NCBI RefSeq assembly: GCF_901827155.1
Contig: NZ_LR594659.1
Coordinates: 4,526,001 to 4,590,000 of the forward strand
Source: Variovorax sp. PBL-H6
GTDB lineage: Bacteria; Pseudomonadota; Gammaproteobacteria; Burkholderiales; Burkholderiaceae_C
Length of the DNA: 64,000 bases
Direction of reading: 5' to 3'
Part shown: positions 1 through 64,000 of the stretch, in pieces
Position numbering within the stretch: position 1 is the stretch's first letter
How the letters are laid out: each line of letters starts with the position of its first letter
The notes under the pieces: model-generated
Databases searched by the model: none
What the model was told of the DNA's origin: nothing
The model's input: only the letters and a program-made list of their open reading frames with translations
Made by a program: the position numbers and the translations under genes

Positions 1-516
1 CAGAAGAACCTCGGCCCGGCGGGTCTCACGCTGGTGATCGTGCGAGACGACCTGCTGGGGCATGCGCTCGATATCTGTCCGAGCGCCTTCAACTACCGGA
101 TCGTTGCCGACAACAAGTCCATGTACAACACGCCGCCGACGTGGGCCATCTACATTGCCGGACTCACCTTCCAGTGGCTGCGGCAACAAACCGAGGGCGC
201 GCTGACCGGGGTCGCGGCGATGGAACTACGCAACATTGCCAAGGCGCAGCTGCTGTACGACTTCATCGACCGCTCGCCGTTCTATGAGAACCGGGTTGCG
301 CCCGACTGCCGCTCGCGCATGAACGTGCCCTTCTTTCTCAAGGACGAGAGCCGCAACGAGGCTTTCCTCGCGGGCGCTCGCGAAGCCGGCCTGCTGCAGC
401 TCAAGGGCCACAAGTCGGTCGGCGGCATGAGGGCCAGCATCTACAACGCGATGCCGTTGGAAGGCGTGCAGGCGCTGGTGGGCTACATGCGAGAATTCGA
501 GCAGTCCCACGCGTAG
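1..516 (+). CDS. serC: Phosphoserine aminotransferase SerC, 3' part (partial)
   Basis: This is the C-terminal half of a PLP enzyme that converts 3-phosphohydroxypyruvate and glutamate to phosphoserine in serine biosynthesis. It can also act in pyridoxine synthesis. The reading frame is open from base 1 and begins QKNLGPAGL, the SerC signature whose Lys forms the Schiff base with PLP. The ending [17 protein letters not shown] is the typical phosphate-binding C-terminal region. The 5' half lies outside the window. pheA follows 20 bp downstream, so the gene heads an amino-acid biosynthesis cluster (serC-pheA-tyrA-aroA) that is common in beta- and gammaproteobacteria. Confidence 0.96.
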
Positions 517-536
517 AGATGCGTGCGACCTGACCG

Positions 537-1655
537 ATGACCGCTTCCACGCCCCAACCTTCCGATTCCGATCCTTCCGCCAGCCTTGCCGATCTGCGGG
601 TGCAGATCGACTCGCTCGACCGGCAACTGCTCGATCTGCTCAACCGACGCGCTCACGTGGCGGAGCAGGTGGGTGAGGTCAAGAAGCGCGAAGGCACGCC
701 CTACTTTCGGCCCGACCGCGTTGCGCAGGTGATCGAGAAGATGCAGCAGAGCAACCAGGGCCCGCTCAAGGCGCTGCATGTGGCCGCCATCTGGCGCGAG
801 ATCATGTCGGCCTGTCTGGCGCTCGAGTCGCCGCAGCGCGTCGCCGTGCTGGGCCCCGAGGGCACCTTCTGCGAGCAGGCGGCCATCGAGTACTTCGGCG
901 GCGCCGCGGACCTGATCTATTGCGCCAGTTTCGACGAGGTCTTTCACGCCACGGCGGCTGGCAGCGCGCAATACGGCGTGGTCGGTGTCGAGAACACCAC
1001 CGAAGGCGTGGTCACACGGTCGCTTGACCTGTTCCTGCATTCTCCGACCCACGTGGTTGGCGAGGTCAGCCTGCTGGTGCGGCACCACCTGCTGCGCACG
1101 GTCAATTCGCTGGAGGGTATCGAGGCGGTCCTCGCGCACCCGCAGGCGCTCGCGCAGTGCCAGACATGGCTGTCCAAGCACCTGCCGCATGCAGAGCGGC
1201 GTGCCGTCTCCAGCAATGCCGAAGGCGCCCGCCTCGCTGCCGGCAACCCTGCCTGGGCCGGCCTGGCCAGCGAGCGGGCGGCCACGCGCTACGGATTGCA
1301 CATCGTGTCGCATGCAATTCAGGACGACTCGTACAACCGCACCCGCTTCGCGGTCATCTGCTTGCCGCAGACCCTCGCCATGCCGCCGGCCTCGACCAAG
1401 GACTGCACCAGCCTGGTGGTCTCCGTGCCCAATCGGCCCGGCGCCGTGCACGACCTGCTGGTACCGCTGAAGGTCAACGATGTTTCGATGACGCGCTTCG
1501 AGTCGCGCCCCGCACGCACCGGCCAATGGGAGTACTACTTCTACATCGATCTCGACGGCCATCCTTCGCAGCCCAACGTGGCCGCCGCCCTTGCCGAACT
1601 GCGCAAGCTCTGCGCGTTCTACAAGGTCATCGGGGCCTACCCCGTCACTGCCTGA
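537..1655 (+). CDS. pheA: Bifunctional chorismate mutase/prephenate dehydratase PheA (P-protein)
   Basis: The protein (372 aa) converts chorismate to prephenate and then to phenylpyruvate, the committed route to phenylalanine. An AroQ-type chorismate mutase domain occupies about residues 16-95 (LRVQIDSLDRQLLDLLNRR helix). The prephenate dehydratase domain follows (GPEGTFCEQAA near residue 105, then a substrate-binding TTEG). The C-terminal ACT domain (about 285-365) carries the ESRP motif needed for phenylalanine feedback binding. The length matches the family. The ATG at 537 follows the serC stop by 20 bp, and tyrA starts 10 bp after its stop, so co-transcription is likely. Confidence 0.96.
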   Translation: MTASTPQPSDSDPSASLADLRVQIDSLDRQLLDLLNRRAHVAEQVGEVKKREGTPYFRPDRVAQVIEKMQQSNQGPLKALHVAAIWREIMSACLALESPQRVAVLGPEGTFCEQAAIEYFGGAADLIYCASFDEVFHATAAGSAQYGVVGVENTTEGVVTRSLDLFLHSPTHVVGEVSLLVRHHLLRTVNSLEGIEAVLAHPQALAQCQTWLSKHLPHAERRAVSSNAEGARLAAGNPAWAGLASERAATRYGLHIVSHAIQDDSYNRTRFAVICLPQTLAMPPASTKDCTSLVVSVPNRPGAVHDLLVPLKVNDVSMTRFESRPARTGQWEYYFYIDLDGHPSQPNVAAALAELRKLCAFYKVIGAYPVTA

Positions 1656-1665
1656 GGCCGCCGCC

Positions 1666-2544
1666 ATGTTCGAACAGCTCGGCTTGATCGGCTGCGGCCT
1701 GATGGGCGGCTCCTTCGCGCTGGCGCTCAAGCGCGCCAAGCTGGTGAAGCGCGTGGTCGGGTACAGCAAGTCGCCTTCGACGACCGAGCGTGCCCGGCAG
1801 CTGGGCGTGATCGATGTCGCGGCGCCCTCCGCATTGCTCGCCGTGTCGGGCGCCGATCTGGTGCTGATCGCGGTGCCGGTCGGCGCCTCCGAAGCCACCT
1901 TCAAGGCGATTCGCCACGGCATCACCGAGCAGATGCTCGTGATGGACGTGGGTTCGACCAAGGGCGACGTGATCGAGGCGGCGCGACGCGGCCTGCACGA
2001 TCAGTTCGCCAGCTTCGTTCCTGCGCATCCGATCGCCGGCAAGGAGGTCGCCGGCGTCGAGCATGCCAATGCGGGACTCTACGCAGGCCGCCAAGTGGTC
2101 CTGACGCCCGTCAAGGCCACGCTGCGTTCGAACGTGCAGCGCGCGACGCAGGCTTGGTCCGGAATCGGTGCCAAGGTCGTGACCATGACGCCAGACGCGC
2201 ACGACAAGGCTTTTGCGGCCGTCAGCCACCTTCCCCACCTGCTCGCCTTTGCCTTCACCAATGCCATCACGGGGCAGCCCGAAGGTCAGCGCTTTCTGGA
2301 GCTGGCCGGCCCCGGCTTTCGCGACTTCACGCGCATCGCTGCAGGTGACCCCGCGCTGTGGCGCGACGTACTGCTTGCCAATCGCGAGCAAATACTGCAG
2401 CAGTCAGAGGCCTTCCGCGCAGCCCTCTCGCAGCTCGAAGCCCTGATGAGCGCTGGCGATTCGCAGGCACTTGAAGAAGCTATCGCCGCAGCGAGTGCTG
2501 CCCGTGCACGATGGCAGCCTGGCGCCGGCGTATCGCCCGACTGA
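1666..2544 (+). CDS. tyrA: Prephenate dehydrogenase TyrA
   Basis: NAD(P)-dependent oxidative decarboxylation of prephenate (or arogenate) on the way to tyrosine. The 292-aa protein starts [15 protein letters not shown], a Rossmann GxGxxG fingerprint placed right at the N-terminus, which is why I choose the ATG at 1666 over in-frame upstream codons that lie inside pheA. Residues around [10 protein letters not shown] match the substrate-binding region of prephenate dehydrogenases. There is no fused chorismate mutase or ACT domain, so it is a monofunctional TyrA complementing the PheA mutase encoded just upstream. aroA-cmk begins 2 bp after its stop. Confidence 0.94.
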
Positions 2545-2546
2545 CC

Positions 2547-4565
2547 ATGTTCTCCACGCCCTTCCTCGACCTCCCACCGCTCGCGGGTGCCGGCGGCACC
2601 GTGCGTCTGCCGGGCTCCAAGAGCATTTCCAACCGGGTACTGCTGCTGGCGGCGCTCGCCAGCGGCACGACCACCGTACACGACCTGCTGGACTCGGACG
2701 ACACGCGGGTGATGCTCGATGCCCTCGCCGCGCTCGGCTGCCGCATCGATCGCGCGGGCGCCGCGCTGCGCATCGAGGGCCTCGACGGCCGGCTCCGCAC
2801 CTCCGGTGCCAAGCTCTTCCTCGGCAATGCCGGCACCGCGATGCGACCGTTGACAGCGGCGCTGTGCTTGCTCGGGGGCGAGTTCGAGCTCTCCGGTGTG
2901 CCGCGCATGCATGAGCGACCGATCGGCGACCTCGTCGATGCGCTGATGCAGCTCGGCTGTCGCATCGACTACCTCGGCAATCCCGGCTATCCCCCGCTGG
3001 CCGTCCATCCGGTTCCACTCGACGCGCTCCAGCTTGCCGCGCCGATTCGCGTGCGTGGCGATGTATCGAGCCAGTTCCTGACTGCCTTGCTGCTGGCGCT
3101 GCCCCTTGGGACGGCGACATCAGGCGGGCTGGCCGGGGGGCGCGACATCACGATCGAGGTGGTCGGTGAGCTGATCTCCAAGCCCTATGTCGAGATCACG
3201 CTCAACCTGCTGTCACGATTCGGCATCGAGGTCCGGCGCGAGGGCTGGGAACGCTTCGTCATTCCGGCCGGCAGCCGCTACCGCTCGCCCGGAGACATCC
3301 ACATCGAAGCCGATGCCTCCTCGGCCAGCTACTTCATTGCGATCGGCGCAATTGCCGAGGGCGAAGGCCTCCGTATCGAGGGCGTGGGCGCGGACTCGAT
3401 CCAGGGTGACATCCGCTTCGTCGAGGCGGCACGGCAGATGGGCGCTCGGGTCGAGAGCGGCCCCAACTGGCTGGCGATCTCGCGCGGTGCCTGGCCGCTC
3501 AGGGCCATCGAGCTCGACGCCAATGACCTCCCGGATGCCGCGATGACGCTGGCAGCCATGGCGCTGTACGCCGATGGCCCCTGCCTGCTGCGCAACATCG
3601 CAAGCTGGCGAGTCAAGGAGACCGATCGCATCGAGGCCATGGCGTGCGAGCTTCGCAAACTGGGGGCCATCGTCGAGGACGGCCCCGATTTCCTGCGCGT
3701 GCATCCTCTGCGTGCGGCTGACTGGCGTGCCGCGAGCATCCGTACCTACGACGATCACCGGATTGCAATGTGCTTCTCGCTGGCCGCCTTCAATCCGCGC
3801 GGCCTGCCCGTGCGCATCCTCGAGCCGCACTGCGTCGCCAAGACCTTTCCCGACTACTTCGAGACCCTTTTCTCGGTGGCCAAGGCGACCGAGGTGCCGG
3901 TGATCTGCATCGACGGCCCCACCGCATCGGGCAAGGGAACGCTGGCCGTTGCAGTAGCGTACCAACTGGGCTACCACTATCTCGACTCGGGCACGCTCTA
4001 CCGGGTGACAGGCCTCGCGATGCGCCGGAGCGGACTCGAGGCGGACGCGGCGCACGAATCACGCATCGCCGAACTCGCGCGCAACCTGCCCCTGCGCTTT
4101 GCAGACGGCAAGGTGCTGTTGGCCGGCGAGGACGTCACCGACGCCATCCGTACAGAGGCGGCGGGCATGGACGCGTCCCGCGTTTCCGCCCTTCCGACGG
4201 TGCGACAGGCCCTGCTGGCGCTGCAGAAGAGCTTCCGCCGCCTGCCTGGCCTGGTGGCCGACGGCCGCGACATGGGCACGGTCGTCTTTCCCGATGCCGC
4301 CCTGAAGGTCTACTTGACCGCGAGTGCCGCCCAGCGCGCGGAAAGGCGGCATAAGCAATTGATTTCAAAGGGTATTTCGACTACACTCGCCGGTCTTCGC
4401 GCCGACCTCGAAGCGCGTGACCTTCGGGACTCCTCCCGCAGTGTCGCGCCATTGAAACCGGCGCCTGATGCCCGCCTCCTGGACAACTCCACTCTCTCGG
4501 TCGAGCAATCGGTCGAGCAAGTGCTTGCCTTGTGGCAGGAAGTACAGCCTTTCAAGTCCTCTTGA
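2547..4565 (+). CDS. aroA-cmk: Fused EPSP synthase (AroA) - cytidylate kinase (Cmk)
   Basis: One 672-aa polypeptide contains two enzymes. Residues about 1-440 are 3-phosphoshikimate 1-carboxyvinyltransferase of the shikimate pathway ([10 protein letters not shown] near the start, NAGTAMRPL in the active site, typical of class I enzymes). Residues about 450-672 are CMP kinase (P-loop GPTASGKGT, later [13 protein letters not shown]). The junction [20 protein letters not shown] has no stop or start between domains. In most bacteria cmk is a separate gene just before rpsA. Here the order aroA-cmk-rpsA is kept but the two are fused, a form known in Burkholderiales. The ATG at 2547 is chosen because MFSTPFLDL precedes the first EPSPS strand directly. 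Confidence 0.94.
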
Positions 4566-4723
4566 GAGGTGTTTTCGGTCCAGCAGGTCCCCGCCGCGCG
4601 ACAGCGCACCGGCTTGCTGGTTGTTCAACTCAACCCGGGCCTCAAGCCCACAACCGCCGTCTCCAGACCCAGCCAGCCGCGATGGTGCGACTGCAAACCC
4701 TGCGTGACGGAAGGAAATGACAC

Positions 4724-6412
4724 ATGTCTGAATCTTTTGCCGATCTATTCGAAGAATCCCTGAAGCGTTCCGAAATGCGCAGCGGCGAGGTCATCACCGC
4801 CGAAGTCGTGCGCGTTGAACACAACCACGTCGTGGTCAACGCCGGCCTCAAGTCCGAGGCCTATGTCCCGATCGAGGAGTTCAAGAACGACAAGGGCGAA
4901 CTCGAAGTACAGGCCGGCGATTTCGTCTCCGTGGCCATCGGCAGCGTCGAGAACGGTTACGGCGACACCATCCTCTCGCGCGACACCGCCAAGCGCCTGG
5001 CCTCATGGCTCGCGCTCGAGAAGGCGCTCGAATCCGGCGACTTCGTCACCGGCACCACCAGTGGCAAGGTCAAGGGCGGTCTGACCGTCCTGGTCAATGG
5101 CATCCGTGCCTTCCTGCCGGGCTCGCTGATCGATACCCGTCCGATCAAGGACCTGACCCCTTACGAGAACAAGACCCTCGAATTCAAGGTCATCAAGCTC
5201 GACCGCAAGCGCAACAACGTGGTGCTCTCGCGCCGCGCCGTGGTCGAGGCCAGCATGGGCGAAGAGCGCGCCAAGCTGATGGAAACGCTGAAGGAAGGCG
5301 CAGTCGTGCGCGGCGTGGTCAAGAACATCACCGAGTACGGTGCGTTCGTCGACCTTGGCGGCATCGACGGCCTGCTGCACATCACCGACATGGCCTGGCG
5401 CCGCGTCCGCCACCCGAGCGAAGTGGTACAGGCCGGCCAGGAAATCACGGCCAAGATCCTCAAGTTCGACACCGAGAAGAACCGCGTGTCGCTGGGTCTC
5501 AAGCAGATGGGGGACGACCCGTGGATGGGCGTCTCGCGCCGCTACCCGCAAGGCACGCGCCTGTTCGGCAAGGTCACCAACATTGCCGACTATGGCGCCT
5601 TCGTCGAGCTGGAACCCGGCATCGAGGGCCTGGTCCACGTCTCCGAAATGGACTGGACCAACAAGAACATCGCCCCCAACAAGATCGTCTCGCTGGGCGA
5701 CGAAGTCGAAGTCATGGTCCTCGAGATCGACGAAGACAAGCGCCGCATCAGCTTGGGCATGAAGCAGTGCAAGGCCAATCCGTGGCAGGAATTCGCGCAG
5801 AACACCAAGCGCGGCGACCGCGTCAAGGGTCCGATCAAGTCGATCACCGATTTCGGCGTGTTCGTGGGCCTCGCTGCCGGCATCGACGGCCTGGTGCACC
5901 TGTCCGACCTCTCGTGGAACGAGCCCGGCGAAACCGCCGTGCGCAACTACAAGAAGGGTCAGGAAGTCGAGGCGATCGTTTTGGCCGTCGATGTCGACCG
6001 CGAGCGCATCAGCCTCGGCATCAAGCAGCTCGACAGCGATCCCTTCACCACCTTCACCACGGTGAATGACAAGGGCCAGATCGTGACGGGCAAGGTCAAG
6101 ACGGTCGACCCGCGCGGCGCCGAGATCGATCTGGGCGAAGACATCATCGGCTATCTGCGCGCCAGCGAGATCTCCCGCGACCGCGTGGAAGATGCCCGCA
6201 ACGTGCTCAAGGAGGGCGACGAAGTCACGGCCGTGGTGGTCAATGTGGATCGCAAGACCCGCAACATCCAGCTGTCGATCAAGCAAAAGGACCTGGCCGA
6301 CGAGCAGGGCGCCATGGCCAACCTGAGCCAGCAGTCGGCACGCGAGAACGCGGGCACGACCAGCCTGGGCGCACTGCTGCGCGCCAAGCTCGACTCCAAC
6401 AACGAGAAGTAA
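4724..6412 (+). CDS. rpsA: 30S ribosomal protein S1
   Basis: The 562-aa protein has six successive S1 (OB-fold) RNA-binding repeats. It binds mRNA and the 30S subunit and is needed to start translation on structured or weak-SD messages. Repeats are visible as recurring blocks such as [20 protein letters not shown] and [21 protein letters not shown]. Length is close to E. coli S1 (557 aa). An AAGGAA ribosome-binding sequence lies about 7 bp before the ATG. The 158 bp between cmk and rpsA probably holds a separate rpsA promoter or leader; S1 autoregulates its own leader in enterobacteria, but I cannot show that here. Confidence 0.97.
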
Positions 6413-6421
6413 ACAGACGAA

Positions 6422-6449
6422 GACACGGTGAGCTCTGGCTCACCGTGTC
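6422..6449 (+). terminator. Perfect 12-bp hairpin between rpsA and ihfB
   Basis: Arms GACACGGTGAGC and GCTCACCGTGTC pair perfectly around a 4-nt TCTG loop, beginning 9 bp after the rpsA stop. The downstream bases (CTTCTGTGGTTT) are only moderately T-rich, so this may be an attenuating terminator or an mRNA-stabilising 3' hairpin. It ends 12 bp before the ihfB start codon, so it would also shape ihfB translation. Confidence 0.6.
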
Positions 6450-6461
6450 CTTCTGTGGTTT

Positions 6462-6782
6462 ATGACTCGTTCAGACCTTGTTGAGGAGCTGGCCGCGCGC
6501 TTCGCGCAACTCACGCACCGCGACGCCGAATACGCGGTCAAGACCATTCTTGACGCAATGAGCGACGCGCTGGTGCGCGGGCACCGCATCGAGATCCGCG
6601 GCTTCGGCAGCTTCACGGTGAATCGCCGTCCACCCCGCATTGGGCGCAATCCACGTTCGGGCGAAAGCGTGCAGATCCCCGAAAAGCGCGTGCCGCACTT
6701 CAAGCCCGGCAAGGCCCTGCGGGAAGCGGTCGATGCACGCACCGCGGAGCTGGATGCCGAGCAGCGTCGACGCGAAGGCTGA
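6462..6782 (+). CDS. ihfB: Integration host factor subunit beta
   Basis: The 106-aa HU/IHF-family DNA-bending protein pairs with IhfA and bends DNA at recombination, replication and promoter sites. [14 protein letters not shown] is the family N-terminus, and the central arm [22 protein letters not shown] contains the intercalating-proline region (GRNPRSGE). The rpsA-ihfB order is the standard one. There is no recognisable Shine-Dalgarno sequence in the 12 bp between the preceding hairpin and the ATG, so translation may depend on S1, on coupling, or on a separate signal. Confidence 0.95.
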
Positions 6783-6814
6783 AGCATAGAATTCCCCCGC
6801 CAACGGGGACGCGC

Positions 6815-7132
6815 ATGAAATACTTCCTGTGGCTGCTCAAGGCAGCCATTTTTTTTACCCTCTTCGCTTTCGCGCTGAACAACCAGCACGACGCAACCGT
6901 CTACTTCTTCTTCGGCACTTCCTGGCGCGCTCCGCTGGTGCTGGTGGTGCTCGCCGCCTTTGCCGGCGGGCTGGTGGTGGGCGCACTCGGCATGCTGCCG
7001 GGCTGGTGGAAGCACCGCAGCGCAGCGGCCCAGTTGCCTGGCGCAACGGCCCCTGCTGCCACGTCAGGCGCCGCCCCCGCACCCCCGACCGCCGCGACCG
7101 ACCTGCCCGCCGTACGCCAACATGGACTTTGA
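6815..7132 (+). CDS. lapA: LapA-domain inner-membrane protein
   Basis: A 105-aa protein with two predicted transmembrane helices (about residues 5-24 and 40-62), followed by a Pro/Ala-rich cytoplasmic tail. It matches the LapA (YciS) family, which partners LapB in regulating lipopolysaccharide synthesis and assembly at the inner membrane. Its stop codon lies 8 bp inside lapB, so the two overlap by 11 bp and are probably translationally coupled. GGGGAC about 8 bp upstream of the ATG can serve as ribosome-binding site. The run of eight T residues at the start is part of the coding sequence. Confidence 0.85.
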   Translation: MKYFLWLLKAAIFFTLFAFALNNQHDATVYFFFGTSWRAPLVLVVLAAFAGGLVVGALGMLPGWWKHRSAAAQLPGATAPAATSGAAPAPPTAATDLPAVRQHGL

Positions 7133-8306
7133 TTTCAGCTGGCTGCTGCTTGGCCTGCCGCTCGCATTCATCCTGGGCTGGCTCGCTTCGCGCTTCGATC
7201 TTCGTCAGCTGCGCATCGAGAACCTTCAGGCACCCAAAGCCTATTTCCGCGGCCTGAACTTCCTGCTCAATGAGCAGCAGGACCAGGCCATCGACGCCTT
7301 CATCGAGGCCGTACAGAACGACCCCGACACACAGGAGCTGCATTTCGCGCTCGGCAACCTGTTCCGCCGCCGCGGCGAGTACCAGCGCGCCGTGCGCGTG
7401 CATGAGCACCTGCTGGGCCGGGGCGACCTGAGCCGAGCCGATCGAGACCGCGCACAACACGCGCTGGCGCAGGACTTCCTGCGCGCCGGTCTGCTCGACC
7501 GCGCCGAAGCCGCGCTGCAGAAGCTCGAAGGCACCCGCTACGAGAACGAGGCCCGGTTGGCGCTGCTTGCCATCTACGAGCGCTCACGTGAGTGGGCACA
7601 GGCCGCTGCCGTCGCGCACAAGCTCGACGAGGCCGAGCAGGCCAGCTACAGCGTGCGACGCGCGCATCACCTGTGCGAGCAAGCCGCCGAGCAGGTGGCT
7701 ACCGGGGATACCCAAGCCGCGGCCCAACTGCTGAACCAGGCGGTCGCGCTGGCGCCGCAAGCGCCGCGGCCGGCCATCGACACGGCCGCACTGCAACTGC
7801 GCAACGGCGATTCCGTCGGCGCTTACAACACGCTCGCCGCGCTGTGCGAGACCGCCCCGTTGGCGCTGCCGCTCTATGCCACGATGCTCCAGCAGGCGGC
7901 GGTCGCGTCGCAGCACGGTGGCGAGGCACTGCTCATGCTGCAGCGCCGCTATGCAGAGTCGCCTTCCATCGACGTCCTCGAAGCCATCATGGCACTGGGA
8001 GGCACCCCGGTGCTGCCCGACGACATCGCGGCGGAAGCCCCCGGACCCCCGGAGCCGCGCGACGGCTACATCGCCCACCTGAGTCGTCAACCCTCGCTGG
8101 TGGCGGCCGCACGCTGGCTGGCCGGCGAGCGCTTCGCGCATGAGCAGTACCACCAGCCGGTGCAGCGGGCTCTGGACCAGGCCACGCGGCCGCTGATGCG
8201 CTACCGCTGCGCCGCCTGCGGCTTCGAGGCGCACCAGCATTTCTGGCATTGCCCCGGCTGCCAAGCCTGGGACAGCTATCCGCCGCGGCGTGTGGAAGAG
8301 CTCTGA
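7122..8306 (+). CDS. lapB: Lipopolysaccharide assembly protein LapB (TPR)
   Basis: 394 aa, close to E. coli LapB (YciM, 389 aa). It starts with one membrane anchor (LLLGLPLAFILGWLASRF), continues with multiple tetratricopeptide repeats (for example the block around YFRGLNFLLNEQQDQAID), and ends in a rubredoxin-like metal knuckle with two pairs of cysteines (CAACGFEAHQHFWHCPGC). LapB controls LpxC proteolysis by FtsH and so balances LPS and phospholipid synthesis. The ATG at 7122 puts the membrane anchor at the N-terminus; longer in-frame extensions run through lapA and are rejected. It overlaps lapA by 11 bp. Confidence 0.92.
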   Translation: MDFDFSWLLLGLPLAFILGWLASRFDLRQLRIENLQAPKAYFRGLNFLLNEQQDQAIDAFIEAVQNDPDTQELHFALGNLFRRRGEYQRAVRVHEHLLGRGDLSRADRDRAQHALAQDFLRAGLLDRAEAALQKLEGTRYENEARLALLAIYERSREWAQAAAVAHKLDEAEQASYSVRRAHHLCEQAAEQVATGDTQAAAQLLNQAVALAPQAPRPAIDTAALQLRNGDSVGAYNTLAALCETAPLALPLYATMLQQAAVASQHGGEALLMLQRRYAESPSIDVLEAIMALGGTPVLPDDIAAEAPGPPEPRDGYIAHLSRQPSLVAAARWLAGERFAHEQYHQPVQRALDQATRPLMRYRCAACGFEAHQHFWHCPGCQAWDSYPPRRVEEL

Positions 8307-8364
8307 AATCCCTCAAATTGTCGCAACGTCAACACCGTTCGCGATCTTCTGGATCAAATCCAGC

Positions 8365-8385
8365 CCGCATGCATTCCGCATGCGG
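8365..8385. repeat. 8-bp perfect inverted repeat downstream of lapB
   Basis: CCGCATGC and GCATGCGG are separated by ATTCC in the 128-bp gap between lapB and the comEA-like gene. There is no T-run after it, so it may be a weak (Rho-assisted) terminator hairpin or a binding site. The function is unknown. Confidence 0.35.
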
Positions 8386-8434
8386 CGGGACGCGAGGGCG
8401 CGTCTCTTTCACAATTGACAGGGAAATTTCAAGA

Positions 8435-8791
8435 ATGCTGAAGAAGATTCTGGCCATCATGGCCATGCTGTTTGCCGTTGCCTCGTGGGCGGCCGTCGAT
8501 GCAAACAAGGCGAGCGATGCCGAGCTCGATGCCATCCGGGGAGTAGGTCCTTCGCTCTCCAAGCGCATCATCGACGAGCGAAAGAAGGGCGGAGACTTCA
8601 AGAGCTGGCCCGACCTGATGAGCCGGGTCAAGGGTGTGAAGGAAAAGGCGGCTGTCAAGCTGTCGGCCCAGGGCCTGACCGTCAACGGCCAAGCGTTCGA
8701 CGGCGCGGCGCCGGCGACCAGGGTCGCCAAGGCCGAGTCGAAGAAAGACAAGGCCGAGGGCACGGCAAGGAAAGCCGACCCGAAGCCCTGA
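8435..8791 (+). CDS. ComEA-like helix-hairpin-helix exported protein
   Basis: 118 aa. It has an N-terminal signal peptide (MLKKILAIMAMLFAVASWA) and then a ComEA-type HhH DNA-binding domain: VDANKASDAELDAIRGVGPSLSKRI and a second hairpin near LMSRVKGVKEKAAVKL. The C-terminal 25 residues are Lys/Glu/Asp-rich and probably disordered. ComEA proteins bind incoming DNA in the periplasm during natural transformation, but many betaproteobacterial homologues stand alone and are unproven. The start follows from the signal peptide. A strong terminator lies 34 bp downstream, so the gene is probably monocistronic. Confidence 0.8.
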   Translation: MLKKILAIMAMLFAVASWAAVDANKASDAELDAIRGVGPSLSKRIIDERKKGGDFKSWPDLMSRVKGVKEKAAVKLSAQGLTVNGQAFDGAAPATRVAKAESKKDKAEGTARKADPKP

Positions 8792-8824
8792 GCATCCGGC
8801 TTGCGGCCGGGCCGCATCCAGTCG

Positions 8825-8850
8825 AAAGCCGCCCTCGGGCGGCTTTTTTG
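8825..8850 (+). terminator. Rho-independent terminator after the comEA-like gene
   Basis: The GC-rich stem GCCGCC...GGCGGC with a small CTCG loop is followed at once by six T residues. AAA before the stem can extend the pairing. It is the clearest intrinsic terminator in the window and separates the comEA-like gene from the TRAP operon. Confidence 0.9.
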
Positions 8851-8965
8851 CGAGCGCCTCCCATACGAGACACTAGACGCCGTCAGGGGAAAGCCCCACG
8901 CAATGGCCCGATATTTGCACGTATGCTCCTCGACGCCTTTTCTATCCGTACGTTCTGGAGACCCC

Positions 8966-9934
8966 ATGATTCACAAGTTCGGCATCGCCCTCGCCGGCCT
9001 CGCCCTCGGTGCAGCGGCCCTTGCGCAAACCAAGTGGGACCTGCCCACGGCATACCCGGCCACCAACTTCCACACCGAGAACATCACGCAGTTCGCGAGC
9101 GACGTCGACAAGGCGACCGGCGGCAAGCTCAAGATCACCGTTCATGCCAACGCCGCTCTCTTCAAGGCACCGGAAATCAAGCGCGCCGTCCAGGGCGGAC
9201 AAGCGCAGATGGGCGAGATCCTGCTCGTCAACTACCAGAACGAGTGGCAGATCTTCGGCACCGACGGCATTCCCTTCCTGGCCGACAGCTACGACGCCGC
9301 CTGGAAGCTCTACCAGGCCCAGAAGCCGGTACTCGAGAAGAAGCTGGCCGAGCAAGGGATGATGCTGCTGTATTCGGTGGCCTGGCCGCCCCAGGGCATC
9401 TTCGTCAAGAAGGAAATCGCTTCAGCCGCCGACCTGAAGGGCGTGAAGTGGCGTGCCTACAGCCCCGCAACCGCGCGCATCGGCGAACTGGTCGGCGCCC
9501 AGCCGGTCACGGTCCAACAGGCCGAGCTGTCTCAGGCCATGGCTACAGGCGTGATCGAGTCCTACATGTCCTCCGGTTCGACTGGCTACGACACCAAGAC
9601 CTACGAGTACATCAAGAACTTCTACGACACGCAGGCTTGGCTACCCAAGAACGCGGTGCTCGTGAACAAGAAGGCCTTCGACGCGCTCGACAAGGCCACC
9701 CAGGACGGACTGCTCAAGGCTGGCGCCGAGGCCGAGAAGCGCGGCTGGGACATTTCGAAAAAGAAGAACGTCGAATACCTGGATCTGCTCAAGAAGAACG
9801 GCATGACGATCCATTCCCCGTCGGCGCAGCTCAAGGCCGACATGAAGAAGGTCGGCGACACCATGATCAAGGAATGGCTCGACAAGGCCGGCCCCGAAGG
9901 GCAGGCCGTGGTAGACGCCTACAAGAAGATGTAG
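8966..9934 (+). CDS. dctP: TRAP transporter periplasmic solute-binding protein (DctP family)
   Basis: 322 aa with a signal peptide cleaved near AAALAQ. The mature part has the DctP fold: early WDLPTAYPATNFHTENI, then KLKITVHANAALFK and GQAQMGE. The family binds carboxylated solutes and delivers them to the QM membrane subunits, with uptake driven by an ion gradient. The conserved carboxylate-binding Arg is probably in the segment VKWRAYSPATARIGE. The start is placed at the ATG with GGAG 9 bp upstream; the longer open frame lacks a signal peptide at its end. The substrate cannot be named from sequence. dctQ and dctM follow directly. Confidence 0.9.
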   Translation: MIHKFGIALAGLALGAAALAQTKWDLPTAYPATNFHTENITQFASDVDKATGGKLKITVHANAALFKAPEIKRAVQGGQAQMGEILLVNYQNEWQIFGTDGIPFLADSYDAAWKLYQAQKPVLEKKLAEQGMMLLYSVAWPPQGIFVKKEIASAADLKGVKWRAYSPATARIGELVGAQPVTVQQAELSQAMATGVIESYMSSGSTGYDTKTYEYIKNFYDTQAWLPKNAVLVNKKAFDALDKATQDGLLKAGAEAEKRGWDISKKKNVEYLDLLKKNGMTIHSPSAQLKADMKKVGDTMIKEWLDKAGPEGQAVVDAYKKM

Positions 9935-9940
9935 CAGCGC

Positions 9941-10459
9941 GTGAGCCGGATGCGCAAGACGCTCGACTTCCTCTACGACAGCGCCGCCGCTCTGGCGGCG
10001 CTTTTCATGATCGGTCTGCTGGCCTCGGTGCTCTTGTCCATCGTCGGCCGGCAGCTCCACTTCAACATCCCGGGGCTCGATGCCTATGCCGGCTATCTGA
10101 TGGCAGGCGCTGGCTTCCTGGCGCTGGCCCATACCCTGAAACGCGGCGAGCACATCCGTGTCACGCTGCTGCTCGGCAGCCTGAACGACCGGGCGCGAAA
10201 GTGGCTGGAGCGCTGGGCGACGGGAGCGGCGGCACTGCTGGCCACGATCTTCGCCTTCTACAGCGTACGTCTTGCATGGCAATCGCATGCCTACAACGAC
10301 ATCTCGACAGGCAACGACGCGACGCCGCTGTGGCTGCCGCAGCTGAGCATGGCGCTCGGTGCGCTGATCTTCGCCGTCGCCGCGGTCGACGAGTTCCTGA
10401 TCGAGTGGCGCGGCAGGCCGATGAAGGCCGATCCCACCGAGGCCCTCCGACATGAATGA
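9941..10459 (+). CDS. dctQ: TRAP transporter small permease (DctQ)
   Basis: 172 aa with four predicted transmembrane helices, the expected topology for the DctQ subunit that holds the binding protein against the large permease. KRGEHIRVTLLL in the middle is a family-typical motif. The GTG at 9941 lies 6 bp after the dctP stop; an in-frame ATG at 9950 is an alternative start. The 3' end overlaps dctM by 8 bp, which supports translational coupling. Confidence 0.88.
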   Translation: MSRMRKTLDFLYDSAAALAALFMIGLLASVLLSIVGRQLHFNIPGLDAYAGYLMAGAGFLALAHTLKRGEHIRVTLLLGSLNDRARKWLERWATGAAALLATIFAFYSVRLAWQSHAYNDISTGNDATPLWLPQLSMALGALIFAVAAVDEFLIEWRGRPMKADPTEALRHE

Positions 10460-11753
10460 CATCGCCGTCGCCGCGCTGCTGATCGCGAGCCTCTTCCTCA
10501 TTCTCGGCAGCGGTGTCTGGATCGGCCTCACGCTGTCGGGTGTCGCGTGGATCGGCATGCAGCTGTTCTCCGCCCGCCCCGCAGGTGATGCGATGGCGGT
10601 CACCATCTGGGGTTCGGCCTCGGGTTGGACACTCACTGCCCTGCCCCTGTTCCTCTGGATGGGTGAGGTGCTTTTCCGCACCCGCCTGTCGCAGGACATG
10701 TTCAAGGGCCTGGCGCCATGGATGCAGCGGCTGCCAGGTCGGCTGCTGCACACCAACGTGGCAGGGTGTGCAGTGTTTGCAGCCGTCTCCGGCTCGAGCG
10801 CCGCCACCTGTGCAACCATCGGCAAGATGACGCTGCCCGAGCTCAAGCGGCGCGGCTACCCGGACGACATGGTGATCGGCACGCTGGCCGGGGCCGGCAC
10901 GCTGGGCCTGCTCATCCCGCCCTCCATCATCATGATCGTCTATGGCGTGAGCGCCGACGTGTCGATCGCCAAGCTCTTCATCGCCGGCGTGGTGCCGGGC
11001 ATCCTGCTGGCCGTGCTGTTCTCGGGCTATATCGCGGTGTGGGCACTGATGAATCCGCAGCGCGTTCCTCCGCCCGATCCGCCGATGAGCTTCGTGCAGA
11101 AGCTGCGCGAATCGCTGAGCCTGATACCTGTCGCGATACTGATCCTTGCCGTACTGGGCTCGATCTACGCAGGCATTGCCACCGCCACCGAGGCTGCGGC
11201 CGTCGGCGTTGTCGGGGCGCTGGCGATCTCGGCGGCGCAGGGCTCGCTCAACTGGCAGACTTTCAAGGACTCGCTGCTGGGCGCCACGCGCCTGTACTGC
11301 ATGATGGCGCTGATCCTCGCCGGCGCCGCGTTCCTCACGCTTGCCATGGGCTATATCGGCCTCCCGAGACACCTTGCGGAATGGATCGGCTCGCTCGGCC
11401 TGTCGAAGTTCCAGCTGGTGGTCATGCTGGCGGTGTTCTACATCGTGCTCGGCTGCTTCCTCGACGGCATTTCGATGGTCGTGCTGACCATGGGCGTGGT
11501 GATGCCGACGGTGCTGGCGGCGGGCATCGATCCGCTGTGGTTCGGCATCTTCGTCGTGCTGGTGGTCGAGATGGCGCAAATCACGCCGCCGGTGGGCTTC
11601 AACCTTTTCGTGCTGCAAGGCATGACCGGCAAGGACCTGCTCTACATCGCGCGCGTGACCCTGCCGATGTTCGCGCTGATGATGGCGGCGGTGTTGCTCA
11701 TCTACTTCGCCCCCGACCTGGTCACCTGGCTGCCGCGGCAGATGGCGCCTTGA
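10452..11753 (+). CDS. dctM: TRAP transporter large permease (DctM)
   Basis: 433 aa, hydrophobic throughout with about 12 helices, matching the DctM/SiaM ion-coupled permease family. Motifs include [26 protein letters not shown] near residue 115, GLLIPPSI in the first half, and [19 protein letters not shown] and [14 protein letters not shown] near the end. It completes a DctPQM tripartite transporter for an organic acid. The start overlaps dctQ. crcB begins 20 bp after the stop and may be read from the same transcript. Confidence 0.92.
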
Positions 11754-11773
11754 AGGGGGAGATACTTCCTCGC

Positions 11774-12148
11774 ATGCTGCCGCACGTCCTCGCCATCTGC
11801 GCTGGCGCCTCGATCGGGGCCCTGTGCCGCTGGGGCCTGGGCCTCTGGCTCACGACCACCGCCTTCCCCTACGGCACCCTCGCGTCCAACCTGGTCGGCG
11901 GCTACCTGATCGGCATCGCGGTCGCCGTGTTCCAGGCCATGCCGCAGCTCGACCCCGCCTGGCGCCTCCTGCTCATCACCGGCTTCCTCGGCGGGCTCAC
12001 CACCTTTTCGAGCTTCTCGGCCGAAGTCGTCGCGATGCTGATGAACGAGCGCCTGGGCCTGGCGCTGGGCACTGCGGCGCTGCATGTCGGCGGCTCGCTC
12101 TTTCTCACCTGGCTCGGCATCCGCTCGGTGCAGCAATTCGGCGCCTGA
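11774..12148 (+). CDS. crcB: Fluoride ion channel CrcB/Fluc
   Basis: 124 aa with four transmembrane helices. It carries the Fluc signature [14 protein letters not shown] and the [13 protein letters not shown] motif (Na+ and fluoride pathway residues). It exports fluoride and protects the cell from it. GGGGAG upstream is a plausible ribosome-binding site. No fluoride riboswitch is apparent in the 20 bp after dctM, so expression is probably constitutive or driven by read-through. Confidence 0.93.
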
Positions 12149-12191
12149 CCGAAGGGGTTCGCGCGGGGGCCGCTCGATAGAATCGAACGCG

Positions 12192-15131
12192 ATGCCCCTT
12201 GTCCTCCTCGTCGCACTTCCCTTCATCGCCAGTGTGATCGCGGCCTCGCTGCCGTCGAATGCGCGCAACCGGGAATCGACGCTTGCAGGCTTGATCGCGC
12301 TGGGCTGCGCGGTGCAGGTGGCGTGGCTCTTTCCTCGCATGGCCGCAGGCGACGTGATCCGCGAAGAGGTCCGCTGGATTCCCGCGCTGGGCCTCGACCT
12401 CGTGTTCCGGATGGACGGCTTCGCCTGGCTGTTCTGCATGCTCGTGCTCGGCATCGGCGCACTGGTGGTGCTGTACGCGCGCTACTACATGTCACCCTCG
12501 GACCCGGTGCCGCGCTTCTTCTCCTTCTTTCTCGCCTTCATGGGATCGATGATGGGCGTGGTGCTCTCGGGCAACCTGATCCAGATGGTGCTGTTCTGGG
12601 AGCTCACCAGCCTGTTTTCCTTCCTGTTGATCGGCTATTGGCATCACCGCCGCGATGCGCGGCGCGGCGCGCGCATGGCGCTCACGGTCACCGGCGCGGG
12701 CGGGCTGTGCCTGCTGGCCGGGGTGCTGGTGCTGGGCCGCATCGTCGGCAGCTACGAGCTCGACGCAGTGCTGGCTTCCGGCGATCAGATCCGCGCCAGC
12801 CATCTCTATCCACTGGTGCTGCTGCTCGTGCTGCTCGGCGCCTTCACCAAGAGCGCTCAATTCCCTTTCCACTTCTGGCTGCCGCGCGCCATGGCGGCAC
12901 CCACGCCGGTGTCGGCCTACCTGCATTCGGCCACGATGGTGAAGCTGGGCGTCTTCCTCATGGCGCGGTTGTGGCCGGTCCTCTCCGGCACCGAATCTTG
13001 GTTCTGGCTGGTGGGCGGTGCCGGCGCCACCACCCTGCTGCTGGGCGGCTACGTGGCGATGTTCCAGCGCGACCTCAAGGCGCTGCTCGCCTATTCGACC
13101 ATCTCGCATCTGGGGCTCATCACGCTGCTGCTCGGGCTCAACAGCCCGCTCGCCGCCGTCGCGGCCGTCTTTCACGTGATGAACCATGCGACCTTCAAGG
13201 CCTCGCTCTTCATGGCAGCCGGCATCATCGATCACGAGAGCGGCACACGCGACATCCGAAAGCTCAGCGGCCTGCTCAAGCTCATGCCCATCACAGGCAC
13301 CCTGGCCATCATTGCCAGCGCGTCGATGGCGGGCGTACCGCTGCTCAACGGCTTCCTCTCGAAGGAGATGTTCTTCGCCGAGACCGTCTTCATCCAGGCG
13401 ACGCCGTGGGTCAACCGGAGCCTCCCCGTCATTGCCACGCTGGCCGGCGTCTTCAGCGTGGCCTACTCCGCCCGCTTCGTATTCGACGTCTTCTTCGGCC
13501 CACTGCCCGGGCCCGAGGTGCCGAAGCAGCCACACGAGCCGCCGCGCTGGATGCGCGTGCCGGCCGACCTGCTGGTCCTGATCTGCCTGGTGGTGGGCGT
13601 GGCTCCCGCCTGGTCGGTGGGCAGCTTTCTCGCCACTGCCGCGGCGCCCGTGGTCGGCGGCACGCTGCCCGAATACAGCCTTGCGGTGTGGCACGGCTTC
13701 AACCTTCCGTTCGCAATGAGCGCTGTCGCGCTGGTCGGCGGTGCCGGGCTCTACCTGCTGCAGCGGCGAGGCCGCGCGCACGGAGCGCTCGAACATACCC
13801 CTCTGCTGCATCGCTTCGACGGTCAGCGCATGTTCGAAAACCTCATTGCCCGCCTGAGCGAGGCCGGCAGGCGCAGCCGCCGCGTGCTGGGAACGCGGCG
13901 CATGCAGATGCAGTTGCTGCTGCTCGTCGTGGTGGCGGTGGCGGGAGCCGGGGCATCGCTTTGGCTCACGCCGGCGAGCCGAGGCACGCGCGAGCTCTTG
14001 CCGTTCTCGCCGATGTTCGCCATGACCTGGGTGATCGGTTGCACCTGTGCGCTTGCGGCTGCGTGGCAGGCCAAGTTCCATCGCCTGGCCTCGCTGATGC
14101 TGGCCTCCGGCGCAGGCCTGGTGTGCTGCACCACTTACATCTGGTTCTCGGCGCCCGACCTCGCGCTGACGCAACTGGTGGTCGAGACCGTGACGATGGT
14201 GCTGATCCTGCTCGGCCTGCGCTGGCTGCCGATGCGTACTGCCAAGCCGCAGCCGGTGCGCGCGCGGCTCAGGCCGTGGGGCCGGCGCGGGCGCGACCTG
14301 CTGGTGGCAGCCGCCGCAGGTGCCGGCATGGCGGCGCTCGCATGGACGATGATGACCCGGCTTTTCCCACAGAGCATCTCGCCCTTCTTCCTCGACCGCG
14401 CGCTGTCCGAAGGCGGTGGCACCAACGTGGTCAACGTGATGCTGGTCGACTTCCGCGGCTTCGACACCTTCGGCGAAATCACGGTGCTCGGCATCGTGGC
14501 GCTGACGGTCTATGCGCTGCTGCGGCGCTTCCGCCCTGCGCGCGAATCGATGGCCTTGCCCGCACAGCAGCGGGCTCAACCCGATGACGGCAGCAGCGAT
14601 CTGCTCAACCCGCGCCGCGCCCCGGACACGGCCATCGGCTACCTGATGGTGCCGGCCGTGCTGGTGCGCTTTCTGCTGCCCCTGGCCGCGCTGGTGTCGG
14701 TCTATTTCTTCATGCGCGGGCACAACCAGCCGGGCGGCGGCTTTGTCGCCGGGCTGGTGATGTCGGTGGCGCTCCTGCTCCAGTTCATCGTCTCGGGTGC
14801 CGAATGGGTGGAGGAACACCTGCGCATCTATCCACGCCGCTGGATCGCCCTCGGCCTGCTGCTGGCACTGGCCACCGGCTCGGGCGCCCTGCCTTTCGGC
14901 TATCCCTTCCTCACCACGCACACCGCGCACCTGCACCTGCCGGTGCTCGGCGAAGTGCACGTGCCGAGCGCCCTCTTCTTCGACATCGGCGTGTTCGCGC
15001 TCGTGCTCGGCGCGACGATGCTGATCCTCACGGCGCTGGCGCACCAATCCATCCGCAGCCATCGCTGGGCCGATGAACAGGCGGAGAAGGAAGCCGAGCG
15101 CGCCGCGCTCCAAGCGAAGGGCGCCGCCTGA
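12192..15131 (+). CDS. mrpA: Monovalent cation/H+ antiporter subunit A, MrpA-MrpB fusion
   Basis: 979 aa. The N-terminal two thirds are a complex-I NuoL-like proton-translocating subunit (about residues 1-480, with FTKSAQFPFHFWLPRAMAAPTPVSAYLHSATM). This is followed by the MrpA C-terminal region. The last ~190 residues form an MrpB domain (FMRGHNQPGGGFVAGLV). This A-B fusion is the group 2 (Pha-type) arrangement of Mrp antiporters in Gram-negative bacteria. The complex exchanges Na+ or K+ for protons at the inner membrane, aiding pH and salt tolerance. The ATG at 12192 begins the first helix. The stop codon overlaps the mrpC start by one base. Confidence 0.93.
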   Translation: MPLVLLVALPFIASVIAASLPSNARNRESTLAGLIALGCAVQVAWLFPRMAAGDVIREEVRWIPALGLDLVFRMDGFAWLFCMLVLGIGALVVLYARYYMSPSDPVPRFFSFFLAFMGSMMGVVLSGNLIQMVLFWELTSLFSFLLIGYWHHRRDARRGARMALTVTGAGGLCLLAGVLVLGRIVGSYELDAVLASGDQIRASHLYPLVLLLVLLGAFTKSAQFPFHFWLPRAMAAPTPVSAYLHSATMVKLGVFLMARLWPVLSGTESWFWLVGGAGATTLLLGGYVAMFQRDLKALLAYSTISHLGLITLLLGLNSPLAAVAAVFHVMNHATFKASLFMAAGIIDHESGTRDIRKLSGLLKLMPITGTLAIIASASMAGVPLLNGFLSKEMFFAETVFIQATPWVNRSLPVIATLAGVFSVAYSARFVFDVFFGPLPGPEVPKQPHEPPRWMRVPADLLVLICLVVGVAPAWSVGSFLATAAAPVVGGTLPEYSLAVWHGFNLPFAMSAVALVGGAGLYLLQRRGRAHGALEHTPLLHRFDGQRMFENLIARLSEAGRRSRRVLGTRRMQMQLLLLVVVAVAGAGASLWLTPASRGTRELLPFSPMFAMTWVIGCTCALAAAWQAKFHRLASLMLASGAGLVCCTTYIWFSAPDLALTQLVVETVTMVLILLGLRWLPMRTAKPQPVRARLRPWGRRGRDLLVAAAAGAGMAALAWTMMTRLFPQSISPFFLDRALSEGGGTNVVNVMLVDFRGFDTFGEITVLGIVALTVYALLRRFRPARESMALPAQQRAQPDDGSSDLLNPRRAPDTAIGYLMVPAVLVRFLLPLAALVSVYFFMRGHNQPGGGFVAGLVMSVALLLQFIVSGAEWVEEHLRIYPRRWIALGLLLALATGSGALPFGYPFLTTHTAHLHLPVLGEVHVPSALFFDIGVFALVLGATMLILTALAHQSIRSHRWADEQAEKEAERAALQAKGAA

Positions 15132-15484
15132 TGGAAGCCGTGCTCGCCATTGCGATCGGCGTCCTCACCGGCTCGGGTGTGTACCTGCTGCTGCGCCCGC
15201 GCACCTTCCAGGTGATCATGGGCCTCACACTGATCTCCTACGGCGTCAACCTCTTCATCTTCAGCATGGGCCGCGTCAAGGTCGACAGCGAGCCGGTGCT
15301 GGTCCCCGGCCTTGCCGCCACCCTGGCCAACACAGCCGATCCGATGCCGCAGGCGCTGGTGCTGACCGCCATCGTGATCGGCTTCGCGATGACGGCACTG
15401 TTCCTGGTCGTGCTGCTGGCCTCGCGCGGGCTCAGCGGCACCGACCACGTGGACGGTGAAGAAGCGAAGGAGCTCAGGGAATGA
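15131..15484 (+). CDS. mrpC: Na+/H+ antiporter subunit C (MrpC, NuoK-like)
   Basis: 117 aa with three transmembrane helices. It resembles NuoK: GSGVYLLLRPRTFQVIMGLTLISYGVNLFIF, then ADPMPQALVLTAIVIGFAMTA. It is an essential membrane subunit of the Mrp complex. The start overlaps the mrpA stop (TGATG) and the stop overlaps mrpD by 4 bp (ATGA), so translation is coupled on both sides. Confidence 0.94.
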   Translation: MEAVLAIAIGVLTGSGVYLLLRPRTFQVIMGLTLISYGVNLFIFSMGRVKVDSEPVLVPGLAATLANTADPMPQALVLTAIVIGFAMTALFLVVLLASRGLSGTDHVDGEEAKELRE

Positions 15485-17190
15485 CGGGCCTCGTCTCCTT
15501 CCTCGACCGCCTGCTCGAGTTCAGCATGCCGCACCTGGTCGCGGTGCCGATCCTGCTGCCGCTCCTCACGGCCGCGCTGATGCTCATCATGGGCGAGGAC
15601 CGCCGTCGCACCAAATCCTTCCTGAGCGTGGTCTCGGGCCTGCTGGGCCTTCTGGCCGCACTGGCTCTGCTGCGCTGGGTCAACGCCGCGGGGACCGGGA
15701 GTGGTCCCGGTTCGATCGGGGTCTACCTGCCCGGCAACTGGCGCGCGCCCTTCGGCATCGTGCTGGTGGCCGACCGGCTCTCGACCCTGATGGTCGCGCT
15801 CACCGGCGTGGTCGCCTTCTGCGCCTCGATTTATTCCACCTCGCGCTGGGACCGCGCGGGCGTGCATTTCCACCCGTTGCTGCAGCTGCAGCTCATGGGC
15901 CTCAACGGCGCGTTCCTCACCGGCGACCTGTTCAACCTCTTCGTCTTCTTCGAGGTCATGCTGGCTGCTTCTTACGGCCTGCTGCTGCATGGCTCCGGCC
16001 GACTGCGCGTGCAGGCCGGCCTGCACTACGTGGCGATCAACCTCGCGGCCTCATCGCTGTTCCTGGTCGGCGCGGCCCTGCTCTACGGGGCGACGGGAAC
16101 CCTCAACATGGCCGATCTTGGGCTGCGCATCGCGCAGCTGGCGCCGGCCGATCGCGGGCTGGTGCACGCGGCGGCGGCCATCCTTGCCACGGCCTTCTTC
16201 GCCAAGGCCGGCGCCTGGCCGCTCAACTTCTGGCTGGTGCCGGCCTACAGCGCCGCAGTGTCGCCGGTGGGCGCGGTGTTCGCGCTGCTCACCAAGCTCG
16301 GCATCTACACGCTGCTGCGGCTGTGGACTCTGCTGTTCGCTCCCGACGCAGGCAGCTCGGCGCTGTTCGGACAAGGAGCGCTGATCGCGATCGGACTGGC
16401 CACCTTGTTTTGTGGTGCGCTCGGCATCGTCGGCACGCAGCGCCTGTCCAACCTGGCCGGCTTCAGCGTGCTGGTGTCCGCCGGCACGCTGCTGACGGCG
16501 ATCGGCCTCGGCCAGCCATCGGTCTGGGCCGGCGCGCTCTACTACCTGTTGAGCTCCACGCTGGCAGTCAGCGCCTTCTTCCTGCTGATCGACATGATCG
16601 AGCGCTGGCGCAACGCCGGCCTGAGCATCGCGCCGCACGAGACATCCGGCGGCGCGCCTTTCCTCGCGGAAGACCTGAGCAACCTGGAAGAGGTCAACCT
16701 CGACGACGAGGCGCAGGCACTCTACGGCCGGGCCATTCCCGCCGGCATTGCCTTTCTGGGCTTCAGCTTTCTCGGATGCACGCTGCTGCTGGCGGGCTTG
16801 CCGCCCCTGTCGGGCTTCGTCGGCAAGTTCGCGATGCTCTCGGGCCTTCTGGGCGGAGCGCGCGCCCTCGCGCCGGCCGACTGGGCTTTCACCGCGCTGT
16901 TGCTCGCCTCCGGGTTTCTCACGCTGATCGCGCTGAGCCGCACCGGGATCCGCCATTTCTGGACCCAGCCGCACGGAACCCTGCCCGCGCTGCGTGCGCT
17001 CGAGGTGCTTCCGGTGGCGGCGCTGCTGGCTGCCTGCCTGGCGCTCACGCTGATGGCCGAGCCCGTCATGCAGCACGCCAGCGCCACCGCCCAGGGGCTG
17101 CGTTCCCCCCGCGCCTATCGCGAAGCCGTGTTCGGTGCCCGTCAGCGGCCCGGCCCGACGACCCTCTCCAAGGGAGACTCCGCGCCATGA
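15481..17190 (+). CDS. mrpD: Monovalent cation/H+ antiporter subunit D (MrpD, NuoM/N-like)
   Basis: 569 aa, about 14 transmembrane helices. The proton-pump core shows the conserved Glu segment LFNLFVFFEVMLAASYGLLLHG and the Lys-bearing helix FFAKAGAWPLNFWLVPAYS. An internal hydrophilic loop around residues 385-420 (acidic, EDLSNLEEVNLDDEAQ) is typical of Pha-type D subunits. It works with MrpA in proton translocation. It overlaps both neighbours by 4 bp. Confidence 0.94.
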   Translation: MTGLVSFLDRLLEFSMPHLVAVPILLPLLTAALMLIMGEDRRRTKSFLSVVSGLLGLLAALALLRWVNAAGTGSGPGSIGVYLPGNWRAPFGIVLVADRLSTLMVALTGVVAFCASIYSTSRWDRAGVHFHPLLQLQLMGLNGAFLTGDLFNLFVFFEVMLAASYGLLLHGSGRLRVQAGLHYVAINLAASSLFLVGAALLYGATGTLNMADLGLRIAQLAPADRGLVHAAAAILATAFFAKAGAWPLNFWLVPAYSAAVSPVGAVFALLTKLGIYTLLRLWTLLFAPDAGSSALFGQGALIAIGLATLFCGALGIVGTQRLSNLAGFSVLVSAGTLLTAIGLGQPSVWAGALYYLLSSTLAVSAFFLLIDMIERWRNAGLSIAPHETSGGAPFLAEDLSNLEEVNLDDEAQALYGRAIPAGIAFLGFSFLGCTLLLAGLPPLSGFVGKFAMLSGLLGGARALAPADWAFTALLLASGFLTLIALSRTGIRHFWTQPHGTLPALRALEVLPVAALLAACLALTLMAEPVMQHASATAQGLRSPRAYREAVFGARQRPGPTTLSKGDSAP

Positions 17191-17681
17191 TCAAGCGTTG
17201 GCTGCCCTCGCCGCTGCTGTCGCTGGCGCTTTTCGTCGTCTGGCTGCTGCTGAACCAGTCGCTGCATGCGGCCACGCTGCTGCTCGCGGCCCTGCTCGCG
17301 ATCGCAGTCCCGCTGCTGACGCAAAGCCTGCGGCCCGCGCGCGTGAAGATGCGCAAGCCCTTCCTGGCAATACGGCTGGGCGGCGTGGTGGCCTTCGACC
17401 TCGTGGTTTCGGCGTTCACCGTCGCCCGCCTGCTCCTCACCCGCCGCAGCAGCGAGATGTCGCCTCGCTTCGTGCACGTACCGCTCGCGATGCGAGATCC
17501 CAACGCGCTCGCCACGCTGGCGATGATCCTCTGCCTCACGCCCGGCACGGCCTGGGGCGAGATCGCGCTGGACCGCGCGACCCTGCTGATCCACGTCTTC
17601 GACGAGGACGACGCGGCGGCCTTCATCGAGATGATCAAGACCCGCTACGAGCGTCCACTGATGGAGATCTTCGAATCATGA
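17187..17681 (+). CDS. mrpE: Na+/H+ antiporter subunit E (MrpE)
   Basis: 164 aa. Two hydrophobic N-terminal segments are followed by a cytoplasmic domain with the family pattern MILCLTPGTAWGEI and LLIHVFDEDD. It is a small accessory subunit of the Mrp complex. The ATG at 17187 overlaps the mrpD stop and follows a GGGAG ribosome-binding site. Its stop overlaps mrpF by 4 bp. Confidence 0.92.
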   Translation: MIKRWLPSPLLSLALFVVWLLLNQSLHAATLLLAALLAIAVPLLTQSLRPARVKMRKPFLAIRLGGVVAFDLVVSAFTVARLLLTRRSSEMSPRFVHVPLAMRDPNALATLAMILCLTPGTAWGEIALDRATLLIHVFDEDDAAAFIEMIKTRYERPLMEIFES

Positions 17682-17956
17682 CTCCGGTACTCCTCTGGGC
17701 ACTCAAGCTGGCGCTGCTGTTGCTCGCCGTGGCCATGCTCTGCGCGCTGGCGCGGCTGCTCATCGGTCCCACCGCGCAGGACCGCGTCATGGCGCTGGAC
17801 TGCCTCTACATCAACGGCATGCTCATGATGCTGGTGCTCGGCATCGTCTACGCCAGCAACGTGTACTTCGAGGCAGCGATGCTGATCGCTCTGTTCGGCT
17901 TCGTCGGCTCCACCGCGCTCGCCAAATTCCTGCTGCGCGGCGAGGTGATCGAATGA
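17678..17956 (+). CDS. mrpF: Na+/H+ antiporter subunit F (MrpF)
   Basis: 92 aa with three transmembrane helices and the family motif RLLIGPTAQDRVMALDCLYINGM. It is a small membrane subunit of the Mrp antiporter. It overlaps mrpE and mrpG by 4 bp each, as in the rest of this tightly packed operon. Confidence 0.93.
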   Translation: MTPVLLWALKLALLLLAVAMLCALARLLIGPTAQDRVMALDCLYINGMLMMLVLGIVYASNVYFEAAMLIALFGFVGSTALAKFLLRGEVIE

Positions 17957-18303
17957 ACCAATTCATTGCGGGCCCGCTGCCGCTTTGGGCCGAGATCCTG
18001 ACCGCAGTGTTCGCCGTCGCCGGCGCCGCCTTCGCCGCGATCGGCTCCTTCGGGCTGGTGCGGCTTCCCACCTTCTTCAGGCGCATTCACGCGCCCACGC
18101 TGGGCTCCACGCTCGGCACGTGGTGCATCACGCTGGCAACGACCGTCTACTTCTCGGTGCAAGGGGCACAGCTCTTCCTCCATGCGGTGCTGATCGCTTT
18201 CTTCGTCGCGCTCAGTGCGCCCGTCACGACCATCTTCCTGATGCGCGCCGCATTGTTTCGGGAGCGCCAAAAAGGCGGCGGCGTGCCGCCCAGGAGTGGC
18301 TGA
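17953..18303 (+). CDS. mrpG: Na+/H+ antiporter subunit G (MrpG)
   Basis: 116 aa with three transmembrane helices. The motif FGLVRLPTFFRRIHAPTLGSTLG is characteristic of MrpG/MnhG. It is the last gene of the mrpA(B)CDEFG operon. The basic C-terminal tail (RERQKGGG) is cytoplasmic. A convergent small gene follows 9 bp downstream on the other strand, and no intrinsic terminator is evident between them. Confidence 0.92.
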   Translation: MNQFIAGPLPLWAEILTAVFAVAGAAFAAIGSFGLVRLPTFFRRIHAPTLGSTLGTWCITLATTVYFSVQGAQLFLHAVLIAFFVALSAPVTTIFLMRAALFRERQKGGGVPPRSG

Positions 18304-18312
18304 AGCTGATGC

Positions 18313-18501
18313 TCAAAGCCCGGCAAACCACTTGAATCCGGCAACCAGGCCGCCGCCCACCAGCGCAAGGAGGACCACGCGTCCCCAGCCGACGGCCTCC
18401 GGGTCCGCTTCCTCGTAACGCTCGAGCGGCGTCATCTTGTCGAAGCTGTTGTCGGTCTTCTCCCGTGCCCAGTCGTGGAAGTTGTCTCGATCTGTATTCA
18501 T
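18313..18501 (-). CDS. Hypothetical small membrane-anchored protein
   Basis: 62 aa. A charged N-terminal part (NTDRDNFHDWAREKTDNSF) is followed by one C-terminal transmembrane helix (VVLLALVGGGLVAGFKWFAGL), so it is probably a tail-anchored inner-membrane protein. I choose the ATG at 18501; an in-frame ATG three codons upstream is possible. The region upstream (18502-18600) is unusually AT-rich for this genome and is probably its promoter. No family is recognised. Confidence 0.6.
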   Translation of the reverse strand: MNTDRDNFHDWAREKTDNSFDKMTPLERYEEADPEAVGWGRVVLLALVGGGLVAGFKWFAGL

Positions 18502-18672
18502 GTAATACATTTTAGCTATATGTAAACAAATAATGCGAACGTAGGCGTTCATTTTTGCAGCGGCGTTGTCTGGAAGGGTGACACGGCTATACAAGAATTC
18601 GCCTTCGACTTACCGCTGCTTCACACAGGCGGCGCACGATGAAGGCACTTCGTTGAACCATTAGGAGCTCGC

Positions 18673-18990
18673 ATGAAGAAGATCTCTTTCGCTGTCGGCG
18701 CCGCTGCGTTGCTCTCGCTCGGCGCCTTCGCCACCGCGCCGGCCCATGCACATGATGGCCGCTACGGTTACGACAACCGGGTGATCGTCGTTCCCGCGCC
18801 GCCTCCGCCGCCGCGGGCCTACTACGCACCCCCGCCGCGCCACTATGACGACCGCCGCTATTACCACCGTGAACGCGGCTGGCGCGACAACGATCGCGAT
18901 GGCGTGCCGAACCGCTACGACCGTGATCGCGACGGCGACGGCGTGCCCAACTACTACGACCGCCGGCCGAACAACCCCTACAGGTACTGA
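18673..18990 (+). CDS. Exported Pro/Tyr/Asp-rich protein with calcium-binding-type DxDxDGxxN repeats
   Basis: 105 aa. A signal peptide (about 1-26, cleaved after APAHA) is followed by a proline stretch (VPAPPPPPRAYYAPPP), then Tyr/Arg-rich sequence. Near the C-terminus are two thrombospondin type-3-like loops (DNDRDGVPNRYDRD and DRDGDGVPNYYD) that usually coordinate Ca2+. TTAGGAG sits 6 bp before the ATG, a strong ribosome-binding site. Secretion to the periplasm is likely. The function is unknown; similar short YXXD-rich proteins are frequent in Comamonadaceae. Confidence 0.75.
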   Translation: MKKISFAVGAAALLSLGAFATAPAHAHDGRYGYDNRVIVVPAPPPPPRAYYAPPPRHYDDRRYYHRERGWRDNDRDGVPNRYDRDRDGDGVPNYYDRRPNNPYRY

Positions 18991-19132
18991 GCCGGGCGCC
19001 AAGGGGCCGCGGCGCCCCCACCCTGTCGCCAGCGCCAGCGGCACGGCACGGCAACCACAAAGGCGAACACGCCTCACGGGTGCAGCGCCTCGAAATCTCC
19101 GCAAGATGTGGACGCCGTCCAGCATCTTTGAT

Positions 19133-19150
19133 ATGGTTTGTGTACACCAT
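19133..19150. promoter_or_regulatory. Palindromic candidate operator before the MFS gene
   Basis: ATGGT and ACCAT flank 8 nt, and the centre contains the exact palindrome GTGTACAC. It ends 18 bp before the MFS start codon. Such spacing is common for TetR- or MarR-type repressor sites on efflux genes, but no such regulator is encoded next to it. Confidence 0.3.
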
Positions 19151-19167
19151 CCACAAATCACAACAAC

Positions 19168-20628
19168 ATGAACCGGAAACACATGGAAGGGCGCCGGCGC
19201 TGGCTGGCGCTGATGGTCCTTTGCCTTGGCGTGCTCATGATCGTGCTCGACACCACGATCGTGAATGTCGCCCTTCCCTCCATCCGTTCCGATCTCGGCT
19301 TCAGCGAGACCTCGCTCGTCTGGGTCATCAATGCCTACATGCTGACCTTCGGCGGCTTCCTGCTGCTGGGCGGCCGACTGGGCGACCTCTTCGGGCACCG
19401 CCGGCTGTTCCTCGCCGGCATCACCTTGTTCACGCTGGCTTCACTTGCCTGCGGCCTGTCGAACTCGCAGGCGCTGCTGATCGCGGCGCGCGCGGTCCAA
19501 GGCCTGGGCGGCGCCGTGGTCTCGGCGGTGGCGCTCTCGCTGATCATGAACCTGTTCACCGAGCCGGCCGAACGCGCCGAGGCGATGGGTGTCTACGGCT
19601 TCGTGTGCGCCGGCGGCGGCAGCATCGGCGTGCTGCTCGGCGGCTTGCTGACACATACGTTGAGCTGGCATTGGATCTTTCTCGTCAACCTGCCGATCGG
19701 CGTGGCTGTCTATTCGCTGTGCCTGGCACTGCTGCCACACCTGCCTGGCCAGGCGGCCGGCGAGCGGCTCGACGTCGCCGGCGCGCTCTCGGTCACCGCT
19801 TCGCTGATGCTGGCGGTCTATGCCATCGTCAACGGCAACGAGGCCGGCTGGACCTCCATGCAGACACTCGGCCTGCTCGGCCTCGCCGCGCTGCTGCTGG
19901 CAGCGTTCATCGCCATCGAGGCGCGCGTTCGCCACCCGCTGATGCCGCTGCGCCTGTTCGGGCTGCGCAACGTCGCCGTCGCCAATGTGATGGGCGTGCT
20001 CTGGGCCGCCGCGATGTTCGCCTGGTTCTTCATCTCGGCGCTCTACCTGCAACTCGTACTGGGCTACAGCCCGATGCAGGTGGGGCTGGCCTTCCTGCCG
20101 GCCAACCTGATCATGGCCGCCTTTTCGCTTGGCCTGTCGGCCAGACTGGTGATGCGCTTCGGCAACCGCGGCCCCTTGGCATTCGGGCTGCTGCTGGCCG
20201 CAGCGGGCCTGCTGCTCTTTGCTGGCGCGCCGGTCCAAGGCAGTTTCCTGCTGCACGTGATGCCCGGCATGACACTGCTTGGCCTGGGCGCCGGCATCGC
20301 GCTCAATCCCATGCTGCTGGTCGCGATGAGCGACGTTGCACCGAGTGAATCGGGCCTGGCCTCCGGCATCGTCAACACCGCATTCATGATGGGCGGCGCT
20401 TTGGGCCTGGCCGTGCTGGCGAGCCTGGCTTCGGCTCGCACCGAGGGCATGGCCGCAGCTGGCGCCGGACCGCTGCCCGCGCTGGTGGGCGGTTACCAGT
20501 TGGCCTTCGTGGTCGGCGCCGCGTTCGCGGCGGGGGCGGCGCTGCTGGGCGCGCTGCTGCTGCGCGCCGGAACGCAGGCCGCGGCCATCGGCGGCAAGCA
20601 GCAGGCAGAGGCGGGACGAACGAGTTGA
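19168..20628 (+). CDS. DHA2-family (EmrB/QacA) MFS drug exporter
   Basis: 486 aa with about 14 transmembrane helices. The first helix carries LDTTIVNVALPSI, motif D1 of the 14-helix drug:H+ antiporters, and motif A appears as GGRLGDLFGHRR. Motif C-like glycines lie in the fifth helix (GFVCAGGGSIGVLLGG). It probably exports a toxic organic compound, exchanging it for protons. ATG 19168 (MNRKHMEGRRR) and ATG 19183 are both possible starts, and neither has a clear ribosome-binding site. No periplasmic adaptor gene is adjacent. Confidence 0.88.
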   Translation: MNRKHMEGRRRWLALMVLCLGVLMIVLDTTIVNVALPSIRSDLGFSETSLVWVINAYMLTFGGFLLLGGRLGDLFGHRRLFLAGITLFTLASLACGLSNSQALLIAARAVQGLGGAVVSAVALSLIMNLFTEPAERAEAMGVYGFVCAGGGSIGVLLGGLLTHTLSWHWIFLVNLPIGVAVYSLCLALLPHLPGQAAGERLDVAGALSVTASLMLAVYAIVNGNEAGWTSMQTLGLLGLAALLLAAFIAIEARVRHPLMPLRLFGLRNVAVANVMGVLWAAAMFAWFFISALYLQLVLGYSPMQVGLAFLPANLIMAAFSLGLSARLVMRFGNRGPLAFGLLLAAAGLLLFAGAPVQGSFLLHVMPGMTLLGLGAGIALNPMLLVAMSDVAPSESGLASGIVNTAFMMGGALGLAVLASLASARTEGMAAAGAGPLPALVGGYQLAFVVGAAFAAGAALLGALLLRAGTQAAAIGGKQQAEAGRTS

Positions 20629-20713
20629 GCACAGGTGCCCATCGTGTAACCGCTACGACGTTGGAACTTCGCCTACAGAATTCGAGCACTCCGCCGCTCA
20701 CCATGAATGAGCC

Positions 20714-20953
20714 ATGAAACACCCTCCCCTCAAACTCACCATTGACGAGGCGGCACCCGGCTCCTTCGTTTGGACATTGCTGCAGACCGATGACGGCGGC
20801 ACGCCGCAGAAGGTCCTGAAAGCCGCCGAAGATGGTTATGACACCTACGAGGCCGCGCTCGCCGCCGGCACGCGCGCCATGGATGCGGAACTGCGCCGCA
20901 ACGCCGCTGCCGAAGAGCGCACCAGCAAACGCACCGCGGCGGCCAGCAGCTAG
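20714..20953 (+). CDS. Hypothetical small protein
   Basis: 79 aa, soluble. The N-terminal half is strand-like (LKLTIDEAAPGSFVWTLLQ), followed by an alanine-rich helix with Glu/Arg (AALAAGTRAMDAELRRNAAAEERTSKR). No signal peptide and no recognised family. It ends 15 bp before the convergent oxidoreductase gene. Codon usage looks genuine (GC-rich third positions), and the 85 bp upstream are free for a promoter. Confidence 0.6.
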   Translation: MKHPPLKLTIDEAAPGSFVWTLLQTDDGGTPQKVLKAAEDGYDTYEAALAAGTRAMDAELRRNAAAEERTSKRTAAASS

Positions 20954-20968
20954 GCTCGCCAGCGGGCG

Positions 20969-22198
20969 CTAGGCCAGGTGCGTCTTCAAGGGCACGGCGG
21001 GGTCCGATGCCACCGCCGGGTCTGGGTTGCGCCCGGCTTCCAGCAGCTTGCGGCTCATCATGTGGTCGACAGGCGCGTTGACTGATTCCACGCAACGCAA
21101 CACGCCATCCACATAGTGCAGCAGCGAGAAGGCCGCCGCGTTCGCGCCCGGGCGGCGCACCGTGCTCGCGCCGGGCGTGCCTTCCGCCGGCACCAGCCCG
21201 GCCATCTGCAAGCGCAGGCTGCCCTGATCGGACCAGAACCATGGCACGGCGTCGTGCGGGCGCGCCGCACCGATCAGGGTCGCCACGGCCGTGCGCGCCT
21301 GATCGTTGGCGTTCTGCACCGACTCGAGCCGCAGCGCCTGGCCGGCGCGCCGGTCCGGGAAACGCGTGCAGTCACCTACCGCGAGCACCGCCTCGTCGCT
21401 GGTCTGCATGTAGGCATCGACCACGATGCCGTCGGCGCATTCAAGACCGGCGGCCTGTGCCAATGCGGTCTCCGGCACGGCGCCGATGCCGACCATCAGC
21501 AGGTCTACCGGGAGCGCCTCGCCGTCGACCTCGATGGCGGAGAGGCGCTTCCCGTCGGTCTGCCAGGCACCGGTCTTCACGCCGATGCGAATGTCCATGC
21601 CGGCGGCGCGATGTGTCGCGAGCACATGCTCCGACAGCGCAGGCGACACCGCCCGGCTCAGCAGGCGCGGCGCACTTTCAAGCACCGTCACCTGCTTGCC
21701 CAGCGCCAGGGCCGTGGCCGCCACCTCCAGCCCAATGAAGCCGCCGCCCAGCACCATCACCCGCTGCGCGGTGCCGAGCATCGAGCGCAACTGCGCCGCC
21801 TCGTCCGCTGCCCGCAGCAGCGCCACGTTCGACAACCCAACCAGCGCCGGCAGGCGTCGCGCGCGCGTACCGGTGGCGAGCACCAGCCGCTCCCAGCCCA
21901 GCACCGCGCCGGAGCGCAAGGTGACGGTGCGCGCCGCACGATCGATCGAAAGCGCCGGATCGCCCAGGTGCAGCGTGATGCCGGCCTCCGCATACCAGGC
22001 CTCGGCACGGTGCAGCTGCGGCGCCTCTTCGGGGCTCTTGAGGAAGGTCTTGGACAGCGGCGGGCGGTGGTAGGGAATGCTGTCTTCCTCGCACACCAGG
22101 TGCACGCGGGCGCCCTGCCCGGCCTCGGCCAGTCCGGCGCACAGCTGCGCAGCGGCATGGCCGCCGCCGATGATCACGATGTCTTGGCCTGAACTCAT
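20969..22198 (-). CDS. FAD-dependent NAD(P)H:ferredoxin/rubredoxin reductase-like oxidoreductase
   Basis: 409 aa. Two dinucleotide-binding folds are visible: FAD (IVIIGGGHAAAQLCAGLAEAG, residues 6-26) and NAD(P)H (VMVLGGGFIGLEVAATALALG). The FAD ribityl motif VLAVGDCTRFPD comes near residue 280. The C-terminal ~85 residues fit the reductase C-terminal domain found in putidaredoxin- and rhodocoxin-type reductases. These pass electrons from NAD(P)H to small [2Fe-2S] proteins for oxygenases, but no ferredoxin or oxygenase gene is adjacent, so the partner is unknown. Confidence 0.88.
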   Translation of the reverse strand: MSSGQDIVIIGGGHAAAQLCAGLAEAGQGARVHLVCEEDSIPYHRPPLSKTFLKSPEEAPQLHRAEAWYAEAGITLHLGDPALSIDRAARTVTLRSGAVLGWERLVLATGTRARRLPALVGLSNVALLRAADEAAQLRSMLGTAQRVMVLGGGFIGLEVAATALALGKQVTVLESAPRLLSRAVSPALSEHVLATHRAAGMDIRIGVKTGAWQTDGKRLSAIEVDGEALPVDLLMVGIGAVPETALAQAAGLECADGIVVDAYMQTSDEAVLAVGDCTRFPDRRAGQALRLESVQNANDQARTAVATLIGAARPHDAVPWFWSDQGSLRLQMAGLVPAEGTPGASTVRRPGANAAAFSLLHYVDGVLRCVESVNAPVDHMMSRKLLEAGRNPDPAVASDPAVPLKTHLA

Positions 22199-22462
22199 GG
22201 AGGTCTCTCGTTGTTGAGGGCGGCTCGTTCCGCTCCAGCTTGCCCGGAGGGCTTCGGCGCAAAGGCGAAACGGCTTCGCATGTGGGATTGTCCTTCAGCG
22301 CCCTTCGCATCGCGTGGCCCCCTTCGGGGACATGCCTTCCGAAAAAGGACCACGCCGTTGGCAGGCAAAGACTCTAGCTACATGCTCGCGAGAGCCCATC
22401 CAGCCGCTGGTCGTGGGAACGCGAGCATTGACGGATATCGGCCTACCCGTCATAACGAGACG

Positions 22463-23344
22463 ATGGATCTTCACCATCCCCTGTTCCAGAGCCTGCTGAT
22501 GCCGCTGCTCGTCGCGTTCACGGTGACAGGCATGCTGCGCGGCGCTTTAGGCGGCGTGCAGGGACGGCGCTGGGCAGCCGCGGGCGTGGCCGTGGCCATC
22601 GTCGGTGCGGCCGTGTGGCTGCTCGGCTGGCAGTTGCCGCCCGACGCGTTGACCGAGCGGCTGCCCTGGATCTACGTCGCGGCAGCCCTGGTGGGGCTGG
22701 GGCTGGAGGCGCTGCATGCCAGCCGCCGGACGGAGTGGCTGGCTGCCGGCCTCCTGTGGGCGCTGGCCCTCGCAACCTTGGCCGCCCAGCCGCTGCCGCT
22801 CATGATCGGCCTCTGGCTGCTGGGCCTGGCGGTGATCCGCGCCGTGTTGCGCGAGCACGCGGCCCGCGCCGACGCGGCCGCGGTGCTGGTGATCGCGAGC
22901 CTCGGGCTGGCCGCCATCGCCATGCGCTCGGGTTCGGCGCTGCTCTTCGAGGCGAGCCTGGCGCTCGCCGCCGCGGTGGCGGGCGGCGCGCTGTGGCTCT
23001 GGCCTTTCGTGCGGATCGCCTTCGGCGCGAGCGGCGCAATAGTGGCGGTGCTGGCATGGCTGGCCTTGATGCTGGCCACGGCGCTGCTGACGGAGGCCCG
23101 GCCGCAGCCACTGCTGCTACTGGCCGGCGCCTTCACGTCCGGGCCGCTGGTGCGCTGGACCCGCCGGCGCCTGCGACGCCCGGCTGCACCCGCCATCGCG
23201 ACCGCCAGGACCTGGGTCGAACCGCTGATCGTCGCTGCCGTCGCGCTCGTCTGGGTCGCCGCCGCGTTCGCCCTGGCGCACAGCGGCGCTACCGATGCGC
23301 CAGGAGCTACGATGGACGACCCCTACTACAAGCCCAGGTGGTGA
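22463..23344 (+). CDS. Polytopic membrane protein of unknown function
   Basis: 293 aa, Leu/Ala-rich, with about nine hydrophobic segments. The short N-terminal MDLHHPLFQSL leads into the first helix and a C-terminal helix ends before the tail MDDPYYKPRW. No transporter motif is recognised. The ATG at 22463 is chosen because it directly precedes the first helix. The stop overlaps the start of the RibD-like gene (GTGA), so the two are probably translated together and may act in the same process. Confidence 0.7.
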   Translation: MDLHHPLFQSLLMPLLVAFTVTGMLRGALGGVQGRRWAAAGVAVAIVGAAVWLLGWQLPPDALTERLPWIYVAAALVGLGLEALHASRRTEWLAAGLLWALALATLAAQPLPLMIGLWLLGLAVIRAVLREHAARADAAAVLVIASLGLAAIAMRSGSALLFEASLALAAAVAGGALWLWPFVRIAFGASGAIVAVLAWLALMLATALLTEARPQPLLLLAGAFTSGPLVRWTRRRLRRPAAPAIATARTWVEPLIVAAVALVWVAAAFALAHSGATDAPGATMDDPYYKPRW

Positions 23345-24252
23345 ATGCCCGCAACCTGCGCCCATCCCTGATGCGGACCCTGTCAACGCTGCCCGGCATC
23401 GATGCGCTGTGGCCCCTGTGCCTGGATATCGTTCGCCATCGCCGCGGCCTGCGGCCAAGGCCGCTACCCGATGCGACACGGCACTTCGCATGGCATCCCA
23501 CGCGCGGCTTCGTGCTTCACGAGGACGCATGGGACGAAGAAGCCATCGAGCTCTTCGCGCTGCTCAAGCCCGTGCTCGACCGGCCGCCCGAAGGTGCCGC
23601 GTGGGTGATCGGGCAGCTGGGCCAGAGTCTCGACGGCTGCATCGCGACGCGTGGGGGTGATTCCAACTTCGTCAACGGGCCCGAGGCGCTGGTACATCTG
23701 CACCGGCTGCGAGCGCTGTGCGACGCCGTGATCGTGGGCGCCGGCACCGCCACCATCGACAACCCGCAGCTCACCACGCGCCGCGTCGCGGGCGAGCACC
23801 CGGTGCGCGTACTGATCGACCCGTCGCTACGAGTGGTGCCGACGCTGCGCGCGCTGTCGGACCGGCAGGCTCCCACGCTGCTGGTCTGCGATGCCACACG
23901 TGCGGCAGAGGCGGCGCAGCGCGTGGGCGCCGAGCAGGTGCTGGGCCTGCCCGGCCTGATGAGCAACGCCGGCGGCCCGCCCAACCTGCGCGTGCTGCTG
24001 CCGGCCTTGCAGCAGCGCGGCCTGCGGGTGCTCTTCGTCGAGGGCGGGGGCATTACCGTCTCGCGCTTCATTGCGCAGGGGTGCATGGACCGGCTGCACC
24101 TCAGCGTCGCGCCGGTGCTCATCGGCAGCGGGCGGCCGGGGTTGGCGCTCCCGGGCAGCGCGGCGATGCGCGATTGCCCACGGCCTCCTGCCCGTGTGTT
24201 CCGCATGGGAGCGGATGTGCTGTGGGACCTGGATCTGCAGCCGGCGCGCTGA
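23341..24252 (+). CDS. RibD C-terminal (DHFR-like) reductase family protein
   Basis: 303 aa. An N-terminal region of about 95 residues of unknown fold is followed by a RibD_C/dihydrofolate-reductase-like NADPH domain: WVIGQLGQSLDGCIAT, then LHRLRALCDAVIVGAGTA, LLPALQQRGLRVLFVEGGG and LHLSVAPVLIGSG. It lacks the zinc deaminase domain of true RibD, so it is not a complete riboflavin enzyme. Members of this fold reduce pyrimidine, pterin or folate-like substrates. I take the GTG at 23341, which overlaps the upstream stop; an ATG at 23371 is the alternative. It may belong functionally with the PTPS-like cluster at 28.5-35 kb. Confidence 0.82.
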   Translation: MNARNLRPSLMRTLSTLPGIDALWPLCLDIVRHRRGLRPRPLPDATRHFAWHPTRGFVLHEDAWDEEAIELFALLKPVLDRPPEGAAWVIGQLGQSLDGCIATRGGDSNFVNGPEALVHLHRLRALCDAVIVGAGTATIDNPQLTTRRVAGEHPVRVLIDPSLRVVPTLRALSDRQAPTLLVCDATRAAEAAQRVGAEQVLGLPGLMSNAGGPPNLRVLLPALQQRGLRVLFVEGGGITVSRFIAQGCMDRLHLSVAPVLIGSGRPGLALPGSAAMRDCPRPPARVFRMGADVLWDLDLQPAR

Positions 24253-24267
24253 CGGCGAACGCGGCGG

Positions 24268-26262
24268 CTATTGGATCGTCAGGCTGCCCTCGTGGCTCAG
24301 AACGGTGAACATGCCGCGACCCACGTACTGCAGTTCGACGGCGTCGAACGCGGAACCGCTGATCGAACCACCGGCACCCGAAGTGGTCGAGATGGAGGAA
24401 GTGTAGATCTGACCGCCCATCACTGCCGCCGCCAGCTTGCTGCCATCGGCCGAAGAGGCCACGGCAAACCAATCTCGAGTCGACGCGCGCTCCGTCCAGC
24501 TCGCACCACTGTCGATCGAGGTGTAGATCTGACCGGGGTAGACCAGCGCCACCAGCCTGCTGCCGTCGGCCGATGAGGCCACCGACTGCCAAGATCGAGG
24601 GGACTCGCGCTCCGTCCAGCTCGCACCACCGTCGCTGGAGGTGTAGATAGGGCCCCCCTCCTCCACCGCCACCAGCCTGCTGCCGTCGGCCGACGTGGCC
24701 ACCGACGCCCACCACCGATCGTCGTTGCCTGCTGTCCAGCTCACGCCGCTGTCGATCGAGGTGTAGATCCGACCGCCGTACTCCACCGCGACCAGCTTGC
24801 TGCCATCGGCCGACAAGGCCACGGCACGCCAATTCAGACCGAAGCCGAAGCCGCTTGCCGTCCAGCTCTCGCCGCCGTCGATCGAGGTGTAGATCCCCCC
24901 GAACAGCACCACCGCCACCAGCTTGCTGCCGTCGGCCGACGAGGCCACCGACCACCACTGTCGATCGGACTCGTGCGGGGTCCAACTCGCGCCGCCATCG
25001 GTCGAGTTGTAGATCTTGCCGCGGTATGCCACTGCCACCAGCTTGCTGCCGTCAGCCGACGAGGCCACCGACCGCCATTCGCCAACGACCTCGCGTGCCG
25101 TCCAGCTCACCCCACTGTCGGTCGAGGTGTAGATCTTGCCGCCGTCCACCGCCGCCACCAGCTTGCTGCCGTCGGCCGACGAGGCCACGGCACGCCAGCG
25201 TTGATCGGACTCGCGCTCCGTCCAGGTCACGCCGGCCATGCCGCCCAGGCTCTTCGTGTACACCGACTGCCCGGCGTTCTGCGCAATCCGCCAGCCGCCC
25301 ACGCCGACACCGCTGACGCGCACCACGTCGCCGATGGCGGGATTGGCCGGCAAGGTCAGCACCACCTGCGCCGTCTCGTTGCGCGCGACGTAGCCCGTGT
25401 TGGGTTGCGCCTGCACCGCGGTGCCGGTGACGTCGACCCAGGCGAGCGTGGCGCCGGGCGCGCCATTGCAGATGTAGTTCGTGGTGCCGACTTCGCCCAC
25501 GTCGAGCACGCCGCTGTGGTTGCGGTCCAGGCCCCCCTCGACCTTCCTGCCGCCGTAGATGCAGTTCGCGCCCGCGGGCTCACTGACGATGTTCACCAGC
25601 GTGTTCAGCCCGTCCGTGCCATTGGCGCCCTCCGCTCCGCTGGTGCCATTCGTACCGTTGGTGCCATTGGTGCCGCTCGTGCCGTCAACACCGTTGGCGC
25701 CATCTCTGCCGTTCGCGCCGCGGATGCCATCGCACACATAGCCGGTGCTGCCGATCTCTGCCGCTTCGAGCAGCCCGTTGGCATTGCCGTCCACGCCCGC
25801 GTCGATCGCCTTGCCGCCGGCCGCGCAGTTCGCCCCGCTCGGTTCGTCGCGCATCTGCACCAGCGTGCTCAGGCCATTGCCGCCCGCCACTCCCGAGAGC
25901 CCGGTGGCGCCAGGGCTGCCGGAGGTGCCCGCTGCACCGTGGCACACGTACTGGGTGCTGCCGACCTCGCTGGCCGTGAGCACGCCGCTGCCGTCGCTGT
26001 CCGGACCTGCTTCGATGCGCACGCCGCCACTGGCGCAGTTCGCGCCAGTCACTTCGGCGTTCACCGACACCAATGTCTTGATGCCGGCGGTGCTGGTGCT
26101 GGTGTTCGTCCCCGCGCTGCCGCTGCCGGCGGTGCCGGTGCCTGCAACTTCCAGGGCAGCGATGGCAGCCAACCCGCTTCCATCGCTCGCGCCGCCCCCA
26201 CCGCAAGCGCTCAGCAGCAAGAAAACCATCAAGGCCGGAATGGAAAGATACGCGGTTCGCAT
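24268..26262 (-). CDS. Lipoprotein with Asp-rich repeats, collagen-like stretch and seven propeller-type repeats (copy 1)
   Basis: 664 aa. A signal peptide ends in a lipobox (LLLSACGGGG), so it is probably an outer-membrane lipoprotein. Residues about 55-290 hold three ~70-residue units with DxDxxGxLxxxEVGSTxYVCxG, an EF-hand-like acidic pattern. A Gly-X-X run (NGTNGTNGTSGAEG) lies between units. A ~65-residue linker domain follows (NTGYVARNETAQVVLTLP). The rest has seven ~42-residue repeats of the form SADGSKLVAV..GGxIYTSTDSGVSW, the YCF48/BNR propeller pattern, suggesting a seven-bladed beta-propeller. A similar gene lies immediately upstream, so this is a tandem paralogue. Ligand and role unknown. 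Confidence 0.75.
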   Translation of the reverse strand: MRTAYLSIPALMVFLLLSACGGGGASDGSGLAAIAALEVAGTGTAGSGSAGTNTSTSTAGIKTLVSVNAEVTGANCASGGVRIEAGPDSDGSGVLTASEVGSTQYVCHGAAGTSGSPGATGLSGVAGGNGLSTLVQMRDEPSGANCAAGGKAIDAGVDGNANGLLEAAEIGSTGYVCDGIRGANGRDGANGVDGTSGTNGTNGTNGTSGAEGANGTDGLNTLVNIVSEPAGANCIYGGRKVEGGLDRNHSGVLDVGEVGTTNYICNGAPGATLAWVDVTGTAVQAQPNTGYVARNETAQVVLTLPANPAIGDVVRVSGVGVGGWRIAQNAGQSVYTKSLGGMAGVTWTERESDQRWRAVASSADGSKLVAAVDGGKIYTSTDSGVSWTAREVVGEWRSVASSADGSKLVAVAYRGKIYNSTDGGASWTPHESDRQWWSVASSADGSKLVAVVLFGGIYTSIDGGESWTASGFGFGLNWRAVALSADGSKLVAVEYGGRIYTSIDSGVSWTAGNDDRWWASVATSADGSRLVAVEEGGPIYTSSDGGASWTERESPRSWQSVASSADGSRLVALVYPGQIYTSIDSGASWTERASTRDWFAVASSADGSKLAAAVMGGQIYTSSISTTSGAGGSISGSAFDAVELQYVGRGMFTVLSHEGSLTIQ

Positions 26263-26298
26263 GACTAGATCCTGAGAAAGGGGCGGCGGCAGCTCGGC

Positions 26299-28266
26299 CT
26301 ATTGAGTCGTCAGGCTGCCCTCGTGGCTCAGCACGGCAAACACACCGTTGCCGGCATATCGCAGGTCGATGGAATCGGACGAACTGCCGCTGATCGAGCC
26401 TCCCGCACCCAGGGTGGTCGAGGCTTCGGACATGAAGATCTGAAAGCCGTCCGCGATCGCCACCATCCTGCTGGCGTCGGCCGAGGCAGCCACCCAATAC
26501 CAGATGCGGTTGGATTCGCGCGCAGTCCAGCTCACGCCGCTGTCGATCGAGGTGTAGATCTGGCCGCCGACCGCTACCGCCACCAGCTTGCTGCCATCTC
26601 CAGAGGAGGCCACGGATGACCATTGCTGGTCGGACTCACCACGGGCCGTCCAGCTCACGCCGCTGTCGGTAGAGGTGTAGATCCGGCCCAAGGATGCCAC
26701 CGCCACCAGCTTGCTGCCGTCCGCCGACGAAGCCACCGAGGTCCAGGCCTGGGCGGACTCGCGCGCCGTCCAGCTGATACCGCTGTCGGTGGAGGTGTAG
26801 AGCTGGCTACTTGCTGCCGCGACCAGCTTGCTGCCGTCGGCGGACGAGGCCACGGAAGTCCAGCTTCGACTGGGCCCGCGTGCCGTCCAGCTGACGCCGC
26901 TGTCGGTGGAGGTGTAGAGCTGGCCATTCTGCTCCGGCGCCGCGACCAGCTTGCTGCCGTCGGCGGACGAGGCTACAGAAGACCATCGCCGACCGGAATC
27001 CCGCGCCGTCCAGCTGACGCCACTGTCGGTCGAGGTGTAGATCTGACCGAGTCTGCCGTCCGCCGCCACCAGCTTTGTGCCGTCGGCCGAGGAGGCGATG
27101 GACTGCCAAGCTCGATCGGACTCGTGCGCCGTCCAGCTCGCGCCGCTGTCGGTCGATGTATAGATCTGGCCGTCGAACACCGACGCCGCCAGCTTGCTGC
27201 CGTCAGCCGAGAAGACGACACGACGCCGGTCAAAAGGGGCATCGCCAAACGGATTGCTGGTCGTCCAGGGCAGGTTGGATTCGCGCATGGTCCAGTTGGC
27301 CCCCGCCATACCGCCCAGGTTCTTCGTGTCTACCGACTGCCCGGGGTTCTGCGCGACCTTCCAGCCGCCCATGCCGGCACCGCGGACGCGCACCACGTCG
27401 CCGATGACCGGATTGGCGGGCAATGTCACCACCACCTGCGCCGTGGCGTTGCGGGCGATGTAGCACGTATTGGGTTGCGCCTGCACCGCCGCACCGGTGA
27501 CGTCGACTTGGGGGCCTCCGGCGCAGTTGCAGATGTAGCTCGTGGCGCTGATTTCATCCGCATCCAGCATGCCGTTCGCGTTGCTGTCCAACCCTGCAAT
27601 GACCTTGCTGCCCCCAGCGCAATTCGCCGCCGCGGCGTCGCTGACAACGCTCGCCAGCATGTTCAATCCGCTGGCGGCAATGGTGCCGTCCGTGCCGTTG
27701 CACACGTAGCCCGTGCTGCTGATCTCGGCGTCGTCGAGCATGCGGTTGCCGTCGCCGTCGATGCCCACGTGAATCGCCTTGCCGGCGTCCGCGCAATGTG
27801 CGCCGCGGGGTTCGTCGCGCATTTGCACCAGCGTGCCGGACGGGCCAGCAGCACCCTGGCACATGTACTGGGCGCTCCCGACCTCGCTAGCCGAAAGCTG
27901 GCCGTTGCCATCGCTGTCCAGCCCCGCGTCGATACGCACACCGCCACTGGCGCAATGGAGGCCGGACTCCTCGACGTTCACGGCCAGCAGCGTATTGATC
28001 TTGATGGTGCTTGTTCCGCTGGTGTCCGTGGTGGTTCCGGTGCCGGTGCTTGCTCCGGTGTCGGTGTTGGCTCCGAGGGCGTCGGTGCTGGTTCCGTCGG
28101 TGCCTGGATCGACGGTGCTCGCCCCGGTGCTTGTGCTCGTGGCTGTGCCCACGGCTGCGAGCGCGGCCAGCGCAGCCAGTTCGCTGCCATTGCTGCCACC
28201 GCCGCCGCAGGCGCTCAGCAGCAAGGACAGTATCAGGGACCCGGTGAGGGCATAAGAAGTTCGCAT
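26299..28266 (-). CDS. Lipoprotein with Asp-rich repeats and seven propeller-type repeats (copy 2, paralogue)
   Basis: 655 aa, same architecture as its downstream neighbour. It has a signal peptide with lipobox (LLLSACGGGG), a Thr/Gly/Ala-rich linker (about 30-95), three acidic repeat units (GLDSDGNGQLSASEVGSAQYMC and similar), a linker domain, and seven SADGSKLVA..QIYTSTDSGVSW repeats. It ends in the same tail (SHEGSLT.Q) as copy 1. The start at 28266 has CAGGA 7-11 bp upstream, and the leader bases of the two genes are nearly identical. This shows a duplication that included the translation start. I reject the longer in-frame extension because it lacks the signal peptide. Confidence 0.75.
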   Translation of the reverse strand: MRTSYALTGSLILSLLLSACGGGGSNGSELAALAALAAVGTATSTSTGASTVDPGTDGTSTDALGANTDTGASTGTGTTTDTSGTSTIKINTLLAVNVEESGLHCASGGVRIDAGLDSDGNGQLSASEVGSAQYMCQGAAGPSGTLVQMRDEPRGAHCADAGKAIHVGIDGDGNRMLDDAEISSTGYVCNGTDGTIAASGLNMLASVVSDAAAANCAGGSKVIAGLDSNANGMLDADEISATSYICNCAGGPQVDVTGAAVQAQPNTCYIARNATAQVVVTLPANPVIGDVVRVRGAGMGGWKVAQNPGQSVDTKNLGGMAGANWTMRESNLPWTTSNPFGDAPFDRRRVVFSADGSKLAASVFDGQIYTSTDSGASWTAHESDRAWQSIASSADGTKLVAADGRLGQIYTSTDSGVSWTARDSGRRWSSVASSADGSKLVAAPEQNGQLYTSTDSGVSWTARGPSRSWTSVASSADGSKLVAAASSQLYTSTDSGISWTARESAQAWTSVASSADGSKLVAVASLGRIYTSTDSGVSWTARGESDQQWSSVASSGDGSKLVAVAVGGQIYTSIDSGVSWTARESNRIWYWVAASADASRMVAIADGFQIFMSEASTTLGAGGSISGSSSDSIDLRYAGNGVFAVLSHEGSLTTQ

Positions 28267-28506
28267 GACTCGATCCTGAGAAATAAAGAGGGCGCGCGGC
28301 ACCTCGGCCACCGCGCCCACCCCTTCCAGGCCTTCGCGTGCGCAGGCCAGTCGAAGCAACGACGATTCTTGTGACTACGGATCGCTTTGCCTCTATTTCG
28401 ACAGAAAAAGCGAGAGTTCAGGCAGGCAGGGTCAGGCCATTGGCAGCGCATTTCGCACCTGGCCCGGCCTCGCGATGGAGACGTTGCTTTGGCGCTTGGT
28501 GGGCGT

Positions 28507-29376
28507 CTACGCCGGCAGCATCAGAAGGTCTGTATGACCGACGCGCAGGCAGCTGCGTGGCGCTAGCGCCCGCCGTTTCACCTGCCACGCCTGAACGAGC
28601 GCGTGCGCGCTCGGAGCCTGTTCCAGCGCAGCGCTGCCCACGCCGTCGATCATGGCCTGCAGCATGCGCATCTCCTCGATGCGCCAATCGCTGTCCGACA
28701 AGGTGACGCGGCAACCCTCGGCAGCCAGGCGAGCTGCCGCTGCCGCCGGAGCTTTGCCGCCGAGCGCAGCACCAAAGCCCTTGTCACGCCGCTGGTGCGC
28801 CGCAAACAGCCGGTCGACGGCTTCATCCTCTTCGACGACAGGGTCCCAGCTCACGCGCCCATCGACACTGAGCGCGAAGAACGCCGCCGCGTTCGCCTTG
28901 CACACCCGATCGAAAAGCGCATCGAGCCAGGATGCGGAAACAAGGTCCAGCAACGCCGCCGCGGTGACGAGCTGCGCACCCGCAAAGGGCACTGCGTCCA
29001 GCGCGCTCGCGAGATCGGCGCGCTGCCATCGCACCTCTGCATTCCAATCCAACCCTTCGACGTGAAGGCGTTGGTCATCGGTGCGCAAGATCAGGTCCTG
29101 CGCGTGCGCCCACGCCGCAAAGGCACCCGGCAGCGCAGCCAGGAGCCGCGGATCATGGTCGACCAGCAGCCAGCGTTGCGCACCGCCCAAGCTTGGCGCC
29201 AGCGCGCGCAGATTGGCGCCGGTGCCGCAAGCCAGGTCCAGGACATCGAGCGGACGCGCATCGTGGCGCATCCGCCCCGCCATGCCGCGCAAGTCCAGCG
29301 TCGCAGCGGATTCGGCACGCGCCGCAAGATCGAAAGGCTCGCGCAGCGCGAGCCAGTCGGCACTGAAGCCTGTCAT
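28507..29376 (-). CDS. Class I SAM-dependent methyltransferase
   Basis: 289 aa. Motif I of the Rossmann-like methyltransferase fold is LDVLDLACGTGANLRAL (about residues 38-54). Strand 2 ends LVDHDPRLL, and a later acidic segment RWQRADLASAL would contact the adenine. No targeting signal. The ATG overlaps the glycosyltransferase stop (ATGA), so it is the last gene of a coupled operon with the dehydrogenase, PTPS-like and GT4 genes. The methyl acceptor is unknown; from context it may be the glycosylated or pterin-like product of that operon. The 240 bp downstream (28267-28506) carry no gene and probably the promoter of the lipoprotein gene. Confidence 0.85.
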   Translation of the reverse strand: MTGFSADWLALREPFDLAARAESAATLDLRGMAGRMRHDARPLDVLDLACGTGANLRALAPSLGGAQRWLLVDHDPRLLAALPGAFAAWAHAQDLILRTDDQRLHVEGLDWNAEVRWQRADLASALDAVPFAGAQLVTAAALLDLVSASWLDALFDRVCKANAAAFFALSVDGRVSWDPVVEEDEAVDRLFAAHQRRDKGFGAALGGKAPAAAAARLAAEGCRVTLSDSDWRIEEMRMLQAMIDGVGSAALEQAPSAHALVQAWQVKRRALAPRSCLRVGHTDLLMLPA

Positions 29377-30449
29377 GGCCTGGCCACCGCCTGCCGCCGA
29401 AAGCCCGCGAGCACAGATGCGAAGCGCGCGCTGCTTTGCGCCCAGCCAGGCAGGCGGCCGCCAGCGGCCCGCGCTGCGGCACCAAGCTGCGCACGCCACG
29501 GCGCATCGTCCATCAGGCGCTGCAGCGCGTCGCGCAGCTCGCCGACATCGCCAGGCGTCACCAGCATGCCCGCCGCATCCGGCACGGTGTCGGGGATGGC
29601 CCCCGCACGCGTGCTGATCACCGGCAGCCCATGCGCCAGCGCCTCGGCCAGCGCCATGCCGTAACCCTCGTGGAACGAAGGCAGCACGAAAGCGTCGGCC
29701 TGGGCGTAGAGCGCGCGCAGGCCCGGCTCGTCCAGCTCGCCATGCAGCAGCACGCACTCGCGCAGGCCGTGGGCGTCGATGGCCTGCACGAGCGCGGAGC
29801 TGCAGGCGGCGTCCATCACCAGGCTGCCAGCGCAGTGCAGGACCCAGTGCCGATCCTTCAATCCGGCCAGCGCCTCGACCAGCAGCACGTGGCCCTTGCG
29901 CGGCGTCACGGTCGCCACGCACAGCAGCGACAGGACATCGCCGCCCGAGCCCGACGCCGGCGGCGCCGGCTCGGTCCCCGGCTCAACCACCACGATGCGC
30001 GACGGCACGACATCGAAGTCCGCCAGCGCGCGCGCCGTGGACGGGCTGGTCACGATGACCCCGCGCGCATGGGCGAGTGCACGCCGCTCGCTGTCGAACA
30101 GCGCTCGCTGCCGATCGGCATCCAGCCCCGTTTCGAGCGCCAGCGGATGGTGCACCAGCGCGACCCAGTCCAGCCGCTGCGCATGCTCACGCACGAGCTC
30201 CGGCAGGACACCGAAGGCCAGGCCATCGACCACGGCGAGCGCGCCGTCCGGCAGCGCCTCGACGACTTGTGCGGCGCGCGCCAGTGCGGCGGCATCCGGC
30301 GCCGGATAGCCGTCGCCCAGCGACAGCACCTCGACTGCCCAGTCCCGCGCACGCAATCCCTCGATGATGTGCCGGTCGTAGGCGTAGCCGCCGGTGCGGG
30401 TGCCGAGGTCCCCCGGCACCAGGAAGCTGCAGCGGCCTTCCCCCGTCAA
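29373..30449 (-). CDS. Family 4 glycosyltransferase (GT-B fold)
   Basis: 358 aa. The N-terminal strand [26 protein letters not shown] carries the acceptor-side glycine loop. The C-terminal domain has [13 protein letters not shown] and the family E-x7-E motif in [23 protein letters not shown], which binds the nucleotide sugar. It uses a UDP- or GDP-sugar as donor with retention of configuration. The start is a TTG at 30449 overlapping the PTPS-like stop (TTGA); it is placed there because the first strand begins within 10 residues. The acceptor is unknown. Some bacterial pterin glycosyltransferases belong to GT4, which fits the neighbouring PTPS-like gene, but this is inference. Confidence 0.87.
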
Positions 30450-30844
30450 AGCACCGCCTCGTACGCCGCCCAGGCCACGTGCGATTCGTTGAGCCGCACG
30501 CGCAGGCCCGCCAGTCCGCTCGCATGGGGCCCGAGCTCGCCGGCGGCGATGCGGGCGGCCACGCGCTCGAAGATCACGCGGGCCATGAACTCGGTCGTGG
30601 TGTTGCGGCCCTCGAAGGCCGGGTCGTCATCGAGGTTGCGCAGGTTGAGCTCGGCCAGCACGCTGCGCAGGACCTCGGTGGCGCGCGCGATGTCGACCAC
30701 CATGCCGTCGACGTCGAGCTCGGCGCGGCGCATCTCCAGGTCGACCACATAGGTCGCGCCATGCAGGCGCTGTGCAGGCCCGAAGGCCGCGCCGCGGAAA
30801 CTGTGGGCAATCATGAAATGGTCGCGGACATTGACGCTGTACAT
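30446..30844 (-). CDS. PTPS/QueD-fold protein with altered active site
   Basis: 132 aa, full length for the 6-pyruvoyl-tetrahydropterin synthase / 6-carboxy-tetrahydropterin synthase family. The fold landmarks are present: HFMIAHSF near the start, [40 protein letters not shown] and a C-terminal VRLNES that keeps the pterin-anchoring Glu. The usual C-x-x-LHGH motif reads AQRLHGAT, so the catalytic Cys and one of the three zinc His are lost. The usual LDH reads LNL, so the Asp-His pair is also lost. It therefore probably does not perform the standard PTPS or QueD reaction. It lies between a dehydrogenase gene and a GT4 gene, overlapping the latter. Confidence 0.82.
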
Positions 30845-30874
30845 GGTTTCCTTGCAATGGAGTGAGCGAAGAAC

Positions 30875-31873
30875 TCAGGGGTAATCGATTCGATGGCACA
30901 AGGTCTGCGGCGCGCCGGCAGCCAGCCGCTCCAGCACCGCGGGCAGCTCGTCGAAGGGCGCGGTATCGGTCAGCAGCGCATCGAGGGCCGGATCGCGCAG
31001 CAGCGCCAGCGCCAGCGCCAGACGGCGGCCATGGCTCCAGCGCGCCCGCTGCGGCAACGCGACCTGCCCGACCTGCGAACTCCTGAGCGTGAGCCGCCGC
31101 GAATGAAAAGCTTCGCCCAACGGCAGCGTGACCGCCTGCCGCCCGTACCAGCTCATCTCGAGCACCGTGGCCTCGAAGGCGGCAAGCCGAAGCGCGGTGG
31201 CCAGCCCTTCGGCGTTGCCGCTGGCATGGATGACCAGGTCCGCATCGGGACGCGCGCACTGCGGGCTCGCGAAGACGAGGCCCAGCCGCTCGGCCACGGC
31301 GCGGCGCTGGGGATTCGTGTCGATGACCTCGACCTCGCAACCCGGCATGCGTCCGGCCAGCCAGGCCGCGAGCAGCCCCACCACGCCCGCGCCCACGACT
31401 GCGATGCGATCGCCGACGCGCGGCGCCGCGTCCCATAGCGCGTTGACGGCCGTCTCCATGTTGGCCGCGAGCACGGCGCGCGCAGGCGGCAAGCCTTCAG
31501 GCAGCGGATGCACCGCCTCGGCGGGCACGACGTAGCGGGTCTGGTGCGGATAAAGGCAGAACACCGCGCGCCCCAGCAGCGGCGGCGGCCCCTGCTCGAC
31601 CACGCCTACGCTGGCATATCCGTACTTGAGCGGTGCAGGAAAACTGCCTTCCTGGAAAGGCGCGCGCATGCGCTCGTACTCGCTTTCGGGCACCTCGCCG
31701 CGAAGCACCAGCAGCTCGGTTCCGCGACTGATGCCGCTGTGCAGCGCGCGCACCAGTACATCGCCAGGTCCGGGCGCAGCCAGCGCAGCCTGCCGCAGGC
31801 CGGCGCGGCCCGGCGCCTCGACCCAGCAGGCCCGGGACTCGCCAGGGGCGACGCGAGAGTGATTTGCTGGCAT
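30875..31873 (-). CDS. MDR-superfamily dehydrogenase lacking the catalytic zinc site
   Basis: 332 aa. It has a GroES-like N-terminal part and a Rossmann domain with [16 protein letters not shown] for NAD(P). In zinc alcohol dehydrogenases the catalytic zinc is held by Cys and GHE; here the corresponding segments read [11 protein letters not shown] and LKYGYASVG, so both ligands are missing. The four-Cys structural zinc lobe is also absent. Related zinc-free MDR proteins act as reductases or dehydrogenases on cofactors and tetrapyrroles. The ATG at 31873 is preferred to one 22 codons upstream. It heads the operon MDR-PTPS-GT4-methyltransferase, divergent from a CDP-alcohol phosphatidyltransferase operon 58 bp away. 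Confidence 0.83.
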
Positions 31874-31931
31874 GCTCCTTCGCTCGGCCGCTTGCGGCGG
31901 CGATTCGTGTTCGGCAACCGATCTTAAGACC

Positions 31932-32705
31932 ATGCTCACGCGATCCCCTCATGCGCCTGCGTCCGGGGCGGCGCGCCTGGCCGCGCTGCGCCGCGATGCC
32001 TGGCGCGAAGCCCTGCCCTGCTTCCTGCTGCTGGCCGCGCTGGCTGCCTTGCTGGGCCGCCTGGGCGAGCTCGGTCCCTGGTTCCAGCTTAAATCGCTCG
32101 CCGTGTTCGCGGTGGCCTTCGCGCTGGTGCTCGCAGGGCTCGCTGCGCACGCGCCGAACATGCGGTTCGGCGCCGCCAACCGCGTGACACTGGCGCGCCT
32201 GGCGCTGATCGCGGTCCTGGCAGCGCTGATCGGCGAGCCCGCCCACGACGCCATGGCCTGGGGCAGCATCGCAGTCGCCGCCAGCGCCGCGCTGCTCGAT
32301 GCGCTCGACGGACCCCTTGCGCGCCGGGGCTGCCTGTCCAGCAACTTCGGCGCCCGCTTCGACATGGAAACCGATGCGCTACTGGTCCTGGTGCTGTCGA
32401 TGCTGGTCGTGCATTTCGGCAAGGCGGGCCCGTGGATCCTGACGGCTGGCCTGATGCGCCATGTCTTCGTCCTGGCCGCACGGCCCTGGCCCTGGCTGGC
32501 GCGCACGCTGCCCTCCAGCAGGCGCCGCAAGACGGTGTGCGTGGTGCAGATCACCAGCCTCATCGCGTGCCTCGGCCCGATCATCGCGCTGCCCTGGAGC
32601 CGCGCGCTCGCGGCCGCGAGCCTCACCCTGCTGGCGGCGTCCTTCGCGATCGACATCGCCTGGCTGCTGCGCCACCGAGACATTCCACCGGAGACTGCGA
32701 CATGA
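31932..32705 (+). CDS. CDP-alcohol phosphatidyltransferase family membrane protein
   Basis: 257 aa with about six transmembrane helices. The full family signature D-G-x2-A-R-x8-G-x3-D-x3-D is present: [23 protein letters not shown] split by the expected spacings, near residues 118-140. Such enzymes transfer a phosphatidyl (or similar) group from a CDP-activated lipid to an alcohol headgroup using two metal ions. The substrate is unknown. It heads an operon with yceI and a sulfatase-like gene (ATGA overlap) and is divergent from the PTPS-like operon, so its product may be the lipid carrier of that pathway. Confidence 0.85.
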
Positions 32706-33292
32706 AAGCTCCCGCTGTCCGCACGCTGTGCGCGGCCTTCCTGCTGACGTTCGCCGCGGCATCCGCCCGCGCAGAGCCCGCGCGCTACGAGCTCGACCCC
32801 GAGCACCTCACCGTGGCTTTCCTGGTCGAGCACATCGGCTACGCCAAGGTGCTGGGCCTGTTCCGCGCTGCGCGCGGCAGCTACAGCTTCGACGAAGCCA
32901 CCGCCGCGCTCAGCCAGGTGCGCATCGAGATCGACACGCAAAGCGTGTTCAGCAACTACGCCAGCCGCGACCGGCATCTGAAGAGCGCCGACTTCCTCAA
33001 CAGCGCCGAGTTTCCGCGCATGGTCTTCACCGCCGTGGATGCCAAGCGCACCGGCGAGCGCACCTTCGACATCGCGGGCCAGCTCGAACTGCTGGGCCGC
33101 ACCCAGCCGCTCACGCTCAGCGCAACCTGGAACAAGAGCGGCGCCTCGCCCATCGACAAGGCCTACATCATGGGTGTCTCGGCGCGCGGCAGCTTCAAGC
33201 GCAGCGCGTATGGCATGCGGTACGGTGTCGACAACGGGTGGGTTGGCGACGAGGTGGCGTTGATTATCGAGTTCGAGGCCAGGCGCAAGTGA
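32702..33292 (+). CDS. YceI-family periplasmic lipid-binding protein
   Basis: 196 aa. A signal peptide is cleaved near SARAEP. The mature lipocalin-like barrel begins RYELDPEHLTVAFLVEHIGYAKVLGLF and includes ASRDRHLKSADFLNSAEFP and the LELLGRTQPLTL turn, all family hallmarks. YceI proteins bind isoprenoid or other amphiphilic molecules in a central cavity. The start overlaps the CDP-alcohol phosphatidyltransferase stop (ATGA) and the stop overlaps the next gene (GTGA), so it is firmly part of this operon and may carry its lipid product across the periplasm. Confidence 0.9.
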   Translation: MKAPAVRTLCAAFLLTFAAASARAEPARYELDPEHLTVAFLVEHIGYAKVLGLFRAARGSYSFDEATAALSQVRIEIDTQSVFSNYASRDRHLKSADFLNSAEFPRMVFTAVDAKRTGERTFDIAGQLELLGRTQPLTLSATWNKSGASPIDKAYIMGVSARGSFKRSAYGMRYGVDNGWVGDEVALIIEFEARRK

Positions 33293-34950
33293 CCGCCGCG
33301 CGCGGCCCCCTGACGCCGTGCGTGGGTGGGTGCGGCTGGACGGCGCGCTTCGCCTTGCCGCTGCTGCTGCTCAACGCACTTCTCACGCTGGAGAACCACG
33401 GCCCCGGCCTGTGGCCGCGCCCCGCGCTGCGGCTGTCCTTCGAGCTGGTGGTGGCGCTGCTGCTGCTTGCGGCGTGGATCGCCTCGCGCGGCCGGCCCGG
33501 CATTGGCGTGCTGCGGATGCTGGCGGCCGCGAGCAGTTTCTGGGTCGTCGCGCGCTACCTCGACGTCACGGTGTCTGCCGTGTTCGGCCGCCAGCTCAAC
33601 CTCTATTGGGATAGTCGCCACGCGCTGGAGGTACTTCGCATGGGCGAGTTCTCGGCCTGGCAGATCGGCATGGGCGCACTGGCGGTGATGGCCGTGCCGC
33701 TGCTGCTGTACGCGCTGGCACTACGCTGCTGGCGCGCGGTTGCGCAGGCGCTCGCCTGGACACCACCGCGGCCGGCGATCGGACTGGCCGGCCTGCTGCT
33801 CGGCGCCTGCTTCGCGGCGCACGGCATCGGCGGGCGCGACACGCGCTGGTTCTTCTCCATGCCGGTCGCGCCGATCCTCGCCCACCAGGCCGGGGTCCTG
33901 GCGGGCCAGTTGCTGCCCGGACAGGCCAGCGCGCGCCTCGCGCCCAGCCCCGACTTCGCGCAAGGCGGCCTCGCCGGCCTGCATGGTGCGGACGTGCTGC
34001 TGCTCTTCGCCGAGTCGTATGGCGTCACCACGCTCGACGATCCGCGGCAAGCCGCCGCCCTCGCGCCGCAACGCGCGGCCTTCGCGCAGGCGCTTGCCGC
34101 CGGCGGGCTGCAGGTGGTGTCGGCGCGCGTGCGCTCGCCCACCTACGGCGGCGCATCGTGGCTGGCCCATGCCGAACTGCTGAGCGGCGTCGACATGCAG
34201 GACCCCGGCGCCTACGAGCTGCTGCTGGCCACGCAGCGGTCGACCCTGGTGCGCCACTTCCAGGCCAGCGGCTGGCGCACCGTGAACTGGATGCCCGGCC
34301 TGCAGCGGCCTTGGCCCGAAGGCCGCTTCTACGGCTTCGATCGCTATGGCGATGCCGAGCGCATCGGCTACCGCGGGCCGGCCTTCGGCTATTGGCGCAT
34401 TCCCGACCAGGTCTCGATGGCGCTGCTGCATGCGCAGGAATTGACCAGCCCGCCCAGCCAGCGCGCCCCGCGCTTCATGGTCTTTGCGACGCTCGCGAGC
34501 CACGCACCCTTCCGGCCGCTGGCGCCCTATGTGACGGACTGGCACAAGCTCACGGGCCATGAGGCCTATACGTCGGCCGAAGTGGCGCGATCACTGGCCT
34601 TGCCGGTCTCGTGGCAAACGCCAGTGCCGGCCTATCTCGAATCCCTGGCCTACACCTTCCGATGGCTGGGCGACTATCTCGAACACCGTGCCCCGCGGCA
34701 GCTGCTGACCATCGTGATCGGCGACCACCAGCCGCTCGCCAGCGTGAGCGGCACCGGCGCCTCCTGGGACGTGCCGGTCCACATCATCAGCGGCGACGCC
34801 GCCCTGCTCAGACGCTTCGAGGCCCACGGCTTCAAGCCGGGCCTGTTGCCGGAACCGGAGCCCGCGGCCATGCGCATGCATGCGCTCACGCCGCTGCTGC
34901 TCGAAGTCTTCGATGGCAGCCGGACCGGCTTGCCGGGCGCGGCTGAATGA
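33289..34950 (+). CDS. Membrane-bound sulfatase-like / lipid phosphotransferase-type hydrolase
   Basis: 553 aa. Four or five N-terminal transmembrane helices (residues about 10-180) are followed by a periplasmic alkaline-phosphatase-superfamily domain. Metal-binding Glu is in DVLLLFAESYG, the nucleophile region is likely TYGGASWLAHAELLSG, and IVIGDHQP is the C-terminal metal motif. This is the architecture of LtaS- and EptA-type enzymes that move phospho-headgroups between lipids and glycans. The GTG at 33289 overlaps the yceI stop; no better start is available. Together with the CDP-alcohol phosphatidyltransferase it suggests modification of an envelope lipid or glycan. Confidence 0.8.
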   Translation: MTAARGPLTPCVGGCGWTARFALPLLLLNALLTLENHGPGLWPRPALRLSFELVVALLLLAAWIASRGRPGIGVLRMLAAASSFWVVARYLDVTVSAVFGRQLNLYWDSRHALEVLRMGEFSAWQIGMGALAVMAVPLLLYALALRCWRAVAQALAWTPPRPAIGLAGLLLGACFAAHGIGGRDTRWFFSMPVAPILAHQAGVLAGQLLPGQASARLAPSPDFAQGGLAGLHGADVLLLFAESYGVTTLDDPRQAAALAPQRAAFAQALAAGGLQVVSARVRSPTYGGASWLAHAELLSGVDMQDPGAYELLLATQRSTLVRHFQASGWRTVNWMPGLQRPWPEGRFYGFDRYGDAERIGYRGPAFGYWRIPDQVSMALLHAQELTSPPSQRAPRFMVFATLASHAPFRPLAPYVTDWHKLTGHEAYTSAEVARSLALPVSWQTPVPAYLESLAYTFRWLGDYLEHRAPRQLLTIVIGDHQPLASVSGTGASWDVPVHIISGDAALLRRFEAHGFKPGLLPEPEPAAMRMHALTPLLLEVFDGSRTGLPGAAE

Positions 34951-35023
34951 GGCGGATCGCGAAGGACTGTTCCGAGCAATAGTTCACAGTCGCGGAGGCG
35001 CGTGGTCTGATACCTTTTCGCCC

Positions 35024-35242
35024 ATGCGCATCCTTCTCCTTCTTGTCAGCATCGCGATCCCTGTCACGGCCTGGTGGCTGGGTTCCTTCACCGGTCTCCT
35101 GATCGCCATCGGCACCTGCTTCGTGCTGGCCGCCGCGAGCTTCGCCTATTCAATGGCAAGCAAAGAGGCCCGCGAGTCGAAGCAGCTGCAGCGCGCCTTC
35201 GGCCGCAGCACCACCTTCCTCGCCGGCCTGCGCAAGCACTGA
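35024..35242 (+). CDS. Small inner-membrane protein, hypothetical
   Basis: 72 aa with two adjacent hydrophobic segments (ILLLLVSIAIPVTAWWLG and LLIAIGTCFVLAAASFAYSM) and a basic C-terminal tail (KEARESKQLQRAFGRST). The ATG at 35024 starts directly at the first helix. It lies 73 bp after the sulfatase-like gene and might be co-transcribed. No family or function recognised. Confidence 0.6.
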   Translation: MRILLLLVSIAIPVTAWWLGSFTGLLIAIGTCFVLAAASFAYSMASKEARESKQLQRAFGRSTTFLAGLRKH

Positions 35243-35376
35243 ATGCGACCTGGGCCTGACTGGCCCGACAAGCCCCCCTCCTTCACGCCGCGTCCGGGTC
35301 TCCAGCTCGGTCAGAATGCGGCTCGCTTGCGCGCGCGCGGGCATCGCAACATCAACATCAACATGGAGTATCCAGA

Positions 35377-36315
35377 GTGATCCTGAGGAGCCCCCTCCCC
35401 CTGGCTGTTGCAGCCGCCGCCTCTTTCATGCTCGGGGGCTGCTCGACGCAGTCCCGCATGTCCGCCGAGGCCGCCGCGCCCGCGCCGGCAGCGCAGGCCG
35501 CGCCTGCACCCGCTGCACCGCCCGCACCGCCGCCGGTGCCCGAAGGCCTGAGCTACCGAGAGCTGTCCGAGTTGCTGGCGGTCGGCACGGAGAAATCGGT
35601 CAAGCAGAACGTCGTGGGCCAGACCGTGCTGCTGAACCTCGCGCGGGCCAGGGGCCGCAATGCACCCGCGGGGACGTACACCGCCGAGAACGGCGATCCG
35701 GTCTTCTTCCGGTGCCGCGCGGTCGCAGGCGGCTTCACGGGTGGCGAGGTCACGACGAAGGTCCAGGACCTGCGCTTCGTCGCCAGGACGAAGCAGAAGA
35801 TCCTCGACCTCGAGCGCTGCAGCCCCACGGCTGCGGAGCCCGCCAGGGCGGCTGCCGCCCCTGCGCCGGCGCCCGCTACAGCCCCTGCGCCGGCAGCACC
35901 CCAGCCGGCCCCGGCGCCCCGCACGGGCGGCCCCGCCAAGCCCGGCATGGATGCCCAGGGGAATGTGCTCGATTCGTCCAAGGTCGAGGCCGGCAGTGGC
36001 CGGACCGTCAAGGGCTTGAACGAGTACGAAGGCGAAATCACCGGCAACCCCGCAGCCAACAGCAAATTCACCAGGCTGCAGATCGGCATGCCGGTGCGGC
36101 AGGTGACCGACCTCGCGGGCCCGCCCACGGACCAGGGCGCCTACATCACCGGCAAGGCCTGGATTCCGTTCTACTTCGGCGCCGACCGGCACCGCTTCGA
36201 GATGACCTACAAGGGCCAGGGCCGCCTGATCTTCGCCGGCGGCGGCATGGGCGACTTCGGCAGCGGCTACCTGATCTGGATCATCCACAACCCCAACGAG
36301 CCAGGCTACCGCTGA
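35377..36315 (+). CDS. Lipoprotein with BamE/OmlA-like C-terminal domain
   Basis: 312 aa. A lipobox (MLGGCS) ends the signal peptide. Two Ala/Pro-rich linkers (about residues 30-52 and 155-185) separate a middle domain (SYRELSELLAVGTEKSVKQNV) from a C-terminal domain. The latter starts NSKFTRLQIGMPVRQVTDLAGPP, the pattern of SmpA/OmlA/BamE proteins. The start is a GTG with GGAG 9 bp upstream; no in-frame ATG fits. It may be an outer-membrane-anchored envelope protein, but it is too long and divergent to be the BAM complex subunit itself. Confidence 0.7.
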   Translation: MILRSPLPLAVAAAASFMLGGCSTQSRMSAEAAAPAPAAQAAPAPAAPPAPPPVPEGLSYRELSELLAVGTEKSVKQNVVGQTVLLNLARARGRNAPAGTYTAENGDPVFFRCRAVAGGFTGGEVTTKVQDLRFVARTKQKILDLERCSPTAAEPARAAAAPAPAPATAPAPAAPQPAPAPRTGGPAKPGMDAQGNVLDSSKVEAGSGRTVKGLNEYEGEITGNPAANSKFTRLQIGMPVRQVTDLAGPPTDQGAYITGKAWIPFYFGADRHRFEMTYKGQGRLIFAGGGMGDFGSGYLIWIIHNPNEPGYR

Positions 36316-36354
36316 TCGCGGTGCGCGGCCCGGGCGAATCCATGCCGGGGCCGT

Positions 36355-37362
36355 TCAGCCCGCCGCCGCCTTGGCCACCGCAACGTCGGTCTCGCGCGGC
36401 AGCGTCACGTTGTTCTTCACCGCCAGGATCTCCGCCATCACGCTGACGGCGATCTCCGGCGGCGTCTTGCTGCCGATGTAGATGCCGATCGGGCCGCGCA
36501 GGCGCGCGAGCGAGGCATCGGTCTGCTCGAAGTGCTCGATCATCCGCTCGCGCCGCGCCTGCGCGTTGCGGCGGGAGCCGATCGCGCCGACATAGAAGGC
36601 GTCGCTCTGCAGCGCCTCCAGCAGGGCGAGGTCGTCGAGCTTGGGGTCGTGCGTGAGCGCGACCACGCAGCTGCGGCGGTCGGGCTTGAAGGCGAGCACG
36701 GCATCGTCGGGCATCTCGGTGCTGATCGTCACGCCCGGCGTGGACCAGGCTGTGCGGTACTCGGCGCGCGGGTCGCACAGCGTGACCGCGAAGCCGCTGA
36801 ACTTGGCCATGGTCGACAGGTATTCGGCGAGCTGGCCGGCGCCGATCAGCAGCATGCGGTACTCGGGCCCGAAGGTGTTGACCAGCTCCTTGTCGTTGAC
36901 AGTGAGCTCGGCGGGCGCACTCGCCTCGGCAACCCGCACAACGCCGTCGGCCAGCGAGACCGAACGCTGCATCAGCCTTCCCTGCTCCAGTTGCTCCACC
37001 AGCGCAGCCAGCGAGGCGGCATCGAGGTCGTACTCGAGCAGCAGCTCCAGCGTGCCGCCGCAGGGCAGACCGAAGCGGTGCGCCTCGTCGGCGGTGATGC
37101 CGTACTTGACCAGATTCGGCGGGCCCGAGGGCATTTCGCCCGGGGCGCCATGGGCGCGGCTGTAGCGCGCGATCAGGTCGTCCTCGATGCAGCCGCCCGA
37201 GACCGAGCCGACCACCGCACCGTCCTCGGCCAGCGCCATGATCGAGCCGATCGGCCGCGGCGAGGAGCCCCAGGTGCGCACCACCGTCGTGAGCAGCGCG
37301 CGGCGGCCCGCGAGCCGCCAGTCGCGCAGCGTGCGCAGGACCATCACGTCGAGGTTTTCCAT
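36355..37362 (-). CDS. xdhC: XdhC/CoxI family molybdenum-cofactor maturation protein
   Basis: 335 aa. The N-terminal XdhC/CoxI domain has VRTWGSSPRPIGSIMAL and GSVSGGCIEDDL. The C-terminal Rossmann-type domain has LLIGAGQLAEYLSTMA and DAFYVGAIGSRRNAQARRERM. The family binds the molybdenum cofactor and helps its sulfuration and insertion into xanthine dehydrogenase or CO-dehydrogenase-type hydroxylases. It is the last gene of the cox operon here, starting 17 bp after coxG. The ATG at 37362 is selected because the XdhC domain starts right there. Confidence 0.92.
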   Translation of the reverse strand: MENLDVMVLRTLRDWRLAGRRALLTTVVRTWGSSPRPIGSIMALAEDGAVVGSVSGGCIEDDLIARYSRAHGAPGEMPSGPPNLVKYGITADEAHRFGLPCGGTLELLLEYDLDAASLAALVEQLEQGRLMQRSVSLADGVVRVAEASAPAELTVNDKELVNTFGPEYRMLLIGAGQLAEYLSTMAKFSGFAVTLCDPRAEYRTAWSTPGVTISTEMPDDAVLAFKPDRRSCVVALTHDPKLDDLALLEALQSDAFYVGAIGSRRNAQARRERMIEHFEQTDASLARLRGPIGIYIGSKTPPEIAVSVMAEILAVKNNVTLPRETDVAVAKAAAG

Positions 37363-37379
37363 GCTCGTCTTCCGTCTCG

Positions 37380-37982
37380 CTATTCGGCCGGCTTCTCGCC
37401 GGCGTCCGCGTCGGGCGTGTCGTCCTTCTTGCCGAAACCCATCTTGCGCATCAGGCCTGCCATCTTGCCGGTCTTCTCGGAGGACTCTCCAGCCTGCGCC
37501 TCGGTACTCTCGACAGCGGGAGGCGGACCGTAGCGCGCCTGCATCTCGGCCTCGAAGCGCTTGAAGAAGTCGTCGGCCGTCGACTTGGCCGCGCCGTCGA
37601 TCAGGCGCTGGCCCAGCTGCGCGATCTTGCCGCCGACCTGCGCCTGCACCGTGTAGTCGAGCTCGCACGCCGAATCGGTGCCGTCCACCGGCTTGAGCGT
37701 CACGCCCGACGAGCCCTTGGCGAAGCCGGCCACGCCGCCCTGCCCTTCGAAGGAGAGCTTGTAGCTGTCGGGAGGCGTGATGTCGGCGAGCCTGACCTTG
37801 CCATTGAACTTGGCCGAGACCGGGCCGATCTTCACGGCCAGCGCCACCGTGTATTCGTTGTCGCCGACGGGCTCGAACTTGTCGCAGCCGGGGATGCACT
37901 TCTTGAGCGTCTCCGGATCGTTGAGCGCCTCCCAGGCCTGCTGCTGCGTGATCGGGAGGCGGCGGTTGCCGAGCATTTCCAT
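37380..37982 (-). CDS. coxG: CoxG-family SRPBCC protein
   Basis: 200 aa. MEMLGNRRLPITQQQAWEALNDPETLKKCIPGC is the typical CoxG start, followed by a START/SRPBCC fold with DGTDSACELDYTVQAQVGGKIAQLGQRLI. The C-terminal ~45 residues are a charged tail. CoxG is thought to recruit the Mo hydroxylase to the membrane or quinone pool. The ATG at 37982 is chosen over one eight codons upstream because of the conserved N-terminus. It lies 20 bp downstream of coxE. Confidence 0.9.
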   Translation of the reverse strand: MEMLGNRRLPITQQQAWEALNDPETLKKCIPGCDKFEPVGDNEYTVALAVKIGPVSAKFNGKVRLADITPPDSYKLSFEGQGGVAGFAKGSSGVTLKPVDGTDSACELDYTVQAQVGGKIAQLGQRLIDGAAKSTADDFFKRFEAEMQARYGPPPAVESTEAQAGESSEKTGKMAGLMRKMGFGKKDDTPDADAGEKPAE

Positions 37983-38002
37983 GATGGTTCCTTTGTTCTT
38001 CG

Positions 38003-39196
38003 TCAACGGCCGCAGCGCATCAGTGCCGCAAGGCTGGAGGCCAGTTGTTCCAGTGCGTTGAGATTGTGGACCGCGAGCATCGCGTCCGCATGGCGGTGCA
38101 GCACCGCAGCCCCGCGCGCCAGCGGGGCATAGCCTTCATAGCGCAGCAAAGGGTTGAGCCACAGCACGCGCCGCGAATGGCGCTTGAGCCACAGCAGCTC
38201 GCGCTCCAGCACCTCGGGCTCGCCGGTGTCGAGGCCGTCGCTGATCACCAGCACGAGCGTGCGGCGGCCCGTCAATCGGCGCGCGTGGTGCCGGTGCAGC
38301 TCGGCCAGCGACGAGCCCAGGCGCGTACCGCCTGCGAAATCGGCGATCGCCTCGCCGGCCGCGCGCAGCATCACGTCGGTATCGGCGATGCGGAAGGCCG
38401 GGGTCAGGTCCGTCAGCTGCGTGCCGAAGGCGAACACGTCGCGCCGCCCGGCGCGGCGCGTCGCCGCATGCAGGAAGGCCAGCAACAGGCGCGCATAACG
38501 CTCCATCGACCCGGAGACATCGATCAGCACCAAGAGGGGCAGCGGCTGCGTACGCCGCGCAAGCCGCGGCAGGCGCAGCATCTCGCCGCCCGTGCGGCCC
38601 GCTTCGTGCCAGACGCCCGGCCAGTTCATGCGCGAATGGGCACCCGCGTTGCCGGCCGCGTGCAAGCGACGGGCGGCGATGGTGGGCACCGGCAGCGCAA
38701 CGTCGCGCGCCAGCCGCTCGACCAGGCGGTACTCGGCGGCGCCCAGCGCGTTGAAGTCGGCATGGTGCATGCGCTGGCGGTCGCTGGCGGTCATGGCGGC
38801 ATCGAAGTCGACCTCGCGCTCGGTCTGGGCAGCCTGCACGGTCTCGCGCGGCGCGGCAAGCGCCTCGCGCACGCGCGGCCGGCGCTTCGAGGGCTCGGCC
38901 TTTCCTTCGGCGCTCGGCAGCATCTGCGCGAGCAGCTTGGCGGCGAGCTCGGGGTCGCGGAACCATGCATCGAAGAGCTCGCGGAAAACCCCGCGGTCCT
39001 GTTCACGGCTGATCATCACGGCCTCCATCGCGGCGGCGAGATCGGGCCGGCTTTGCACGCCCACGAGCATCGCCGCTTCGGCCGCGAGGGCGATGCGGGC
39101 CGAATCGGTTCGCACGCCGGCGCGCCGCAGTGCACGGCCGAAGCCGGCCATGTTGTCGGCGAGCTTGCCGCGGCGAGCGTCACCGAGTTGCTGCAT
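38003..39196 (-). CDS. coxE: CoxE-family von Willebrand factor A domain protein
   Basis: 397 aa. The VWA domain is in the C-terminal half, with the MIDAS motif LIDVSGSMERYARLLLAF, and later VISDGLDTGEPEVLERELLWL. In Oligotropha, CoxE works with the AAA+ protein CoxD to assemble the Cu/Mo active site. Its ATG directly abuts the coxD stop (TGA-ATG), so translation is coupled. Length is normal for the family. Confidence 0.92.
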   Translation of the reverse strand: MQQLGDARRGKLADNMAGFGRALRRAGVRTDSARIALAAEAAMLVGVQSRPDLAAAMEAVMISREQDRGVFRELFDAWFRDPELAAKLLAQMLPSAEGKAEPSKRRPRVREALAAPRETVQAAQTEREVDFDAAMTASDRQRMHHADFNALGAAEYRLVERLARDVALPVPTIAARRLHAAGNAGAHSRMNWPGVWHEAGRTGGEMLRLPRLARRTQPLPLLVLIDVSGSMERYARLLLAFLHAATRRAGRRDVFAFGTQLTDLTPAFRIADTDVMLRAAGEAIADFAGGTRLGSSLAELHRHHARRLTGRRTLVLVISDGLDTGEPEVLERELLWLKRHSRRVLWLNPLLRYEGYAPLARGAAVLHRHADAMLAVHNLNALEQLASSLAALMRCGR

Positions 39197-40123
<927 letters not shown>

Positions 40124-40132
40124 CCGGAAAGC

Positions 40133-40924
40133 TTAGCCCAATGCCTTGCGCACTGCGCGCTGCGTCAACACGCTGATCAGATTGGCGCGGTAGGCAGCCG
40201 TCGCATGCAGGTCGCTGTTGAGCTCGCTCGCGTCGATCTTCACGCCGGCCGCGGCCTCGGGCGTGAAGCTCTTGCCCAGCGCCTCTTCGAGTCCCTTGTG
40301 GCGGAACACGCCATTGCCCGCGCCGGTGACGGCCACGCGCACCCCCGCATCGCCCTGGGTCACGAAGATGCCGACCAGCGGGAAGTTGGAGGCCTTCTGC
40401 CGCAGCTTCTCGTAGGCCGCGCGCTTCGGGACCGGGAAGCGGACCGCGGTGATCAGCTCGTCCTCTCCCAAGGCTGTCGCGAACAGGCCCTGGAAGAAGT
40501 CGTCGGCCGCGATCTCGCGCTTGCTGGTGATGACGGTGGCGCCCGAGCCCAGCACGGCGCTCGGGTAGCAGGCCGACGGATCGTTGTTGGCCAGCGAGCC
40601 GCCGAGGGTGCCCATGGCGCGGACCTGGCGGTCGCCGATATGGTCGGCGAGCCAGGCCAGGGCCGGGAAGGCGGCCTTGATCTCCGCGTTGGCGCCGACA
40701 TCGAGATGGCGCGTCATCGCGCCGATCACGAAGGCATTGCCCTCCTTCCTGATGCCGGCCAGCTCCTGGATGCCGCCGAGATCGACCAGTTGCTCGGGCG
40801 CCGCGAGGCGCAGCTTCATCGAGGCCAGCAGGGTCTGGCCGCCGGCCAGCAGCTTGCCGCCGGCACCCGCCAGCTTTGCCGCATCCGCCACGGTGGCGGG
40901 ACGTTCGAGGGTAAAGGCATACAT
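40133..40924 (-). CDS. coxM: Mo-hydroxylase FAD-binding medium subunit (CoxM-like)
   Basis: 263 aa. FAD-binding motifs of the medium subunit are present: KLLAGGQTLLASMKLRLAAP near residue 25, and MGTLGGSLANNDPSACYPSAVLG near 105. Electrons from the Mo site pass through the [2Fe-2S] clusters to this FAD and then to the respiratory chain. The ATG at 40924 gives MYAFTLERPATVADA, the standard start. It lies 17 bp after coxL. Confidence 0.92.
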   Translation of the reverse strand: MYAFTLERPATVADAAKLAGAGGKLLAGGQTLLASMKLRLAAPEQLVDLGGIQELAGIRKEGNAFVIGAMTRHLDVGANAEIKAAFPALAWLADHIGDRQVRAMGTLGGSLANNDPSACYPSAVLGSGATVITSKREIAADDFFQGLFATALGEDELITAVRFPVPKRAAYEKLRQKASNFPLVGIFVTQGDAGVRVAVTGAGNGVFRHKGLEEALGKSFTPEAAAGVKIDASELNSDLHATAAYRANLISVLTQRAVRKALG

Positions 40925-40941
40925 GTTCGATTTCCTCCGTG

Positions 40942-43386
<2,445 letters not shown>

Positions 43387-43397
43387 GGTGGTGCTCC

Positions 43398-43892
43398 TTA
43401 TGCCGTGGCCGAGGTCTGGGCCGGCGCTGCCGCCATGGCCTCGCCGCCCATCTGCACGGCCTTGACGATGTTCTGGTAGCCGGTGCAGCGGCACAGGTTG
43501 CCGTCCAGCAGCTCGCGGATCTCGGTCTCGCTGGCCTTGGGGTGGTGGGTGCACAGGTCGATGGCGCTCATCACCATGCCCGGGGTGCAGAAGCCGCACT
43601 GCAGGCCGTGGCACTCCTTGAAAGCCGCCTGCATCGGATGCAGCGTGCCGTCTGATTGGGCAATGCCTTCGATGGTGGTGATGGTCTTGCCCGCCATCTG
43701 GCCCACCAGCACGTTGCATGACTTGACCGCCCGGCCATCGACCAGGATCGTGCAGGCGCCGCACTGCGCCGTGTCGCAGCCTACGTGGGTGCCCGTGAGG
43801 TTGAGGCGCTCGCGGATCGCTTGCACGAGGAAGGTGTTGGGAGGTGCATCGACCGTGACTGCGCGGCCGTTGACCGTGAATGAAACCTGCAT
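43398..43892 (-). CDS. coxS: Mo-hydroxylase [2Fe-2S] small subunit (CoxS-like)
   Basis: 164 aa. The plant-type ferredoxin cluster is bound by [16 protein letters not shown]...C, and the second cluster by QCGFCTPGM and CRCTGYQNI. It transfers electrons from the Mo centre to the FAD subunit. It is the first gene of the operon coxS-L-M-D-E-G-xdhC. A palindromic site lies about 70-90 bp upstream of its ATG at 43892. A Pro/Ala-rich C-terminal tail ([15 protein letters not shown]) is not essential to the fold. Confidence 0.94.
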
Positions 43893-44203
43893 GTGGCTCT
43901 CTCCGTTTTTGGTGATGGCTGGATTCGGACATCGCATGTTGGACGCCGGCCGGGGACGCAGCCCTAGGCAAAACCCTAGGGCTTGTCATGCCATGGATCG
44001 AGGGCGGCCCCGCCGCCGGGGCGCGGCGCATTTGCATGCTTCCTCTAATCCGCATCAGGATTTCGCGGATACAGTCTCGCCGTTTGCGCGTGCGTTTGGG
44101 AGAGCTTGCCCTCCTTGCTCGGCATTCCCGCCACATCGACCCTGCCCCCTAAAAGACGCGTACCAACGCGCGCGGGCTCTCCACCCAACTCGAAAGTTTC
44201 GTC
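43893..44203. other. Divergent promoter region between the cox operon and the autotransporter
   Basis: These 311 bp hold no credible gene. They contain the cox operon promoter (leftward), a perfect palindrome at 43961-43982, and the upstream region of the autotransporter (rightward). The weak SD GAAAG before the autotransporter ATG is the only translation signal seen. No terminator or riboswitch structure is evident. Confidence 0.6.
43961..43982. promoter_or_regulatory. Perfect inverted repeat upstream of coxS, candidate activator site
   Basis: GCCCTAGG and CCTAGGGC flank the 6-nt spacer CAAAAC. Each arm also contains the palindrome CCTAGG. It lies 69-90 bp upstream of the coxS start, in the position expected for an activator of a sigma-70 promoter. 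The binding protein is unknown. Confidence 0.5.
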
Positions 44204-47200
44204 ATGAACAGAATGCATCGCAGTCTTTGGAGTCCCGCACTGGGCGCCTGGGTCGCCGTCCCCGAAAACGTTCGCGCGCGAGGCAAACGCGGCGGCAGCG
44301 CGAGGATTGGCGCGGCCCGTCTCGGCTTGCTTGCGAGTGCCTGCTTGCTCGGCTGGTCCGCACCATCGGCCTTCGCCTGCAATGCAAGCGACACCGGCAC
44401 GTTGGCCAGCTGCATTGCCAACGTCGCCACGGACAGCACGATCACGCTCACGGCCGACATCACGCTCACGGCCAGCATCGGCGTGCTGAATGGCAATGCA
44501 GCGATCGACGGCAATGGCCACACCCTGGATGGCGCCAATACCTACCGTGGGTTCTTTATTGGCGCCGGCACGGCGAGCATCAGCAATCTGACGATGCAGA
44601 GCCTGCGGGCCCAGGGCGGGCAGGGTGGGCAGGGTCTCTCCGGCGGCGGTGGCGGCATGGGCGCAGGCGCGGCGGTGTTCGTGGCCCAGGGCGCGGCCGC
44701 AGATTTGAGGGACGTGACCATCTTCGGCAACCGCGCAATCGGAGGTAACGGTGGCGACGCCACCAGCCCGCTGCTCGACCTCAATGGTCAAGGCGGCGGG
44801 GGCGGGATGGGCGGCAGTGGAGGCGGCGGCGTGACATTGGGCACCGGGGTTGGCAACGGAGGCGGCGGCTTGTTCGGCGACGGCGCCAGCGCCAGTGCCG
44901 GGAACCTGCTCGTGGGTGGCAACGGTGGTGGGCCGAATGGCGGTGCAGGCAACAGCGGAAATGGCGGCATTGGCGGCGCCTACTCCGGTGGCGGTGGTGG
45001 TGGCTTCAACGGCGTTGCTGTGAGCACCCATGGCGGAGCCGGCGGATTGGGCGGCGGCGGCGGCGGCAGCGGAGCCTGGGGATTCGACGGCGTCGGAGGG
45101 CGCGGAGGATTTGGAGGCGGCGGCGGCGCTGGCAATGCGATCGGGGGAGTGGGCGGCTTCGGCGGCGGTGGCGGCGGAGCCGCCGGGATCGGCACGGCCG
45201 CCGGTGGCTTCGGGGGTGGCGACGGTGGAGCGCTGATCGGTGGTGGCGTCTTGGGTGCCGGTGGAGGCGGCGCCGGCATGGGCGGTGCGGTCTTCGTCAT
45301 GGAAGGGGGTTCGCTCACCTGGAGTGGTGCCTCCCAGGTCAGCGGCAACAGCGTGGTTGCCGGCGTGCGGGGCAATGGCGGCCGAGGGCAGGACGGCTCG
45401 GCCTTCGGCGCGGGCATTTTCATGCAGGGTACGGGCACGCTCGCCTTCATGTCCGACGCCGGTGCCACGCAGACCGTGGCCGACGCGATCGCCGACCAGA
45501 CCGGCTCCGACGGCACCGGCTCGAATGCCGGCAGCATCGGCCTCATCCAGCGCGGCGCCGGGCGACTGGTCCTGTCGGGCGCCAACACCTACAGCGGCGG
45601 CACCACGATCTCGGCCGGTACGCTTTCGGTCGCGGGCGACGCCAACCTCGGCGCAGTTTCTGGCGCGCTCACCTTCGACGGCGGGACGCTGCAAGTCACC
45701 GGGACCGCATTCACGTCCATCGCGCGCGGCATCAACTGGGGTGCCAGCGGCGGCGGCTTCGACATCGTCGATGGCAATGCCCGCTTCAGCGTCGCTCAAG
45801 CGCTCACCGGGACGGGCGGCTTGATCAAGCAGGGTGCGGGTACGCTGGTGCTGTCGGGCGCCAATGCCTACACGGGCGGCACCACCAACAATGCCGGCAC
45901 CTTGGTGCTCGACGCCACGGCGACGCTGGCGGGTCCGGTCGTCAACAACGCAACCCTTGATATCGCCAGTGCCAACACCGCGGCCATCACCACCATCCAG
46001 AACAATGCCGCGCTGAACTTTCGGGGTGCGGGTTCGGCGGGCCAGGCGGCCATCACCAACAACGCGACGACGGACTTCTTCGACACCGCGACGGCCGGCA
46101 GTGCCGTCATCACCACCGCCGCCAACGCAGCGACCCGCTTCCATGATCGAAGCTCCATGGCCCAGGCCAGGTTCGTCACGGCCGCTGGCGGTGTTGTCGA
46201 CTTCTCGCAAAGCGCCGGCGCCGCTGGGGATGGCCAGCTGTCGGCAGGCTCCATCGAAGGAGCGGGCCGATATGCCCTCGGCGCCAACCAGCTCACGGTC
46301 GGCGGCAACGGCCTGTCGACGGTGGCGAGTGGAGCAATCGACGGGGCCGGTGGCTCGCTGATCAAGACAGGCACCGGCACCTTGAGCCTCAGCGGCGCCA
46401 ACAGCTACAGCGGCGGCACCACGATCTCGGCCGGTACGCTGTCGGTCGCGGGCGACGCCAACCTCGGCGCAGTTTCTGGCGCGCTCACCTTCGACGGCGG
46501 GACGCTGCAAGTCACCGGGACCGCATTCACGTCCATCGCGCGCGGCATCAACTGGGGTGCCAGCGGCGGCGGCTTCGACATCGTCGATGGCAATGCCCGC
46601 TTCAGCGTCGCTCAAGCGCTCACCGGGACGGGCGGCTTGATCAAGCAGGGTGCGGGTACGCTGGTGCTGTCGGGCGCCGATGCCTACACAGGCGGCACCA
46701 CCAACAATGCCGGCACCTTGGTGCTCGACGCCATGGCGACGCTGGCGGGTCCGGTCGTCAACAACGCAACCCTTGATATCGCCAGTGCCAACACCGCGGC
46801 CATCACCACCATCCAGAACAATGCCGCGCTGAACTTTCGGGGTGCGGGTTCGGCGGGCCAGGCGGCCATCACCAACAACGCGACGACGGACTTCTTCGAC
46901 ACCGCGACGGCCGGCAGTGCCGTCATCACCACCGCCGCCAACGCAGCGACCCGCTTCCATGATCGAAGCTCCATGGCCCAGGCCAGGTTCGTCACGGCCG
47001 CTGGCGGTGTTGTCGACTTCTCGCAAAGCGCCGGCGCCGCTGGGGATGGCCAGCTGTCGGCAGGCTCCATCGAAGGAGCGGGCCGATATGCCCTCGGCGC
47101 CAACCAGCTCACGGTCGGCGGCAACGGCCTGTCGACGGTGGCGAGTGGAGCAATCGACGGGGTCGGTGGCTCGCTGATCAAGACAGGCACCGGCACCTTG

Positions 47201-49363
47201 AGCCTCAGCGGCGCCAACAGCTACAGCGGCGGCACCACTGTGACGAGTGGCACGATGTCGATCTCCGCGGACGGGAACCTGGGCGCCGCGCCGGGATCGC
47301 TGAACCTCGATGGCGGCATGCTGCGGACCACCGCCGACCTCACCATGAACCGTGCCACGACGCTCGACACGCGCAACGGCACGATCGAAACACTCGCAGG
47401 TACGACGCTGATCCAGCAGGGCGGGGTCGGCGGCGCAGGCGGTTTGATCAAGACCGGCGCCGGCACCTTGACCCTCACTGGCGAGAACAGCTACAGAGGC
47501 GGCACCGACCTCAAGCAAGGCAGCCTCGCCGTCGGCAACAACAGTGCGCTGGGCACCGGCCAACTCGCCATGCACGAAGGCACCACGTTGCGCTTTGCCG
47601 CCGATGGCCTCGACCTGGCCAATCCCATCGCCTTCACCGACGCGGTCGATCCCGCCATCGACACCGGCCCCTTCACCGCCACCCTCACCGGCGCCATCAC
47701 CGGGCCTGGGGACTTGAGCAAGTTGGGAAGCGGCACCCTCGTCCTCGCGGGCGCCAACACCTACAGCGGCGCCACCGCCGTCACCGGAGGCACCCTGCGC
47801 GCGGGTGCTGCCAACACCTTCAGTGCGGCCTCCGCCCACGGCGTCGCCTCCGGTGCCACGCTCGATCTCGCCGGCTTCAGCCAGAGCATCGCTGGCCTCG
47901 CCAATGCCGGCACCGTCTCCCTCATCGGCGCAACACCGGGCACCACCCTCGCCGTCACCGGCCCCTATGTGGGCAACAACGGCCTGCTGCGCCTGGGCAC
48001 GTTTCTCGGAGACAGCACCAGTGCCAGCGACCGGCTCGTCCTCAGCGGCCCGAGTGCCGTCGCCAGCGGGCGCACCACCGTGCAGGTCGTCAACCTCGGC
48101 GGCCTCGGGGCGCTCACCATCGGCAACGGCATCGAACTGATCAGTGCGCTCAACGGCGCCGCCACCACTGCGCAGAGCACGAAAGATGCCTTTGCCCTGC
48201 AGGGCGGCCATGTGGATGCGGGGGCGTACGAATACCGCCTGCAGGCGGGCGATGCCGCAGGCGCCGGAGAGAACTGGTACCTGCGCTCCACCAGCACCAT
48301 CATCCCGCCGCCGCAGCCCGCGCCTCCCGCGCCACCGGCCCTGCCAGCCCCTCCTGCGGCCGCCCCCATCCAGGTGCCGACCTACCGCGCCGAGGTGCCC
48401 CTGTTCGCGGCCCTGCCCGAGCAACTGCGCCAGGGCAACCTGGCCATGCTCGGCAACCTGCACCAGCGCATCGGCGACGACGACGTGCGCTCGGCGGCCG
48501 GCGCCCAGACCACCGCTGCAGCCTCCGCCACCGGCGAGCGCCGCGCCTGGGGCCGCGTGCTCAGCACGGGCCTGAACATCCAGCAGGGCGGCACCGTCAG
48601 CCCGCAAAGCGACGGCCGCTTGAGCGGCCTGCAGGCCGGCACCGACCTGTGGACCCACGCCAATTGGCGCGCCGGCCTCTACGTCGGCCAGCTCGACGGC
48701 GACATGCAGGTCAAGGGTTTCGCGCGCGGCATCGCCAATCTCACCGTGGGCAGCAACGACCTGCGCAGCCAGTACCTGGGCGGCTATGCCACCTACACCG
48801 ATACCAGCGGCTTCTACGCCGACGGCGTGCTGCAGGCCGGGCGCCACCGCTACGAGGTCAAGCCGCAGGCCAACCTGCGCACCCGGGGCAAGGCCAGCAG
48901 CCTGAGTGCCTCGCTGGAGATCGGCCAGTCCTTCGCGCTGGGCGAGGGCTGGCAGATCGAGCCGCAGGCGCAGCTGGTGCACCAGCGGGTGGACGTCGAC
49001 GACGTCGACATCGCCGGGGCGCGCGTGCAGCAGGAACGAGACGGCAGCTGGCTCGCCCGCGTGGGGGTGCGCGTGAAAGGCGATATCGCCACCAGTGCAG
49101 GCCGGCTGCAGCCCTATGGCCGGGTGAACCTGTACCGCGCCTCGGGCGGCAACGACAGCACCCGCTTCATCAATCCTGCGGCCATCACGGCGATCGACAG
49201 CAGCACCGGCAGCACCTCCACCGAACTGGCAACCGGCTTCACGCTGTCGCTGAGCGAATCGACCAGCCTCTACAGCGAAGTCGGCAAGCTGTGGGCCTCA
49301 GGTGGAGACACCCGCGTGAAGTCGCAGCTGAATGCTTCGGCGGGGCTGCGGGTGCACTGGTAG
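44204..49363 (+). CDS. Large autotransporter with beta-helix passenger and C-terminal barrel
   Basis: 1719 aa. An extended signal peptide (MNRMHRSLWSPALGAWVAVPEN, then a hydrophobic core ending APSAFA) is typical of long type V secreted proteins. Residues about 130-420 are extremely Gly-rich. From about 450 come autotransporter-associated beta-strand repeats (LVLSGANTYSGGTTISAGTLSV and variants), including two almost identical 272-residue units. A Pro-rich linker near 1366 (PPPQPAPPAPPALPAPP) leads to a barrel (about 1440-1719) ending in Trp. It probably exposes an adhesin-like passenger at the surface. No protease or lipase motif is seen in the passenger. Confidence 0.9.
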   Translation: MNRMHRSLWSPALGAWVAVPENVRARGKRGGSARIGAARLGLLASACLLGWSAPSAFACNASDTGTLASCIANVATDSTITLTADITLTASIGVLNGNAAIDGNGHTLDGANTYRGFFIGAGTASISNLTMQSLRAQGGQGGQGLSGGGGGMGAGAAVFVAQGAAADLRDVTIFGNRAIGGNGGDATSPLLDLNGQGGGGGMGGSGGGGVTLGTGVGNGGGGLFGDGASASAGNLLVGGNGGGPNGGAGNSGNGGIGGAYSGGGGGGFNGVAVSTHGGAGGLGGGGGGSGAWGFDGVGGRGGFGGGGGAGNAIGGVGGFGGGGGGAAGIGTAAGGFGGGDGGALIGGGVLGAGGGGAGMGGAVFVMEGGSLTWSGASQVSGNSVVAGVRGNGGRGQDGSAFGAGIFMQGTGTLAFMSDAGATQTVADAIADQTGSDGTGSNAGSIGLIQRGAGRLVLSGANTYSGGTTISAGTLSVAGDANLGAVSGALTFDGGTLQVTGTAFTSIARGINWGASGGGFDIVDGNARFSVAQALTGTGGLIKQGAGTLVLSGANAYTGGTTNNAGTLVLDATATLAGPVVNNATLDIASANTAAITTIQNNAALNFRGAGSAGQAAITNNATTDFFDTATAGSAVITTAANAATRFHDRSSMAQARFVTAAGGVVDFSQSAGAAGDGQLSAGSIEGAGRYALGANQLTVGGNGLSTVASGAIDGAGGSLIKTGTGTLSLSGANSYSGGTTISAGTLSVAGDANLGAVSGALTFDGGTLQVTGTAFTSIARGINWGASGGGFDIVDGNARFSVAQALTGTGGLIKQGAGTLVLSGADAYTGGTTNNAGTLVLDAMATLAGPVVNNATLDIASANTAAITTIQNNAALNFRGAGSAGQAAITNNATTDFFDTATAGSAVITTAANAATRFHDRSSMAQARFVTAAGGVVDFSQSAGAAGDGQLSAGSIEGAGRYALGANQLTVGGNGLSTVASGAIDGVGGSLIKTGTGTLSLSGANSYSGGTTVTSGTMSISADGNLGAAPGSLNLDGGMLRTTADLTMNRATTLDTRNGTIETLAGTTLIQQGGVGGAGGLIKTGAGTLTLTGENSYRGGTDLKQGSLAVGNNSALGTGQLAMHEGTTLRFAADGLDLANPIAFTDAVDPAIDTGPFTATLTGAITGPGDLSKLGSGTLVLAGANTYSGATAVTGGTLRAGAANTFSAASAHGVASGATLDLAGFSQSIAGLANAGTVSLIGATPGTTLAVTGPYVGNNGLLRLGTFLGDSTSASDRLVLSGPSAVASGRTTVQVVNLGGLGALTIGNGIELISALNGAATTAQSTKDAFALQGGHVDAGAYEYRLQAGDAAGAGENWYLRSTSTIIPPPQPAPPAPPALPAPPAAAPIQVPTYRAEVPLFAALPEQLRQGNLAMLGNLHQRIGDDDVRSAAGAQTTAAASATGERRAWGRVLSTGLNIQQGGTVSPQSDGRLSGLQAGTDLWTHANWRAGLYVGQLDGDMQVKGFARGIANLTVGSNDLRSQYLGGYATYTDTSGFYADGVLQAGRHRYEVKPQANLRTRGKASSLSASLEIGQSFALGEGWQIEPQAQLVHQRVDVDDVDIAGARVQQERDGSWLARVGVRVKGDIATSAGRLQPYGRVNLYRASGGNDSTRFINPAAITAIDSSTGSTSTELATGFTLSLSESTSLYSEVGKLWASGGDTRVKSQLNASAGLRVHW
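45591..47222 (+). repeat. 816-bp near-identical tandem duplication within the autotransporter
   Basis: Two direct copies, about 45591-46406 and 46407-47222, have only a handful of base differences seen by eye (for example CTTTCG/CTGTCG, GCCAATGCC/GCCGATGCC, GCCACGGCG/GCCATGGCG, GGGGCCGGT/GGGGTCGGT). 816 is divisible by 3, so the frame is kept and 272 residues are duplicated. The boundary sequence TACAGCGGCGGCACCAC recurs at the start of each copy and after the second, consistent with unequal recombination. Confidence 0.92.
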
Positions 49364-49444
49364 ATGCGCTCGTCAGCCACGACCGACGCCCGGCGCCGAA
49401 GTCCCCGCGCACACCGGCGGGCCACGCCGTCCGAAAATCATGCG

Positions 49445-49771
49445 ATGAACACAAACTACGCAAGCACCGAGCCCTCGCGCGCGGAGGTCGACGGCCTCCC
49501 CGGCCCGACGCTCGTCGAATTTGGCGCCCCCTGGTGCGGCATCTGCAAGGCGGCGCAGCCGCTGATCGCCCAGGCGCTGGACGGCGCGAAGCCGCTGCGC
49601 CACCTGAAGATCGAGGACGGCAGCGGCCGGCCGCTGGGCCGTTCCTACGGCATCAAGCTCTGGCCCACGCTGATCTTCCTGCGCGACGGGCAGGAAGTCG
49701 GGCGGCTGGTGCGTCCCACCAGCGTGGACGCGATCTCGGACGAACTGACTCGCCTCGCCCAGCCTGCCTAG
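49445..49771 (+). CDS. Thioredoxin-family protein with a CGIC active site
   Basis: 108 aa. A single thioredoxin fold has the redox motif FGAPWCGICKAAQPLI and the cis-Pro in LWPTLIFLRDGQEVGRLV. Classical thioredoxins carry CGPC; Ile in place of Pro usually changes the redox potential. No signal peptide, so it is cytoplasmic. The ATG at 49445 is preferred to upstream codons in the same frame, since the family N-terminus begins shortly before TLVEFGAPWC. It stops 1 bp before the convergent aspA stop. Confidence 0.85.
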   Translation: MNTNYASTEPSRAEVDGLPGPTLVEFGAPWCGICKAAQPLIAQALDGAKPLRHLKIEDGSGRPLGRSYGIKLWPTLIFLRDGQEVGRLVRPTSVDAISDELTRLAQPA

Positions 49772-49772
49772 G

Positions 49773-51197
49773 CTATTGCTCCCTGTTCCGCGCCTTCTCG
49801 TACACCCGCGGCTGCGTCAGCACTTCATGGCGCAGCGCATCCTCCAGCTCCGCCTCGGTCATGAGCTTGCGCCTGAGCACCACCTCGCGCACATTGGTCC
49901 CGTTGGCGTAGGCCTCGGCCGCGACCTCGGTCGCCTCCTTGTAGCCGATGATCGGATTGAGCGCGGTGACCAGCGCGATTGAGCGCTCGATGCTCTCCCG
50001 CAGCCGGTCCGGGTTGGCGGTGATGCCCTTCACGCACAGGTCGGCCAGCGTCGTGCAGCCGTTGGTCAAGTGCTTGAAGCTGCGAAACAGCGAGCTGGCA
50101 ATGATCGGCTCGAAGGCATTGAGCTGCAGTTGCCCGCCCTCGGCCGCGAAGGTCACGGTCAGGTCGTTGCCGAACACCTCGAAGCAGACCTGGTTCACCA
50201 CTTCCGGGATCACCGGGTTGACCTTGCCCGGCATGATCGAGGAGCCGGCCTGCATCGGCGGCAGGTTGATCTCGCCGAAGCCCGAGCGCGGCCCGCTGGA
50301 GAGCAGCCGCAGGTCATTGCAGGTCTTCGACAGCTTGACTGCGATGCGCTTGAGCACGCCCGACAGCTGCACGAAGGCGCCGCAGTCCTGCGTCGCCTCG
50401 ATCAGGTTGGGCGCGGTCGAGAGGTCGAGCCCGGTGATCTTGCGCAGCGCCGCCAGCGCTTTGCCCGCGTACTCCGGATGGGCGGTGATGCCGGTGCCGA
50501 TGGCGGTGGCGCCGAGGTTGATCTCGCGGATCAGCGCAGACGCCTCGGTCAGGCGTGCGATGTCCTCCTCCAGCATGACGGCATAGGTCGAGAACTCCTG
50601 GCCCAGCGTCATCGGCACTGCGTCCTGCAGCTGGGTGCGGCCGATCTTGAGCAGGTGCGCGAACTCCGTGGCCTTGGCGGCGAAGGCGCCGCGCAGGTGC
50701 GCCATGGCCGCCAGCAGCCGCTCGATCGCGAAGCAGGTCGCGACGCGGATCGCCGTCGGGTACACGTCGTTGGTGCTCTGCGCCATGTTGACGTGCTCGT
50801 TGGGGTGCAGGTACTGGTACTCGCCGCGCTGGTGGCCGAGGATCTCCAGCGCGCGGTTGCACACCACCTCGTTGGCGTTCATGTTGGTGGAGGTGCCGGC
50901 GCCGCCCTGGATCACGTCGACCACGAACTGATCGTGCAAGGCGCCGTGGCGGATCTCCTCACAGGCCGCGACGATGGCGTCGCGCAGTTCGGGAGGCAGC
51001 AGGCCCAGCTCGGCATTGGCCTGCGCCGCCGCTTCCTTGACGGAGGCCAGCGCGATCACCAACTCCGGAAAAGCCGAGATCGTGGTGCCGGAGATCTGGA
51101 AGTTCTCCTTGGCGCGCAGCGTGTGCACGCCGTAATAGGCCTCGGTGGGTACCTCGCGGTCACCCAGCAGGTCGTGTTCGATGCGGAACTTGCTCAT
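49773..51197 (-). CDS. aspA: Aspartate ammonia-lyase (aspartase)
   Basis: 474 aa, the normal length. It belongs to the fumarase/aspartase superfamily: GGAGTSTNMNANEV, the signature loop GSSIMPGKVNP near residue 318, and KIGRTQLQDAVPM in the second conserved region. It reversibly deaminates L-aspartate to fumarate. The ATG at 51197 gives MSKFRIEHDLLGDREVP, typical of AspA; upstream in-frame codons are rejected. The 199 bp between it and the next gene (51198-51396) are a divergent promoter region. Confidence 0.94.
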   Translation of the reverse strand: MSKFRIEHDLLGDREVPTEAYYGVHTLRAKENFQISGTTISAFPELVIALASVKEAAAQANAELGLLPPELRDAIVAACEEIRHGALHDQFVVDVIQGGAGTSTNMNANEVVCNRALEILGHQRGEYQYLHPNEHVNMAQSTNDVYPTAIRVATCFAIERLLAAMAHLRGAFAAKATEFAHLLKIGRTQLQDAVPMTLGQEFSTYAVMLEEDIARLTEASALIREINLGATAIGTGITAHPEYAGKALAALRKITGLDLSTAPNLIEATQDCGAFVQLSGVLKRIAVKLSKTCNDLRLLSSGPRSGFGEINLPPMQAGSSIMPGKVNPVIPEVVNQVCFEVFGNDLTVTFAAEGGQLQLNAFEPIIASSLFRSFKHLTNGCTTLADLCVKGITANPDRLRESIERSIALVTALNPIIGYKEATEVAAEAYANGTNVREVVLRRKLMTEAELEDALRHEVLTQPRVYEKARNREQ

Positions 51198-51396
51198 GCT
51201 TGCTTCCTTGTTGGCACGGGTCCGTTTGGGTCGCGGACCGCAACAGAGTGTGCGCCCAAGGCGCTTTTGCGGCAAAGCCGGGTGCGGCCAGCGCGCATTC
51301 CACACCTGGCCTGTCACAAATGCGCACAGCGACGCGTCTTAGGTGCATGGAGGGCTGCATGGGGTGGCTCTCCGTAGCCCCTTTCAAGGAACATTC

Positions 51397-51849
51397 ATGA
51401 CGCACGCCGCACGCATTCCCTACTTTCAGCTCGCGCCCAAGGCCTTCCAATCCTTGCTCACCCTCTCCGGCGCGGTCCGCAAGGACCTGCTGGGCCATCG
51501 CCTTTACGACCTCGTGCTGCTGCGCGTCTCGCAGATCAACGGCTGCGCCTTCTGCATCGACATGCACTGGCGCGACCTGATCAAGCAGGACATCGATGCT
51601 CGCCATCTCAACGCCCTGGCGGGCTGGCGCGAGGCGCCCTTCTTCACCGAGCGCGAGCGCGCCGCGCTGGCCTGGGCCGAGATCGTCACCGACATCCCGC
51701 ACCGCGACCCGAGCGACGAGGAGTTCGCCAAGCTCAAGGCGCAGTTCTCCGACGAGGAAATCGCCGAGCTCGGCTTCACCATTGCCGTGATCAACGCCTG
51801 GAACCTGCTCAACGTGAGCTTCCGCAACCCGGTGCCGGAAAAGGCCTGA
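51397..51849 (+). CDS. AhpD-like carboxymuconolactone decarboxylase family protein
   Basis: 150 aa. The all-helical CMD/AhpD fold has the redox/proton-relay motif NGCAFCIDMHWRD (C-x2-C-x3-H). Such proteins are often small peroxidases or disulfide reductases, and not actual decarboxylases. AAGGAA lies about 5 bp before the ATG. It is divergent from aspA and may be independent of it. The partner is unknown. Confidence 0.85.
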   Translation: MTHAARIPYFQLAPKAFQSLLTLSGAVRKDLLGHRLYDLVLLRVSQINGCAFCIDMHWRDLIKQDIDARHLNALAGWREAPFFTERERAALAWAEIVTDIPHRDPSDEEFAKLKAQFSDEEIAELGFTIAVINAWNLLNVSFRNPVPEKA

Positions 51850-51876
51850 GGGCCGGTCACAGGCTTGCGATAGCTC

Positions 51877-52131
51877 CTATCCCGGCAGCGCCACCACAAC
51901 GGCCGCGTCGTCGACCGTTGCCAAAACGCGCTGCCGCGCACGCAAACCCGACCCGCGAGGTGCGAAGCCGACGAGTTGCAAGCCGCCTTCGAGCGCCATC
52001 GCGATCTGGTCGCCGTCATCGCCTCGCGCCACGCCCTGCACCACGCCGGCAAGCTGGTTGCCGCGGGTCCGGCGCGGCACGGAGGCACGCTCGATGCGCA
52101 CCGCCGTCGCCTTGCACAGCGCAATCGCCTT
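51877..52131 (-). pseudogene. Truncated ModE remnant (Mop/TOBE domain) next to modA
   Basis: The open frame encodes a molybdate-binding (Mop/TOBE) domain: RGNQLAGVVQGVARGDDGDQ and LRARQRVLATVDDAAVVVAL. Just before it comes KAIALCKATAVRI, which looks like the end of a preceding Mop domain and linker. ModE has a DNA-binding HTH and two Mop domains in tandem; here the HTH and first Mop are absent, and a TAA at 52132-52134 closes the frame. A 74-aa stand-alone Mop protein from the GTG at 52101 is the alternative. No ribosome-binding site supports either. In relatives a ModE-type gene often lies divergent from modA, so deletion is likely. Confidence 0.55.
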
Positions 52132-52140
52132 TTACACTCC

Positions 52141-52928
<788 letters not shown>

Positions 52929-52934
52929 CTTCGA

Positions 52935-53609
52935 ATGCTCACCGCCGCCGACCTGGCCGCCGTCGTCCTCACGCTCGAGCTGGCGGCACTCACCACGCTG
53001 ATCCTGCTGCTGCTTGGCACGCCGCTGGCCTGGTGGCTGGCGCGCACGCGCTCGACCTGGAAGGGCCCCGTCGGCGCGCTGGTGGCCCTGCCGCTGGTGC
53101 TGCCGCCCACCGTACTGGGCTTCTACTTCCTTGTGACGATGGGGCCTGACGGACCGATCGGCGCCTTCACCCAATGGCTGGGCATCGGGCTGCTGCCCTT
53201 CAGCTTCGCGGGGCTGGTGATCGGCTCGGTGCTGTATTCGATGCCCTTCGTGGTGCAGCCGATCCAGAACGCCTTCGAAGCCATCGGCAGCGAGCCGCTG
53301 GAGGCGGCGGCGACGCTGCGGGCCTCGCCGCTCGACCGCTTCTTCAGCGTCGCCCTGCCGCTGGCGCGGCCCGGCTACCTCACGGCCGTGGTGATGGGCT
53401 TCGCCCACACGGTGGGCGAGTTCGGCGTCGTGCTGATGATCGGCGGCAACATCCCGGAGAAGACGCGGGTGGTGTCGGTGCAGATCTACGACCATGTCGA
53501 AGCGCTGGAGTACGCGCAGGCGCACTGGCTGGCCGGCGGCATGGTGCTGTTCTCCTTCCTCGTGCTGCTGGCGCTCTACGTGCTCCATCCCACCGGGCGG
53601 CGGCGATGA
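52935..53609 (+). CDS. modB: Molybdate ABC transporter permease
   Basis: 224 aa with five transmembrane helices. The cytoplasmic EAA loop that docks on ModC is [25 protein letters not shown], with [20 protein letters not shown] after it. It forms the homodimeric channel for molybdate. The stop overlaps modC by 4 bp (ATGA). No strong SD is seen before the ATG, which may rely on coupling to modA. Confidence 0.94.
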
Positions 53610-54703
53610 GCGATGAGATGAGCGACGCGGCGGCGGGCGTGCAGGCGCGCCTGAAGGTCGAGCACCCCGGCTTCTCGCTCGAGGTCGCGCTGGCGCTGCC
53701 GGGCCGCGGCGTGAGCGCGCTCTTCGGGCCCTCGGGCTGCGGCAAGACCACTTGCCTGCGTGCCATCGCAGGGTTGCAGCCGACGGCCCCTGGCTCGCTC
53801 GTGGAGATCAACGGCGAGCGCTGGCAGGACGACAGGGTCTTCGTCCCCACGCATCGGCGCGCCCTGGGCTACGTGTTCCAGGAGACACGCCTCTTCGCGC
53901 ATCTCGACGTGCGGCGCAATCTCGAATACGGCATGAAGCGGGTCGCCGCCGCACAGCGCCGAGTGGCGCTCGTGCAGGCAGTGGAGCTGCTGGGCATCGG
54001 CCATCTGCTGGCCCGCCGGTCCGACACGCTCTCGGGCGGCGAGCGCCAGCGCGTGGGCATCGCACGTGCCCTTGCCACCAGCCCCCGGCTGCTGCTCATG
54101 GACGAGCCGCTCGCCTCGCTCGATCTGCAGCGCAGGCGCGAGATCCTGCCCTACCTCGAGCGGCTGCATGCCGAGCTCGACATCCCGGTCATCTACGTGA
54201 GCCACGCACCGGACGAGGTCGCGCGCCTGGCCGACCACCTGGTGCTGATGGAGGCCGGGCGCGTGGTCGCCAGCGGCCCGGCCCATGCGCTGATGACGCG
54301 GCTCGATCTGCCGCTGGCCCACGGCGACACGGCCGGCGCGCTGGTCGAGGCCAGCGTCACCGGCTTCGATGCGGCCTTCGGCCTGACGCAGCTCGGGTTC
54401 GCCGGCGGCACGCTCTGGCTACCGCACGGCGGCGCGCGCCTTGGCCAGGCCGTCCGGGTGCGCATCCAGGCGCGCGACGTGAGCCTCACGCTCGCGCCCC
54501 ACGCCGACAGCAGCGTGCTCAACATCCTGCCTGCGACAGTGACCGAGCTCGCCGAGGACGGCCCCGCGCAGGTCATGGTGGGGCTGGATGCCGGCGGCGC
54601 TCGCCTGTTGGCGCGCATTACCCGCAAGTCGGCCGCGCTGCTGCGCCTTCGCGCGGGCACGGCCGTGCATGCGCAGATCAAGGGCGTCGCGATCGTGGAG
54701 TGA
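53606..54703 (+). CDS. modC: Molybdate ABC transporter ATP-binding protein
   Basis: 365 aa. Walker [18 protein letters not shown], signature [15 protein letters not shown], Walker [13 protein letters not shown], and H-loop [11 protein letters not shown]. The C-terminal ~75 residues are a Mop/TOBE regulatory domain ([18 protein letters not shown]), which can sense molybdate and inhibit the transporter. It completes modABC. The next gene is convergent with a 12-bp gap. Confidence 0.95.
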
Positions 54704-54715
54704 CGGCGCGGTCGA

Positions 54716-55093
54716 TCACGCGCCGACCGGCACCTTGTCCAGGAAACCGGTCACCGCGCGCAGCTTGCCGGACTCGAGTTGCACGAAGTCCGTGCCCTCG
54801 ACCAGGTCCTCGGCCCCGCTCGGGCCCAGCGTCCAGGAAAAGCGCAGGTGCTCGCCGTGCGCATCGGCCTGGCCCTTGAGCTTGAAGCGGAAGCCTGGGT
54901 AGCGCTGGTGCACGCCGCCCACCAACGCGCTGATCTGCGCATGGCCGCTGCCCTGCATCAATGGGTCGACGTAGCGCGCATCGGCGCTCCAGTGGGCCTC
55001 TAGCAGCTTCAGGCGGCGCTCGGCATCGGTCTCGTTCCAGACGGCGATGTACTGTTCGGCGATGCGCGCGGCATCGGGTGCGGCGGTGTTCAT
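54716..55093 (-). CDS. NTF2-like (SnoaL-type) protein
   Basis: 125 aa with a cone-shaped NTF2 fold: IAEQYIAVWNETDAERRLKLLEAHWSADARYVDPL, then GGVHQRYPGFRFKLKG and a C-terminal TGFLDKVP. This fold binds small hydrophobic ligands or acts as an isomerase/hydrolase, and the substrate is not predictable. No signal peptide. A gap of 147 bp upstream separates it from the EamA gene on the same strand. Confidence 0.82.
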   Translation of the reverse strand: MNTAAPDAARIAEQYIAVWNETDAERRLKLLEAHWSADARYVDPLMQGSGHAQISALVGGVHQRYPGFRFKLKGQADAHGEHLRFSWTLGPSGAEDLVEGTDFVQLESGKLRAVTGFLDKVPVGA

Positions 55094-55240
55094 GGTGCGA
55101 TCCTTTCGTCTTCAGGGCCCGCAACGGCGCGGGGTGAGCGAATGGTCGCCGCAGGCGCGCCGCGGGTCGATGACGTGGGAGGTCATGGGTGGTTGGTGCC
55201 AGCCTCCCCGCAACCTTGCCGCGGCACCGGAGCGGCAGCC

Positions 55241-56131
55241 TTACTGCGGCACCGGCGCTTTGGATCGCGGGAGCGACCAGCCAAGGTTCATTCCCGCCGC
55301 AGCAATCAGGATGGCCGCCGCGCCCACGATCTGCGTGGGGCACAGCCGATGGCCGAAAACCAGGTAATCGACACCGATCGCCACGATGGGAAAGATGAAG
55401 GACAGCGCCGCCGTCAGGTGCGTCGGCAGCTTCTGTATGGCGCCGTAGAGAAGCACGTACACCAGGCCGGTGTACACCACGCCCATCGCCACCAGCGCGG
55501 TCCAGGTCCCCGGGTCGGAGGGCAGGACGGAGAGCTTGGCGAATGGCGCGAACACCAGGATGCCGACGCAAAGCTGAATGAGCGCGATCAGGTGCGGCGC
55601 GGCACCGCGGAGCTTCTTGGTGATGATCGCGGCAATTGCATAGAGGAAGGCGGCGCCGAGTGCCATCAGCACGCCGGCCGCGTAATCCGTGCCGCTGTAG
55701 CGTGCGTCGGGCTGGGCCTGCGCGATCAGCAGCACGCCGCCGAAGGCGACAGCCAGCCATGTCAACTTGGTCGCGGTCAGCCGCTCGGAACAGAAGACCG
55801 CGCCCAGCGCCACGAGCATGAAGGGCTGGGTGTTGTAGACCGCCGTGGCGATGGAGATCGACGCGCGCGAGAACGAAGCGAAGATCAGCACCCAGTTGAG
55901 GACCAGGGCGACACCGCCCAGTGCCGCGATGCCGATCACCCGCAGGCTGAGCGTGCCGCGCAGCATGCCCAGCGCCGCGCAGACGGCCAGCAGCGTGGCC
56001 GCGCCGAAGACGCAGCGCCAGAAGAGCAGATCGACGATCGGCTGGCCCGACCGCACGACGGCCCAGCCGATCGTGCCCGAGATCACCATGGCCGCGCTCA
56101 TCTCGAGCGTGCCGCGCGTATTGCTGTTCAT
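55241..56131 (-). CDS. EamA/DMT-family transporter
   Basis: 296 aa with ten transmembrane helices in two EamA repeats. LLFWRCVFGAATLLA begins the first repeat, and VAMGVVYTGLVYVLLYGAIQKLP lies in the second. Members of this drug/metabolite superfamily export amino acids or other metabolites. The ATG at 56131 (MNSNTRGTLEMSAAMVISG) puts the first helix just after the N-terminus; much longer upstream open frame is rejected as chance. The substrate is unknown. Confidence 0.86.
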   Translation of the reverse strand: MNSNTRGTLEMSAAMVISGTIGWAVVRSGQPIVDLLFWRCVFGAATLLAVCAALGMLRGTLSLRVIGIAALGGVALVLNWVLIFASFSRASISIATAVYNTQPFMLVALGAVFCSERLTATKLTWLAVAFGGVLLIAQAQPDARYSGTDYAAGVLMALGAAFLYAIAAIITKKLRGAAPHLIALIQLCVGILVFAPFAKLSVLPSDPGTWTALVAMGVVYTGLVYVLLYGAIQKLPTHLTAALSFIFPIVAIGVDYLVFGHRLCPTQIVGAAAILIAAAGMNLGWSLPRSKAPVPQ

Positions 56132-56284
56132 GAGACGCCGAGCGTGCCACGGGTTGGCGGCTCTGACCATGTGCCACGAAAGTTCCCATTGCGAGAACGA
56201 ACGCGTGCAGCCCGAACCGCTCCTGCCCGGCGAGGCCGCGGACGGCGCACTACCATGCAGCAGTTTTCTTGAACGGAGCAGGTC

Positions 56285-57187
56285 ATGAGGATCGCGGTGA
56301 TGGGGGCGGGTGCGGTGGGTTGCTACTACGGCGGCATGCTGGCGCGCGCCGGGCATTCGGTGGTGCTGATCGGGCGGGCGCAGCATGTGGAGGCGGTCCG
56401 CCGCGATGGCCTGCTGCTGGACACGCGGTCCTTCCAGGCCCGCGTGCCGCTGGAGGCCAGCACCGAGGTCGATGCGGTCCGCGATGCAGGGCTGGTCCTC
56501 TTCTGCGTAAAGTCCACCGACACCGAAAGTGCCGCCGCGGCGATGCGGCCGTACCTGGCGCCCGATGCCCTGGTGCTCACGCTGCAGAACGGCGTCGACA
56601 ACGCGACCCGCCTGCAGGCTGCGGTGGCGCAGGAGGTCGCGGCGACCGTGGTCTACGTGGCCACGGAGATGGCCGGCCCGGGGCACGTCAAGCACCATGG
56701 GCGCGGCGAACTGGTGATCGCGCCCTCCGCCAGGAGCGCCGAGATCGCCGAGTTGCTGATCGTCGCCGGCGTGCCCACGCAGGTGTCCGACAACGTGACC
56801 GGCGCCCTCTGGGCCAAGCTGATCCTCAATTGCGCCTACAACGCCATCTCGGCGATCACGCAATTGCCCTATGGCGTCCTGTCGCGAGGTGAAGGCGTGG
56901 AGGCCGTGATGGCCGACGTGGTGCGCGAATGCCTGGCCGTGGCCGAAGCTGGCGGCGTCACCGTGGCGGGCGACACGTGGGCGGCGGTGCAGCGCATCGC
57001 CGAGACCATGCCCTCGCAGTTCTCCTCGACCGCGCAGGACCTGGCGCGCGGCAAGCGCAGCGAGATCGACCACCTCAACGGCTACGTGCTGCGCCAGGGC
57101 GAGGCGCTGGGGGTTGCGACGCCGGTCAACCGGGTGCTGCACACGCTGGTCAAGCTGCTGGAGGCGCGCGACACGGCAACGCACTGA
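56285..57187 (+). CDS. panE: 2-dehydropantoate 2-reductase (PanE/ApbA family)
   Basis: 300 aa. N-terminal NADPH-binding motif MRIAVMGAGAVGCYYGGML, then VLFCVKSTDT and LTLQNGVDN. The C-terminal helical domain has ALWAKLILNCAYNAISAIT with the catalytic Lys, and FSSTAQDLARGKRSEIDHLNG. It reduces ketopantoate to pantoate for coenzyme A synthesis, but several paralogues in this family act on other 2-oxo acids, so the symbol is tentative. GAGCAGGTC about 5 bp before the ATG can serve as SD. Confidence 0.86.
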   Translation: MRIAVMGAGAVGCYYGGMLARAGHSVVLIGRAQHVEAVRRDGLLLDTRSFQARVPLEASTEVDAVRDAGLVLFCVKSTDTESAAAAMRPYLAPDALVLTLQNGVDNATRLQAAVAQEVAATVVYVATEMAGPGHVKHHGRGELVIAPSARSAEIAELLIVAGVPTQVSDNVTGALWAKLILNCAYNAISAITQLPYGVLSRGEGVEAVMADVVRECLAVAEAGGVTVAGDTWAAVQRIAETMPSQFSSTAQDLARGKRSEIDHLNGYVLRQGEALGVATPVNRVLHTLVKLLEARDTATH

Positions 57188-57303
57188 AGCGCCGGCCGCA
57201 CGAGCCTCGGATTTTTCCTTCAACCAGGCGGGCCATCGTCCGCCCGTCGCGCGACGGCTGCGCATCCAATGTCGAGGCGTCAACGCCCGGCTTCCATGCT
57301 TCC

Positions 57304-57849
57304 ATGATCGCCATGCCGAAACCTCCACCCCTGCACCGCCTTGCGCTACGCGACGCAGACGGCGCGATCCGGGTCGTGATCGAGGCCATCCAGGGCTCGC
57401 GCAACAAGCTCAAGTACGACCCGGAGCTCGCACTCATGGAGCTTCACGTCGTGCTGCCGCTCGGCGTGTCCTTTCCCTACGATTTCGGCTTCATCCCGAG
57501 CACCCTTGGCGAAGACGGCGATCCGCTCGACGCGCTGGTGCTGATGGATGAATCGGTGCCGCCGGGCGTGGTGGTGCCCTGCCGCCTCGTGGGCGTGATC
57601 GAGGCCGAGCAGAAGACGAAGAAGGGAAAGACCAAGCGCAACGACCGCTTCCTGCTGGTTGCGTCCTCCTCGCACCGCTTCCGGCACTGCAAGGACCTGG
57701 TCGATATCGCGACTGACGTGATCGAGGAGGTCGAGCGCTTCTTCGAGTTCTACAACAAGCAGAAAGGCGTGGAGTTCCGGGCGATCGGGCGCCATGGACG
57801 GCAAAGGGCCGAAGCGCTGCTCAGGGCCGGCGAGCGCAAGGCACGTTGA
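57304..57849 (+). CDS. ppa: Inorganic pyrophosphatase, family I
   Basis: 181 aa. Metal-binding signature EDGDPLDALVL (D-x-D-P-x-D), upstream KLKYDPEL and FPYDFGFIPST, and GKTKRNDRFL. It hydrolyses pyrophosphate to drive biosynthetic reactions. The C-terminal part (EEVERFFEFYNKQKGVEFRAIGRHG) differs from the shorter E. coli-like sequence, so it may be a second, divergent Ppa. Two ATGs three codons apart (57304 and 57313) are possible starts. Confidence 0.85.
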   Translation: MIAMPKPPPLHRLALRDADGAIRVVIEAIQGSRNKLKYDPELALMELHVVLPLGVSFPYDFGFIPSTLGEDGDPLDALVLMDESVPPGVVVPCRLVGVIEAEQKTKKGKTKRNDRFLLVASSSHRFRHCKDLVDIATDVIEEVERFFEFYNKQKGVEFRAIGRHGRQRAEALLRAGERKAR

Positions 57850-57862
57850 GCGTACGCCTGGG

Positions 57863-59173
57863 TCAGGCCGGAGCCCCGTTGGGCACCGGGCTCGTCGTGC
57901 GTCGCGGCTCGATCGCCCCGTACCGGTCCATCGCCAGTCCATCGGTGCTGATGTCGGGCCGCCGCCCCATCACTTCGTCGGCCACCAGCTTGCCGCAGCC
58001 GCAGGCCATGGTCCAGCCGAGCGTGCCGTGGCCCGTGTTGAGGTACAGGTTGGCAAATGACGTGGGGCCAACGATCGGAGTGCTGTCCGGCGTCATCGGC
58101 CGCAGCCCGGTCCAGAAGCTGGCCCGCGGCAGGTCGCCGCCGGGGAACAGCTCGCCAACCACCCGCTCCAGCGTCTCGCGCCGCTGCGGGTTCAAGCGCA
58201 GATCGAAGCCGGCCAGCTCGGCCATGCCGCCCACCCGGATGCGGTTGTCGAAGCGCGTGATGGCAATCTTGAAGGTCTCGTCGAGCACGGTGGACCGCGG
58301 CGCCAGCGTGGAATCGACCAGCGGCACGGTCAGCGAATAGCCCTTGACCGGATAGACCGGGATGTCCAGCCCGAGCGGCGCGATCAACGCGCGCGAATAG
58401 CTGCCGAAGGCAAGCACATAGCGGTCGGCCTTGAGCACCTCGGCCTTGGGGCCGGCCAGCCGCACGCCGGCGATGCGCCCGCCTTCGGTGAGCAGGCTTT
58501 CAACGGCGGCGTCGAAGCGGAACGCGACCCCCAGCCCGCGCGCCACATCGGCCAAACCGCGGGTGAACAGGTGGCAGTCGCCGGTTTCGTCGTTCGGCAG
58601 GCGCAGGCCGCCGGCCAGTTGCGCTGCACTGCGGGTCAGCGCGGGCTCGACCGCGGCGAGCTGGTGGCGATCGAGCAGCTCGAAGGGCACCCCGCACTCC
58701 TGCAGCACCGCAACATCGCGCTGCACCGCATCCAGTTGCGCCTGCGTGCGAAACAGCTGGAGGGTCCCTTGCGTGCGGTGCTCGTACTGCACGCCGGTCT
58801 GCTCGCGCAGCTCGCGCAGGCAGTCGCGGCTGTACTCGGCCACGCGCATCATGCGTTCCTTGTTGGTCGCGTAGCGCTCGGGCGAGCAGTTCTTGAGCAT
58901 GGCGGCCATCCAGCGCAGCTGGAAAAGGCTGCCGTCCGGCCGGATCGACAGCGGCGCATGCTTCTGGAACATCCACTTGAGCGCCTTCAGCGGAATGCCC
59001 GGCGCGGCCCAGGGCGTGGAGTAGCCGGGCGAGACTTGCCCGGCATTGGCAAAGCTTGTTTCCTCCGCGGGACCACGCTGACGATCGACCAGCGTCACCT
59101 CGGCACCGGCGCGCGCGAGGTAGTAGGCCGTCGTGACGCCGATGACGCCGCCGCCCAGAACAATTACTTTCAT
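57863..59173 (-). CDS. dadA: D-amino acid dehydrogenase, small subunit (DadA)
   Basis: 436 aa. FAD-binding [32 protein letters not shown] at the N-terminus, then [22 protein letters not shown], and [24 protein letters not shown] near the C-terminus. The enzyme oxidises D-amino acids (chiefly D-alanine) to oxo acids, passing electrons to the respiratory chain. It is divergent from an Lrp regulator gene with 130 bp between, including a palindrome, as in other dad loci. No alanine racemase gene is adjacent. Confidence 0.93.
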
Positions 59174-59228
59174 GGCAACTTCCCCTAGATCTCGAGAGAG
59201 AAGCAGAGGTTATTCATCCTCTTGCCAT

Positions 59229-59245
59229 AAACTTCACTGAAGTTT
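59229..59245. promoter_or_regulatory. Palindrome in the dadA-lrp intergenic region, candidate Lrp box
   Basis: AAACTTCA and TGAAGTTT are perfect inverted arms around a single C. It lies 55 bp upstream of dadA and 58 bp upstream of the regulator ATG, a typical Lrp/AsnC operator position. Binding is inferred, not seen. Confidence 0.5.
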
Positions 59246-59303
59246 GACGACATGCCGGTGCTTCTTGCTGTCAAGATCGGCCGCCCCGGCAACCAGGAGT
59301 GAA

Positions 59304-59771
59304 ATGACCGAGCTCGACCGTATCGACCGCAAGATCCTCGAAGTCCTGCAGCGGCAAGGCCGCATTCCGATGACCGAGCTGGCGCAGCAGATCGGCCTGT
59401 CGACGTCACCGTGCACCGAGCGCGTGCGGCGCATGGAACGCGAAGGGGTGATCACCGGCTACCACGCCCGCATCGACCCGCAGGCGGTCGGCAAGACCCT
59501 GCTGGTGTTCGTCGAGATCACGCTCTCCTCCAAGTCGGCCGATGTCTTCGACAAGGTGCGCACCGAGCTGCTGCACGTGCCGGAGGTGATGGAGTGCCAC
59601 CTGGTCTCGGGCGGCTTCGACTACCTGGTGAAAGCGCGGCTGCGCGCGATGAGCGACTACCGGCGCCTGCTGGGCGACCTGCTCAAGAAGCTGCCGGTCA
59701 CGGCTGAATCGAACAGCTATGTCGTCATGGAGGAGGTCAAGGAAAGCCTCTACCTGCCAATGGATCGGTGA
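59304..59771 (+). CDS. Lrp/AsnC-family transcriptional regulator
   Basis: 155 aa. The winged HTH at residues 5-60 is LDRIDRKILEVLQRQGRIPMTELAQQIGLSTSPCTERVRRMEREGVITGY. The C-terminal RAM (amino-acid-sensing) domain has LLVFVEITL and VPEVMECHLVSGGFDYLVKARL. The ATG at 59304 has GGAG 7-10 bp upstream. It is divergent from dadA and very likely controls it in response to an amino acid, as DadR/BkdR-type proteins do; the ligand is inferred. Confidence 0.92.
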   Translation: MTELDRIDRKILEVLQRQGRIPMTELAQQIGLSTSPCTERVRRMEREGVITGYHARIDPQAVGKTLLVFVEITLSSKSADVFDKVRTELLHVPEVMECHLVSGGFDYLVKARLRAMSDYRRLLGDLLKKLPVTAESNSYVVMEEVKESLYLPMDR

Positions 59772-59801
59772 AATGCGGACCGCCGGCCGCGCCGCAGCAG
59801 C

Positions 59802-60164
59802 TCAGGCGCGGGCGTCCTGCATGCCTTCTTCGCGCGGCAGCTCGTCGAGCATCACGTCGATGCGGGCGGCGCCCTCGAGATTGACGGTGTCGCGGACGTC
59901 CGCCAGCGCGGTGAACTGGCCGTCGAGGTAAAGGAACCGGACGTTGTCTGCCAAGTGGCGCAATGCCGCTTCAGGGCTGGGCAGCCCCTGCCCGGTCTGC
60001 TGGTTCCCATCGAGCACGTAGCCATAGCCTTGGCCCTCTTCGGTCAGAGGCCCCAAAGCGATCAGCTTCTGCTTCACGTTGCTGACGTAGATTTGCCCGT
60101 TCGCTGCGTAGAACGTGAACGCTTGCCGCGGAGATGCCGGTTCGGGTGATGTGGATGCAACCAT
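59802..60164 (-). CDS. Hypothetical soluble protein
   Basis: 120 aa. It has alternating strands (QAFTFYAANGQIYVSNVKQKLIAL) and a helical segment (SPEAALRHLADNVRFLYLDGQF), ending in acidic LDELPREEGMQDARA. No signal peptide, no known family. The ATG at 60164 is taken because upstream residues overlap the tup transporter region in another frame. It sits convergent with the Lrp gene, 30 bp away. A 89-bp gap separates it from tupA. Confidence 0.55.
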   Translation of the reverse strand: MVASTSPEPASPRQAFTFYAANGQIYVSNVKQKLIALGPLTEEGQGYGYVLDGNQQTGQGLPSPEAALRHLADNVRFLYLDGQFTALADVRDTVNLEGAARIDVMLDELPREEGMQDARA

Positions 60165-60253
60165 GCGTGCTTGTCTCACCGCTGCGATCCGCCTGCTGTA
60201 GGACGGCGTCGCAGTCCTGCATCGCCTTGCCGCCTCGCTCGCCGGCAAGACCC

Positions 60254-61084
60254 CTACAGGCCACCCGCGTTCGGAAAGAACAGCTGCTCGCCGCCGATCT
60301 TGTAGCTTGCGACGGTCGATTGCCCTGCCGGCGAGACGACCCAGTCGACGAACTTCTGCGCGCCGGCATTGTTGAGCTGCGGAAATTTCGAGGGGCTCAC
60401 CACCATGACGCCGTATTGGTTGAAGAGTCGCTTGTCGCCTTCCACCAGCACCGCGAGGTCGGCGCGGTTCTTGAAGCTGAGCCAGGTGCCGCGATCGGCC
60501 AGCACATAGGCGCCACTGGACGCCGCCATGTTGAGCGCCGGGCCCATTCCGCAGCCGCATTCCTTGTAGCCCGCACCCTTCCGGTCGCTGGGCAAGGGTT
60601 GGCCTGCATTGCCCAGGCCAGTCTGCACCCACAGGCGGCGCTCGGCAGCGTCGGTGCCGCTCTTGTCGCCGCGCGACACGAAAGCCGCGTTGGCAGCGGC
60701 CACCTTCTTCAGTGCCGCGGCGATGTCCTTCCCCTTCGCCGCTGCCGGGTCGCTCTTCGGCCCGATCAGCACGAAGTCGTTGTACATGACGGCGTAGCGC
60801 TTGTCGGCAAAGCCTTCGGCCACGAACTTCTCCTCGGCTGCGGTGTCATGCACGAAGAGCACGTCGGCATCGCCGCGCCGGGCCAGGTCGATGGCCTGGC
60901 CGGTGCCGACCGCCACGACTTTCACGTCGATGCCGCTGGCCTGCTTGAAGGCCGGCAGCAGGTGCGCGAACAGGCCCGACTGCTCGGTCGAGGTGGTGGA
61001 CGCCATGGTGATCGTCTCCGCCTGCGCCGCCAAGCTGCCCGCCGCAAGGGCGAGGGCTGCCGCCAGGATCTTGAATGCCTTCAT
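60254..61084 (-). CDS. tupA: Tungstate-type ABC transporter substrate-binding protein (TupA-like)
   Basis: 276 aa. A signal peptide (cleaved near LAAQAET) precedes ITMASTTSTEQSGLFAHLLPAF, where the TTST element that binds the oxyanion is a TupA hallmark, and VVAVGTGQAIDLARRGDADVLFVHD. It also has FVSRGDKSGTDAAERRLW. Family members bind tungstate with very high affinity. The ATG overlaps the tupC stop (ATGA). The operon is tupB-C-A, an order different from the common tupA-B-C. Confidence 0.9.
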   Translation of the reverse strand: MKAFKILAAALALAAGSLAAQAETITMASTTSTEQSGLFAHLLPAFKQASGIDVKVVAVGTGQAIDLARRGDADVLFVHDTAAEEKFVAEGFADKRYAVMYNDFVLIGPKSDPAAAKGKDIAAALKKVAAANAAFVSRGDKSGTDAAERRLWVQTGLGNAGQPLPSDRKGAGYKECGCGMGPALNMAASSGAYVLADRGTWLSFKNRADLAVLVEGDKRLFNQYGVMVVSPSKFPQLNNAGAQKFVDWVVSPAGQSTVASYKIGGEQLFFPNAGGL

Positions 61085-61842
61085 GCCAGCTCTCCTTTGA
61101 CAAATAGACGAGCCGCCTCCGGCAGCGGCCCGTGGAAAAAGTCGTTGACCGGCAGGTCCGCGAGAACCCGCCCCTGCTCCAGGTAGACCACCCGGCTCGC
61201 CAGCCGCTTGACCTGGCCCAGGTTGTGGCTTGCGAATACCAGGGTGCGGCCCTGCGCGGCCTCGGCGATCAGGGTCTCGACCTCGCGCTTGGCCGTCGGG
61301 TCCAGGCTCGCGGTCGGCTCGTCGAGCAGGAGCACCGACGGCTTCAACGTCCACGCGCGCGCGAGCGCCAGGCGCTGCTGCTGCCCGCCTGAGAGCGTGC
61401 GTGCGTTGCGGCCGGCGACGCTGGCCAGGCCGACCCGTTCCAACGCCACCATGGCCTCGATCTGCGCGCTGCGCCAGGGCACGCCGCGGAGCCACAGTGC
61501 CAGCGCCACGTTCTTGTGGACGCTCATGCGCAGCATGTGCGGGCGTTGGAACAGCATGGCCTGTGCGCAGGGCGGCACCTGGCTGGCGAACGCGCCGGCC
61601 GCGTGCGGCACCAGCCCGTGCAGCACGCGCAGCAGCGTGCTCTTGCCACTCCCGTTGGCTCCGATCAGGGCGACGCGCTCGCCGGCATGGATGGACAGCG
61701 TGATGTCGGCCAGCGCAGGCACGCGGCCGTAGCGCACATCGATGCCTTGCAGGGTGAAAAGTGCGGTGCCCGCCAGCGCCGGCGCGTGCGGCTCGGCGTC
61801 GTGGCGCGCGGCCACGACCTGCAGCCGGGGACGAACGCTCAT
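61081..61842 (-). CDS. tupC: Tungstate-type ABC transporter ATP-binding protein (TupC-like)
   Basis: 253 aa. Walker A LIGANGSGKSTLLRVLHGL, Q-loop AMLFQRPHML, signature LSGGQQQRLALARAW, Walker B VLLLDEPTASLDP, and H-loop LVFASHNLGQVKRLASRV. It has no C-terminal Mop domain, unlike ModC above. The ATG overlaps the tupB stop and the stop overlaps tupA (4 bp each), so all three genes are coupled. Confidence 0.92.
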   Translation of the reverse strand: MSVRPRLQVVAARHDAEPHAPALAGTALFTLQGIDVRYGRVPALADITLSIHAGERVALIGANGSGKSTLLRVLHGLVPHAAGAFASQVPPCAQAMLFQRPHMLRMSVHKNVALALWLRGVPWRSAQIEAMVALERVGLASVAGRNARTLSGGQQQRLALARAWTLKPSVLLLDEPTASLDPTAKREVETLIAEAAQGRTLVFASHNLGQVKRLASRVVYLEQGRVLADLPVNDFFHGPLPEAARLFVKGELA

Positions 61843-62588
61843 GCCGCCACCTCCACCCGCCGCGGCCCTGCCGCATCGGCTGCGCCGCCATCGACACGCT
61901 CGCGCCAGCCGCGCAGCGCGCTGATCGCGAGATTGAGCAGCAGCACCACGCCGAGCAGCACGAGGCCGAGGGCCAGGGCCAGCGGCAGGTCGCCCTTGCT
62001 GGTCTCGAGCGCGATGGCGGTGGTCATGACCCGCGTGAAGCCGTCGATGTTGCCCCCGACGATCATCACCGCGCCGACCTCCGACACGGCGCGGCCGAAG
62101 GCGGCGATCAGCACGGTGACCAGCGCGTAGCGCTCGTCCCACACCAGCAGCAGCGCTCGCACCAGGCCACGCGCACCGAGCGAGCGCAACTGCTCGCCGT
62201 GGCCGCGGTCCGCGTCCTCGATGGACTGGCGCGTGAGGGCCGTGACCACCGGCAGCACCAGCAGCGTCTGCGCGAGCACCATGGCCTTGAAAGAGAACAA
62301 CCAGCCCAGGAAGCCCAGCGGCCCCGAGCGCGACAGCAGGAGGTAGATCACCAGCCCCACCACCACCGAAGGCAGCGCCAGCAGCGTATTGAGCAAGGTG
62401 AGCAGCAGCCCACGCCCCGCGAAGCGTGCAACCGCGAGCCAGGCGCCGAGCAGCAGGCCGAAGCCGCAGGCCAGCGCGCAGGCCGTGGCGCTGACGGCCA
62501 GTGAACGGCCGACAATGGCAAGTAGCACGGGGTCGCCGGCGACCAGCAGGTGCCAGGCAGCGATGGCGCTGTCGGTGAAGGTGTTCAT
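61839..62588 (-). CDS. tupB: Tungstate-type ABC transporter permease (TupB-like)
   Basis: 249 aa with five or six transmembrane helices. The docking loop with ATPase is LRSLGARGLVRALLLVWDERYALVTVLIAAFGRAVSEVGAVMIVGGNI. It forms the membrane channel of the TupABC system. The ATG at 62588 (MNTFTDSAIAAW) is chosen because it starts the first amphipathic helix; the open frame extends further upstream but over the palindrome. First gene of the operon. Confidence 0.9.
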   Translation of the reverse strand: MNTFTDSAIAAWHLLVAGDPVLLAIVGRSLAVSATACALACGFGLLLGAWLAVARFAGRGLLLTLLNTLLALPSVVVGLVIYLLLSRSGPLGFLGWLFSFKAMVLAQTLLVLPVVTALTRQSIEDADRGHGEQLRSLGARGLVRALLLVWDERYALVTVLIAAFGRAVSEVGAVMIVGGNIDGFTRVMTTAIALETSKGDLPLALALGLVLLGVVLLLNLAISALRGWRERVDGGAADAAGPRRVEVAA

Positions 62589-62636
62589 CGGGGACGGCTG
62601 GCTTAATTCGCGCAGTATCGGAAAGGCCGGCGCACA

Positions 62637-62660
62637 ACCTATGCAAACACGTGCATAGGT
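62637..62660. promoter_or_regulatory. Perfect palindromic operator between the tup operon and its putative regulator
   Basis: Arms ACCTATGCA and TGCATAGGT (9 bp each) flank AACACG. It lies 48 bp upstream of tupB and 55 bp upstream of the regulator start at 62716. A position shared by both divergent promoters strongly suggests an autoregulated binding site for the HTH-PBP regulator. Confidence 0.6.
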
Positions 62661-62715
62661 GGAAGACGCACTCTGCATAATCCTCCGCGCCATCCCGGCC
62701 TTCTCCTCCACCGTC

Positions 62716-63813
62716 GTGCAGCAGATCGAACTCTCCTACGCCATCGCCCCGCGCCGCAGCGGGCGCACGCTGATCCGCAATCCGCTCATGGAGCTGCTGC
62801 ACGCGGTGCGCGAACACGGCTCCATCTCGGCCGCGGCGCGGGCGCTCGGCCTGTCGTACCGCCATGTCTGGGGCGAACTCAAGCATTGGGAGCAGGCCTT
62901 GGGCCATCCGCTGGTCAGCGGTGAGCAGGGCCGCTCGGCCCAGCTCTCGGAATTCGGCGACAAGCTGCTGTGGGCCGAGCGGCAGGCGCAGGCCCGGCTG
63001 GCGCCGCAGATCGAGGCCCTGCATGCCGACCTGGAGCGCGCCTTCGCCATGGCCTTCGACGACGGCCTGCACGTGCTCAGCCTGCATGCCAGCCACGACG
63101 ATGCGCTGGTGCTGCTGCGCGCCCACGCGGCCGAGCGTGCGCGGCTGCAGCTCGACATCCGCTTCACCGGCAGCGTGGACGCGATCAGCGCACTCAACCA
63201 GGGGCGCTGCGTGATGGCGGGTTTCCACACGCTGGAGCGACCGCCGGCCGGCTCGCTCGCACAGCGCACCTACAAGCCGCTGCTCAAGCCCGGGCTGCAC
63301 AAGCTGATCGGCTTTGCGCGCCGTACGCAGGGCCTGATCGTCGCGCCCGGCAATCCGCTGGGCCTGCGCAGCATCGGCGATGTGGCGCGGCAGCGCGCAC
63401 GCTATGTGAACCGTGCCCTCGGCACCGGCACGCGGGTGCTGCTGGACGAGCTGCTGGTGCAGGAAGGGCTGGACGCGAACGTGCTCGAGGGCTATGCGCG
63501 CGACGAGCCCTCGCACACGGCGGTCGCCCATGCGGTGGCATCCGGCCGGGCCGACGCGGGCCTTGGAATCGAATCGGCCGCGCGGGGCGCGAACCTTGGC
63601 TTCGTGCCGCTGGTTCACGAGCGTTACCACCTTGCCTGTCTCAAGTCGGCGCTGGACCAGCCGGCTATCCAGGCCTTGCTCGCGCTGCTGCGCAGCGCCG
63701 GGTGGCAGCACCAGCTCGGCACGTTGGCGGGCTACGAGAGCGCCGGCAGCGGCGAGGTGCAGTCGCTGAGCGCGCTGCTGCCGTGGTGGCGCTTCAAGGC
63801 GCCGAAGCGGTAG
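62716..63813 (+). CDS. HTH-PBP one-component regulator of the molybdate/tungstate type
   Basis: 365 aa. The N-terminal ModE-type winged HTH is LIRNPLMELLHAVREHGSISAAARALGLSYRHVWGEL. The C-terminal ~230 residues resemble a periplasmic-binding-protein fold (substrate sensor: HVLSLHASHDDAL, GLIVAPGNPLGLRSI, GSGRADAGL-type segment ASGRADAGLGIESAARG). Regulators of this layout sense an oxyanion or metal ligand directly in the cytoplasm. The start is the GTG at 62716; an earlier GTG at 62659 lies within the palindrome and is less likely. Divergent from tupB-C-A, which it probably represses or activates. Confidence 0.8.
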   Translation: MQQIELSYAIAPRRSGRTLIRNPLMELLHAVREHGSISAAARALGLSYRHVWGELKHWEQALGHPLVSGEQGRSAQLSEFGDKLLWAERQAQARLAPQIEALHADLERAFAMAFDDGLHVLSLHASHDDALVLLRAHAAERARLQLDIRFTGSVDAISALNQGRCVMAGFHTLERPPAGSLAQRTYKPLLKPGLHKLIGFARRTQGLIVAPGNPLGLRSIGDVARQRARYVNRALGTGTRVLLDELLVQEGLDANVLEGYARDEPSHTAVAHAVASGRADAGLGIESAARGANLGFVPLVHERYHLACLKSALDQPAIQALLALLRSAGWQHQLGTLAGYESAGSGEVQSLSALLPWWRFKAPKR

Positions 63814-63867
63814 CCGAAGGCGCGGCTTCGCGCTGCGAAATCGCCGGGTCGGCGTACCAGGCCCTGG

Positions 63868-64000
63868 TCAACGCAGCTTGCGGTCCTCGCGCTTGGCGTC
63901 GGCCATCGCCTCGGGCTCCAGTTCCTCGGCCGAGCGATTGAGGCGGACGAACAGGCCCCATCCGGCCAGCAGGAGCGCGACCGAACCCACCAAGCTGCCT
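63868..64000 (-). CDS. Small membrane protein, C-terminal part (partial)
   Basis: The last 43 residues are visible; the 5' end is beyond the window. One hydrophobic helix (SVALLLAGWGLFVRL) is followed by a charged tail (SAEELEPEAMADAKREDRKLR) and a TGA at 63868. The protein is probably a small inner-membrane protein, perhaps an accessory subunit, but no family can be assigned. No start codon can be chosen. Confidence 0.55.
   Translation of the reverse strand, partial: GSLVGSVALLLAGWGLFVRLNRSAEELEPEAMADAKREDRKLR

Follow-up and report, generated by a model that had tools for sequence, protein, structure and literature searches.

COG0720 includes a subfamily, PTPS-IV, that is characterized, in the parts of the literature devoted to it, by an FGPAQ signature and a gene neighbourhood with PF00925 and PF01872 (PMC5445326, PMC5041015). 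The neighbourhood section of the former takes PF00925 for GTP cyclohydrolase I/FolE2, although its Pfam name is GTP_cyclohydro2, and the section names no neighbours beyond these two, so that MDR, GT4, methyltransferase and CDP-alcohol genes do not appear in it (PMC5445326). A solved relative of the PTPS-like protein discussed here is SCO6650 from Streptomyces coelicolor (3d7j, E 2.5e-48), which the PDB labels an uncharacterized protein. Presumably, SCO6650 has neither the zinc nor the catalytic triad. Two other pathways invite comparison. The first steps of archaeal and fungal riboflavin synthesis are carried out by a cyclohydrolase, a creatininase-family deformylase and a RibD_C reductase, while the pteridine glycosyltransferases of cyanobacteria and Chlorobium attach sugars to biopterin-type pterins, for whose synthesis GTP cyclohydrolase I is used.

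The locus analysed here lies in a 64,000-nucleotide stretch of the Variovorax sp. PBL-H6 chromosome (the window; NZ_LR594659.1, positions 4,526,001 to 4,590,000). All seven ORFs of 28507..34950 are open with no internal stop, and the four 4-bp overlaps (TTGA, ATGA, ATGA and GTGA) and the 58-bp divergent gap described in the initial annotation can all be read directly from the sequence; MDR and PTPS genes are 30 bp apart. The list of seven was nevertheless incomplete, for it overlooked a fifth gene of the unit, encoding a RibD_C reductase, with two lipoprotein-like genes between it and the methyltransferase gene.

Features of the locus (window coordinates; the MDR protein entered the Pfam and NCBIfam searches minus its first 18 residues, the methyltransferase the Pfam search minus its first 2)
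Feature	Position	Strand	Remarks
RibD_C-only reductase	23371-24252	+	PF01872 125.9 bits, cut-off 24.1, sole Pfam match; outside the coordinates first given
Class I SAM-dependent methyltransferase (MT)	28507-29376	-	Methyltransf_25 (PF13649) 29.9 bits, cut-off 27
GT4 glycosyltransferase	29373-30449	-	TTG start; Glycos_transf_1 (PF00534) 97.2 bits, cut-off 26.4; PF13692 100 bits
PTPS-IV-type T-fold protein	30446-30844	-	PF01242 92.5 bits
MDR-fold dehydrogenase	30875-31873	-	First gene of the conserved operon; ADH_zinc_N 27.5 bits, below cut-off of 31.8
Divergent intergenic region	31874-31931	.	58 bp; presumed location of both promoters
CDP-alcohol phosphatidyltransferase	31932-32705	+	PF01066 61.6 bits, cut-off 22
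YceI-like protein	32702-33292	+	PF04264 123.9 bits, cut-off 23.7
Sulfatase/phosphotransferase-like membrane protein	33289-34950	+	GTG start; PF00884 20.4 bits, below cut-off of 25

Conservation and distribution of the gene set

The leftward operon encoding MDR, PTPS-like protein, GT4 and methyltransferase is a real conserved unit, as had been proposed, and the co-occurrence elsewhere on which that proposal was made to depend was found widely. In 80 loci chosen by MDR similarity, the four genes lie on one strand in a fixed order, with PTPS in 80/80, GT4 in 79/80 and the methyltransferase in 76/80, the last being 3' of GT4 on the same strand in all 76 loci having both. In an even draw of 397 Pseudomonadota genomes, the cluster MDR was found in 32 (own genome counted): PTPS is beside MDR in all 30 loci fetched, and GT4 is present in 28, being absent beside PTPS in L115 and L121. 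The distribution is patchy, since two other genomes of the same genus in this draw have no such MDR. Acidobacteria, Gemmatimonadota, Actinomycetota and haloarchaea also have related clusters, the haloarchaeal version having diverged. On plasmids, MDR is within 1.2 kb of PTPS in 24 of the 29 records with a PTPS match (counted from coordinates), including records from Streptomyces, Microbacterium, Rhizobiales and haloarchaea, while 5 of these 29 have no nearby MDR match and 7 of 31 MDR-matching records lack a nearby PTPS match. Such recurrence in distant genomes puts the arrangement far beyond chance. Pairwise distances of the different families are correlated (rho 0.59 to 0.92, against a permutation maximum of 0.47), which may partly reflect shared species history. 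A near-fixed gene order in unrelated bacteria, together with a diverged haloarchaeal version and a presence on plasmids, suggests that the gene set probably makes something useful; no product has been assigned to it in the literature examined.

The RibD_C reductase recurs as well. A homologue is found within 7 kb of MDR in 28 of the 32 sampled genomes (own included), a dedicated copy being absent in three and 62 kb distant in one, and there is a match in 71 of the 80 MDR-selected loci, convergent with and within 1.5 kb of the methyltransferase gene in 53 of these 71. The window protein shares 43-44% identity with the reductases encoded in the L061 and L065 clusters and is not a bifunctional RibD, as a Pfam search found no deaminase domain in it or in the L061 copy.

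The idea that all seven genes form one unit holds for the leftward four and, where present, for the CDP-alcohol transferase; the YceI and sulfatase-like proteins are lineage-specific partners (25/80 and 31/80 loci, respectively). The CDP-alcohol gene is adjacent and divergent in 47 of the 53 MDR-selected loci having one, and regions from Streptomyces, Microbacterium and haloarchaea also have one near MDR; a match is absent in 27/80 loci, in a set where 16/80 are shorter than 16.8 kb, and is present in 16 of the 30 even-draw loci, for which 1.5 kb upstream was examined. The protein, a multi-pass membrane protein by hydrophobicity (six hydrophobic segments), has an intact DxxDGxxAR(x)8GxxxDxxxD motif, whose residues are found in 53 or 54 of 54 sequences. 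In the sulfatase-like protein, which has no PDB match at E <= 0.1, the candidate metal-site residues D235, E242, S243, S290, D479 and H480 are invariant in 16 aligned copies.

Enzymes of the conserved core

That a PTPS-fold protein is present was confirmed, and the protein is no oddity since it fits PTPS-IV and has a solved relative. FGPAQ is found in the window protein and in 79/81 aligned copies, and HGH in none of the 81, so that the CxxxHGH (QueD/PTPS-I), CxxxxxHGH (PTPS-II, tetrahydrobiopterin) and ExxHGH (PTPS-III, folate) signatures are all missing. The alignment of 81 copies further shows that the catalytic Cys and the third zinc His have been lost, while the presumed pterin-binding Glu is retained and H14, H28, D72, T84, E85, E120 and S121 are invariant. 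The window protein is 61% identical to SCO6650 over the matched region, sharing its FGPAQ and RLHGAT motifs, and a Streptomyces fungicidicus relative of SCO6650 sits inside a cluster. FGPAQ is common to PTPS-IV as published (PMC5445326) and to this cluster family. Of the published PF01872 and PF00925 neighbours, RibD_C is found in the window and in 71/80 loci, GTP cyclohydrolase II in 15/80 and not near the window cluster. The published reading of the neighbourhood is corrected from cyclohydrolase I to cyclohydrolase II, and PTPS-IV, which frequently carries the name of a queuosine enzyme, gains a specific, testable pathway.

The description of the MDR protein as zinc-free fits: the residues kept in 81 copies do not include the zinc-ligand pattern generally known for MDR enzymes. 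Its best NCBIfam match is BchC, with which it shares the MDR fold, but the score is far below cut-off (TIGR01202, 63.8 vs 291.25 bits) and no bacteriochlorophyll genes are annotated in the eight plasmid regions inspected. Relatives of this MDR carry the annotation zinc-binding alcohol dehydrogenase. The nearest solved relative of the GT4 protein is a D-inositol 3-phosphate glycosyltransferase (7qsg, E 5.4e-18).

An idea of the starting material comes from additional genes in some clusters, which encode GTP cyclohydrolase II (15/80 MDR-selected loci), creatininase (12/80) and a flippase-like protein (16/80) and are indicative of a pyrimidine or pterin made from GTP. The families of the L061 copies were assigned by Pfam, and Tyr is found at the motif position in all 16 cluster cyclohydrolase stretches (the Cys pair being part of the filter). 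In the window genome, the surroundings of the cluster contain none of the three genes. The same enzyme families as in archaeal and fungal riboflavin synthesis occur in some clusters, but these clusters add PTPS, MDR, GT4, methyltransferase and CDP-alcohol genes, and the annotation of the eight plasmid regions includes neither lumazine nor riboflavin synthase.

Proposed pathway and competing interpretations

The chances are evenly balanced that the locus represents a conserved orphan pathway of biosynthesis starting from GTP, of which it would be one copy; we infer every reaction, and the product, from the observed gene content, gene order, residue conservation and fold families. GTP cyclohydrolase II would produce 2,5-diamino-6-ribosylamino-pyrimidinone phosphate, whose ribosyl chain would be reduced to ribityl by the RibD_C-only reductase. 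The cyclohydrolase is sometimes encoded inside the cluster in other genomes, whereas here the gene at C1:3323088, which has a RibD homologue nearby, probably supplies it. Since the reductase has no deaminase domain, the 2-amino group would be kept. The resulting 2-amino-4-oxo compound would be the substrate of MDR and PTPS-IV, whose most likely tasks are to oxidize a hydroxyl of the side chain and to close or tailor a ring of the pterin type. Glycosylation by GT4 and methylation by the methyltransferase would follow, the CDP-alcohol phosphatidyltransferase would probably attach a phospho-alcohol or lipid, and membrane handling might fall to the flippase-like protein in some lineages and to the YceI and sulfatase-like proteins in others. 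Our best reading of the product is a sugar-bearing, methylated pterin- or pyrimidine-type molecule, perhaps membrane-linked. The glycosylated, methylated pterin-like or lipid-linked compound first suggested remains the best guess, with a pyrimidine-type product now named beside it. A sugar-carrying pterin would recall the pathways in which cyanobacteria and Chlorobium use pteridine glycosyltransferases (PMC5683033), with the difference that PTPS-IV and, in some clusters, cyclohydrolase II are found here. What the pathway makes could be a cofactor, pigment or membrane lipid of a new kind, based on a pterin or a ribityl-pyrimidine.

It is possible, if less probable, that the GTP-derived product is soluble and exported (a pigment, siderophore-like molecule or signalling pterin glycoside) and that only the promoter region is shared with the CDP-alcohol, YceI and sulfatase genes, which would serve a separate lipid function. 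The absence of an adjoining GT4 in L115 and L121 and of a CDP-alcohol match in 27/80 loci, which suggests that some versions of the pathway may do without decoration or membrane linkage, and the patchiness of the YceI and sulfatase-like genes are in accord with this scenario. However, the conserved divergent position of the CDP-alcohol gene (47/53), its proximity to MDR in Streptomyces, Microbacterium and haloarchaea, and the recurrence of flippase-like genes (16/80) speak against it. In another, rather unlikely reading, the cluster could be a redox route around GTP cyclohydrolase I building a glycosylated, methylated, membrane-anchored pterin phospholipid. RibD_C would act on the product of cyclohydrolase II by reducing its ribosyl chain, MDR would re-oxidize C2' to a ketone, of the same type as the intermediate arising by Amadori rearrangement in the GTP cyclohydrolase I reaction, and zinc-free PTPS-IV would close this ketone to a dihydropterin, which GT4, the methyltransferase and the CDP-alcohol transferase would then turn into the phospholipid. 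If true, plasmids and chromosomes of bacteria and haloarchaea would carry the genes for a membrane cofactor or signal of a new class. Because the known catalytic residues are missing, the role of PTPS-IV may instead be binding only, but a non-catalytic binding or scaffold subunit in a pathway yielding a modified ribityl-pyrimidine and no pterin is also improbable. Loss of the catalytic Cys and third zinc His would fit, as would 3d7j, which we take to be inactive in the PTPS reaction, yet the invariance of H14, H28, D72, E85, E120 and S121 in 81/81 copies was judged beyond the need of mere binding, and zinc-free T-fold enzymes such as dihydroneopterin aldolase exist.

Roles in queuosine or F420 synthesis are disfavoured. 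The PTPS-like gene could be the QueD of this genome with unrelated neighbours, as it is the sole PF01242 protein found there, QueC is also present, and many such proteins are called 6-carboxytetrahydropterin synthase in databases. This is nonetheless very unlikely: TIGR03367 scores 49.1 bits vs a cut-off of 89.25, HGH is found in 0/81 copies and the constant neighbours are not queuosine genes. Moreover, QueC matches are strong in 60/61 genomes (only 25.6 bits in G017), including all eight without a PF01242 match (six of them >= 90% complete), which indicates that QueC is kept without a PTPS-like gene, and 8/37 genomes of the genus have two PF01242 matches (counted by match alone). A link of PTPS-IV with cofactor F420 or the chromophore Fo is stated as unpublished in a passage of PMC5041015, and the chemistry of GTP cyclohydrolase II and RibD_C does head towards ribitylaminopyrimidines. 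Such a role is just as hard to credit, since F420_cofH (TIGR03551) is above cut-off in 0/32 cluster-MDR Pseudomonadota genomes vs 3/14 controls, and scores 20.4 bits vs 374.1 in the window genome. The count covers Pseudomonadota; F420 is known in Streptomyces and haloarchaea, which also have carriers of the cluster. Sub-cut-off F420_cofH matches occur in 13 of the 32 genomes, the best being a split gene in G232 with pieces of 208 and 106 bits.

Layout of the cluster

Together, these genes represent a real, conserved and uncharacterised pathway, the reactions of which we infer below. Reading the sequence bore out the seven ORFs of the initial annotation, their four 4-bp overlaps (TTGA, ATGA, ATGA and GTGA) and the 58-bp gap between the divergent operons; MDR and PTPS are 30 bp apart. 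Pfam backs the identities of the methyltransferase, GT4, PTPS, CDP-alcohol transferase (the catalytic motif of which is intact) and YceI. Two domains score under curated cut-offs: ADH_zinc_N in the MDR and that of the sulfatase-like protein. The genome consists of 3 contigs (6.87 Mb).

Coordinates of the genes in the window and of PTPS genes in plasmid loci
Feature	Record	Position	Strand
RibD_C	window	23371-24252	+
Two lipoprotein-like genes	window	24268-28359	-
Methyltransferase	window	28507-29376	-
GT4	window	29373-30449	-
PTPS	window	30446-30844	-
MDR	window	30875-31873	-
CDP-alcohol transferase	window	31932-32705	+
YceI	window	32702-33292	+
Sulfatase-like	window	33289-34950	+
72-aa ORF	window	35024-35242	+
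XdhC/CoxI and CoxG	window	36385-38006	-
PTPS-IV-like (S. anthocyanicus)	L089	10001-10426	
PTPS (haloarchaeal)	L090	9940-10317	
PTPS (haloarchaeal)	L094	10872-11267	

The lipoprotein-like pair, which separates RibD_C from the leftward operon, may be a tandem duplication; both genes have DUF7151 and Sortilin-Vps10 matches, and one a collagen match. The 72-aa ORF after the sulfatase-like gene has matches in several Variovorax cluster loci and none in a Pfam search. The cluster is also adjoined by XdhC/CoxI and CoxG, molybdenum hydroxylase accessory genes; families resembling them were found in 15 and 14, respectively, of the loci that were clustered.

Conservation and a fifth gene

An MDR scan of 84,980 species genomes yielded 428 relatives; the 80 top-scoring loci (full flanks in 64/80) were retained and scored for gene presence by tblastn. 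Since these are the loci most similar in MDR, the set is biased towards conservation; by record title, it covers beta-, gamma- and alphaproteobacteria, Acidobacteria and Gemmatimonadota. In these best 80 of 428, synteny of the four leftward genes was evident, with PTPS in 80/80, GT4 in 79/80 and the methyltransferase in 76/80. PTPS follows MDR on the same strand in all 80 (gap <200 bp in 73), GT4 follows PTPS in 79/79 and the methyltransferase follows GT4 in 76/76 of the loci having both. RibD_C matches were found in 71/80 (between MDR and PTPS in L020-L022), the CDP-alcohol transferase in 53/80 (divergent from and adjacent to MDR in 47 of these), the flippase-like gene in 16/80, GTP cyclohydrolase II in 15/80 and creatininase in 12/80. 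The leftward four are thus one conserved unit, to which the CDP-alcohol transferase belongs where present; YceI (25/80) and the sulfatase-like gene (31/80) are lineage-specific partners.

In an even draw of 397 Pseudomonadota genomes (completeness >=90 requested, best five candidates per genome scored), MDR was present at E <= 1e-40 in 32, own included, and its distribution is therefore patchy. PTPS lies beside MDR in 30/30 loci examined from these genomes, GT4 comes next in 28/30 (not in L115 and L121) and a CDP-alcohol gene occurs within the 1.5 kb upstream stretch examined in 16/30. L121 is a compact one-strand variant (cyclohydrolase II, MDR, PTPS, methyltransferase and RibD_C, with no GT4 match between) that may mark a minimal pathway. 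A dedicated RibD_C homologue (>=126 bits) is found in 29 of the 32 MDR-bearing genomes, none being detected in G146, G381 and G391; its distance to MDR is <=4 kb in 27 and <=7 kb in 28 (6.6 kb in our genome, 62 kb in G076). These counts and distances make RibD_C a near-constant partner. It is convergent with the methyltransferase, within 1.5 kb, in 53 of the 71 loci having it among the best 80.

The PTPS-IV protein and its possible roles

The closest solved structure to the window PTPS is SCO6650 (3d7j; E 2.5e-48, 61% identical), which reportedly lacks zinc and the catalytic triad and shows no PTPS activity. HGH is absent from all 81 aligned PTPS copies, with Ala at position 24 in every one and at position 30 in 80, and H14, H28, E85, E120 and S121 are invariant in 81/81. 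Given the usual roles of these residues, this pattern looks like a loss of the known Cys-dependent PTPS/QueD chemistry with a candidate 2-amino-4-oxo ligand site kept. A QueD role is also at odds with a model score of 49.1 bits for the window PTPS versus a cut-off of 89.25, and with the 8/61 genomes (own and 60 relatives) in which no PTPS-family protein was found, all 8 of which have a strong QueC match. QueC is strong in 60/61 (just 25.6 bits in G017), and PTPS-IV is the only PTPS-family protein found in our own genome.

The window PTPS carries FGPAQ, which PMC5445326 presents as typical of PTPS-IV, reporting PF00925 and PF01872 in its neighbourhood; PF00925 is taken there as GTP cyclohydrolase I/FolE2, contrary to Pfam's own name for it, GTP_cyclohydro2. 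According to PMC5041015, PTPS-IV serves F420, a statement given as unpublished. CofH, however, is over the cut-off in 0/32 cluster-bearing Pseudomonadota genomes, G232 having a split partial match, which argues against an F420 role in this phylum. No published description of the whole gene set was recognised in the literature searched; earlier work on PTPS-IV and a single orphan crystal structure foreshadow the pathway in part.

Proposed reactions and distant versions

Pfam detected no deaminase domain beside RibD_C, and some clusters have cyclohydrolase II; together these features point to an aminopyrimidine with a ribityl or ribosyl chain that retains its 2-amino group. Cluster cyclohydrolase stretches have Tyr at the motif position in 16/16 found, the Cys pair being part of the filter used to find them; in our genome, the cyclohydrolase step would fall to the copy at C1:3323088, which has a RibD homologue nearby. 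The MDR is confidently predicted to adopt an MDR fold (pLDDT 91.2), with polyol dehydrogenases among its structural neighbours, which score as ties. From the reduced pyrimidine, MDR and PTPS-IV would produce a pterin-type compound, which GT4 and the methyltransferase would decorate and the CDP-alcohol transferase would join to a phospho-alcohol or lipid. Pairwise family distances correlate above permuted ones, which may partly reflect shared species history.

In a plasmid collection, PTPS was found in 29 records and MDR in 31, and by coordinates both lie within 1.2 kb in 24. PTPS is without MDR at this distance in 5/29 (Streptomyces sp. NBC_00028 and NBC_00019, the latter with 39 kb between them, two S. 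anthocyanicus records and Sinorhizobium chiapasense), and MDR without a nearby PTPS in 7/31. Eight regions were read (Thiodictyon, S. fungicidicus, S. anthocyanicus, Haloarcula sinaiiensis, Methylosinus trichosporium, Microbacterium, Peteryoungia and Natronorubrum). In that of S. fungicidicus, the cluster comprises CDP-alcohol, MDR, PTPS, GT4 and methyltransferase genes, together with creatininase, GTP cyclohydrolase II and a flippase-like stretch. In the S. anthocyanicus plasmid region (L089), PTPS stands alone: this PTPS-IV-like gene has FGSAQ, adjoins MEKHLA and cupin genes, and has neither MDR nor GT4 near it. Both haloarchaeal loci have the order MDR, PTPS, GT4 and a following gene, annotated as a methyltransferase in Natronorubrum (where one additional gene separates MDR and PTPS) and methyltransferase-like under the cut-off in Haloarcula. 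Since their PTPS are just 30-36% identical, with HSHHY and without FGPAQ, these loci are a diverged version. HSHHY stands in place of RLHGAT in L090 and L094, and such proteins possibly still bind metal.
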